Shown: positions 1-41,858 of the stretch, piece after piece
How the letters are laid out: every line of letters starts with the position of its first letter
How positions within the stretch are numbered: position 1 is the stretch's first letter
From: Ignavibacteriae bacterium HGW-Ignavibacteriae-4
Lineage (GTDB): Bacteria > Bacteroidota > Ignavibacteria > Kapaibacteriales > UBA2268
DNA length: 41,858 nucleotides
Assembly: GCA_002839765.1 (NCBI GenBank)
Contig: PGYR01000033.1
Span: forward strand, 1-41,858
Direction of reading: 5' to 3'
The notes under the pieces: generated by a model
Database searches by the model: none
The model's input: the letters and a program-made list of their open reading frames with translations, nothing else
What the model was told of the DNA's origin: nothing
Translations under genes and position numbers: made by a program

Positions 1-199
1 AAACTCAAATGGATTCGAATATACTAGATTGAGTATAGTTGATTTACTCGGCAATGAAGTAGGATTGATAGAAGAAGGTCTATTGAATACATCTAATTAT
101 CAGAAAGAATACGATGTTTCTGACTTTCCGGTTGGTACATATTTCATTCGATTAGAGATAGGAAATGAAGTAGTAACCAAACAGTTTATTAAGGAGTAA
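1..199 (+). CDS. C-terminal end of a T9SS-sorted secreted protein (5' truncated by window edge)
   Basis: An open frame enters from the left edge (frame starting at base 2) and ends at TAA 197-199, giving 65 residues. The sequence has the pattern of a type A T9SS C-terminal sorting domain: a LSIVDLLGNEV strand, a DFPVGTYFIRLE segment and a final VVTKQFIKE. In the Bacteroidota/Ignavibacteriota such domains direct a Sec-exported protein through the type IX secretion machinery to the cell surface. The passenger domain lies outside the window, so the protein's function is unknown. The 199 bp are about 94% identical, in inverted orientation, to the end of the minus-strand gene at 10213-11497; identity stops at the stop codon. 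Confidence 0.85.
   Translation, partial: NSNGFEYTRLSIVDLLGNEVGLIEEGLLNTSNYQKEYDVSDFPVGTYFIRLEIGNEVVTKQFIKE
1..199 (+). repeat. Copy 1 of a 199-bp inverted repeat (T9SS sorting-domain coding sequence)
   Basis: Bases 1-199 match the complement of 10213-10411. I count about 11 mismatches, six of them clustered where one copy encodes FPVG and the other LPPS. The match may continue to the left of the window. Confidence 0.9.
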
Positions 200-200
200 C

Positions 201-242
201 CACCCCTCAAAAACATTTTCCACATTTTCCTTTGGGTATTTA
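201..242 (+). repeat. Copy 1 of a 42-bp exact direct repeat containing TTTTCCACA
   Basis: This stretch is identical to 1078-1119. It contains a DnaA-box-like TTTTCCACA (216-224) and ends in TTTGGGTATTTA. The rest of the gene-free interval 200-506 is AT-rich, with a weak hairpin near 446-466 (AACCT/AGGTT). I see no gene in it; it presumably holds the promoter of the toxin-antitoxin pair. Confidence 0.9.
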
Positions 243-506
243 TACTTTGTGCTCTTTATGTATAAAATCAGCTAATAACAACTTCGTAGGTTTTGTAAAA
301 GTAAATAAAATGAGCATCCAAAGGATCAGAGATTGAATTGGTACGAACAATCAAAGGCAATAATTTTTAGTGATATGTATCTACATGTTTGAAAAGTAGA
401 AATTAATAACTAATTTAAACATTGAATTGATAATAGAAAATGAAACCTATTATTAATCCAGGTTATTACAAGTAAATAAAGAACTAAAAATTAATTAATA
501 AGGTTT

Positions 507-728
507 ATGAAAACTCAAGATATATTCATAGCACACCCAAAAACTGTAGAAGAAGAGAATGCCTTAAAAGCATTTCTTCAAGCTCTTAAAATTAAGTTCG
601 AAGTTTCTAAAATAGATAGTTACAACCCAGAATTTGTTAAGAAAGTACTGGAAAGTAGAAAGCAAGCAAAGGAAGGAAAAGTAACAAGAGTAGAGAAAGA
701 AAATTTGAAAGAATTTTTAGGTTTGTGA
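507..728 (+). CDS. Antitoxin of a YoeB-type toxin-antitoxin pair (DUF2683-like)
   Basis: This 73-residue acidic/basic protein begins with a short beta-like segment (IFIAHPKTVEEENALKAFL) followed by a helical, charged C-terminus. It lies one base upstream of a Txe/YoeB-family toxin gene, the usual antitoxin-first order, so the pair is almost certainly co-transcribed. The N-terminal part resembles the short DUF2683-type antitoxins common in Bacteroidota, rather than a classical YefM fold. Antitoxins of this kind normally bind and neutralise the toxin with their C-terminal part and repress their own promoter. The family name comes from sequence feel and position, and the pairing itself is the stronger evidence. 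Confidence 0.75.
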   Translation: MKTQDIFIAHPKTVEEENALKAFLQALKIKFEVSKIDSYNPEFVKKVLESRKQAKEGKVTRVEKENLKEFLGL

Positions 729-729
729 C

Positions 730-996
730 ATGGGTTTCGATTTAGACTTTACTGAAAGAGCTAGAGAAGATATAGAAGCCCATAAAAAATCTGGTAATAA
801 AGCTATTCTTAATAAAGTATTAAAGATTCTGGAAGAACTGATAGAGCACCCGTTTACTGGAATAGGGAAGCCAGAACGTCTGAAGCATAATCTAACTGGT
901 ATGTGGTCTAGGAGAATAGACAAGGAACATAGATTAATCTATGAAGTAAATGAAGATACAGTTTTTATACTTTCAGCAAAAGGCCATTATAAATAG
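730..996 (+). CDS. Txe/YoeB family mRNA interferase toxin
   Basis: At 88 residues the protein has the usual YoeB length. It contains the diagnostic segment GKPERLKHNLTGMWSRRI (46-63), followed by EHRLIYEV and a C-terminal HYK. By alignment with E. coli YoeB, the catalytic residues E46, R65, H83 and Y84 correspond to E49, R68, H86 and Y87 here, so the enzyme looks intact. YoeB toxins bind the ribosomal A site and cleave mRNA during translation. The ATG lies one base after the antitoxin stop codon, indicating translational coupling. No second toxin-antitoxin module is visible in the window. Confidence 0.93.
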   Translation: MGFDLDFTERAREDIEAHKKSGNKAILNKVLKILEELIEHPFTGIGKPERLKHNLTGMWSRRIDKEHRLIYEVNEDTVFILSAKGHYK

Positions 997-1077
997 TAAA
1001 TCAAGCAATAAATATGACTTTGGTTTTTTCCTTTGACTTGACAAACCCATAAAAAGAAGACAATAATCAAACAATTA

Positions 1078-1119
1078 CACCCCTCAAAAACATTTTCCAC
1101 ATTTTCCTTTGGGTATTTA
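1078..1119 (+). repeat. Copy 2 of the 42-bp direct repeat, just upstream of rpmH
   Basis: Exact copy of 201-242. Its TTTTCCACA lies at 1093-1101. Its TTTG at 1108-1111 can serve as the -33 element of the rpmH promoter. Confidence 0.9.
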
Positions 1120-1140
1120 CCAAAAATCTGTTTAACTTTG
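1108..1140 (+). promoter_or_regulatory. Possible Bacteroidota-type promoter for rpmH-rnpA-yidD-yidC
   Basis: TTTG (1108-1111) and TAACTTTG (1133-1140) match the primary sigma-factor consensus known from Bacteroidota (TTTG, about 19-21 nt, TAnnTTTG), here with a 21-nt spacer, 50 bp before rpmH. The motif is short and the call is tentative. Confidence 0.4.
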
Positions 1141-1190
1141 TAGTTCGTAAAAAAAGAATTTAAAAGAACTTTAATCACTTAGGTATTGAT

Positions 1191-1331
1191 ATGAAAAGAA
1201 CGTACCAACCCAGTAATAGAAAAAGAAAGAACAAGCACGGCTTCAGAGCTCGTATGGCTACTAAAAATGGTCGTAACGTTATCAAAAGAAGAAGAGCTAA
1301 AGGAAGAAAAAGACTTTCTGTAAGCGGTTAA
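1191..1331 (+). CDS. rpmH: 50S ribosomal protein L34
   Basis: This 46-residue, very basic protein begins [18 protein letters not shown] and ends GRKRLSVSG, which is the canonical L34 sequence at its usual length. L34 is a late-assembling protein of the large ribosomal subunit. It starts the conserved block rpmH-rnpA-yidD-yidC; the next gene, rnpA, begins 41 bp downstream on the same strand. In many bacteria this block lies close to the replication origin. Confidence 0.98.
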
Positions 1332-1372
1332 TTACCGTTTGCATGAGGTAGTTTTATCACGGCCAATAAGCT

Positions 1373-1756
1373 ATGAATAGTCTGACACCACTTATGGTGC
1401 CTATAAAAGGGCACGACTCTTTCAAAAGAGTATTGGCGAAAGGCATAATAGTCCGGACTGATAATTTCTTAGGATCTTTCGTTCCTAATACTCGCAAAAT
1501 TGAACCGGTCTGCTTTGGTATCTCTATACCAAAGCGACACGCCAAAAAAGCTGTAGTTAGGAATAGAACCAAACGGCTAGTCAAGGAATCCTTGATTAGT
1601 TTAGCACAAAACGAAAAGGAGAAACTACTTACTTTCGAAGAGTTTGTATTAATTAGAACTGTAAAATTACCTTCTCATCCCAAATTAGTCAGATTAGACG
1701 ATGTCAAATCAGAAATTTATGCTTTGTTCGGTAAAGCGATGATGAGAATAGGATAA
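1373..1756 (+). CDS. rnpA: Ribonuclease P protein component
   Basis: The protein subunit of RNase P assists the catalytic RNA in removing 5' leaders from pre-tRNAs. At 127 residues it has the usual length. The RNR signature is present in [15 protein letters not shown] (R63-N64-R65), and an upstream [17 protein letters not shown] strand-helix segment is typical of the family. The ATG at 1373 is used; an internal ATG at 1394 would remove seven residues and cannot be excluded. Four bases separate it from yidD. The RNA partner rnpB is not in this window. Confidence 0.96.
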
Positions 1757-1760
1757 AAAG

Positions 1761-2003
1761 ATGAAACACATACTAATAGGACTGATTAGAATCTACAAAT
1801 CGTTCATTTCTCCTCTATTTCCTAATACCTGTAGATTCCACCCAACTTGCTCAACTTACTCGATGGAAGCCATAAAAACTCACGGCTCTCTGAAGGGTAT
1901 ATATTTATCAATAATCAGAATTTCAAAATGTCACCCTTTTCACAAAGGTGGACTTGACCCTGTACCAATAGTTAATCCGAAGAAAGGAAAAAATAATGGA
2001 TAG
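1761..2003 (+). CDS. yidD: Membrane protein insertion efficiency factor YidD
   Basis: YidD is a small membrane-associated protein thought to help YidC insert inner-membrane proteins. The 80 residues carry the family hallmarks: an amphipathic N-terminus ([19 protein letters not shown]), then [12 protein letters not shown] and [14 protein letters not shown], with its conserved cysteines. It overlaps the start of yidC by 8 bp, indicating translational coupling. Confidence 0.96.
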
Positions 2004-3873
2004 AAATAGTATATTAGCCATAGTCTTAATCTCAATGCTCGTACTTGGGTATATGTTCTACAGTTCGCAGAATGTACCTGAGCAATACGAAATGACGAGC
2101 GCAGATACCACAATAGTAAAATCAGAAAATGCTGAAGAAAGTGACAGCAAAGAAGACGCTGAATCACTATTCAAAAATGAAGGCGGTGAAACTGCTACTG
2201 CTACTACTGGCAAAAAAGAATTACAATATGGTAAATTCCAATCATTCACTCAAGGCACAAGAGAAATAGTAACTATAGAGTCTGACCTCTATATAGCTAA
2301 ACTTAGCTCGAAAGGTGGTGATCTAATTAGCTGGCAACTGAAAAACTATAATAAATGGGACGGAGTTCCATCTCAGTTAATCAATGATAAAGAAGGTGAG
2401 TTATACCTTGACTTTATCTCATCTGATGGAAAAGATATAGATTCTAGAAATCTATACTTCACTTTCGATTCAGAAAAATCAAACGTTAATATCTCGGGTG
2501 ATAAGACTTTCACTATCACTGCTACTTTGGAAGTAGAGCCGGGCAAATCAATAGTAAAGAAATATAAATTCTCTGGTAATAAATACGCATTTGAGACTGG
2601 TGTAGAATTGAAGAACATGGAAGAGTATATTCCACGTAGTTTCCTATACAAATGGTCAAAAGGGCTAACTTACCAAGAGAAAAACTCAGTTGACGAATCT
2701 GGTGAAGCTCACGCTTTGGTACAGATGAACGGCGAAGTAGTAGAGCTAAATGCAACTGATGATGAGAAGAAAGTTACTCACGAAGGTAAAATTGATTTCA
2801 TCGCTACTAAAACTAAGTACTTCGGTGTAGCTATTATGCCTAAGGATTTCGATGGCGAAATACTAATGACTACCAAAAGTAAAGCATACCCAAAAACTGA
2901 AGGTATGGTAGAGACTTATGATCTGTCGATAAAAGTGCCTTATAGTGGCGGAACAAAATCACAAGAATATCAAGTTTATTTAGGTCCATTGAAATTAGAC
3001 CTAGTAGAGAATTATGGCCTGAATAGAATGCTGAATTTAGGTTGGTGGGGTATCCGACACATAGGCGAATACGTCATGATGCCTATTTTCAACGCCGTTC
3101 ACTCGTTTATCCCAAGTTGGGGATTAACAATTATTCTCTTCTCTATTTTCATCAAACTAGCGCTTTATCCTCTGTCAATTACTCAGATGAAAAATGCTAA
3201 CAAGATGAAAATACTTGCTCCAGAAGTAGCTAAGATAAGAGAAAAGTATAAAGACGAACAACAAGTACAACAGAAAGAGATGATGGCCCTCTACTCCCAA
3301 TATGGAGTCAATCCTGCAAGTGGTTGCTTGCCTATGTTATTGCAGATGCCTATTCTCTATTCACTATGGACACTATTCCGAACGAATATAGATTTGCGTC
3401 AATCGGACTTCATATTCTGGATACACGATTTATCTATACCTGACACTTTAGTCCACTTCGGTACATCTATTATGGGTATATCGTCTATTAGTGGTCTTGC
3501 TTTGGCTATGGGTATTTCTATGTTTATCCAACAAAAGATGACTATATCTGACCCTAAGCAAAAAGCTATGGTCTATGCTATGCCGTTTATGTTCATATTC
3601 CTATTCTCTTCATTCCCTGCTGGTCTGAACCTATACTACTTTATGTTCAACGTATTGGGTATCGGTCAACAGTTATACATCAACAACTTCGCTAAAGATA
3701 GAATCACTTCTATCCACGATATGAAGAAAGTTGATAAGAAGAAAGGATGGTTAGCTAATAAGATGGAAGAAGCTCAGAAAATAGCTGAAGCACAAGGAAA
3801 AGTGACACCGGGTAGCAAAGGTAAAAAAGGATTGAATCCGGCGAACCCGAATCACAGAAAGAAAAAGAAATAA
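1996..3873 (+). CDS. yidC: Membrane protein insertase YidC
   Basis: This is the inner-membrane insertase that works alone or with SecYEG. The 625 residues show an N-terminal transmembrane anchor (about 5-21), a long acidic linker and a periplasmic beta-rich domain (about 75-345). From about 375 the conserved insertase core follows, with several membrane helices. The basic residue of the hydrophilic groove is a lysine (K387, in [13 protein letters not shown]), where E. coli has arginine. The C-terminus is a poly-basic tail ([16 protein letters not shown]) suited to ribosome contact. This length and architecture are typical of Gram-negative YidC. Confidence 0.97.
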
Positions 3874-3993
3874 TGAAATAGTTTTTGATTTTTTAGATAT
3901 TTCGTAACTAAATTTAGTTTTAACTGTCTTTTGAATAGCTACTATTTCGATATTTATTAAATTAGTAGATAATATTATTCAAAGACAATAGAA

Positions 3994-6009
3994 ATGCAAA
4001 AAATCAAACTTTACAGTTCAGCACTAATCTTAACTATGATATTCGCTCTCAGCGGGTGTCCAGAAGAAAATGATTCATTGGTCAATCCGCCTTCTCAGGC
4101 GGAGACCGTGAACATTCGTTTTATTAATCTCGCTGGTGACAATCAATCCCGCTCCCTGAGAATGACCGAGTACGAGACTCCAGAAGTAGCTTACGGACAA
4201 TCCACAGAAACATTCCATCCACCTGACGACAGTGCTAAAACAACTGTACTAAAAGGAGGAAGAGACGAATACAGCCCAGAAAAGCAACTCAAATTTTTCA
4301 GAACATTGACTTATACTTTTTTTGCATTGCCTACTGCTCCTGGTGATAGCTTACACCCATTGCCAGTCGATACATTGATTGGTATTAATAGTTCATTGAC
4401 TATTCCATTAGTAACTAATGATGCTTATGTTAGATTAGTGAATACTTTTTCGGATACTAATTCTACTTTTTCATTAGTCTTGGGTTGTGCTGGAGGGGCA
4501 ACTCTAGCTCCAAATGTTGAATATAGAGGATACAGTAGTGCGGAAGCAGTATTATCGGGTGAGAACACATTCAGCGTTGTGTATAATAATAAAGGAACGA
4601 ACGAATCACTAGGACTATTCAGAATAGATATGGTTCCTAGAGGAGAGTATTCTTTCGTAATTGTGAAAGACCAATCTGGGAATCCAGCTGTTTACGCACT
4701 CGATGAGAAAAGTCCAAGTGCTAACGCTTTCGGCCCAGCTCTAGAAGTACAGGCAAAGACAACAAATATAAGAACAATCAACTTCTCATCTAAAACTTTT
4801 GATGTGAATTTAGATGCAGATTTGATAGTCTCATCTCCGACAAAAGACTATATAAGCAAGTATAACGAATACACAGCTTGTAGTGGTACTACTATCTCCT
4901 CAATCACCGCAGTTAGTGGTAGTGATACTCTTTCTAATCTATTCACTTCGCTAGAAGTACTCCGCGATTATTCGCTCTATCTATTCGACGAAGGTGACAA
5001 GGTCAGACAGATACTCGCACCTCCGTTCAAAGTCTTCGGAGAAGCAGATGGCAAATCTATAATCAGAGTAATAAATGGAAACCCTGATTATGAGGGAATA
5101 ACCGTAGCATTCGGTGCTAGAAAAGTTGAAAGTGCAGAAGAGTTGAAATACGGCGAAACTATAGCTAGAAATATAAAGTTCGGAAAAGTCTCTGGTATTG
5201 GTATATTCGAATCGGGGTTATCACCTATTACTGTTTTCGCAGCGACTCAACCAGCTAAGTATATAACAGGTGTCAACTACGATTTGAAGAAAGATAAAAG
5301 CTATACTATATTACTATACAAAAAAGATGATGGTTCACCAGGATTCACGATAATAGAAGATAGAGACGAAGACAAACAAGTCACTGAAATAGAAGCTGGT
5401 GTATTTGTACAGGTAGTGAACGGTGTAGCTGGTCCTGGGTCTGTAAGAATAGGAATAGAGCCACTGATCAGCGAATCGGCTAATGAGCTGTACTATGGGC
5501 TGAATTTGGCTACTGTCATACCTATTGGCTCTACTGATATCACAGTTAACGGGAAAAAGAAGACTATTGATATAGAAAAAGGTAAACGATTACTTGTAGT
5601 TACTTCTGGTACTACCGGCGATGAGAAAATATTAACTTATCAGACCGACCCGATTGATAAATACGATAATATGTATAAAATCCGATTTTTGGATGCAAGT
5701 ACGGAGATAGGCAGAATCACAGTCTCTAGGTTTAATCTAGTTGATTGTCCTGCTTGTCCTATTTTGGCTAATAATATAGCTTATGATGAACTTTCGTTTC
5801 TACAAGAAGTAAGGTCGGAAGCAAAAATATCACTATTCGTATATAATCCAGAAGATTTTGCCGGATTGTATCATAGAGTAGATGATTTGAAATTGAACTT
5901 CAACAAAGCATATACTGTTATTTTCACTGGGAATTCCTCCCTTGGGAATAATACAGATAGTGACAATACAAACAACGGTTATTCCGTTGTGATAATACAA
6001 GAATTCTAA
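3994..6009 (+). CDS. Lipoprotein with about six ~100-residue DUF4397-like repeats
   Basis: A 671-residue surface or periplasmic lipoprotein: a hydrophobic signal sequence ends in the lipobox LSGC (C22). The rest is built of repeats spaced about 90-115 residues apart. Each opens with a strand of the type VNIRFINLAG, VRLVNTFSD, IIRVINGNPD, VQVVNGVAG or IRFLDASTE, near residues 39, 146, 258, 355, 471 and 560. This pattern resembles DUF4397 (Ig-like) domains of cell-surface proteins. No catalytic motif is visible and no specific function can be assigned. It lies 20 bp upstream of the T9SS subtilase on the same strand and may be co-expressed with it. Confidence 0.7.
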   Translation: MQKIKLYSSALILTMIFALSGCPEENDSLVNPPSQAETVNIRFINLAGDNQSRSLRMTEYETPEVAYGQSTETFHPPDDSAKTTVLKGGRDEYSPEKQLKFFRTLTYTFFALPTAPGDSLHPLPVDTLIGINSSLTIPLVTNDAYVRLVNTFSDTNSTFSLVLGCAGGATLAPNVEYRGYSSAEAVLSGENTFSVVYNNKGTNESLGLFRIDMVPRGEYSFVIVKDQSGNPAVYALDEKSPSANAFGPALEVQAKTTNIRTINFSSKTFDVNLDADLIVSSPTKDYISKYNEYTACSGTTISSITAVSGSDTLSNLFTSLEVLRDYSLYLFDEGDKVRQILAPPFKVFGEADGKSIIRVINGNPDYEGITVAFGARKVESAEELKYGETIARNIKFGKVSGIGIFESGLSPITVFAATQPAKYITGVNYDLKKDKSYTILLYKKDDGSPGFTIIEDRDEDKQVTEIEAGVFVQVVNGVAGPGSVRIGIEPLISESANELYYGLNLATVIPIGSTDITVNGKKKTIDIEKGKRLLVVTSGTTGDEKILTYQTDPIDKYDNMYKIRFLDASTEIGRITVSRFNLVDCPACPILANNIAYDELSFLQEVRSEAKISLFVYNPEDFAGLYHRVDDLKLNFNKAYTVIFTGNSSLGNNTDSDNTNNGYSVVIIQEF

Positions 6010-6029
6010 ATAATATAATGGCTTGAATA

Positions 6030-9000
6030 ATGAAAAGAATTAATTCCCTTCTTGTACTGATAACCCTGTTTATTAGTACAACTTTTGCTTTCGGCATAAC
6101 TCCAATAGCATACCACGTAAATATAGAATCATCGAATAACAATCACATAACAGTACCCGTTCCGAAATTGGATATGGGGCAATACCAGATAAATTCTATA
6201 TATGTGAAAACTAAATCTAAAATAGAAGTAGATGGGAATAGATTCGTATCTGATGTATTGAACAAAGGATTTGAGAATATTTCGATAAATAAGCTCAACA
6301 AAATAGCTAGCGGTAATAGCAACAAACTCAGAGGCACTCCCGTAGAGCGACTTTACATAGTAGAATATACCGTTGGTGTTGACTCTTATGATATAGCCCA
6401 AGAGCTAATGAAAAATCCAGAAGTTGAGTATGCAGTTCCTGTTTTCAATAGATATACTACTGATTTTACTCCTAATGATCCAGAAATTTCTAAACAATGG
6501 CATATAGATGCTAATACGAAAAAAGCGTGGGATATCACAAAAGGAAGTCCTGAAGTAATCATAGCAATAGTAGATTCAGGTATAGATTGGCAACACCCAG
6601 ACTTGCTTCCTAATATATATATAAACCCCAATGAGATAGCCGGCAACGGTATAGACGATGATAAAAATGGGTACATAGATGATGTGAATGGATGGGATTT
6701 TATTGGTAATCTGACATTTCAACAAGCCATAAACAGGCAATGGAGACCTGATAATGATCCAAAACCTGTTTATACTTCTAATGATCACGGTACTCATGTA
6801 GCAGGTTGCGCTTCGGCATCTACTAATAATGGAGTTGGAGTTGCATCTTATGGATTCAATACTAAGTTAATGCCAATCAAATGTGGCTCTGACAATTGGA
6901 ACAATGGTGGTACAAGAGGAATATTCAGAGGGTTTGAGGGTATAGTATATGCTGCCGAAAATGGTGCAAATATTATTAATTGCAGCTGGGGCGGTTCGGG
7001 ATATAACCCAGCAGAGCAAGAGATTGTTAATTCGATTGTAGAGTCGGGAGTTTTAATAGTAGCCTCAGCAGGTAATGACTCAGAGAATATAGACGAAGTG
7101 TCATTCTTCCCAACAGGTTATAATAATATACTAAGTGTAGGTTCTATCCAATCAAACAGCCGTAGATCTTCTTTTACAAACTATGGTATAAGAACTGATA
7201 TTTATGCTCCTGGTACTAATATATATGCCACTTTACCGGCTAATAGATATGGTAATATGTCCGGTACATCTATGGCGGGTCCAGTTGCTGCTGGATTAGC
7301 CGGATTAGTTAAGGCGTTACATCCAAACTGGACTCCACATCAGATAATGGCACAATTACGAAGTACAACCGACCCTGTCTCTAATGTTGCAACAGAAGAT
7401 ATACCAAAGTATTTTGGAAAGATTAATACTCTAAAAGCATTGCAAGCGAACGCTAATAACTTTGCTGATAATAAGACAAAGGGAATGGCCATTTCGGAAA
7501 CCGACTTTGATCAGAATAGTATAATAGATAACTACAACGAAAAAACAATCGAACTGAAATTAGTCAATTTCTTAGCTCCAGTTTCTGGAGTTAAATTAGA
7601 ATTCTTGGCGATGGATAAATACTTCGATGTAGTTACATCAGAAATAATTGTAAATGGATTAACTACATTGAGCGAGAGTAATATAGAATTAAAATTAAAG
7701 CTCAATGACCTAAATCCTTGGTATGATGGATTCGCACGTGTATTAATAAAATATACAGCAGAAGATTACTCTGATTATCAATTACTGAAAATACCAATAC
7801 AAATAACAACTAAGAATGAATTCCGATTTATTGAAGAAATATTGGAAGAAGAATATGCTGTATTTTATGATGTACATACTCCAAATAGAGGTACAGTATG
7901 GGCTGTTGGGCAAAGCACAGGTAGTAAACGCGGTATAATATATAATACGTCTGCTAATCAACTATTCGACGGTGGAGCAGAAGCACTTACAGGAGTATAT
8001 GCTAAAGACAATACTAACGCATGGGCAACAACCGGCAAAGGTAATCTATTAGTTACTACGGATAGTGGTATTAATTGGGATGTAACTGACTTTACTAGTA
8101 CTACTGGTTTTTTCAATGGTATTGGCTTTTTCAATGAGAACAATGGTATTGCCGTAGGTGACCCAATTAATAATCAATTCGGGGTTATAGTAACTACTAA
8201 TGGTGGTAAAAACTGGGCTAAAACATCTTCATTGGCTTCTGTGGGTGATGAAGCTGGGTTAGTCGGTGCATTCTGTATATTCGGTGATAGAGCTTGGTTC
8301 GGTACTAATACTGGTCGAGTACTTAGAGGGAAGGATTTTGGAAAATCTTGGACTGCTTCGGTAGTTGAAACTAATTCTAGTATAATTGATGTAGCATTCC
8401 ACAGTAATACTGGTGGTATAGCAATATATACGAATAGAATAAAGACGGGTGATGATGTTTTGTTAGCAAGAAGTAGTGACGGCGGTCTGAATTGGAAAGC
8501 AGGCATATCGAATCTGAATGAGACTTTAGGAGTTACACCTGTTGAATTAATCTACAATGAAGCCTCTGAAGCTATTTATTTAGTTTGTCAGAAGGGAGAG
8601 GTTTACTTCACTAAAAACCTTGGTGCTACTTGGATTCCTGTAGTTACGAGACAAGCTGGTGAATACGAAAGAGCTGATTTGACTAATGAGGTAGAGAAAT
8701 TCAGACTATATGGCGTTGCTGCTACTAGCGTAACCTCTCTAGATTTCAATGTCATACCAGCTGGTGCAAAAGCATCATTAACCTCACTTTCTGGAACTTC
8801 TTTTGAATATGATAGTACAGAGCTGAATAAAATCACGAACAAAATATTTGAATTTGAAAATAGTGGTGTTATTTCAGTTTATGTAGATTCTGCTTATTAT
8901 ACTGGCGCGGATAAAGATGTATTTAGCTTTTTCGGAAGTATTCCGAATGAGATAGCTACAGGTACAAAAGATAAAATAGTTACTAAATTCAGACCGACAG

Positions 9001-9365
9001 AGGCGAGAGAATATAATGCGCAATTAGTACTCTCGAGTAATAATGAAAATGGTGATATAGTTATAAATCTAAAAGGAAGGGGCTACGAGAAGGCAGCTTC
9101 AAGTGTGGCTTATGATACTTTCAACAGTGGATTGAATATATACCCACAACCAGCTAGAAACGAGCTGAATATACAATCTATTAGCTCGACTAATATTACG
9201 AATATCAACCTACTAGACATAACTGGTAAGATTCTGAAAGGGTTCGACACATACAACCCAACTGCGATAAATACATATAGCACGAATGATCTAGGTGCAG
9301 GCGTTTATCTAGTTCAGTTCGTGACTAATACTGGTACTTTCTACAAAAAGATAATAATCGAATAA
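6030..9365 (+). CDS. Secreted subtilisin-like serine protease (S8) with T9SS sorting domain
   Basis: A 1111-residue exported protease with a signal peptide (about 1-20) and an N-terminal propeptide-like region. The S8 catalytic domain spans about 150-450 with an intact triad: D182 ([13 protein letters not shown]), H253 ([12 protein letters not shown]) and S414 ([12 protein letters not shown]). A middle region (about 600-880) has YCF48/BNR-like beta-propeller repeats ([30 protein letters not shown]). An Ig-like stretch follows, and the C-terminus (about 1035-1111) is a type A sorting domain starting [14 protein letters not shown]. It should be released or anchored at the cell surface by type IX secretion. 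The stop codon overlaps the ATG of the next gene by one base. Confidence 0.95.
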
Positions 9366-9781
9366 TGAAGAGTCATAGAAAAGAGCTGTGGTTCAATACT
9401 ACAAGCAGAAGACAATACATAAATATAACCAGAGATGTCCAAAATGAAATAGACATCTCTGGTATAAAAGAAGGAATGGTACTGGTGAATGCTATGCACA
9501 TATCTGCGAGTGTATTCATCAATGATGATGAGTCTGGTTTGCACCAAGACTTCGAAGTATGGTTAGAGAAATTAGCCCCAGAAAAGCCACACAGCCAATA
9601 CAAGCACAATGGATACGAAGACAATGCTGATGCTCACCTCAAGCGTCAGATAATGGGCAGAGAAGTTGTTTGTGCTATAACTGATGGTAAGCTAGATTTC
9701 GGGCCATGGGAACAGATATTCTATGGCGAATATGATGGGATGCGCAAGAAGCGAGTTCTTATTAAGATAATTGGTGAGTAG
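9365..9781 (+). CDS. YjbQ / UPF0047 family protein (secondary thiamine-phosphate synthase-like)
   Basis: The 138 residues match the YjbQ family along their whole length: a short N-terminal strand, [28 protein letters not shown], then [35 protein letters not shown] and [12 protein letters not shown]. The family is known for weak thiamine-phosphate synthase activity in vitro; its physiological role is unsettled. The ATG overlaps the TAA of the upstream protease gene (TAATG), so the two are probably translationally coupled, although a functional link is not obvious. The gene ends before the palindrome-rich region. Confidence 0.93.
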
Positions 9782-9807
9782 GGAGTTTTATCGTTTTTTG
9801 GGATTGT

Positions 9808-10211
9808 CAAGCCGAAGGCTTGGGTATTTACATGTCTGCATAAAGTTTTGTTTTACAAATTTTCAGATAAGACAAAGAGTCAATGAATAAATCCACGAAT
9901 TGTGCTCCTTTGGAGGAGCTGTCAAAACTTGTTTTGACTGAGGAGGATAAAAGAATAATACCTTCACTTCCCCAATTCCATCCAATTATAAATTTATCTT
10001 GCTCTCTTTCAATAACATCGTAATTCCAAGTTGTATCAGAAATTACAGGAAGAGTGTAAATTCCTTCTTTCCGTCGGTTAAAACCGACGGAAATACATTC
10101 TACGGCAATACATTCTAATGTGTTTGATACGAGTTTCTTTCCTAAATGTATTGCCGTTGACTTGAAGTCAACGGATAAATAGATTCTGCCAAATGGCGTG
10201 ACTTTAGTCAC
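9808..10211. repeat. Cluster of palindromes (at least seven in about 400 bp)
   Basis: Between two convergent genes I find these palindromes: CAAGCC-gaa-GGCTTG (9808-9822), GCTCC/GGAGC (9904-9919), GTCAAAAC-tt-GTTTTGAC (9921-9938), a 12-bp-arm palindrome around CCGTCGGTT-aa-AACCGACGG (10068-10093), 13-bp arms ACGGCAATACATT/AATGTATTGCCGT (10102-10114 and 10145-10157), CCGTTGACTT-g-AAGTCAACGG (10154-10174) and GTGACT-tt-AGTCAC (10198-10211). A 127-codon frame crosses the region on the minus strand, but the palindrome structure explains the sequence better than a gene does. Related palindromes recur at 11664-11678 and 41451-41462. Confidence 0.8.
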
Positions 10212-10212
10212 A

Positions 10213-10411
10213 TTACTCCTTAATAAACTGTTTGGTGACTACTTCATTACCAATCTCTAATCGGATGAAATATGTACTTGGGGGTAAGTCAGAAACATCG
10301 TATTCTTTCTGATAATTAGATGTATTCAATAAACCTTCTTCTATCAATCCTACTTCATTGCCGAGTAAATCAACTATACTCAATCTAGTATATTCGAATC
10401 CATTTGAGTTT
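10213..10411 (-). repeat. Copy 2 (inverted) of the 199-bp T9SS sorting-domain repeat
   Basis: About 94% identical to the complement of 1-199. The identity begins right where the frame of the minus-strand gene breaks and ends exactly at its stop codon. Confidence 0.9.
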
Positions 10412-11497
10412 GATATTAATAGTATTAGTAGCAGGGTTGGGGGAAATAGTAAAGTTATTATTATCACTATGGTCAATAACTGATGTTGTACTTATATGGC
10501 TAGGGAAAAGTACAATAATTGGACTTATATTAGAGGTAAGGAAATTATCATTATTTGAAAAAGCTATATTTTGCCAGCTTCCTTTCCCAAATTGATAAAT
10601 TAAATTCTTAGAATCAATATCAAATAATTTTATGTATCTACAACAACTTTCGGTTTTCGTGATTCCTATAACATTATTATTCTTGTTCAGTTTAATATCA
10701 GATGCTTCTATAAAGTCTCTTTCGTCAAAAACTAACTTGTCATAAAATCTTTTCTGATTAATATCATAAAAATTAATTTCTCCCCCGTTATGATTCCAAG
10801 CTATTTTTGTTCTATCATTCATAACTTGCATTTTATTGAATCCACCATAATGCTCGTTTGTATTAGTAAATGAATAAATTGAATCTACTAACTCTTTTGT
10901 TTCTCTACTATAAAAATTCACATAATAGTGATTTTCTCTGAACATAGGATTTATATTTTCTATCACATCATTAGCATCATCTGTTATTACATATATTAGT
11001 TCGTCATTCTTACCGACATAACCGTATTCATGTACAGTCTTCTTCCATTTGTAGTTGTTCTTCTCAAATGAATAAACAAAATTAATATTATCAATTAGTT
11101 GCTTTGTGTTTATATCCCAGAAGTAAATTATATTAGAATCTTGACTTAGTTTTGCCATGAACTCATTTTTAGATTTAGCTGTCTTTATTCTTTCTATTTT
11201 ACTTTCCATCTTACCAAATCCTTCTACAACTTCTCTTGTCTGCCAATCTAATAATTTAGGTGTGCTGTCCTGAGCAAACACAAGATACTCCTCATTGTAG
11301 TTATAGTCACCTATGGTTTCCGATGGTACAAAGAATTCTTTTATTCCTTGCTGCACTTCCCAAAATTCAATTGGCGTAAAGTCCAAACTTAGTACATCTG
11401 TTTCTGAATAACGATACCATAGGGTGTCTATATCAATAGCATTGGTTGATGTGCTTGCTAGTACAGCGAGGAATATGGTTAATAGTATGTTTTTCAT
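10213..11497 (-). pseudogene. Secreted T9SS beta-propeller-like protein with a frameshift in the sorting domain
   Basis: On the minus strand a frame starts at ATG 11497 with a signal peptide (MKNILLTIFLAVLASTSTNA) and runs for about 360 residues with WD40/PQQ-like strands (for example YFWDINTKQLIDNI, NFYDINQKRFYDKL, KLFDIDSKNLIYQF). It enters a sorting domain (FTISPNPATNTINIK), then leaves frame and stops at 10385. The rest of the same domain (SNGFEYTRLSIVDLLGNEV to QFIKE) continues in another frame to the stop at 10213. A frame change is therefore needed near 10400-10415. It may be a real indel, which would abolish T9SS sorting, a recombination scar, or a sequencing error. The longer frame has an ATG at 11524 too, but 11497 gives the better signal peptide. 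Confidence 0.8.
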
Positions 11498-11832
11498 AAT
11501 GTTTCTTCCGGATTTATGTGTCAACCAATTATAAGCGTAGCATAAATTCTTTTAAATACGATATTTATACTTTCTACTCTTCAAACACCCCGTCCTGCTC
11601 CGCAGTCCACCCCTCTTTGTCGCTGTGCTTAAAGAGGGGAATTTAGTATATTGCTCATTACAGTTGACTTCAAGTCAAAGGATTACCAATTAAATAATCA
11701 AAATTGTTTGGTTGCAAAATATTAATAAATCTCAAGAATAGCAATAACAAAGCTAATTTCAAACGAATCATTATAATGAGTCACCCTTTATTAACAATTA
11801 TTCATCGTCTGTTTGTGGCTTTTTTTCGCACT

Positions 11833-11901
11833 TTTTCCACAATGTGTATAATATTATGCTTTTATTTATCCACATTATTAGGGCTTTACAGTTGTGGACA
11901 A
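11833..11901. other. Cluster of four DnaA boxes: candidate replication origin or DnaA-binding locus
   Basis: Four 9-mers fit the DnaA-box consensus TTATNCACA in 69 bp: TTTTCCACA (+, 11833-11841, one mismatch), TTATACACA (-, 11843-11851, exact), TTATCCACA (+, 11866-11874, exact) and TTGTCCACA (-, 11893-11901, one mismatch). AT-rich DNA flanks the cluster on both sides. The rpmH-rnpA-yidC block 8-10 kb away, often origin-proximal, supports an origin, but dnaA and dnaN are not in the window. Confidence 0.55.
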
Positions 11902-11984
11902 TATTTTAGTGGTGCAAGTAACTGACTGAAATTAAATGTTTTTATAATACGATTATGAATTCAAATTAAGTTTTCTGAAATTAT

Positions 11985-12001
11985 TTGGCACTTTCTTTGC
12001 A
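11985..12001 (+). promoter_or_regulatory. Sigma-54 (RpoN) promoter of the flagellar operon
   Basis: TTGGCACTTTCTTTGCA matches the -24/-12 consensus (TTGGCACG-N4-TTGCA). Its GG (11987-11988) and GC (11999-12000) are exactly 12 bp apart, as sigma-54 requires. Transcription would start near 12012, giving flgB a leader of about 28 nt. Sigma-54 control of hook-basal-body genes is common; the enhancer-binding activator would be encoded elsewhere. Confidence 0.85.
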
Positions 12002-12024
12002 GAACTTTCTTTAGAAAAGTAAAA

Positions 12025-12037
12025 TATCAGGATGATA
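12025..12037 (+). promoter_or_regulatory. GGA-loop hairpin over the flgB ribosome-binding site
   Basis: TATCA-GGA-TGATA is a perfect 5-bp stem with a GGA loop. That GGA is the only Shine-Dalgarno-like sequence, 7 nt before the flgB ATG. This arrangement suits a CsrA/RsmA-type binding site or SD sequestration. Confidence 0.55.
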
Positions 12038-12039
12038 CG

Positions 12040-12462
12040 ATGCTCGTAAAGGATTTTCTATTTAATAAGAAGCTCCCATTGATGACCAAAGCGTTGGATT
12101 CTTATGCTCTTAGGCAACAAACGACAGCCAAGAACATAGCTAACGCTGACACTCCGAACTATAGACCCGAGAGGGTTCGGTTCGAAGAGCTGTTCCACAA
12201 TGAGGAAGTAGTGCTCAAAGGAGTAGAGACCAAATCAGGTCATATACCATTGGGTAAGGTTAATTCTGGTGTGCCAGTGGGGGAAAAGGAATACCGAGAT
12301 ATTCCTGAAGCTGAAGTTTTCTTCAGTGGAGAGAACCATGTCAATTTGGACAAGGAAATGGCGGAATCTGCGGAGAATCAAATAAGATTTAGATTAGTAT
12401 CCAAGATGGTTAGCAAATACTTCAACGGTATTTCTAATTCGATTAAAGGAACAAATTCATAG
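12040..12462 (+). CDS. flgB: Flagellar basal-body rod protein FlgB
   Basis: FlgB forms the proximal rod of the flagellum, next to FliE and the MS ring. The 140 residues have the typical length and the rod-family N-terminal motif (SYALRQQTTAKNIANADTPNYRPERVRFEE) with the conserved NIANADTPNY core. The helical C-terminus (AENQIRFRLVSKMVSKYFNGISNSI) is also characteristic. It is the first gene of the operon, about 39 bp after a sigma-54 promoter, and flgC follows after 8 bp. Confidence 0.97.
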   Translation: MLVKDFLFNKKLPLMTKALDSYALRQQTTAKNIANADTPNYRPERVRFEELFHNEEVVLKGVETKSGHIPLGKVNSGVPVGEKEYRDIPEAEVFFSGENHVNLDKEMAESAENQIRFRLVSKMVSKYFNGISNSIKGTNS

Positions 12463-12470
12463 AATAGATT

Positions 12471-12956
12471 ATGGCTGAGAACATATTTTCAAGTTTTAAT
12501 ATAAGTGGACAAGGCATGAGCGTACAGCGATTGCGTCTGTCTGCTGTGGCTAGAAACATAGCTAATGCTAATACTACCAAAGCTGACGACGGTATGCCGT
12601 ACAAGCGTGAAGTAGTAGTGGTACGTGATATTAAAGATAGTCCATTCGAAAAGAGCATGAACGCTACTTTGCAATTGGACAAAACTAATGCTGGCCATTC
12701 GGGATCGGCTATGAATAATGGTATGGAAGGTGACGACGATGTGCTAAGAGCTAGAACTGTGAAAGACAATTCGGCACCACGTATGGTGTTTGACCCTAAT
12801 CATCCCGATGCAAATCCTGATGGTTACGTTCAGATGCCCGATATAAATATAGTTACTGAAATGGTAGAGATGATTTCTGCGCAGCGTGCTTTCCAAGCGA
12901 ACGCACAAGTGGTAGATGCAGCTAAGAATCTCGCACGTTATTCTCTGGAAATATAA
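12471..12956 (+). CDS. flgC: Flagellar basal-body rod protein FlgC
   Basis: A proximal rod subunit of 161 residues. The N-terminus carries the rod-family helix (GMSVQRLRLSAVARNIANANTTK). The C-terminus carries the Flg_bbr_C motif (NIVTEMVEMISAQRAFQANAQVVDAAKNLARYSLEI), both normal for FlgC. It is directly downstream of flgB and upstream of a small unassigned gene. Confidence 0.97.
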   Translation: MAENIFSSFNISGQGMSVQRLRLSAVARNIANANTTKADDGMPYKREVVVVRDIKDSPFEKSMNATLQLDKTNAGHSGSAMNNGMEGDDDVLRARTVKDNSAPRMVFDPNHPDANPDGYVQMPDINIVTEMVEMISAQRAFQANAQVVDAAKNLARYSLEI

Positions 12957-12967
12957 TACGGTAGTAT

Positions 12968-13264
12968 ATGAGACTAAACGCCACAGATAGCCAAATAACA
13001 AGAATATATAATAACGACTCGGAAGGTATAGCCTCAAAGAGTAGGGTTAACCAGACCCAATCTCCGCAAAAGCAAAAGCTAGCTGAGTTCAACGACAAGG
13101 TAAGTCAACCCGATACTATACTTTCGGATAATGAGAAGAATTTCTTCAAGAAAATGTTCCCAGAAAGTTCGGCATCGCTTGATAGACACGTAGTCTTCAA
13201 CAGAAACGGAAGAGTACAGAGCAAGGTATTTGCCCTTGGTACTATGTTAGACGCAAAAGTTTAG
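12968..13264 (+). CDS. Small hypothetical protein inside the flagellar operon
   Basis: I do not recognise a family. The 98-residue protein has a polar, probably disordered N-terminal half (residues 1-45, rich in S, N, Q and K). A conserved-looking second half follows, around LSDNEKNFFKKMFPESSASLD and RNGRVQSKVFALGTMLDAKV. It has no signal peptide, membrane segment or cysteine. It starts 11 bp after flgC and ends 61 bp before fliE, on the same strand, so it is part of the operon. Its position among rod genes suggests an export-substrate, chaperone or assembly role, but that is inference only. Confidence 0.75.
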   Translation: MRLNATDSQITRIYNNDSEGIASKSRVNQTQSPQKQKLAEFNDKVSQPDTILSDNEKNFFKKMFPESSASLDRHVVFNRNGRVQSKVFALGTMLDAKV

Positions 13265-13283
13265 AATTAGAAAAAAGTATATA

Positions 13284-13302
13284 AATAGTCAGGATGACTA
13301 TT
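13284..13302 (+). promoter_or_regulatory. GGA-loop hairpin upstream of fliE (distal)
   Basis: AATAGTCA-GGA-TGACTATT is a perfect 8-bp stem with a GGA triloop, 24-42 nt before fliE. It shares TCAGGATGA with the flgB hairpin, but its outer stem bases differ and still pair. Confidence 0.6.
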
Positions 13303-13309
13303 CATAAAT

Positions 13310-13321
13310 TACACGGAAGTA
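13310..13321 (+). promoter_or_regulatory. ACGGA hexaloop over the fliE ribosome-binding site (proximal)
   Basis: TAC-ACGGAA-GTA places an ANGGA motif (the CsrA core) in a hexaloop. The GGA (13315-13317) is also the likely Shine-Dalgarno, 8 nt before the ATG. It lies 23 nt after the distal GGA. Confidence 0.45.
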
Positions 13322-13325
13322 CATT

Positions 13326-13637
13326 ATGATTCCTATAGAACCGGCAGCGGGGCGGATTTCTGCCTTAGTTAATCCGCAAAATCAATCCAATACTATCAAA
13401 GCTGGTAGTAAAAGCGACGTAAAATTTGCTGACACTCTTAGTGAGTTCGTTAGCGATGTCAATTCACTTCAAATAGAATCAAAAGAAAAATCAACTGCAT
13501 TTATCAAGGGGGAACCCGTTGATATACACGATGTTATGATTAGTGCTGAAAAAGCAAAAACTAGCTTCGAGCTTCTTATGGAACTACGAAACAAGGCAAT
13601 CGAGCTTTACAAAGAAGTAAACAGAATGCAGGTTTAA
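13326..13637 (+). CDS. fliE: Flagellar hook-basal body complex protein FliE
   Basis: FliE is the small junction protein that joins the MS ring (FliF) to the FlgB rod and is one of the first exported subunits. The 103 residues have the usual length. The conserved C-terminal part contains DVHDVMISAEKAKTSFELLMELRNKAIELYKEVNRMQV-like elements: the D(I)HDVMI...A..A...F.L..E.RNK..E.Y.E..RM pattern. The ATG at 13326 follows a GGA-containing leader. It is immediately upstream of fliF. Confidence 0.96.
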   Translation: MIPIEPAAGRISALVNPQNQSNTIKAGSKSDVKFADTLSEFVSDVNSLQIESKEKSTAFIKGEPVDIHDVMISAEKAKTSFELLMELRNKAIELYKEVNRMQV

Positions 13638-13656
13638 CATTAGTTAAGGTAAATTT

Positions 13657-15459
13657 ATGGCTGATAATCAATTAGAAAAAAAGAATAGCAACGCTCTTGG
13701 TCAATTCCAACAGTTCTCTTCGGGTCTGAACACAGGTCAGAAAGCTGGTATCATTGGTGCAATAGCAGTAGTCCTAGTAGTGATAGTGATGATTATATCA
13801 TCAGCTTCATCTGGTAATATGAAGACTCTGTACAAGGGTTTGAGTGATACGGATGCCGCAGGAGTAGTGGAGTATCTTACTGAAAATAACATAGATTATG
13901 AGATAAGCCCAACTGGTAATATAATCAAAGTTGAATCTGATAAAGTAAACGAAGCAAGAATGGCTTTGGCTACTAAGGGAATCCCTGGTGAGGGCGGAGT
14001 TGGATACGAAATATTCGACGAGACAAACTTGGGTATGTCCGAATTCGTTCAGAAAATCAATTATAGAAGAGCATTGGAAGGGGAGCTATCTCGGACTATT
14101 AACTCATTCGATGAAGTAGAAAAATCGAGAGTGCATATAGTAATACCCGAAACCGCTCTTTTCACTAAAGATCAGAAGTCGCCAACTGCTTCAGTTACTG
14201 TCCACCTTAACAATAGCCGCAGATTACCGCAAAGTAGCGTAATCGGAATCCAAAGTTTGGTAGCTAATAGTATTGAGGGAATGGAGTCGGATCACGTAAA
14301 AGTGACTGACCACCGAGGAAGATTACTATCTGAAGATATAGTAGATGTGAACTCTGCTGCTGGTGTTACAGAAGCTCAACACAACCAACAAAAAAGTGTA
14401 GAATCATACCTTCAAGCAAAAGTAGAAGACCTAATGGCAGGTGCTTTGGGTGAAGGTAATGCTAAAGTAAAAGTAAACGCAGAATTAGATTTCACTAGAA
14501 TCGAGAAAACGCTGACTTCGTTTGATCCAGAAAGCCAAGTGGCTAGAAGTGAACAAACGATTAATAATGAGAGTCAAACTACAGATTCGCTTAGTTTTCC
14601 TTATGTTAATATGGCGAAAAACGAAGGTAATAGTCTAACTAATTACGAAATTTCAAACAGTGTAGAGCATATAATACAAGAAGTTGGTGCTATCAAAAAG
14701 CTATCAATAGCAGCTATGATAAATGGTACTACAGAGCTAATAGACAATAACGGCGTTAAAGAAGTTAAGTACAGCCCTCGCTCTGACGAAGATATGCAGA
14801 AGTTTGAGGAAATAGTACGTAATGCAGTTGGCTATGACCCAACTAGAAATGACCAAATATCAGTTATCAATGTACCTTTCGAACATACATTAACTATTGA
14901 CCAATTCGACCTAAATGAACCCGTAGAATGGTATGATGATCCTGCAAATAAGAAAATTATTCTTATTTTAGTAGGATTAGTATTAGTAGGTATATTAATG
15001 TATTTACTAGTCCGTTCTCCTTTCGTGAAAGAGAAAATGAAAGTAGCATTATCGTTACCTACAGATGCTTCTCTTAGCGAGAGTTTAGCAGGTGGCAAAC
15101 AGTCACTAGATGAGTTAGATTTGGATGATGAGATGATGTTTATGCCATCTGATGTGCCAGATCAAATGCTACTCAATGGTGAGAAACAAGCTAAGCTAGC
15201 AGGACGTAATTTGAAATTGGAGCTAGAAGAAGCAATGAACAGTATGGGTACAGATAGAGGTCAGAATATTAGTCTAGATACTAGATCGCAAGGCGAGATG
15301 GTGCTTGACGACTTCGAAACTCTTTCGGAAGAAAGATTGATGAAACTAGAAATCAAAAAGAAAATAGAGCAATTCATGATAAACCATCCTGAAGAAGCAG
15401 TAAAATTAATTAGAACTTACGCAGCAAGCAATTCTGACAGCAGCCTGCAATTAGAATGA
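13657..15459 (+). CDS. fliF: Flagellar MS-ring protein FliF
   Basis: FliF builds the MS ring in the inner membrane, the base of the flagellum and mount for the rotor. The 600 residues show a first transmembrane helix (about 34-52, IIGAIAVVLVVIVMI), then ring-building domains (TLYKGLSDTDAAGVVEYL, GEGGVGYEIFDETNLGMSEF, YRRALEGELSRTI). A second helix (about 435-455, IILILVGLVLVGILMYLLV) precedes a cytoplasmic tail that includes an EERLMKLEIKKKIEQFM segment, the FliG-binding end. The neighbours fliE and fliG confirm the assignment. Confidence 0.97.
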   Translation: MADNQLEKKNSNALGQFQQFSSGLNTGQKAGIIGAIAVVLVVIVMIISSASSGNMKTLYKGLSDTDAAGVVEYLTENNIDYEISPTGNIIKVESDKVNEARMALATKGIPGEGGVGYEIFDETNLGMSEFVQKINYRRALEGELSRTINSFDEVEKSRVHIVIPETALFTKDQKSPTASVTVHLNNSRRLPQSSVIGIQSLVANSIEGMESDHVKVTDHRGRLLSEDIVDVNSAAGVTEAQHNQQKSVESYLQAKVEDLMAGALGEGNAKVKVNAELDFTRIEKTLTSFDPESQVARSEQTINNESQTTDSLSFPYVNMAKNEGNSLTNYEISNSVEHIIQEVGAIKKLSIAAMINGTTELIDNNGVKEVKYSPRSDEDMQKFEEIVRNAVGYDPTRNDQISVINVPFEHTLTIDQFDLNEPVEWYDDPANKKIILILVGLVLVGILMYLLVRSPFVKEKMKVALSLPTDASLSESLAGGKQSLDELDLDDEMMFMPSDVPDQMLLNGEKQAKLAGRNLKLELEEAMNSMGTDRGQNISLDTRSQGEMVLDDFETLSEERLMKLEIKKKIEQFMINHPEEAVKLIRTYAASNSDSSLQLE

Positions 15460-15476
15460 CTTGGGAGGTAATATAA

Positions 15477-16502
15477 ATGAGCGAAACAGAAGAACTAGTA
15501 GTTAAAAAGCTAAGTGGAAAGCAAAAAGTAGCTGCGCTATTGATGTCCCTGGACGTAGATATAGCAGCAAAGATATTCCAACGAATGGATATGAAAGAAG
15601 TAGAAACAATAGCTACTGAGATATCCAGACTCAAAGGTATAGACCAAGAAGATATTGATTTAGTCTTGGCTGAATTTTACCAACTTATGAGCACATCAAG
15701 TGCTTATGTAGAGGGTGGTATTGGCTATGCACAATCTCTACTTGAGAGAACTTACGGCCCTGAGAGAGCTAGAGAGCTTACAGACAAAATCAAGCTAATG
15801 TCTAATGTGAAGAGCTTCTCAGTTCTGAAAAAAGCAGATCCTGAGCAATTAGCTAATTTCTTGAAGAAAGAGCATCCACAAACTGTCGCACTTATACTTT
15901 CTCACCTTGATCCAGATCAATCGGCACTAGTGCTGAACGAGTTTGATGATGAATTAAGAATGGAAACTGTACTAAGAATTGCCACTCTTGGTAAAGTATC
16001 ACCCGAATCATTAGGTAGAGTAGAAAGTGTACTTGATGAAATCGCAGCATCTACCCTTACTCAAAGTGTATCTTCTGCTGGTGGTTCTAAAATGTTGGCT
16101 AATATCCTCAACAAAGTTAATAATCAAGTTGCTAAGCAAATGATCGAGAATCTAGAACAGCATGACCCGAAAGTAGCTCTAGAAGTGAAACGACTTATGT
16201 TCTTATTCGAAGATATTATCTTAATTGATGATAGAGGAATCCAAAGATTGCTACGTGAAATCGACAAACGTGATTTGGCACTATCTATGAAAATATCAAG
16301 TGATGAAATACAAGAGAAAATCTTCAAAAATATGTCGGAGCGTGCTGCCGATGTAGTCAAAGAAGAGCTTGAGTTCATGGGTCCAGTTAAACTAAAAGAA
16401 GTAGAAGAAGCACAAACAAGAATCGTAGATAAGATAAAAGAGCTAGAAGAGAAAGAAGAGATAATGATAGGCGGACGTGGTAACGACGACGTGTTCGTAT
16501 AA
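15477..16502 (+). CDS. fliG: Flagellar motor switch protein FliG
   Basis: FliG is the rotor protein that couples stator ion flow to rotation and switching. The 341 residues have the usual length. They include an N-terminal domain (KLSGKQKVAALLMSLDVDIAAKIF), a middle domain with the EHPQ motif (residues 132-135, KKEHPQTVALILSHL), and a C-terminal domain with the charged torque helix region (FLFEDIILIDDRGIQRLLRE, then DLALSMK). A clear GGGAGG ribosome-binding site precedes the ATG. Confidence 0.97.
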   Translation: MSETEELVVKKLSGKQKVAALLMSLDVDIAAKIFQRMDMKEVETIATEISRLKGIDQEDIDLVLAEFYQLMSTSSAYVEGGIGYAQSLLERTYGPERARELTDKIKLMSNVKSFSVLKKADPEQLANFLKKEHPQTVALILSHLDPDQSALVLNEFDDELRMETVLRIATLGKVSPESLGRVESVLDEIAASTLTQSVSSAGGSKMLANILNKVNNQVAKQMIENLEQHDPKVALEVKRLMFLFEDIILIDDRGIQRLLREIDKRDLALSMKISSDEIQEKIFKNMSERAADVVKEELEFMGPVKLKEVEEAQTRIVDKIKELEEKEEIMIGGRGNDDVFV

Positions 16503-16512
16503 ACTCTAATTA

Positions 16513-17319
16513 ATGGGTGACAATGTGCAAGAAGTACTGGTAAAAATACCGAGAACTCAGAGTCGAAGACTTAAAATCGAACGATTTTTTGATAAAGGAC
16601 AAGTACGAAGAAAAGCTTCTAAATCATCGAATCAAGTCGGTAGAACTTGCTTTACCCACCACTTCGTTATAGAAGATAGCTCTGAGCCAATATCTATCAA
16701 CTTAGATAATATACCGAGAGGTGTTATCCCGATTGAATTTGCTCAAGAGGAAATCCAGAAGTCTTATGACAAAGGATTCGAAGAAGGGCAAATGTCGGAA
16801 ATGGCAGTTGCTAGAGCAGAGATAAATAGCTTTGTCGAGAAGATGAGGACTATGGAAGGAGTAATCCAAGAATTCGAAAAGAAAAATAATGATTTGTTAA
16901 ATCAGCTACATGATTCTGTACTAAATATTGCCGAGAAAGTTTCTTTGCATATAATGCGAGCTGAATCACTAACGAATAGCGATTCTATAAAGCAAAGAAT
17001 AGGTAAAGTAATAGACGAAGCTAGGGATTCTAAAATTATTAGTATTAGGCTGAATCCAGAAACTATAAAGCAAATCAAAGAGACAGATACTAGGTTACTT
17101 GAATTCGAATCACCGAATGTAGAATTAATAGATGATGAATCGCTAGATATGAATGATTGTATTATTAATACAGATTCTGGGAACCTAGAAGCTAGGATAA
17201 CTGAAGAGCTGAGCAATATGATGCAGAAGCTGAAAACAGATTTCCAAACAACAAAAGTAAGAAAGCGAGACGAAGAAATAAAACGATTGGAAAAAGGAAT
17301 CCCCAAAAAAGATGTTTAA
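16513..17319 (+). CDS. fliH: Flagellar assembly protein FliH (export ATPase regulator)
   Basis: FliH binds the FliI ATPase and docks it to the export gate and C-ring. The 268-residue protein has a divergent N-terminus, a glutamate-rich central coiled coil (SYDKGFEEGQMSEMAVARAEINSF) and a C-terminal FliH/HrpE-like domain (LLNQLHDSVLNIAEKVSLHIM, then IISIRLNPETIKQI). Sequence similarity is weaker than for its neighbours, as is usual for FliH. Its place between fliG and fliI, with an 8-bp overlap into fliI, makes the call secure. Confidence 0.92.
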   Translation: MGDNVQEVLVKIPRTQSRRLKIERFFDKGQVRRKASKSSNQVGRTCFTHHFVIEDSSEPISINLDNIPRGVIPIEFAQEEIQKSYDKGFEEGQMSEMAVARAEINSFVEKMRTMEGVIQEFEKKNNDLLNQLHDSVLNIAEKVSLHIMRAESLTNSDSIKQRIGKVIDEARDSKIISIRLNPETIKQIKETDTRLLEFESPNVELIDDESLDMNDCIINTDSGNLEARITEELSNMMQKLKTDFQTTKVRKRDEEIKRLEKGIPKKDV

Positions 17320-18634
17320 CCTAACTGACATAGCAGATAGTATAGCAAAGGATATTAACTCCTTTGACACTGTTTCCAAAACGGGTAAACTAACTCAGAT
17401 GATTGGTCTCGTATTAGAGAGCAATGGTCCGAAAGTACCAGTGGGCGAGATATGTCATCTGAAAGATAGTCACGGTAATATAGTTAGTAAATCAGAAGTC
17501 GTAGGATTCAAAGATGGTAATAAAATACTATCTATGGTATATGGCGAAACCGATAATCTATATCCAAGTATGCAAATAACTGCAACTGGCGAGAAACTGA
17601 AAATCAATGTTGGTAGAGAACTATTAGGTAGAATCTTAGACGGATTAGGCAATCCGATAGACGGAAAAGGCGATATAATCACGGCTGATAGAAGGTCAAT
17701 ATACGCCACCCCTCCAAATCCATTATTTAGAAAGAGAATAGAAGAGCCAATATCGACAGGAGTGAAGACTATAGACGGTCTGCTCACAGTTGGTAAAGGG
17801 CAGAGGGTTGGTATATTCGCTGGCTCTGGAGTTGGTAAATCCACTCTAATCGGAATGATAGCACGTAATACGACTGCCGATATTAATGTGATTGCATTAA
17901 TCGGAGAAAGGGGTCGTGAAGTAAGAGAATTCATCGAGAAAGATTTGGGTGAAGACGGACTTCGTCGCTCCGTTGTTATAGTATCATCTAGTGATGACCC
18001 ACCACTCACAAGGGTCAAATCTGCATTTACAGCAACAACTATAGCTGAGTATTTCCGAGAGGAAGGACTTGACGTTATGCTAATGATGGACTCGGCTACT
18101 CGATTTGCTATGGCACAGAGAGAAGTCGGACTGACAATAGGTGAGCCACCAACTAGTAAGGGTTATACCCCTTCCGTTTTCATTGGCCTGCAAAAACTAA
18201 TGGAGCGAGCTGGAACTTCTGCTGTTGGTTCTATAACTGGACTATATACTGTACTAGTAGAAGGTGATGATATGAATGAACCTGTTTCGGATACTGTTCG
18301 TGGTATATTAGATGGCCACATACTGCTATCACGTGAGTTGGCTGCAAGGGGGCATTTCCCAGCAATCGAAGTGCTTGGAAGTATTTCTAGGGTTATGAGA
18401 GATGTTATTAGTAATGAGCACTCGAACTCAGCGTATGAGTTACAACGAATGCTAGCCACTTACAAAAAATCAGAAGATTTGATAAGTGTTGGTGCTTATA
18501 AAGCAGGAAGTAATCCTGAGACCGACAAAGCTATTAGTAAGATAGACTCGATTAATAAATTTCTTATGCAATCTACAAATGAACTTATCTCTTTTGATGA
18601 GACGGTTGACAGACTAATCAAGTTGGTAAACTAG
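17312..18634 (+). CDS. fliI: Flagellum-specific ATPase FliI
   Basis: The export ATPase of the flagellar type III secretion apparatus, related to the F1-ATPase beta subunit. The 440 residues are standard. The Walker A motif is GSGVGKST (171-178, in GIFAGSGVGKSTLIGMIARN), preceded by STGVKTIDGLLTVGKGQRVG. ALIGERGREVREFIE, the Walker B region LDVMLMMDSATRFAMAQREV and GEPPTSKGYTPSVF are all intact. It overlaps fliH by 8 bp and is followed by fliJ after 10 bp. Confidence 0.98.
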   Translation: MFNLTDIADSIAKDINSFDTVSKTGKLTQMIGLVLESNGPKVPVGEICHLKDSHGNIVSKSEVVGFKDGNKILSMVYGETDNLYPSMQITATGEKLKINVGRELLGRILDGLGNPIDGKGDIITADRRSIYATPPNPLFRKRIEEPISTGVKTIDGLLTVGKGQRVGIFAGSGVGKSTLIGMIARNTTADINVIALIGERGREVREFIEKDLGEDGLRRSVVIVSSSDDPPLTRVKSAFTATTIAEYFREEGLDVMLMMDSATRFAMAQREVGLTIGEPPTSKGYTPSVFIGLQKLMERAGTSAVGSITGLYTVLVEGDDMNEPVSDTVRGILDGHILLSRELAARGHFPAIEVLGSISRVMRDVISNEHSNSAYELQRMLATYKKSEDLISVGAYKAGSNPETDKAISKIDSINKFLMQSTNELISFDETVDRLIKLVN

Positions 18635-18644
18635 GAGATTTATT

Positions 18645-19088
18645 ATGGCTAAAAAATTCAATTTCAAACTAGATACTGTACTTCGATTACGTTCTGACAA
18701 AACAGAAGAAGCAAAAACAGAATTGCAACTAATAATCAGAAAAAGAATAGAAAAAGAACAGCTAATTGAAGAACAATTTGCTAAATTAGCTAAACATAAT
18801 TTGACAAGAACGGAACATAAGAAATTAGAAGAAATCCAAGCATTCTATTATCATAAAGAGTTTATTAATGAAGAGATTAAGAAACTGAAAATGGAACTGG
18901 ATAATCTACTTGATATAGAGAATCTGAAAAGAAATAAATACAACGAAGCACTAAAAGAAGAGAAAATTCTTCTAAAATTGAAAGAAAAAAAGAAGTCAGA
19001 ATTTATAGCTGATATAGAACGCAAAGAACAGCTAGAATTAGATGAAATAGCTATACGACAATACACTAATAAGTTGACTAATGTCTAA
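18645..19088 (+). CDS. fliJ: Flagellar export protein FliJ
   Basis: The central stalk of the export ATPase complex. The 147 residues are almost entirely a charged coiled coil (KFNFKLDTVLRLRSDKTEEAK at the start, then repeated K/E heptads), which is the FliJ pattern and length. Its position directly after fliI supports the assignment. It overlaps the following gene by 8 bp. Confidence 0.92.
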   Translation: MAKKFNFKLDTVLRLRSDKTEEAKTELQLIIRKRIEKEQLIEEQFAKLAKHNLTRTEHKKLEEIQAFYYHKEFINEEIKKLKMELDNLLDIENLKRNKYNEALKEEKILLKLKEKKKSEFIADIERKEQLELDEIAIRQYTNKLTNV

Positions 19089-19776
19089 ATACCAGGTAAT
19101 AATAACATTTGTAGTTTCTATGTTGCTAACAGTAGCGATGATAGGGGGTGTCTGGTGGTATTATCAATATGATAATTCATTCTTTGGGCTAATAGATATG
19201 GAGAAAACTAAAGCCCATTACTATGATGTAGATCCAACTAAGAGCTTCGTTATTTCAGGTAATGAGCTAATAGAGCTAAAGGGTAATACTGATAGAATGT
19301 ACACTCTGGAAAAAAGTTACAACAGTCTAAAAACAAAATACAAAGCTGTGAAGGGCGAATACGACAAACTAATGAGCAAGACAGCAAATAGTGGTCAAAA
19401 AGTAGATTCAATAAGTTCACAATTAACCACACTGGCTAAAAAGGAACAAGTTCTAAAAGATTCATTAAGACTCTTAGATAATGAGATAAAATCGTTGAAA
19501 GAAAATTATGAGTTTGCAAAAACAAAACTCGTAGAAATGGATAATTTGGTGAATGGGAATTCTGATTCTCTTAACATGGAGAAATACAAGGAGTTTGCGA
19601 AGATATACAATAACTCCAAATCAGAAGAAGTAGCCCAAATACTAGAGAATATTGATGCAAGAAAATCGGCTTACATCTTAAAAATGATGTCTAAGAAAAA
19701 AGCTGGCAAGGTAATTGAAAGTTTAAATTCAGAATACGCCGCTAAAGTATTATTAGAAAGCGGCAAACTAAGATAA
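19081..19776 (+). CDS. MotE-like flagellar protein (MgtE-N-like C-terminus)
   Basis: A 231-residue protein with one N-terminal transmembrane helix (about 5-28, VIITFVVSMLLTVAMIGGVWWYY). A coiled coil follows (about 75-155). The C-terminal domain EEVAQILENIDARKSAYILKMMSKKKAGKVIESLNSEYAAKVL resembles the MgtE intracellular N domain found in MotE proteins. MotE proteins lie between fliJ and fliK in many flagellar operons and, in epsilonproteobacteria, act as chaperones for MotC/stator components. The order fliJ-this gene-fliK fits. The call is by domain architecture and position. Confidence 0.82.
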   Translation: MSKYQVIITFVVSMLLTVAMIGGVWWYYQYDNSFFGLIDMEKTKAHYYDVDPTKSFVISGNELIELKGNTDRMYTLEKSYNSLKTKYKAVKGEYDKLMSKTANSGQKVDSISSQLTTLAKKEQVLKDSLRLLDNEIKSLKENYEFAKTKLVEMDNLVNGNSDSLNMEKYKEFAKIYNNSKSEEVAQILENIDARKSAYILKMMSKKKAGKVIESLNSEYAAKVLLESGKLR

Positions 19777-19812
19777 CAGGATTGTTACACATTTAATAGT
19801 GCAAGGACGCAC
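19774..19812 (+). promoter_or_regulatory. Paired GGA-loop hairpins in the fliK leader
   Basis: TAACA-GGAT-TGTTA (19774-19787) and GTGC-AAGGAC-GCAC (19799-19812) each present GGA in the loop. The two GGAs are 26 nt apart, and the second lies 13 nt before the fliK ATG. The pair resembles a dual CsrA-binding leader. Confidence 0.5.
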
Positions 19813-19820
19813 CGAAACAA

Positions 19821-21467
19821 ATGGAAACAAATATAATGCTCCCATTCTCGAATGGGACTGACACTATAATGCCTTCCAAAAAGGCAAATAAGTTAACCGA
19901 AGAGGCGACAGAGTTCGGCTTTCTGGATAACTTCCTCAACGTGCTAATCACGAATATGAACCCAGGTGATTTGAGCTTGGATTCGCAAACGAGTGATAAG
20001 CTCTCCAAATTAGTTAATAGTGAAGTAGAGTCTAATGATGATCTAAGTGGTATTGATTTGAAGCAATTTATTAATAGCTTGAAATCAGAACTAGCTAATG
20101 AAAAACCTCATAAACTTACATTGGACAGTATCAAAGCTACTATTACTCGATTAATCTCAAAATTTACAAGTCTGAAATCTTCTCCAATCGTAAGTGATAA
20201 TGGATTATCTAGTTTAGAAGATACTTTGGGAAATGAAAGTAACGATTTAGTTAAAACAGATACTATCAAGGAAGAGAGTAAAGATATTTCAACAATATCA
20301 TATAAAGTTTATCAGAATCAAGAGCAGGAATCAAGTCTTATCAATTCCGATTCTGAGAAATTACTTTTCAATCTCAGAAAATATCTGACAAAAGACGAAT
20401 ACAATATAATAAAGAAGAATATACAATCTGGGTCAAATAATCTAGAAAGTAAATTGACCCCTAAGGTAGAAGCTATTAGTAAATTTCTAACTGAAATGGC
20501 AGGCAAAGAGACCGATGCCAAAAGCAGAATAGTTACCAAAGCAAACGATATACTTTTGTCACATGAATTAGATAAAACGACTAACAATAGTCAAGCTAAT
20601 ACGCTTACAAAATCAGATATTTTAGTTTCTAAAATCAGCGAAGAACTTAATCCGAATTTATCAGAAAGCGAATCTAAAATTACGGATCAAAAATCTATTC
20701 TTAATTCATCTATAGACGGTAAAGTAGTAGAATCAGAAGTTAAAAACATAGTTGGTGTGGATGTAAAACAGAATGCTACTTCCACTAAAACAGTATCAGA
20801 TAATATATTTGCTAATGCTGAGAATCAAGTCAAAGCAGAGCAAAGTCTAAGTGATAATACTAAGAAAGATTCGGGTGAATTCAGCAAAGAATTTACAAGA
20901 GAGCAAGCTAAAGAGACTATAAAGCAAAGAATAGTAAAAAGCGATATTTCGGAATTGCTAACCAAAACTAATACAAAGAAAATAGAAACGACTAAATCTG
21001 AAACAGTTACGCGTTCTAATTTCGTAGAAAATGCAATTAAGACTATAAAAATGACCAAAAGCGGTGGCTCGAACGTAGCTAGAATTACGCTCAATCCTCG
21101 ATCATTAGGTGATTTGACTATGAGAATTTCTCTCATAGGTAACAATGTGAAACTCTATATAAAAGCAGATAAATCTGAAACTGCGGAACATATAGATAGA
21201 CAACTACCACTACTGAAAGAAAGATTAACAGAAAGTGGATTAAAAGTAGAGCAAGTGATAATAGAATCTTCGGAAACGGATCACTTAGCTAATAATAATG
21301 AAAATCAGAACAGAAATGAACAAGAAGAGCTACGTCGCCAATTCGTGAAATCATTCAAGAATATAGCAGCAAAAGAGGAATTTGATATTTCGATAGGTAA
21401 CGTAGTATATAATAATAGTAGTCCTTTAGTGGGCTACACACAGGCGGGGAGTACAATAAATGTTTGA
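19821..21467 (+). CDS. fliK: Flagellar hook-length control protein FliK
   Basis: FliK is the secreted ruler that sets hook length and switches export specificity. The 548 residues comprise a long, polar, low-complexity N-terminal ruler region (S/N/K/E-rich) and a compact C-terminal Flg_hook domain (about 395-480, ARITLNPRSLGDLTMRISL, KLYIKADKSETAEHIDRQL, LKERLTESGLKVEQVIIE). The domain order is typical and the N-terminus is not conserved, as expected. It overlaps flgD by 8 bp, the classical fliK-flgD arrangement. Confidence 0.94.
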   Translation: METNIMLPFSNGTDTIMPSKKANKLTEEATEFGFLDNFLNVLITNMNPGDLSLDSQTSDKLSKLVNSEVESNDDLSGIDLKQFINSLKSELANEKPHKLTLDSIKATITRLISKFTSLKSSPIVSDNGLSSLEDTLGNESNDLVKTDTIKEESKDISTISYKVYQNQEQESSLINSDSEKLLFNLRKYLTKDEYNIIKKNIQSGSNNLESKLTPKVEAISKFLTEMAGKETDAKSRIVTKANDILLSHELDKTTNNSQANTLTKSDILVSKISEELNPNLSESESKITDQKSILNSSIDGKVVESEVKNIVGVDVKQNATSTKTVSDNIFANAENQVKAEQSLSDNTKKDSGEFSKEFTREQAKETIKQRIVKSDISELLTKTNTKKIETTKSETVTRSNFVENAIKTIKMTKSGGSNVARITLNPRSLGDLTMRISLIGNNVKLYIKADKSETAEHIDRQLPLLKERLTESGLKVEQVIIESSETDHLANNNENQNRNEQEELRRQFVKSFKNIAAKEEFDISIGNVVYNNSSPLVGYTQAGSTINV

Positions 21468-22161
21468 CAACGTATCGACTAACATAGCGACTATGGGAGG
21501 CAACTTTGGTCCAACGGCTTCATCCGTTCCTAAAAATGAAGCACAGGAACAAAAGGATCAGTTTTTAAAACTGCTTACATTTCAACTCAGAGCTCAAAAT
21601 CCACTTAAACCTTATGACAATCAAGAGTTTGCAACACAGCTGGCGCAATTCTCACAACTCGAGCAACTATCAGATATTAAAGGTTTATTGGAAAAGCAAT
21701 CAGAAGTAAACATGACTCTATCTAGAGTAATGTCAAATTCAGCATTACCAGGTATGTTAGGCAAGTATGCGAAAGCATATACAACTAGCGTTAATTACAA
21801 TGGTGATCAATCCGTTTCGCTGGGATTTGACATGGATATGGATGCAACTGAGGGGAAAGTTACAATACACGATGACCAGGGAAGAATAGTAAGGACAATA
21901 GAGCTATCAGGTAGTAACCTGAGAGTTGGTGAGAAAACTATTCAGTGGGATGGTAAAGACAACAGTGGTAATACCCTTGACGAAGGGAATTATTCATTTT
22001 TCGTTGACTTTAAGAACACAAAAGGTAGTGAACAGCAAGCATCTACATTTACTTATGGTAAAATAGAAGCTGTGCGGTTTAAAAATAACGGAACTGTACT
22101 AATAGTCGATGGATTGGAGATACCAATCGGAGACGTAACTGATATTCGTTCCGAATCATAA
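21460..22161 (+). CDS. flgD: Flagellar hook-capping scaffold protein FlgD
   Basis: FlgD caps the growing hook and recruits FlgE subunits. The 233 residues include the conserved N-terminal region (QKDQFLKLLTFQLRAQNPLKPYDN, then EFATQLAQFSQLEQLSDI) and a C-terminal FlgD Ig-like/tudor domain (TIQWDGKDNSGNTLDEGNYSF). The length is normal. It is translationally coupled to fliK and followed after 15 bp by a TIGR02530-like gene. Confidence 0.97.
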   Translation: MFDNVSTNIATMGGNFGPTASSVPKNEAQEQKDQFLKLLTFQLRAQNPLKPYDNQEFATQLAQFSQLEQLSDIKGLLEKQSEVNMTLSRVMSNSALPGMLGKYAKAYTTSVNYNGDQSVSLGFDMDMDATEGKVTIHDDQGRIVRTIELSGSNLRVGEKTIQWDGKDNSGNTLDEGNYSFFVDFKNTKGSEQQASTFTYGKIEAVRFKNNGTVLIVDGLEIPIGDVTDIRSES

Positions 22162-22176
22162 AACGGTAGGGAAACT

Positions 22177-22566
22177 ATGCCGGAAATAAATGGGATAAGA
22201 GTTCCGTTTATGCCGGTCGGCGGAGCTAATGCTCTAAAACACAGTGGTAAGCTTAATAGTCCCGGCATTTCTAATACGGGAAAATTTGACTCTATACTTC
22301 AGGATGAACTACAGAAAGTCAAATTCTCCGGACATGCATTAGAAAGACTAGAGAGCCGCAACATAGAGCTAAACGGAATGCAGCTCGGTAAGTTGAACGA
22401 CGCTATAAATACAGCCAAGGATAAAGGCAGCAAAGAAGCACTAGTTCTTATGGATGAACAAGCTTTTATAGTTAGCGTGCAGAATAATACTGTTATCACT
22501 GTATTAGATAAGAATACGATGGGTAATAATTTCATTGGGAATATAGACTCAGCCGTATTGATTTAA
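22177..22566 (+). CDS. Flagellar operon protein, TIGR02530-like
   Basis: A 129-residue protein between flgD and flgE, the usual place of the TIGR02530 / putative flagellar family in Firmicutes, spirochaetes and relatives. The matching features are FSGHALERLESRNIELN in the middle, then DKGSKEALVLMDEQAFIVSVQNNTVITVLD, and the ending NNFIGNIDSAVLI. No enzymatic motif or membrane segment is present. Its role in hook assembly is not established; the conserved position suggests involvement with FlgD or FlgE. Confidence 0.85.
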   Translation: MPEINGIRVPFMPVGGANALKHSGKLNSPGISNTGKFDSILQDELQKVKFSGHALERLESRNIELNGMQLGKLNDAINTAKDKGSKEALVLMDEQAFIVSVQNNTVITVLDKNTMGNNFIGNIDSAVLI

Positions 22567-22572
22567 TAAACC

Positions 22573-22678
22573 AGGGTCGGACCCGATTAACTCGGGGAAC
22601 CCTCGCAAAGCTTGAATGAAAGATAGCTTTGCACATAATAAATAAGAAAGGATTTCTTATAACGTACCATGGAGGGTA
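22573..22678 (+). ncRNA. Structured leader of flgE: four successive stem-loops
   Basis: The 118-bp gap before flgE is nearly all stem-loops. First, AGGGT/ACCCT (22573-22577 with 22599-22603) encloses CCCGA-ttaac-TCGGG (22582-22596). Then come GCAAAGC/GCTTTGC (22605-22611 with 22626-22632), ATAAGAAA-GGA-TTTCTTAT (22642-22660, perfect 8 bp), and TACC-ATGGAG-GGTA (22665-22678), which contains the GGAGG Shine-Dalgarno of flgE. I cannot match the whole to a named riboswitch. The last two hairpins present GGA in the loop, 21 nt apart. Confidence 0.6.
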
Positions 22679-22684
22679 TTTTTT

Positions 22685-24007
22685 ATGGGTCTATCAAGAT
22701 CTCTTAGTACTGGAACGAGTTCGCTTAGGGCACATCAGAAAAAATTTGATGTCATAGCCAATAACTTAGCTAACGCAAGTACAGTAGGTTTCAAGGCAAA
22801 TAGAGTAACTTTTGCCGATCAATTCACACAGACTACATCACTAGGTCAAAAGCCAGATTCATCTGGAGCCACTACTGGTGGGCTTAACCCAGTACAATTT
22901 GGATTAGGTGTGAAAATCGGTGCTGTTCAAAGAAATATGGACCAAGGTCTAATAGAAGTAACTGGACGTGCATTAGATATGGCTATCAATGGTAATGGAT
23001 TTTTCATATACCAAGCTGATGGACAAACTAAGTATTCGAGAGCAGGCGCTGTCGTACGTGATAGTAATGGCTATCTAGTTGACGCTGGTTCGGGTTCTCA
23101 CTTACAAGGTTATAATCTAGTTTACGATAATACTGGTAAGCCAGTTAAAGATGGTGATGGAGCTAATATACTAGATAGATCACTATCTAATTTACGTATC
23201 CAACCGGGATTTCTATCAACTCCTAGACAGACAACAGAACTTTCGCTTAATGGTAACCTGAATGCACAAATGGATGTAGGAGAGACTCGTAATACATCTA
23301 TCAATATATTTGATAAAACTGGTGCACCTCGTGAAATGGCTTTAGTATTTGAGAAAACAGCAACACCTAATGAATATACTATTAGTGGTTCGATTGAAGG
23401 TAATGCTATTACTTTGAGTGATACGACAGTTACTTTCAACGAAGATGGTAGTATAAACACTCCGACTGAAATAACAGTAACTGCTGCCGATTTGAACTCA
23501 GTACTTGGTGGGAATTTGTTCGATGCTACAACACCTAAGGACATTAAAATCCTATTTGTTGATCCTGATGGAAACTCATTTGGTGGACTAACTCAATTCT
23601 CTTCTCCTAGCAATGCGACTATCCAATCTCAAAATGGATTCGAAGCTGGTGAGTTACTGAATATGCAAGTTAGCCCTAGAGGTGAGATTGTAGGTACATT
23701 CACTAATGGTCAATCAGAAGTTATAGGACAGGTTGCGATAGCCAAATTTACTAACCCTGAAGGTCTAATCACTTCTGGTGGTAACTTCTTCGAGGCATCT
23801 CCAAATGCGGGTACTCCCAATATTGGGACAGCAGGTGAAACATTCCCTTCATCGACAATCGCTGGTAGTGCATTGGAGCAATCAAATGTTGATTTGACGA
23901 TAGAGTTTACGGAGATGATTTCTACTCAGCGTGCCTTCGAGGCAGCAAGTAGAACAGTAACAGTAGGCGATCAGATGTTAGCAGAGATCAACCAACTGAA
24001 ACGATAA
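22685..24007 (+). CDS. flgE: Flagellar hook protein FlgE
   Basis: FlgE forms the universal joint of the flagellum. The 440 residues contain the N-terminal flagellar rod/hook motif (SLRAHQKKFDVIANNLANAS, then TVGFKANRVTFADQF), a variable exposed middle, and the C-terminal motif (NVDLTIEFTEMISTQRAFEA, then TVGDQMLAEINQLKR). Its size is in the normal hook-protein range. A strong GGAGGG ribosome-binding site lies inside a hairpin of its leader. A rho-independent terminator follows, so flgE closes this flagellar operon. Confidence 0.96.
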   Translation: MGLSRSLSTGTSSLRAHQKKFDVIANNLANASTVGFKANRVTFADQFTQTTSLGQKPDSSGATTGGLNPVQFGLGVKIGAVQRNMDQGLIEVTGRALDMAINGNGFFIYQADGQTKYSRAGAVVRDSNGYLVDAGSGSHLQGYNLVYDNTGKPVKDGDGANILDRSLSNLRIQPGFLSTPRQTTELSLNGNLNAQMDVGETRNTSINIFDKTGAPREMALVFEKTATPNEYTISGSIEGNAITLSDTTVTFNEDGSINTPTEITVTAADLNSVLGGNLFDATTPKDIKILFVDPDGNSFGGLTQFSSPSNATIQSQNGFEAGELLNMQVSPRGEIVGTFTNGQSEVIGQVAIAKFTNPEGLITSGGNFFEASPNAGTPNIGTAGETFPSSTIAGSALEQSNVDLTIEFTEMISTQRAFEAASRTVTVGDQMLAEINQLKR

Positions 24008-24036
24008 ACTAATAATTACAATTAGATAAAATTTAC

Positions 24037-24072
24037 AAAGCTACTCTTGTTATAAAAGGGTAGCTTTTTTTT
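24037..24072 (+). terminator. Terminator of the flagellar operon
   Basis: AAAGCTACTCTT (24037-24048) pairs with AAGGGTAGCTTT (24056-24067), one G-T wobble, and a run of T follows. The same stem sequence recurs at 26344-26373. Confidence 0.93.
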
Positions 24073-24151
24073 GTGTTTTTTGTGACAAAATTGAAGTTCA
24101 ACTGTTATTTACTTTATTAAGTTATTTCAATATATTAATTGAGGTTATAAA

Positions 24152-26317
24152 ATGAGAATAATTATTACTTTATTCTTTGTGATGAGTGTTTCTTTGTTTT
24201 CCCAAAGTAGATTAATATGGGAAAATCAAGGTGAACCAGTTTATAATAGTAATGCGATACTATCACCTAACGAAAAAGTGATGGCTGTTACCAATAGTAG
24301 CTCCAAACCTATGACTATATGGGATGTAAAAACAGGTGAATTGATTGACACCATAGGAGGCACAATTAGAATTAGCTACGATATAAGTCTGACAGGTGAG
24401 CATTTTGTCTATTTGGATAATGCCAATCTCCTACATTTTAGAAATATATATACTCATTCGGATGATAAGACCTTTAGCCTACCAGTTGATATTCAAATCA
24501 ACTCACTAAAGATACTTAATAATGGGCAAATCCCTGATATAGCATTATTAGTCTATAAAGAGGGTGATTTGAGTATAGAAATATTAGATTTAGAAGAGCA
24601 GAAAATAATACAGCAATATCCACTAGAAAAAGACATCTTCGAGAATTATAGTAATAGATTATTTGTGGATACTTTTGGAGACTATATTGCTTTCAGCTTC
24701 ACAAATTTTAGAATCCAAGAGGATGTGGACACAGTTAAAAACAGAATTCTATTATTAGATGTTAGAAATGAGAGGCTAGTTACTAAAACAGTAGCTGTAA
24801 ATGGAATAAATGAAATCAAATTATCTCCTGTAAAAGATAAGATTATAGTCGCAACAGGTAGCTGGAATAATGATTTCGAAAATGTTTTAGTACTAGATTT
24901 TGATTTAAACAAGTCAGCAGAATTCGAAGGTTCGAAAACTAATTTTTATAAAATTGATTTCGTAAATAATAATTCTGATGATTTTTATGCGATGTCCGAT
25001 GATTCTCTATTTATACTAAACTCCGAATTAAAGATTATAAAATCACAGCCATTTACTTCATATCAATCTCTAGAATTTCTAAGTGGAAATAGATTTCTTC
25101 AGATGCTTCAATACCAGGTTAGAATTAGAGATATAGACTCTAAAGAAATCAAAGGTGTGTTCGAACAATACCAAGGTAATATGCACAGAATGGAAGTAAC
25201 AGATATAGATGTAAGTAAAGATGACAAATATGTATTTAGTAGCTCTTTTGATGGGACTATAAAAAAATGGGATGCCATAAGTGGTGGTTTTATTGAGAAC
25301 TATATAGAAACTTATGATGCAGTCAGAAAGATTGAAATTTCAGATGATGGTAAGTTATTTGCTTATGCAGGGTACGATAATATAAACAACATAACTCTTC
25401 TAAATCTCGAAAGTAAAGAAGTAATTTCTAGGTTTGATATTCCTACTTCTATTACTGATTTTGATATTAGTAAAGATAGCAAATACCTAATCGCAGGTAC
25501 TTATGGGGGGAAGGTGTACATATATGATTTGGAACAAAAAAACTTATTGGATAGTTTGGATGGAGGTTATTGGGTGAATGCCGTTGGCATTTCATCTGAT
25601 AATAAATATATAGCAAGTGGTAATCAAGATGGTGTATTCAAACTTTGGGATTTAGAAAATATGCACATATTATTCTCTCAAGATATAACTGATAAAAATG
25701 GTTTATATTCTGTAGAATTTTCATCTGATAGTAAAGAAATACTAATATCAAGTGGTGATGGAACTTTGAAAATATTCAACTTGCACGACCTCATTGTTAA
25801 AAATCAATATTTTTACAAAGATAATAGCGGTAGTTGGTCTATTTTCTATGATGCCGTATATTCTAACGATGGAAAATCTATATATGGTGGAGCGCAGGCA
25901 GGTACTAAAGCTTTCAAAGTTGGTAATTTTGACGGAGAGCTATTATCACCTCCGAACACTAATTTTAATTCATTTTCTGTGAAGTGTCTAAAGTACCTCA
26001 ACAATGAATCAGCATTTGTGGCCGGAGATAGCAGAGGGAATATTTCAAAATGGGCGGGTGATGCATTCACTTCTGTAGAAACAAAGATAACACGCGATAA
26101 TTTGGTTTATCCTAATCCAGTAATCAATACATTACATCTTAATCTGCCGGAAAATTTATTAATAAATAGATTTGAAATAACAAATATACTCGGTAAAGTT
26201 GTAAAAGAAGGACAATCAGACACTCGAGTAAATGTATCAGATTTGAGTACTGGTACCTACATAATTACACTATATAGCAATAGTGGATTAATAAGAAATA
26301 AGTTCGTTAAGCAATAA
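24152..26317 (+). CDS. Secreted WD40-like beta-propeller protein with T9SS sorting domain
   Basis: A 721-residue exported protein with a signal peptide (about 1-19, ending SLFSQ). Many WD40-type blades follow (for example TIWDVKTGELIDTI, GTIKKWDAISGGF, KVYIYDLEQKNLLDSLDG, GVFKLWDLENMHILFSQ, GTLKIFNLHD). The C-terminus (about 650-721) is a sorting domain: NLVYPNPVINTLHLNLP, ILGKVVKEG, LSTGTYIITLYSNSGLIRNKFVKQ. It probably forms a surface propeller for protein or polymer binding; no catalytic site is evident. It sits alone between two nearly identical terminators and is related in design to the frameshifted gene at 10213-11497. Confidence 0.9.
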   Translation: MRIIITLFFVMSVSLFSQSRLIWENQGEPVYNSNAILSPNEKVMAVTNSSSKPMTIWDVKTGELIDTIGGTIRISYDISLTGEHFVYLDNANLLHFRNIYTHSDDKTFSLPVDIQINSLKILNNGQIPDIALLVYKEGDLSIEILDLEEQKIIQQYPLEKDIFENYSNRLFVDTFGDYIAFSFTNFRIQEDVDTVKNRILLLDVRNERLVTKTVAVNGINEIKLSPVKDKIIVATGSWNNDFENVLVLDFDLNKSAEFEGSKTNFYKIDFVNNNSDDFYAMSDDSLFILNSELKIIKSQPFTSYQSLEFLSGNRFLQMLQYQVRIRDIDSKEIKGVFEQYQGNMHRMEVTDIDVSKDDKYVFSSSFDGTIKKWDAISGGFIENYIETYDAVRKIEISDDGKLFAYAGYDNINNITLLNLESKEVISRFDIPTSITDFDISKDSKYLIAGTYGGKVYIYDLEQKNLLDSLDGGYWVNAVGISSDNKYIASGNQDGVFKLWDLENMHILFSQDITDKNGLYSVEFSSDSKEILISSGDGTLKIFNLHDLIVKNQYFYKDNSGSWSIFYDAVYSNDGKSIYGGAQAGTKAFKVGNFDGELLSPPNTNFNSFSVKCLKYLNNESAFVAGDSRGNISKWAGDAFTSVETKITRDNLVYPNPVINTLHLNLPENLLINRFEITNILGKVVKEGQSDTRVNVSDLSTGTYIITLYSNSGLIRNKFVKQ

Positions 26318-26633
26318 TTTTTTATAAAACACATTTCTTTTTTAAAGCTACTCTTGTTAATAAGAGTAGCTTTTTTTTTATCTTCTGAACCATAGATTAA
26401 ACGGATTCTTAATTTAAATACACTATTACTGAGTCTTTTCTAAGTATAAGTCACGAAAATTTCGTCACTCATAGTGAGCGTAGCGAAAGCCTGTGCAGAG
26501 CGTTGCCGAATTGAAGAGTCCAGGATTAGTTGAACATCATTTCCTCCCTGTACACGCCATTGGCGTGGCGCCCTTCGAGAGTTGAATTATTGATTATTCA
26601 ATATCAACAGTCTATCCAAGTGGAGTGAGGTAA
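26318..26633. other. 316-bp gene-free interval with terminator and short palindromes
   Basis: After the terminator at 26344-26379 this stretch holds an AT-rich part and then a more GC-rich segment (about 26460-26600) with small palindromes such as CACT-cat-AGTG and CGCC-att-GGCG. That segment looks like an intergenic repeat or decayed sequence. I see no gene in it. Confidence 0.6.
26344..26379 (+). terminator. Terminator of the WD40/T9SS gene
   Basis: A perfect 12-bp stem AAAGCTACTCTT / AAGAGTAGCTTT (26344-26355 with 26362-26373) is followed by a T tract. It is almost the same sequence as the terminator at 24037. Confidence 0.95.
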
Positions 26634-27416
26634 CTAAAAATCCTTTTTCATTGATATTCTATTGATGAAATACACAGGTACAACAGTCCATATTAACAGT
26701 GCTGAAAGTGAAAGTGCAAATCCCAGTGAGCTACCAAAGAACTTGTTGAATACAGCTCCAGTATAACCGAGAAGGGCAGAGATGTCTAGTTTCAGCATCA
26801 ACAATACTCTCGATAAATCAATTGGGTTTAGGAATGTCATAACTAATGATATTTTTTCTAATGGGTAGTTATCAAGCATTGATAATATAAATAGTTGCAT
26901 ACCATCATAAACTAGAGCGAGCATTAACCAAGTCAGTATAGAAAGGCCAAACCCTTTGATCTTGTTGTCAGTTATAAGTGATATAAGAAAAGATAATGCT
27001 GAGAAAATGAAAGTAAGGAATACTCCTACAAATAGTAGGATAGATAGTACTGCGTAATCAACTGAGTAAGTAAATGAGTGAATAACAAACGGGATAAGAA
27101 CCCCCAAAAAATAGCCGATAGATAGCGAAAGAGTCATACCTAAATATTGCCCGATGAATATATCTCGTCTTTTCAAAGGTTGTGCTAATAGTAGTTCTGT
27201 GAACTCACGAGAATTATAGAAATTCACTGTTCCGAATACCGTCGCTATTAGTGGACATAGTATAACAACTACATTAAGCAATCCCACTATAGTTTTAGCT
27301 TCATCACCAGTTATATATAGCAATCCTTCAGTTATCATCAAGAAGAAGAGGAAGTAAATCAGTGTCCATTTGCTACGTAGCAAATCATAAAAACTATACT
27401 TTAATATTTTCAGCAT
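26634..27416 (-). CDS. nosY: NosY, ABC-2 type permease of the Nos accessory transporter
   Basis: The membrane subunit that pairs with the NosF ATPase; NosDFY is needed for maturation of the CuZ centre of NosZ. The protein is hydrophobic with about six transmembrane segments and an ABC-2 permease signature (NFYNSREFTELLLAQPLKRRDIFIGQYLG). I use the ATG at 27416 (260 residues, starting MLKILKYSFYDLLRSKW), because the upstream in-frame start at 27440 is a TTG inside nosF. It overlaps nosF by 23 bp and is the last gene of the nos operon. Confidence 0.92.
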   Translation of the reverse strand: MLKILKYSFYDLLRSKWTLIYFLFFLMITEGLLYITGDEAKTIVGLLNVVVILCPLIATVFGTVNFYNSREFTELLLAQPLKRRDIFIGQYLGMTLSLSIGYFLGVLIPFVIHSFTYSVDYAVLSILLFVGVFLTFIFSALSFLISLITDNKIKGFGLSILTWLMLALVYDGMQLFILSMLDNYPLEKISLVMTFLNPIDLSRVLLMLKLDISALLGYTGAVFNKFFGSSLGFALSLSALLIWTVVPVYFINRISMKKDF

Positions 27417-28116
27417 TCTTGTGTTCCAGTAAATGTGCAATCGATTTTTCTAAATTATCTTCACCAGCAAATTCCTTAATCTCTGGTATAGTGCCTCGGA
27501 AGTAAACTTTTCCTTCTAATAGGAATAATATTTCGTCAGATAAATCTTCGACCAAACTCATTATGTGAGTTGTTATTAATATATTCTTACCCTTGTCTCT
27601 TTCTTCGAGTATTAGTTCTTTTAGTCTTACCAAAGCTATAGGATCTAGTCCAGTAGAGGGCTCATCTAGCACTATCACGGGGTTATCATACATCATAGCA
27701 AGGACTATGTTCACTTTCTGCTTAGTACCGCCAGAGAGGTGCTTTATCTTCTTGCCTAAATGAGATTCCAAAGTAAAGAGCTCTATTAGTCTTTGCTCAT
27801 TCGGAGTGCCACCCCTGATATCTTTGATTAGGTTGATTAGCTCTGTTACCGTTAGGTTTTCTGGGAATCTAGCTATTTGGGGTAAATAGCTGATATCGTT
27901 CTTGTAATGCCACTCTTTTTTTATAGGTTTACCGTCGAATAGTATTTCGCCTTTGTCTGGATATACCATTCCCAAAAGCATTTTGATAAGAGTAGTTTTA
28001 CCAGAACCATTAGGTCCTAGTATAGCAGTGATACCACCACCACTTACTTCAGCACTAACACCTGTTAGCACTTCCAACTTTCCGAATGACTTATATATGT
28101 TTTGAAACTGTATCAT
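27394..28116 (-). CDS. nosF: NosF, ABC transporter ATPase for Nos maturation
   Basis: The 240-residue ATP-binding cassette protein has Walker A GPNGSGKTT (34-42), the Q-loop region SYLPQIARFPENLTV, signature LSGGTKQK, Walker B VIVLDEPSTGLDP and the H-loop LITTHIMS. All motifs are intact. Its position between nosD and nosY, with overlaps on both sides, identifies it as NosF rather than a generic exporter subunit. It would energise the NosDFY complex that delivers sulfur or copper for CuZ assembly. Confidence 0.95.
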   Translation of the reverse strand: MIQFQNIYKSFGKLEVLTGVSAEVSGGGITAILGPNGSGKTTLIKMLLGMVYPDKGEILFDGKPIKKEWHYKNDISYLPQIARFPENLTVTELINLIKDIRGGTPNEQRLIELFTLESHLGKKIKHLSGGTKQKVNIVLAMMYDNPVIVLDEPSTGLDPIALVRLKELILEERDKGKNILITTHIMSLVEDLSDEILFLLEGKVYFRGTIPEIKEFAGEDNLEKSIAHLLEHKNAENIKV

Positions 28117-29347
28117 TATCTATTTGTTTTACCATTGGTTGTAAATCTTTCAAGTTCTCTGGAGTTAATACAGGAACTATATTTTCTATAAAGTTTAACA
28201 ATTCTATGAAAAAACTTCTTAGCAAGATAATAGCTTCGGGCGTATATCCCAACACTTGCGAGAAAAATTTGACAGGTCTATGCGGTACATCGCCTATACC
28301 ATCTCTGTCAAGATCGTAACCTGTATAATCGCTCCAGTAATTCTTCTCGTAAACATTGTAGTTTTTCGCATTCTGATTAGTAGATACATTGAATGTATTT
28401 TGTAGGAAGTTATTATGACTAATAGTATCTTGCTCGGAACTACCCATCATCTGCATTGCCCAGCCGTTTTGTACAAAATCATTATGTAATATATTGATTC
28501 TGATAGCACTTTCGCCGTATATTCCTTTCGTGTTTCCTTTGAATAGGTTGTAATGTATTTTGCTATCCTTTATCTCTTTTAGCAGCAACCCATAAGATGA
28601 TTGCCCCCAATTATTCAGGAATTTGTTCTTATACATTTCAATATGATGTGAGTACATAACTGCGACTCCTGCACCATTTTCTTCGAATATATTATTTTTG
28701 TACTTATTGTTATCGCTGAACATAAAGTGCAGCCCGTAACGTAGGTTTCTGTAACTATGATTATTTTTGATTATAGAGTTGTCACAAAACTCGAAGTATA
28801 ACCCATCTCTGTGTCCTTCTACATAATTGTTTTTGATCAATAGTTTTTTGCTAGACCAACAATGAATAGCGTTCGCACTATTCATCTCTATTTTATTATT
28901 ACTAATTAATCGATTACCAATGATTCTAGTACCAGTCGATTTGGCTATGTATATACCAAAGAAAGTGTTTGTGAATTTATTATTAATAATATTATTATAG
29001 TTACCGCCCTGTATATTGATAGCGGCTCTATCTTCTATGAAGCTACGCTTTACATCCATAAATTCAAGCCCAGTGATAGTAACGGAATCAGCATTAACAT
29101 GAAATATTTTCTCCCCACCCTTAGCTTTTATTTTGGGGAAATTCTCCCCTATTATAGTAAGTGGTACGTTTATTTCAATAAGTGACTCTGTATAAACACC
29201 AGATTTGATAATAATAGTATCTCCCCTCTCGCTCATATCGACAGCGTTTCTGACCTTACCAATATGACAATCACTGCAAACAATATGCGTTTCTGCCAAT
29301 AAAGGAAAGGAGAGTACTATTAATAATATTATAATTATACTTTTCAA
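28091..29347 (-). CDS. nosD: NosD, periplasmic copper-site maturation protein (beta-helix)
   Basis: A 418-residue exported protein: signal peptide about 1-18 (IIIILLIVLSFPLLA), then a right-handed beta-helix of CASH/NosD repeats (NIQGGNYNNIINNKF, IYIAKSTGTRIIGNRLI, GLYFEFCDNSIIKNNHS, AVMYSHHIEMYKNKF, GLLLKEIKDSKIHYN). It ends with the typical NYWSDYTGYDLDRDGIGDVPH segment. Just after the signal peptide it carries CSDCH (C24, C27, H28), formally a c-type haem motif within the short N-terminal segment before GDTIIIKSGVY. It overlaps nosL by 4 bp and nosF by 26 bp. Confidence 0.95.
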   Translation of the reverse strand: MKSIIIILLIVLSFPLLAETHIVCSDCHIGKVRNAVDMSERGDTIIIKSGVYTESLIEINVPLTIIGENFPKIKAKGGEKIFHVNADSVTITGLEFMDVKRSFIEDRAAINIQGGNYNNIINNKFTNTFFGIYIAKSTGTRIIGNRLISNNKIEMNSANAIHCWSSKKLLIKNNYVEGHRDGLYFEFCDNSIIKNNHSYRNLRYGLHFMFSDNNKYKNNIFEENGAGVAVMYSHHIEMYKNKFLNNWGQSSYGLLLKEIKDSKIHYNLFKGNTKGIYGESAIRINILHNDFVQNGWAMQMMGSSEQDTISHNNFLQNTFNVSTNQNAKNYNVYEKNYWSDYTGYDLDRDGIGDVPHRPVKFFSQVLGYTPEAIILLRSFFIELLNFIENIVPVLTPENLKDLQPMVKQIDNDTVSKHI

Positions 29348-29781
29348 TTGAACTTAGTCATTAGTTCATCCCAATTATAGATAACACCGTCCCAATCTTT
29401 TTGGAGCTCTACTGCATTCGACTTCTCTTTGAAGGCAGCCAAATTAGCACCCATTGGGCTTTGGATTTTTTCGCTTACTAAGAAAGTAGCATCTGCAACT
29501 GGAATAAAGATTTTGGGTTTAGTCATATCAATAACGTAGTAATTATCTACATCTTCAGCCTTGAAGCTCTCGCTTCTATTTACATCACGTACCATACACT
29601 CTATAGAGCAGTATTTTTGGGCTTTGCCTGTCGTCAATACTAATTCTGAAGCGAATCTATCATCAGAGATTGACATAGTACAGAAATAACAATTCTCTGC
29701 ACCATAATCTATATCCTGTGGCTCAGTAGAGCATGCAGCTAATAGTAATAATAGCGGCAACAATTTAAGCAGCTTTCTCAT
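29344..29781 (-). CDS. nosL: NosL, copper-binding lipoprotein chaperone
   Basis: NosL delivers Cu(I) for NosZ maturation. The 145 residues begin with a lipoprotein signal ending LLAAC (C17). The NosL motif is ENCYFCTMSISDDRFASE (C31, C34, M36), followed by KAQKYCSIECMVRDV, the D(V)..YYVID segment, and a C-terminal P..A..W..L region (WDGVIYNWDEL). The length is normal. It overlaps the upstream nosB-like gene by 17 bp and nosD by 4 bp. Confidence 0.95.
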   Translation of the reverse strand: MRKLLKLLPLLLLLAACSTEPQDIDYGAENCYFCTMSISDDRFASELVLTTGKAQKYCSIECMVRDVNRSESFKAEDVDNYYVIDMTKPKIFIPVADATFLVSEKIQSPMGANLAAFKEKSNAVELQKDWDGVIYNWDELMTKFN

Positions 29782-30451
29782 CTTTAACCTCTTTCTTTTC
29801 TTTACTCATAAAAAATCCTAATCCAGCAAATAAAATTGAACCCCCTAGGAATAGTGAGCCTAGTGCAGGATACGAAATTGCTTTAAAGTTGAGCAGGTAT
29901 TCAGAACCAAACAAAGGCGGTTGATAAGCCATACCAGGCACTATGATTGGGGCGTGAGGGTCTAAGTTATGACCATAATCATATTCCCACATATAGAAAT
30001 CATATACTCCTAATATACCGAGTATAATCAAAATTACTGCCCATATCATAAATGTTTTTCTGTTTCCAAACAATCCAAACAAAACTCCAAGTACACTCAT
30101 AAAGATTATAACATACGGAAAATATTGTAATTCTGGAATAGAATCTGGAACTATTTTCTGCATACCTATATAGTGATTAAGTATATTCATATTCTGTAGC
30201 GTTGATTCCGAATCACCTGTTATCTGGTTAACCCAGATATACATGTTTATACCTTCAGGGAACTGAGGTGCTTCAAGAGTTATACTCCATAGAGGGAACA
30301 TAAAAACTAATAGAAGCATCAGAGAGCCGATTATCATTACTATTCTTGCTGATTTCTTTTTCATTACCAAACCTAAAGTTTTTAAAAATACGCCCCATTT
30401 TTCAGGGGCGTTTATGTATCTCAATTTACTTTTCTTGTTTTTCAACTTCAT
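29765..30451 (-). CDS. NosB-like integral membrane protein
   Basis: A 228-residue membrane protein with about four to five hydrophobic helices (IVMIIGSLMLLLVFMFPLW near 38-56, YVIIFMSVLGVLFGLF near 113-128, IWAVILIILGILGVYDFYMW near 136-155, ALGSLFLGGSILFAGLGFFM near 195-215). A periplasmic segment PEGINMYIWVNQITG follows the first. A membrane gene directly after nosZ is characteristic of clade II nos clusters, where it is called nosB; its function is unproven. The ATG at 30451 overlaps nosZ by 26 bp; an internal ATG at 30364 is a possible alternative start. Confidence 0.75.
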   Translation of the reverse strand: MKLKNKKSKLRYINAPEKWGVFLKTLGLVMKKKSARIVMIIGSLMLLLVFMFPLWSITLEAPQFPEGINMYIWVNQITGDSESTLQNMNILNHYIGMQKIVPDSIPELQYFPYVIIFMSVLGVLFGLFGNRKTFMIWAVILIILGILGVYDFYMWEYDYGHNLDPHAPIIVPGMAYQPPLFGSEYLLNFKAISYPALGSLFLGGSILFAGLGFFMSKEKKEVKDEKAA

Positions 30452-32405
30452 TTAAGCCCCAACTCAACTTAACGTTGGCATTGGCTGGATGAACTCGAAC
30501 ATAACCTTGCATCTCTTGGTGGAGAGCTGAACAAAAGTCAGTACAGTACATAGGGAATACACCAACGGCTTTTGGAATCCATTTAAGTGTTTCTGTTTGT
30601 CCTGGCATCACTAATAATTCTGCATTATTTGCACCTTTTACTGCAAATCCGTGCGGTACATCCCAATCTTGCTCTAAGTTAGTCAAGTGGAAGTAAACAA
30701 CATCACCTAGTTTCACACCTTCAACCCAATCCGGAGCAAAGTGAGAACGAATTGAAGTCAAATAAACGTGAACTTCGTTTCCTTTACGCTCTACTCTAGT
30801 GTCTTTCTCATTTTTAACTGCATGAGGGTGCTTGTTGTCATCTAGTTTATAGTATTTCAAAGATTTATCTTTGATAATATCTGCTGCAATTGCTTGTGCA
30901 TAGTGCGGTTCACCGATAGTAGGGAAATCTAATAATAGCTCCATCTTATCGCCAGATATATCATACAGCTGTGCTGAGTGAGCTAGTTCTGGACCAGTTG
31001 GTAAATATCTATCTTTAGTTATCTTGTTCAATGATACTAAGTATTTACCCCAAGGCTTACGCGAATCACCACCCGGTATCATCAAGTGACCTACAGAATA
31101 GTAAGAAGGAATTCTATCTACTATTTCCCAAGTTCCTAATTTCCATTTTACTACTTCAGAAGAAATAAAGAATGTAGTATAAGCATAACCTTTACCATCA
31201 AACTCAGTATGCAATGGACCCAATCCTGGTTTTTCAACTACACCAGCTACAACTTGGTCATATTTAAGAACTGGAATGCCATCTATTTCTTTTTCGAAAG
31301 CTTTTGCTTCGATTGCTTTTATCATTTTAGAATAAGAGTGAACTGTCAAGTCAGCAGATAGTTTACCATTACCAACTATATATTCACCAGAAGGATCTAC
31401 GTCAACACCGTGAGGTGATTTGGGAGTAGGTAAGTAATACACTAAACCTGGGCATTCTGAAGGAATGAGTACTCTAGTACTAGTCATTTTTTTGCTAGTT
31501 GCCGAATGAGTATGATCACTATACTCATTATTTAGATAATTTGAAGGCATAGTATGGAATTTACCAGCTTTGACATATTCTTGAGCTTTTTTCCAGTTAA
31601 CAGCAGCAATAAAATCTTTGTCATTTTGAGAAGCATTTACTTCTTTCATTGTACTTGCTTTTTCAGTATTGTAAGTAGTAAAGAAAGTCCAACCGTGTGA
31701 TGGGCCTTTACCAGAGTGAGCTAAATCATAATCAAAACCAGGCATTAAGATCTGGAAGTCTATTTCCATATCACCTACTTCATCAGGAGATACACTAACG
31801 AAAGTAAGCATACCTTGGAATTTAGCTGCATATTCTTTTACTGAAACATCAGTTTCAGTAATAGGAATACTGAATCTAGTACCTGCCACCAAATACTCAG
31901 AGTTTTCTGTAGTAAATGGAGATGAGTGATTACCTGCACTATTAGGAATCTCAATTATTTCTGTAGTTTCGAAAGTTCTCAAATCAATCTTTGCAATACG
32001 AGGAGTATTGTTACCATTGATAAAGAGGAATCTACCATCAGGAACACCATCTGTTTGTGATAGTTCTGGGTGGTGAGAATCGTCCCAAGGTACGAAACCG
32101 TGGCTAGTTTCTAGCATTGGTTTTGTTTCTTCATTATATCCGTAGCCTTTCTCGCCATCTTGTGAGAAGACTGGAATAACTTTGAACAAACGACCAGATG
32201 GTAAACCATATACTGATACTTGTCCACTGAATCCACCAGATAAGAAAGCATAGAACTCATCATGCTCACCTGGTGCTACATATACTTTCTCTGCAGCATT
32301 CGAACCGACCATTCCAGCTTTACTCCCTTTACCGCCGTCACTATCGCATCCTGTTAACACTATTGAAAGTGCTAAAGCTAGGATTAAAAATAATTTGGTT
32401 TTCAT
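30426..32405 (-). CDS. nosZ: Nitrous oxide reductase NosZ, clade II (lipoprotein signal)
   Basis: NosZ reduces N2O to N2 in the periplasm using a tetranuclear CuZ centre and a binuclear CuA. The 659 residues begin with a Sec lipoprotein signal (LALSIVLTGC, C20) and lack the twin-arginine motif of clade I. The N-terminal propeller carries the CuZ histidine motif DDSHHPE (H111, H112), with further histidines downstream. The cupredoxin domain has an intact CuA set: H585 (DVPHGFAV), C621, C625, H629 and M632 (CTDFCSALHQEM). Sequence type, signal type and the neighbouring nosB-like gene all place it in clade II. Confidence 0.98.
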   Translation of the reverse strand: MKTKLFLILALALSIVLTGCDSDGGKGSKAGMVGSNAAEKVYVAPGEHDEFYAFLSGGFSGQVSVYGLPSGRLFKVIPVFSQDGEKGYGYNEETKPMLETSHGFVPWDDSHHPELSQTDGVPDGRFLFINGNNTPRIAKIDLRTFETTEIIEIPNSAGNHSSPFTTENSEYLVAGTRFSIPITETDVSVKEYAAKFQGMLTFVSVSPDEVGDMEIDFQILMPGFDYDLAHSGKGPSHGWTFFTTYNTEKASTMKEVNASQNDKDFIAAVNWKKAQEYVKAGKFHTMPSNYLNNEYSDHTHSATSKKMTSTRVLIPSECPGLVYYLPTPKSPHGVDVDPSGEYIVGNGKLSADLTVHSYSKMIKAIEAKAFEKEIDGIPVLKYDQVVAGVVEKPGLGPLHTEFDGKGYAYTTFFISSEVVKWKLGTWEIVDRIPSYYSVGHLMIPGGDSRKPWGKYLVSLNKITKDRYLPTGPELAHSAQLYDISGDKMELLLDFPTIGEPHYAQAIAADIIKDKSLKYYKLDDNKHPHAVKNEKDTRVERKGNEVHVYLTSIRSHFAPDWVEGVKLGDVVYFHLTNLEQDWDVPHGFAVKGANNAELLVMPGQTETLKWIPKAVGVFPMYCTDFCSALHQEMQGYVRVHPANANVKLSWGLNEVEKQEK

Positions 32406-32440
32406 AACTTAACTCCTAAAATATAATAAAAATAATTAAT

Positions 32441-32914
32441 TTACTTGCTATCTACTTGTCTGAAGTATTCAACTATCTTTCTAGCTTGTTCTTCAGTAAT
32501 GTGTTGATTTGCCATAGGTGCTAGAAATTCTGCTAATAATTCTTTGGCAACTGGATCTTCTTTTACCATTTGCTCCGGATTCATTATCATATTCATTATC
32601 CATTCTGGCTTGCGTCTTTCTGTTACTCCAGCCAGCGCTGGACCTACAAATTTCGCTTCTATCTTATGACATGCTGTGCAATTCTTAGTGAATAAGTCTT
32701 CGCCTTCTTTTGCCATTGCGGCATCCAATGCGCCTATTGTTACGCTCTTCACTGGTCCAACACCTAGACCGTCGTTACCTGCTGTTTCACTAGCAGCCGA
32801 TTCTACAGCTTCCGTTTCACTTGATGCATTTTTCTCTAATTGTGCATCCCCAGCTTCTCCACATGCTACCAACATAAAAATTGATAATGCGAAAAGTGCC
32901 ATTGTTTTAATCAT
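32441..32914 (-). CDS. Lipoprotein mono-haem cytochrome c, likely NosZ electron donor
   Basis: The ATG at 32914 is chosen because it has GGAG upstream and starts the signal MIKTMALFALSIFMLVAC; the alternative further upstream (32926) is TTG. Cys18 is a lipobox cysteine. An acidic/serine-rich linker (about 20-60) is followed by a class I cytochrome c domain with CTACH (C79, C82, H83), VGPALAGVTERRKPEW and a C-terminal region with candidate axial Met ligands (FLAPMANQHITEEQARKIVEYF). Genes of this type in clade II nos clusters are thought to pass electrons to CuA. It is 35 bp upstream of nosZ. Confidence 0.9.
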   Translation of the reverse strand: MIKTMALFALSIFMLVACGEAGDAQLEKNASSETEAVESAASETAGNDGLGVGPVKSVTIGALDAAMAKEGEDLFTKNCTACHKIEAKFVGPALAGVTERRKPEWIMNMIMNPEQMVKEDPVAKELLAEFLAPMANQHITEEQARKIVEYFRQVDSK

Positions 32915-33377
32915 TTCTAACTCCAATAAAATTATTTTGAAAATACTTGTTTTTTTCTTTTGTATAAAAATTGTCTAATAAGCTTGTAACGGCATAAGTT
33001 AGCATAACAAATGCTTTGATTACTTCTATTATTATAATTGCTATATGAGTGCCTATACCATATAGTTCATTTCCTCCATTCATAATAGATGAATACAGAA
33101 TCGAAATCTCTAATGCAAAAAGTACTAATAGTGCAAAGTTTTCTAGATTTATAATACCATATTCTCTATTAACAACTAATTTTGCGAAGAACAATACCAA
33201 TTGAATAGTTATAAATACACCGAACAATTCAAATCTTAGATTCTCTAGAGATACTATGTTATCTTTAAAAATATCTAAATCAATACTCATAGAAACGACC
33301 ATATAACTAGCTATGATACCTATCATTACAAAGTATAGTACAGCATTTTTTATTCTATATAGTTGTTCGTTTTGCAT
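32907..33377 (-). CDS. Unassigned four-helix membrane protein at the head of the nos operon
   Basis: I do not recognise a family. The 156 residues contain about four hydrophobic segments (NAVLYFVMIGIIASYMVVS near 11-29, GVFITIQLVLFFAKLVV near 52-68, FALLVLFALEISILYSSIM near 80-98, HIAIIIIEVIKAFVMLTYAV near 110-130). No cysteine or conspicuous histidine pair would suggest metal or haem binding. It overlaps the cytochrome c gene by 8 bp and follows the Rrf2 regulator by 17 bp, so it is co-transcribed with nos. A role in electron transfer to the periplasm or in membrane anchoring is possible but unproven. Confidence 0.7.
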   Translation of the reverse strand: MQNEQLYRIKNAVLYFVMIGIIASYMVVSMSIDLDIFKDNIVSLENLRFELFGVFITIQLVLFFAKLVVNREYGIINLENFALLVLFALEISILYSSIMNGGNELYGIGTHIAIIIIEVIKAFVMLTYAVTSLLDNFYTKEKNKYFQNNFIGVRND

Positions 33378-33394
33378 TTCTAATTATTAGTGAA

Positions 33395-33874
33395 TTATTT
33401 CTTTTTATTCTTGTTGAACTCTATTATATCTAATTGACTAAGGGTTCTTAATCTTAGACCCGCATCTTGTACGTTTGCCGCTAATTTCTCAAGGTCTTCG
33501 GTTTCAAATAGTGTTCTTAGTACTACTTTATGTTCCGCCCACTTTTCGTGGAGAGGGCAAGGTGTAGCCGTACCACAACCATGAAGTCCCAACGCACACT
33601 CTTCGAACAATTCTAATCCATCAATCGCTGCTACTATTTCTATCAACTTGATCTCTTTCGCTGGTCTGCTGAACTTCACTCCACCTTTTGGACCTCTATG
33701 AGAGTATAATAAACCCTCTTGAGTCAACTGTTGTAGTATTTTAGTAAGAAAATGAGCCGATAAATTTAGGTCTTCTGCTATATCCTTAATAGACATAAAT
33801 TCGGCATTGCCCTTTATGGCCATTAATATCACCGCTCTTATTCCGTACACACATGATTTAGATAGTAACGCCAT
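33395..33874 (-). CDS. Rrf2 family transcriptional regulator (NsrR-like)
   Basis: A 159-residue regulator with an N-terminal winged helix (SIKDIAEDLNLSAHFLTKILQQLTQEGLLYSHRGPKGGV) and three cysteines C93, C100 and C106 with CX6CX5C spacing. This is the Fe-S ligand pattern of NsrR-type Rrf2 proteins that sense nitric oxide. It stands at the head of the nos operon, 17 bp before the next gene. It probably controls nos in response to NO or redox state, and itself; this is inference from family and context. The start MALLSKSCVYGIRAVILMA matches family N-termini. Confidence 0.9.
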   Translation of the reverse strand: MALLSKSCVYGIRAVILMAIKGNAEFMSIKDIAEDLNLSAHFLTKILQQLTQEGLLYSHRGPKGGVKFSRPAKEIKLIEIVAAIDGLELFEECALGLHGCGTATPCPLHEKWAEHKVVLRTLFETEDLEKLAANVQDAGLRLRTLSQLDIIEFNKNKKK

Positions 33875-34125
33875 TTGAAAAACCTTTTTAAAAGTATTGA
33901 GGACTCTTTTATCCTAAATTAAGGGTTTCGAATATATCTACCAAATTATTTCAAAAATAAATCACTATTTTTTTTTGAAATTTCATTTCGTATTTGTATA
34001 ATCAGCATAAAATTAATAGTTTACGGTTGAAACTGAAACGAAAATTAATATTATATATTTTCATTCTGTTAGTTCATTGTTGCTGATTTGCAACTGATAA
34101 TTTTATTATTGAGAGATTTACAAAA
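33875..34125. promoter_or_regulatory. Divergent promoter region between the nos regulator and lplA
   Basis: A very AT-rich 251-bp interval that must hold the nos operon promoter and the lplA promoter. Candidate operator dyads are TGAAATTTCA (33976-33985) and GTTGC-tgattt-GCAAC (34079-34094). No canonical FNR box (TTGAT-N4-ATCAA) or NsrR consensus was found by eye. The dyads are weak evidence. Confidence 0.4.
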
Positions 34126-35151
34126 ATGATTTTTATAGAAAATGAAGGTATAACTGACCCAAGCGTCAATTTAGCTTTAGAAGAATATTGCTTAAGAAAT
34201 TTTGAAGGAAATAAGGATTACTTATTATTCTACATAAATGAACCCTCTATTATAATAGGTAGAAATCAGAATACATTAGAAGAGATAAACCACGAATATG
34301 TAGAAGAAAAAGGAATACACGTAATCCGTAGGATATCAGGGGGAGGAGCAGTCTATCATGATTTTGGGAATTTGAATTTTAGCTTCATGACTGATTATAG
34401 TTTTGAGAGTTTGAATAATTTCAAAAAGTTTACTGCACCTGTTATTAAAGTCCTAAACGATATGGGAGTAGAGGCAGAGCTAAAAGGAAGAAACGATATA
34501 GTAGTAAATGATAGAAAAATATCGGGCAATGCGCAGTTTTCCAGTGGTACTCGAATGTTTAGTCATGGAACTTTACTGTACGATAGTGAGCTTAGTGAAG
34601 TAGCCAATGCGCTAAATGTGAAAATGAGCAAAATAGAATCAAAAGGACATAAATCTGTTAGAAGTAGAGTCGCTAACATCAGTGAATTTTTATCAGAAAA
34701 GATAGATGTGCAAACCTTCAGAGCTAATATACTGAAAGGTCTTTATGCTGATAGAGACGATTTCGAAACTTATCATCTGACCGAAAAGGAATGGGAGGGA
34801 GTCCACAAATTAAGAGAAGAGAGATACGCAACTTGGGAGTGGAACTACGGTCATTCACCTAGATTCAATATAAAGAGAACAAAGCGATTTTCAGTTGGTG
34901 AGATAGATTTAAGATTATTCGTCGAAAAAGGGATTATAAAAGAATTCAAAGTCTTTGGTGATTTCTTTGGGAAAGAACCAATCGAGAATTTTGAGAAACT
35001 ATTTATCGAACAAAAGTATGAGCATAAACTAATATTAGAAATAGTCAAAAAGCTTGAAATCAAAGACTATTTCGGTGAAGTAGATAGAGCTGAGTTAGCA
35101 GAATTGATTTACGGAGCAGATGAAGATGCAAATCCGAGCAAAATAATATAG
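34126..35151 (+). CDS. lplA: Lipoate-protein ligase A
   Basis: LplA attaches lipoate to the lipoyl domains of 2-oxoacid dehydrogenases and GcvH. The 341-residue protein carries the family motifs RRISGGGAVYHDFGNLNFSF (69-87) and DIVVNDRKISGNAQF with the active-site lysine K131. It continues through GTLLYDSEL into the C-terminal LplA accessory region (W-W..NYGHSPRF, then a small domain with KIIKEF-like strands). Length and domain order are those of full-size LplA. It is divergent from the nos operon, 70 bp upstream of a Crp/Fnr gene. Confidence 0.95.
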   Translation: MIFIENEGITDPSVNLALEEYCLRNFEGNKDYLLFYINEPSIIIGRNQNTLEEINHEYVEEKGIHVIRRISGGGAVYHDFGNLNFSFMTDYSFESLNNFKKFTAPVIKVLNDMGVEAELKGRNDIVVNDRKISGNAQFSSGTRMFSHGTLLYDSELSEVANALNVKMSKIESKGHKSVRSRVANISEFLSEKIDVQTFRANILKGLYADRDDFETYHLTEKEWEGVHKLREERYATWEWNYGHSPRFNIKRTKRFSVGEIDLRLFVEKGIIKEFKVFGDFFGKEPIENFEKLFIEQKYEHKLILEIVKKLEIKDYFGEVDRAELAELIYGADEDANPSKII

Positions 35152-35221
35152 TTGTTTGTGTAACTAATTTGTGTTTTAACGTTTATTATACATAGAGAAT
35201 GTACAATTTTTGAGAAAATAA

Positions 35222-35920
35222 ATGTCAGATAATATACTATGGTACTTAGAAAAATTTAATCTTTTTGAAAAGCTTGGTATGAGTTGCCTATCAGAACTTG
35301 GTAAAAAATCATCAATGGTTAAGTATAAGAAAAGTGATGCAATATTCATTCCGGACGAATTACAGAAGAATATCTTCTTTCTAAAAAAAGGTAAAGTCAA
35401 AGTATCTACTTACAACAAAGAAGGTGAGGAGCTAATAAAGACTATATTAAAACCTGGCGAAATGTTTGGAAAGTTGCCTTATTCTCCTGGTTCAGAGGAT
35501 AATGACTATGCCTTTGCCATGGAAGAATGTACTGTTTGTTTTATGCCATCAGACGAATTTGAGAAGTTGATACAAACAGACGCTGGATTGAGTGCTGAAG
35601 TAATGAAATTCGTAGGTATGAGACTACAAAAACTAGAACGAAGAGTTGAGAGATTATCTTTCAAAGATTCAAAATCACGCCTAATAGAGATGATTTTGGA
35701 CTTCAAAGAGGATTTTGGGAAAAGAGTTGGTGATGAGTATTTCATAGAGCAAACTCTTTCTCATAAAGAGATAGCTTCGCTTATAGCGACCTCAAGACAG
35801 ACAGTTACAAAATTACTAAATGAATTACGCGAAAAAGAATTAATAGATTTCAATAGAAAGAAACTAATAATCCGAGACTATAAGGGCTTGAAAGCTGAGT
35901 TAGTATATAAAGTTATGTAA
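35222..35920 (+). CDS. Crp/Fnr family transcriptional regulator
   Basis: The 232 residues comprise a cyclic-nucleotide-binding-like beta barrel (about 15-120: GDxxF-like IFIPDELQKNIFFLKKGKVKV, LKPGEMFGKL), a dimerisation helix (about 125-150) and a Crp-type helix-turn-helix (SHKEIASLIATSRQTVTKLLNELREKELI, about 178-207). The barrel lacks the GEL and RSA residues with which E. coli CRP contacts cAMP, and there is no N-terminal cysteine cluster as in FNR. The signal it senses is thus unknown; a NO or haem sensor of the DNR type is possible given the nos neighbourhood. A strong hairpin terminator follows. Confidence 0.92.
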   Translation: MSDNILWYLEKFNLFEKLGMSCLSELGKKSSMVKYKKSDAIFIPDELQKNIFFLKKGKVKVSTYNKEGEELIKTILKPGEMFGKLPYSPGSEDNDYAFAMEECTVCFMPSDEFEKLIQTDAGLSAEVMKFVGMRLQKLERRVERLSFKDSKSRLIEMILDFKEDFGKRVGDEYFIEQTLSHKEIASLIATSRQTVTKLLNELREKELIDFNRKKLIIRDYKGLKAELVYKVM

Positions 35921-35923
35921 AAA

Positions 35924-35949
35924 AAAGCTCTCTATAACTAGAGAGCTTT
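35924..35949. terminator. Bidirectional terminator between converging genes
   Basis: AAAGCTCTCTA-taac-TAGAGAGCTTT is a perfect 11-bp stem flanked by A and T runs. It can serve the Crp/Fnr gene on the plus strand and the barrel protein gene on the minus strand. Confidence 0.92.
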
Positions 35950-35974
35950 ATTTAAACACCGATAAGATTATTAT

Positions 35975-36502
35975 TTACTTGAAGTAAACAATAGCTCCAA
36001 CAGAAGTCGTACCAAACGATATAGTACTTGTAGATGAATTATCTGATGTTTTAGTCGAGCTATATTGTACACCAGTAGCTATGTAAACAAAAAAGTTTTC
36101 TGCTATTTGTGTCTGACCACCAAACATAAAGTTTAGACCTAAAGTAGATGGATCGAAACTTCCTCCAGTATCGCTCATACCATAACCAATACCAAGTCCA
36201 AAGAATGGATCAATTCTTTTATTATCTACGAAGAAATAACGAAAACCTAAAGAAATCTGAGTCTGACTAGTTGTACTTGAAACATTAGAAATATCATTAG
36301 AAGAGCTGTTTGAAGTATAACCTAGATTTAGTGCCATATCAAACGCAGGTGAGAATGAATACATGCCACTTAATGTAGGTGTTCCACTAGCAAAACTAGA
36401 GCCGATACCAAATGCACCATCAGGCAATTGTGCCTTAGATTCATTCGTAGAGAATAAACATAATACTAACGCAACACTCAATACAGTTAAGAACTTTTTC
36501 AT
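35975..36502 (-). CDS. Outer-membrane beta-barrel protein
   Basis: A 175-residue protein with a signal peptide (about 1-24, ending ESKAQ). Alternating hydrophobic strands follow that read as a small barrel: GAFGIGSSFAS, PTLSGMYSFSPAFDMALNLGYTS, TQISLGFRYFFVDNKRIDPFFGLGIGYGMSD, LNFMFGGQTQIAENFFVYIATGVQY, FGTTSVGAIVYFK. It ends with an aromatic-terminal strand. Serine/threonine-rich turns separate the strands. It resembles the OMP_b-brl/OprF-N-type eight-stranded barrels of Bacteroidota; the ligand is unknown. It is a single gene with its own promoter region to the right. Confidence 0.85.
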   Translation of the reverse strand: MKKFLTVLSVALVLCLFSTNESKAQLPDGAFGIGSSFASGTPTLSGMYSFSPAFDMALNLGYTSNSSSNDISNVSSTTSQTQISLGFRYFFVDNKRIDPFFGLGIGYGMSDTGGSFDPSTLGLNFMFGGQTQIAENFFVYIATGVQYSSTKTSDNSSTSTISFGTTSVGAIVYFK

Positions 36503-36672
36503 AAGTCCTCCATAAGTTTGTTAATAAATAATAAAATAGTAATGCTAATAAAGTTAATTTTATTACAAAATAAAAATAATGTGAATAAATTATTCGAAGA
36601 ATAGTTTATAAAAAAAGATTAAACTTTTTTATAAATTGTAAAATAATAAAAAGTAACTATTTAGATAATAAC
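36503..36672. other. AT-rich divergent promoter region
   Basis: 170 bp of very AT-rich DNA between the barrel protein gene and the cyclase gene. Apart from being the place for two divergent promoters, I see no recognisable motif, gene or strong hairpin. Confidence 0.5.
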
Positions 36673-38613
36673 TTGAAAATATATTTAATATTAATAGCCC
36701 TCATTATCACATTTGAGTCTAGTGCACAAGCACAGCTGCAAGGTAAAGCTAAGCTAGATTCAATGCTACAAGAGCTCCCCAAAGCCAAAAATGACACTAA
36801 TAAAGTAAGACTATTGTCATTAATTAGTTTCAGTTATAGTTCAATTAATCCTAAACTAGGGGTTGATTATGGTAAGAAAGCTATCTTACTTTCGACCAAG
36901 TTGAATTGGGATAAAGGCTTGGCGATTAGTAATAATTCAATTGGAGTTAATTATCATACACTATCAGATTATGAGAATGCAATATTAAGTTTTAAAAAGA
37001 CATTAAGTATAAATCAAAAGCTAAAAGATAATCATGGAATTGCAGTTGGCTATTTGAATATTGGTCAGCTCTATTCATTCAAATCGGATTACCCCAAAGC
37101 GTTAGAATATTATAAAAATGCATTAAAAATAAATGAGAAAATTAGTGACAAATTAGGCGTTGCTCTTAGTCTAACAAACATTGGCAACTTATATTTCTTC
37201 CAAAACAGTTATCAAAGGGCTATAGATTATCATAAGAGAGCATTGGTTATAAATAAAGAAATTAATAACTTAAATGGAATAGCTATTAATTATGGTGATA
37301 TAGGTTCGATCTATAATCATTTATCAAATTTCCCAAATGCAAAAGAATTTTTGGAAAAAGCATTAGCTATAAATTCAAAATTGGATAATAAGAACAATAT
37401 AGCTATTAACTTGGGTTCGTTAGCAAACACTGAAGATGATATGGGTAATTATAAGAAAGCGCTGGAATTACATAATCAAGCACTTGTAATAAATAGAGAG
37501 ATGAATAATTTATCAGCAATTGCTTATAATCTTGGGAATATAGGTTCTGTATATTACAGTATGAGCCAAGACTCTGTTTTAAAAAGAATTTATGAAGATA
37601 AAAATCAAATTAATTTACAGAAAGAAATCAACCTGAATAAATCGATTATATTTACTAACGAATCAATAGAAATATTCGAAAAAATTGGTGAAAGAAATAG
37701 TTTACGCTTTGCACTGATGAATTTATCAGAGGCTTATAAAGACAAAGGTGATTATAAAAAGACATTTGAATATTATAAGAAAAGCAAAGAAATACAAGAC
37801 TCTATATTCTCCCAAGAGAATACTAAAACAATCGCAAATTTAGAAGTTAAAAGTCAAGCAGAGTTAAAAGATAAAGAAATATCAATCCTAAAATTAGATC
37901 AAGAAAAACAAGAATTACAAACTTTTGTTCTTATAGGTGGGATTTGTACTCTTGTACTTATAGTCGGTATTATATTCTACCAACGTAGAAAGTCGGAAGC
38001 ACTTCTACTGAACATGTTACCATCTAAAATAACAAAACGATTGAAAAGCAAAGAGAAAAATATAGCAGATGATATAGATAGTGCAACTACTGTATTTATC
38101 GATTTAGTTGGTTTCACTTCTTATGCTAAAGATAAATCAGCGTCTGAAGTCCTAGGTATATTGAATAATATATTCTCTAGATTTGATAAACTAGTCAAAG
38201 AATATGGGCTTGAAAAAATTAAGACAATTGGTGATGGTTATATGGCAGCTTCTGGAGTACCTGAACCTAGGATAGACCATGCTCAGAAAGCAGTAGAGTT
38301 TACTATGGCAGTTAGAAATGAGTTAAACAAATTCAATAAAGAAACGGCAAATACATTTAACGCGAGAATAGGTTTAGAAACTGGCCCTGTTATAGCCGGA
38401 GTAATCGGAGATAGTAAGTTTATATATGATTTGTGGGGTGATTCTGTGAATACTGCAAGTAGGATGGAATCCACAGGAGTTGCCGGTCAAATTCAAATTA
38501 CTGAAAATGTAAAGATTGAGTTAGAGAAAATGGGTACAAATTATAAGTTTACAAAAAGAGAACCAATCGAAGTTAAAGGTAAAGGACTAATGCAAACATA
38601 TTTTATAGATTAA
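36673..38613 (+). CDS. TPR-domain class III adenylate cyclase
   Basis: A 646-residue membrane signal protein. A signal peptide follows a TTG start (MKIYLILIALIITFESSAQAQ). About eight TPR units of roughly 40 residues occupy about 40-375 (for example GIAVGYLNIGQLYSFKSDYP). A coiled coil and a transmembrane helix (about 416-436) come next, then a cytoplasmic class III cyclase domain. Its active site is complete: metal-binding D477 (FIDLVGFT) and D521 (TIGDGYMA), base-selecting K517 and D586 (YDLWGD), transition-state N593 and R597 (VNTASRME). K/D is the adenylate-type pair. The TPR part would be periplasmic and could sense peptides or partner proteins. Confidence 0.95.
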   Translation: MKIYLILIALIITFESSAQAQLQGKAKLDSMLQELPKAKNDTNKVRLLSLISFSYSSINPKLGVDYGKKAILLSTKLNWDKGLAISNNSIGVNYHTLSDYENAILSFKKTLSINQKLKDNHGIAVGYLNIGQLYSFKSDYPKALEYYKNALKINEKISDKLGVALSLTNIGNLYFFQNSYQRAIDYHKRALVINKEINNLNGIAINYGDIGSIYNHLSNFPNAKEFLEKALAINSKLDNKNNIAINLGSLANTEDDMGNYKKALELHNQALVINREMNNLSAIAYNLGNIGSVYYSMSQDSVLKRIYEDKNQINLQKEINLNKSIIFTNESIEIFEKIGERNSLRFALMNLSEAYKDKGDYKKTFEYYKKSKEIQDSIFSQENTKTIANLEVKSQAELKDKEISILKLDQEKQELQTFVLIGGICTLVLIVGIIFYQRRKSEALLLNMLPSKITKRLKSKEKNIADDIDSATTVFIDLVGFTSYAKDKSASEVLGILNNIFSRFDKLVKEYGLEKIKTIGDGYMAASGVPEPRIDHAQKAVEFTMAVRNELNKFNKETANTFNARIGLETGPVIAGVIGDSKFIYDLWGDSVNTASRMESTGVAGQIQITENVKIELEKMGTNYKFTKREPIEVKGKGLMQTYFID

Positions 38614-38678
38614 TAATAAATATAGTTATAAATAATTTATAACATATTCATCAAATAAAATATAGTGAATTAGCGTTA

Positions 38679-39845
38679 CTAATCTACAATAACCTTTGTT
38701 GTGTCTTCTTTATCCATTGATTCTATTACTTCTGTCACTTTATCTTTTAGTTTTCCTTCTAATTCTAATTCTATAAATTCTTCAATTTGTTCATTTTCTT
38801 CTACGAAATCTCTATTAGTAATGTAATAATTATTCAATGTACGAATTGCATAAAGAGCGGCACCTATTATGTCCTCTTTATCACCATTTTCTAATACATA
38901 TTTACTCCAAGCAATTGAGAAGATTTGTAAGCAAATTTTACAATCCTCTACAGGAGTCAATTCGGGTGTTAAATATATAGTTACTTTGTCTGTTTTGAGA
39001 GTCCAAATCATTAGTGCGTTAAGCACTTCTTCTCTTTTTTCTTTTGTCTCTTCGGTCATTGGATTATCTAATATCCAATTGATTGCATTAAGTACTTTTT
39101 CAGTTTCATTATTCTCATTGTTCTCTTGATTGGAAGAAATTAGTTTTTCCATTTTTTCATTAAGTACAGCTCCATTTTCTTTAGCTAATAGTAGATTCTT
39201 TTTAACGTTTGATATATCTTCCATTCTTGCATATATTAACGCTTTTGTAATATATCCATCACCTATTAATGGTGAATTAGCCTCTTTATATAGTTCAATT
39301 GCTTTATCTACTGACGTGATTGCCTCCTCAAAATTTAAAGTTTGTAAATACACTTGAGCAATACCATAATAGCCCTCGGGTGATTCAGGAATTATATTAA
39401 TCATGTGTTTATACATTTCTATAGATTTATCATATTCGTCATTGTAAAAATAGACTATTGCCTTATTTTGATTAGCGAATACCCCTTTAGGATAGAGTTT
39501 CAGACTTTTATCATAATAATAGATGGCTGAATCTGGCATATTCTTTCCTCGAAAAACTCGACCTAGATTATCATAGGCCTCAACAAAACGAGGGTCCTCT
39601 TCTATAGCTTTTTTATAAAATTCTATTGCCTCATCTGGTTTATCAGACATGAATGATTCTAGTGCTAAATTGTAGTATTTTAGAGCTTCTGGATTTTTCG
39701 TACCATTGTAGCTAGTTATCTCTTCGGATTCTACTCCATCGGGAGAAGTCAAAAATTTGATATTTCGATCGGGAGTCTTGTCTGAATACAGAGAAGTAAT
39801 TGATAAGAATAGAATTAGTGCGGATAATGATATAAAGTTTTTCAT
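38679..39845 (-). CDS. Exported TPR protein
   Basis: A 388-residue protein with a signal peptide (about 1-21, ending SLYS) and an N-terminal TPR solenoid (about 50-230): NPEALKYYNLALESFM, PDEAIEFYKKAIEEDPRFVE, AYDNLGRVFRGKNMPDSAIYY, YDKSLKLYPKGVFANQNKAIV, then further repeats. A helical acidic C-terminus follows without recognisable motif. It is predicted to be periplasmic and probably mediates protein contacts. It points towards the TPR-cyclase gene, and no operon partner is evident. Confidence 0.85.
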   Translation of the reverse strand: MKNFISLSALILFLSITSLYSDKTPDRNIKFLTSPDGVESEEITSYNGTKNPEALKYYNLALESFMSDKPDEAIEFYKKAIEEDPRFVEAYDNLGRVFRGKNMPDSAIYYYDKSLKLYPKGVFANQNKAIVYFYNDEYDKSIEMYKHMINIIPESPEGYYGIAQVYLQTLNFEEAITSVDKAIELYKEANSPLIGDGYITKALIYARMEDISNVKKNLLLAKENGAVLNEKMEKLISSNQENNENNETEKVLNAINWILDNPMTEETKEKREEVLNALMIWTLKTDKVTIYLTPELTPVEDCKICLQIFSIAWSKYVLENGDKEDIIGAALYAIRTLNNYYITNRDFVEENEQIEEFIELELEGKLKDKVTEVIESMDKEDTTKVIVD

Positions 39846-39950
39846 ATTTAGCTCACTATTGAAAATTGAAACTCAGTAAATATAATATTATTTTCAATAT
39901 TTACATAAAATATTTAGTTTTGTGTGTGAATTTTTGAGTTGGAAAAACAA

Positions 39951-40187
39951 ATGTCAGAAGAAAAGAGATATGGATTTATGGAAGGGAATAGAATTATTTT
40001 CTATATTCTTCTTCCAGTTATGTTTCTTATTATCGAAATTTCATCAAATGGATGGGGCAACTTCGATTATTTGAGATTTATTGTTTCTACTTTTGTACCT
40101 ATTTTGGTCTTAGAATTATTAAATATGCTCTCTGTAAAATTTGATAAGTGGCTTGAAAAAAGGAAATTATTAAAAAAAGTTATTTGA
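39951..40187 (+). CDS. Small two-helix membrane protein
   Basis: The ATG at 39951 (MSEEKRYGFMEGNRI) is preferred over an in-frame TTG 12 bp upstream. The 78-residue product has two hydrophobic segments (IIFYILLPVMFLIIEIS and FIVSTFVPILVLELLNML) and a basic C-terminus (KWLEKRKLLKKVI). No family is recognised. It stands alone between two minus-strand genes, with an AT-rich region upstream. It could be a genuine small membrane protein or a marginal call; its clear hydrophobic pattern favours the former. Confidence 0.55.
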   Translation: MSEEKRYGFMEGNRIIFYILLPVMFLIIEISSNGWGNFDYLRFIVSTFVPILVLELLNMLSVKFDKWLEKRKLLKKVI

Positions 40188-40193
40188 GCAGTC

Positions 40194-41288
40194 TCAGTTG
40201 ATATCATTTTCTATTAAATAAGCCTCCAATTCATCGATTCTATCTTGTAGGATAAATTTATCCTTAACTCTTTTCAATCCTGCTTCTCCCATTTGTTTAC
40301 GTATATCTGGATTACTAGAGAGAAGTTCTATTTTTTCAGCGAACATTTCAACTTTAGGGAAATCTATCAAATACCCAGTTACATGATCATCTATTATCTC
40401 TGGATTGCTAGTAATATCATAAGCAAGAACTGGCTTGGATTTCATCATCGCTTCTACTAATACAAACCCGAACCCCTCCCACTCAGAAGTTAACACAAAT
40501 ACATCGATCGAACTCATAAAAGCACTCATATCCTCTACAAAGCCGAGTAGTATTACCTTATTTTGCAGGTTGTACTTCACTATCTCAGATTCTAATTCCT
40601 CACGCAATTCGCCTTCACCCGCTATGAATAAAGTAAAATCTATATTCCGTTCCACAAGCTTTCTTGCTATTTGAATTAGGTCTTTCTGGCGCTTTTGCTC
40701 TGTCAATCTTCCTGCGTTTCCAATTACAATCCCGCTAGCTTTTTTAGTGACAATTTCTAGTTTGTCCGTATTTTTTTCGTTTAGTTCTATACCGTGATAG
40801 ATTGTGTGCACTTTATCGTTCGATATGTGAGTATTCAGATACTTTAGAATCTGTCGCTTGGTTTCGTCTGAATTAGCTATAATATGGGTTAAGCAAGACT
40901 TGAAGATGAATTTATTTATAAAATTTGCTTTAACTGGAGTAGCTAATCCACGCAGATAAACTATGCGTTTCACTCCGGCAAGTTTACCAGATATAGCACC
41001 AATTTTCAGATCTTGGGATGATGAAAATACTAATGTATCAATCTTATTCTTCTTTAGGAATGTAGTAAATCGCAAAACTTTGAATGGGTTGACATAAGAA
41101 AGATTGCCAACCGAAATAGGTGATAGTTTTAGGTTGTGAGCTAACGATTTTTGCCATAGAATAGAGCCGGGGTTGGCAGCTACAGTAACATTGTAATCCT
41201 TTTTATTGAATTCAATTGCATTTTCTAAGTGGAGTTTTTCTCCACCTCCCCAAAACTTAATACTATTCAAAAAGCAAATATTCTTCAT
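40194..41288 (-). CDS. Glycosyltransferase family 4 (GT-B)
   Basis: A 364-residue GT-B enzyme. The N-terminal domain has a glycine-rich loop (KFWGGGEKLHLENA) typical of GT4 acceptor binding. The C-terminal domain starts near 186 and carries the donor-binding motifs GRLTEQKRQ (R194, K199), FIAGEGELRE and EGFGFVLVE (the EX7E pair E271 and E279). Such enzymes add sugars from nucleotide-sugar donors to polysaccharide or lipopolysaccharide intermediates in the cytoplasm. The acceptor and sugar cannot be read from the sequence. No other polysaccharide gene adjoins it here. Confidence 0.94.
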   Translation of the reverse strand: MKNICFLNSIKFWGGGEKLHLENAIEFNKKDYNVTVAANPGSILWQKSLAHNLKLSPISVGNLSYVNPFKVLRFTTFLKKNKIDTLVFSSSQDLKIGAISGKLAGVKRIVYLRGLATPVKANFINKFIFKSCLTHIIANSDETKRQILKYLNTHISNDKVHTIYHGIELNEKNTDKLEIVTKKASGIVIGNAGRLTEQKRQKDLIQIARKLVERNIDFTLFIAGEGELREELESEIVKYNLQNKVILLGFVEDMSAFMSSIDVFVLTSEWEGFGFVLVEAMMKSKPVLAYDITSNPEIIDDHVTGYLIDFPKVEMFAEKIELLSSNPDIRKQMGEAGLKRVKDKFILQDRIDELEAYLIENDIN

Positions 41289-41640
41289 TCAATTATTTTC
41301 TTCAAATATGTGTGATTGACCTAAAGCAAATATATAGAAACTAAATGGGTTTTAGTAATATGAAGAAACAGAATTGAGACTAAGAAGTATAATTTAAAAA
41401 TAATGCCGTTGACTTTAGCCAAGGGTATTGGGGCATTGCAGTCCCACTTTGGACTTTAGTCCCATTTTTATTCAACTCCTAATGGAGTTTTTTATTAATA
41501 TTCGATGTCGTTTGCTACTAATATTGCACTGCTCCGCAGTTCTCCTGGATCCTTCACTCACTTTGTTCGTTCTGGATGACGCAAGTTGTTATTTGAGTGA
41601 CGGAAAGTACTATATTCTCTAAGTTAAGTAATAATCTTTG
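41289..41640. other. Gene-free interval with hairpin elements
   Basis: This 350-bp stretch lacks a convincing gene. It holds GGACT-tt-AGTCC (41451-41462), a near-palindrome around CCGTTGACTTTAGCC (41406-41420), ACTGC-tcc-GCAGT (about 41528-41540) and a segment TTCACTCACTTTGTTCGTT. These resemble the palindromes at 9808-10211 and 11594-11678. A 64-codon plus-strand frame crosses it but has no coding character. Confidence 0.6.
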
Positions 41641-41683
41641 CAAAAAAAAAAACCGTTTCGGATTTAATCCCAAAACGGCTTTC
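41641..41683 (-). terminator. Terminator of the gene at the right edge (minus strand)
   Basis: On the minus strand a stem CCGTTTTGG / CCGAAACGG (about 41653-41678) is followed by about ten T residues, 30 bp after the stop codon of the right-edge gene. Confidence 0.88.
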
Positions 41684-41710
41684 TTTAATTTAACTAATAG
41701 CTAATGTATC

Positions 41711-41858
41711 TTACGTTCCGCTATTGTAGTTTTCTATGTATGCTAGTTGCTCTTCTGTCAAGCTATCAATAGACATGTTCATAGTTGCAAGTTTAGTCTC
41801 TGCTACGAATTCATCTTGTGAAGTAGGTATCTCGATCACAGAGTTAGGCAATTTCTCA
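41711..41858 (-). CDS. ahcY: C-terminus of S-adenosylhomocysteine hydrolase (5' part outside window)
   Basis: On the minus strand an open frame enters at the right edge and ends with TAA at 41711-41713, giving 48 residues: EKLPNSVIEIPTSQDEF, then VAETKLATMNMSIDSLTEEQ, LAYIENYNSGT. The pattern LP..V....VA..KL..M.I.ID.LTEEQ..Y......GT is the C-terminal tail of bacterial/archaeal-type adenosylhomocysteinases that end in GT. The enzyme hydrolyses SAH to adenosine and homocysteine in the methyl cycle. Only the tail can be seen, so the assignment is probable rather than certain. Confidence 0.72.
   Translation of the reverse strand, partial: EKLPNSVIEIPTSQDEFVAETKLATMNMSIDSLTEEQLAYIENYNSGT

Follow-up and report, generated by a model that had tools for sequence, protein, structure and literature searches.

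The flagellar operon and its GGA-loop hairpins

The window, by which we mean the whole 41,858-nt stretch of DNA analysed, belongs to a Ca. Kapabacteria-type draft genome of an uncultured relative of the Bacteroidota and contains the gene run flgB-flgC-orf98-fliE-fliF-fliG-fliH-fliI-fliJ-x231-fliK-flgD-x129-flgE. FlgB, FlgC, FlgD and FlgE were identified by NCBIfam models, as was x129, a TIGR02530 protein; FliE and FliF were named via Pfam and FliK via PF02120, the FliJ match lies below the model cut-off, and FliG, FliH and FliI are presumed from gene position. Four of these genes, all on the forward (+) strand, are central to what follows: flgB (12040-12462; TIGR01396, 80.8 bits), fliE (13326-13637; PF02049, 90.3 bits), fliK, for hook-length control (19821-21467; PF02120, 57.6 bits), and flgE, for the hook protein (22685-24007; best of the FlgE models, 292 bits). 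Between flgC and fliE lies a gene of 98 aa (12968-13264) that is left unassigned to a family by both Pfam and NCBIfam, and tblastn places related genes at this position in most operons of the family. TIGR04183, a type IX secretion sorting domain, is found in the product of the gene after flgE (24152-26317). A search of the entire window against Rfam gave no match.

A preliminary description of this DNA had drawn attention to GGA-bearing palindromes before flgB and fliE, and each of these is indeed found once, and once only, in the window, on the + strand. The flgB hairpin, TATCA-GGA-TGATA (TATCAGGATGATA; 12025-12037), lies over the sole Shine-Dalgarno (SD)-like sequence of that gene. The fliE leader contains a distal hairpin, AATAGTC-AGGAT-GACTATT (AATAGTCAGGATGACTATT; 13284-13302), and a hairpin at the SD, TAC-ACGGAA-GTA (TACACGGAAGTA; 13310-13321), the latter with an ANGGA loop of six; the two GGAs start at 13292 and 13315, and are thus 23 nt apart, as had been reported. 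With 8 bp and a score of 8.6 the distal fliE hairpin stands out, and the SD hairpin of the window genus has a 3-bp stem and a score just below 3.3, for which reason fliE itself fails the paired-site rules applied below (score of at least 4, or 3.3). Both fliE hairpins are present in the minimum-energy fold: a 55-nt fold of the leader contains the two of them (z=-3.16, 2/200 shuffles as good), although folding 84 nt of this leader gives nothing out of the ordinary (z=-0.88). The flgB hairpin is missing from the minimum-energy fold of 12012-12060.

All three hairpins are kept in three genomes of the same genus, so that the outcome named beforehand as counting against them, loss of both the GGA and the pairing in close relatives, did not occur. 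In one of these, G002, the base after the distal fliE GGA has changed, giving ATAGTC-AGGAA-GACTAT, and the innermost A-T pair is lost; this pair is therefore dispensable, and a five-base AGGAN describes the distal loop better. With respect to the ANGGA rule, the fliE SD loop contains ACGGA, and the distal fliE loop, like that of flgB, reads CAGGA and hence has C in place of the A that the rule sets two bases ahead of GGA, a caveat already raised in the preliminary description.

Upstream of the flgB hairpin is a sigma-54-type promoter, TTGGCAC-N5-TTGCA (11985-12001, + strand), containing the motif TGGCAY-N5-TTG, which is shared by 56 of 64 flgB leaders across the order, compared with 4 of 549 leaders belonging to the other genes of those pieces. 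As rpoN was also found in the genome, the flgB leader is probably only ~28 nt long, with a predicted transcript start at ~12012 placed by the usual spacing rule for sigma-54 promoters. An identical 23-base stretch immediately precedes flgB in 4/4 genomes of the genus, and the sequence between it and the promoter varies. One relative has two tandem flgB matches (L011, G019:C87:4476-5358).

Conservation and covariation across the family

The comparison across relatives drew on 74 operon pieces from 73 fliE-bearing genomes; the named relatives found with FliE are draft assemblies under labels such as Ca. Kapabacteria, Ca. Kapaibacterium, Ignavibacteria/Ignavibacteriae and Bacteroidetes. Leaders were read by script, and those of the family were counted where at least 40 bases upstream lay within the fetched piece; start codons were set by a script favouring SD-like sequences, in flagellar and control genes alike, and some doubtful fliE starts (e.g., G021, G026, G035) were counted as misses.

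GGA-loop hairpins in the fliE leaders of the family sit ~10 nt (SD) and ~30 nt (distal) before the start codon. At a score of at least 4, the SD hairpin is present in 24/46 family genomes and 17/24 genera, the window genus being excluded from this count by its 3-bp stem, and the distal hairpin in 17/46 genomes and 12/24 genera; both are present at a score of 3.2 in 19/46 genomes (12/24 genera), and neither at 3.3 in 15/46. Examples of the SD hairpin include GTGAA-AGGA-TTCAC, CTGA-AGGAG-TCAG, CCGA-AGGAG-TCGG, TGGAAA-GGA-TTTCCA and TTCGA-AGGAA-TCGAA, and of the distal hairpin GTTCA-AGGA-TGAAC, CTTCA-AGGA-TGAAG, GCTTC-ATGGAC-GAAGC and CTCA-AGGAA-TGAG. In 13 genomes the two fliE GGAs are spaced 15-28 nt apart. 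Within the same operons, the fliF, fliG, fliH, fliI, fliJ and x231 leaders have SD hairpins scoring at least 4 in 0-1 genera and distal ones in 0-2. Other families of the order, many of which have csrA, are mostly without the fliE hairpins (SD in 2/26 genomes, distal in 3/26); one genus of another family (g42) carries the distal hairpin GGACA-AGGA-TGTCC. In loops closed by a good stem, GGA is the top triplet of all 64 at the distal fliE position (9/19 genera, followed by GAT in 8 and AGG in 7, both of which overlap GGA) as well as at the SD position (16/23 genera); AT-rich triplets lead in the loops of distal fliF and fliG leaders. Of 45 family fliE hairpins at a score of 3.3, 36 have A as the first of the two bases preceding GGA (AA 27, AG 5, AT 3, AC 1) and 6 have CA there.

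The covariation first claimed for this locus was drawn from a comparison of flgB with fliE within a single genome, a usage at odds with the ordinary meaning of the term; for fliE, the present comparison does find covariation between genomes. It was assessed by an arm-swap, in which 3' arms are exchanged between genera with loop length chosen identically for true and exchanged partners, using one genome per genus (the first met), the GGA closest to a fixed position, and 25 tests in the operon set. Exchange lowered pairing from 4.28 to 3.15 at the fliE SD site (23 genera, p=0.0001) and from 3.89 to 2.89 at the distal site (19 genera, p=0.0017). Low p values were likewise obtained for flgE (SD p=0.007, 11 genera; distal p=0.016, 5 genera), flgD (SD p=0.003, 12 genera; distal p=0.025, 5 genera) and flagellin (SD p=0.0039, 17 genera; distal p=0.013, 13 genera; figures from 26 of 30 loci), and the flgB SD site gave p=0.044 (10 genera). 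Outside fliE, flgE, flgD and flgB a single operon test fell below 0.05, that of the distal flgC site (p=0.033, 6 genera); the remaining operon genes gave p>0.1, and fliE and flgB of other families p>0.15.

An alignment of leaders across relatives, the check originally proposed, did not by itself recover this pairing. When 30 fliE leaders were aligned by MAFFT without regard to structure, RNAalifold returned 0 consensus pairs; pair counts on this alignment were marginal (62.9% paired versus 58.9% in shuffled alignments, 26/500 shuffles as high), and the covariation score was as high in 68/500 shuffles. We attribute this failure to loops and spacers of varying length and therefore lean on the arm-swap, a weighing that is open to readers. 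The arm-swap in this respect offers a simple route to the detection of candidate CsrA sites in leaders whose variable loops and spacing are beyond ordinary alignment. By this measure the stems of the fliE hairpins, which differ between genera and yet pair, covary, and the comparative evidence across the family is strong. For flgB, whose hairpin reaches a score of at least 4 in 5/21 family genera and 8/40 genomes, the comparative evidence outside the genus is weak.

Candidate sites before other flagellar genes

Paired sites that the preliminary description had missed precede two further genes of the window, all on the + strand. Before fliK lie a distal hairpin, TAACA-GGAT-TGTTA (19774-19787), which is also found in G002 and is not in the minimum-energy fold, and an SD hairpin within that fold, GTGC-AAGGAC-GCAC (19799-19812). 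Before flgE, the distal hairpin ATAAGAAA-GGA-TTTCTTAT (22642-22660), again shared with G002, and the SD hairpin TACC-ATGGAG-GGTA (22665-22678) are both in the minimum-energy fold, and the latter attains a score of at least 4 in 7/11 family genera. Elsewhere in the genome flgF, flgG and fliW, also missed at first, have one hairpin each over the SD, and of the three flagellin leaders one has both sites, one has a distal GGCA-GGA-TGCC and one has neither. Sites scoring at least 4 are absent from the flgA, flgH, flgI, flgJ, flgK, flgN, fliD, fliS, flaG and csrA leaders of this genome, and its fliF to fliJ leaders are without sites. The earlier attribution of such sites to early flagellar genes needs redrawing: in this genome they precede fliW and genes whose exported products build the rod, hook and filament, and are not seen before fliF to fliJ. 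Across the family, many flagellin leaders contain a GGC-AGGAN-GCC hairpin ~40 nt before the start, the last loop base being T, C, G or A (e.g., L248:4162 (-), L203, L213, L263, L264).

How often such sites arise by chance was gauged from 221 predicted genes on 20 other contigs of this genome. At a score of at least 4, any site was found in 9/30 flagellar leaders and 22/221 controls, SD sites in 7/30 and 13/221 (p=0.0044, a modest enrichment), and both sites together in 3/30 and 0/221 (p=0.0016), with 1/221 controls having both at 3.3. Single GGA hairpins over the SD are therefore not rare among control genes, and the flgB hairpin alone is not striking. These single control hairpins are also what lends some plausibility to the notion that the palindromes are chance products around SDs in AT-rich leaders, kept within a genus by close descent, and flgB, with its leader invariant in the genus, is a possible case. 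For fliE, the Z scores by genus after shuffling of the flanks (5.3 at the SD site, 4.0 at the distal site) speak against chance, as do the arm-swap p values and the lack of any paired control site at a score of at least 4; judged on these comparisons, a chance origin of the fliE hairpins is largely disfavoured, and we consider chance a very improbable explanation overall.

Sites precede 8/13 genes for exported proteins and 1/17 others (p=0.0016), in a post hoc comparison devised after seeing the data and with exported status assigned as is usual for flagellar proteins. Within one long operon, exported rod, hook and hook-length cistrons have hairpins of their own, and export-machine and ring cistrons are without them. 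This distribution tentatively raises the possibility, to which we give somewhat less than even weight, that FliW-CsrA acts as a checkpoint on the substrates of flagellar type III export as a class. Were this true, a backlog of flagellin would stop the building of the basal body and hook as well as that of the filament.

FliW and CsrA as candidate regulators

A search of the genome, prompted by the suggestion that csrA and fliW be looked for and that absence of the former would tell against CsrA, located csrA (80.9 bits) directly downstream of fliW (90.2 bits) on contig C33. The predicted CsrA is 96 aa long, exceeding the 53-position domain, and has matches among CsrA-type proteins of known structure, with nine different sequences hit (best 1t3o, E 1.2e-13). 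Matches to csrA were obtained in 74/119 relatives and in 68/73 genomes with fliE, the five without a match being G013, G040, G060, G065 and G093. Of these, G040 (a 20-contig draft) and G065 have no GGA hairpin before fliE, and G093 has a weak one; G013 and G060 have clear fliE hairpins and are drafts of 650 and 400 contigs, fragmented enough that a csrA gene may have been missed, and G022, of the same genus as G060, has csrA.

A known kind of CsrA site is AnGGA within a hairpin close to where the ribosome binds (PMC6692469), and the fliE leaders place GGA in a hairpin loop by both sequence and fold; the flgB hairpin is present and lies outside the minimum-energy fold. The hag leader of Bacillus subtilis has two CsrA sites, one of them over the SD (PMC7652899), and the fliE SD and distal hairpins are similarly disposed, one over or near the ribosome-binding site and the second upstream. 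As for the partner switch, in which FliW binds flagellin and an extended C-terminus of CsrA, fliW and csrA are both present, and candidate CsrA-type sites occur in 2/3 flagellin leaders, the classical targets of CsrA. We thus think it likely that the hairpins are CsrA-type sites in mRNA leaders, and that translational control by FliW-CsrA reaches beyond flagellin to rod and hook proteins. What is observed is the hairpins, the pairing kept despite changes of letter, loops that contain GGA, and a genome with both csrA and fliW; from these we infer CsrA binding, repression rather than activation, and a FliW switch. The CsrA control first proposed for both leaders holds up for fliE, as judged by family counts, arm-swap and the rank of GGA in the loop, and is less well supported for flgB (5/21 genera, p=0.044, no hairpin in the fold), which may carry a lineage-specific CsrA site.

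Under such control, a CsrA dimer would bind the loop GGA over the SD, bridging to the distal loop where two sites lie ~20 nt apart, such that the ribosome could not load and the cistron would go untranslated. The block would be lifted by FliW, whose gene immediately precedes csrA, and a backlog of flagellin would hold FliW, thereby freeing CsrA and holding back fliE, fliK, flgE and flagellin.

Two readings without CsrA must be weighed. In the first, the hairpins work free of protein, covering the SD and tuning translation or the coupling of cistrons, and the loop GGA is merely the SD. Many hairpins do lie over the SD, and G013 and G060 have hairpins with no csrA match; the distal hairpins, however, ~20 nt upstream and off the SD, also hold GGA, the first of 64 triplets in 9/19 genera, and a structure that hides the SD would be expected to place GGA in the stem rather than the loop. 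We regard this reading as unlikely. Still less probable, and very much so, is that the palindromes, which as inverted repeats have the form of DNA operators, are operators, or sites for another protein that binds GGA loops. Their places are fixed relative to start codons, in mid-operon as well (fliE, fliK, flgE), their stem letters vary around a constant loop GGA, and csrA accompanies fliE in nearly all genomes, as counted above; CsrA binding is itself deduced from sequence.

The proposed FliW-CsrA control shares with the Hag-FliW-CsrA system of B. subtilis the adjacency of fliW and csrA, two leader sites with one over the SD, and flagellin leaders with sites, and differs in that candidate sites are also found in the fliE, fliK and flgE leaders and, in some lineages, those of flgB and flgD. 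The two genes are reported to be adjacent in B. subtilis, and in Campylobacter jejuni fliW does not neighbour csrA (PMC4894983). In C. jejuni, CsrA recognizes GGA in hairpin loops (AAGGA motif) and binds many flagellar mRNAs, with 68-fold enrichment of flgE and hardly any of fliE (2.4-fold) or flgB (1.6-fold) (PMC4894983). The loop GGA and a set of several flagellar targets, flgE among them and candidates in the present genome, are common to both; strong C. jejuni targets such as flgI and flgH (PMC4894983), in contrast, have no site in the Kapabacterial genome. The Escherichia coli SELEX consensus, RUACARGGAUGU (cited in PMC6692469), agrees with the fliE SD site (UUACACGGAAGU) at 9/12 positions by our own count, and the CAGGA loops of flgB and distal fliE depart from it. 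In Vibrio cholerae, fliE is listed in the legend of a figure on flagellar genes whose regulation was followed in a csrA mutant, and direct CsrA binding is demonstrated for regulators such as flrC (PMC7858070).

Among the papers listed for CsrA with fliE, flgB, FliW, flgE, hook and the like, no account of such a regulon was seen, and a search for CsrA with Kapabacteria listed no paper. The present data would place a probable FliW-CsrA regulon in a candidate group related to the Bacteroidota and, if the reading is true, extend the checkpoint known for flagellin so that it also covers proteins of the rod, the hook and hook-length control, selected cistron by cistron within an operon; the precise leaders given here are available for testing. 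The fliW leader itself (locus of the fliW-csrA pair: L249:7408 (+), L249:7847 (+)) has the hairpin CAAAA-AGGA-TTTTG over the SD, found also in at least two other genomes, G002 and G003, which suggests that the fliW-csrA pair may control its own translation.
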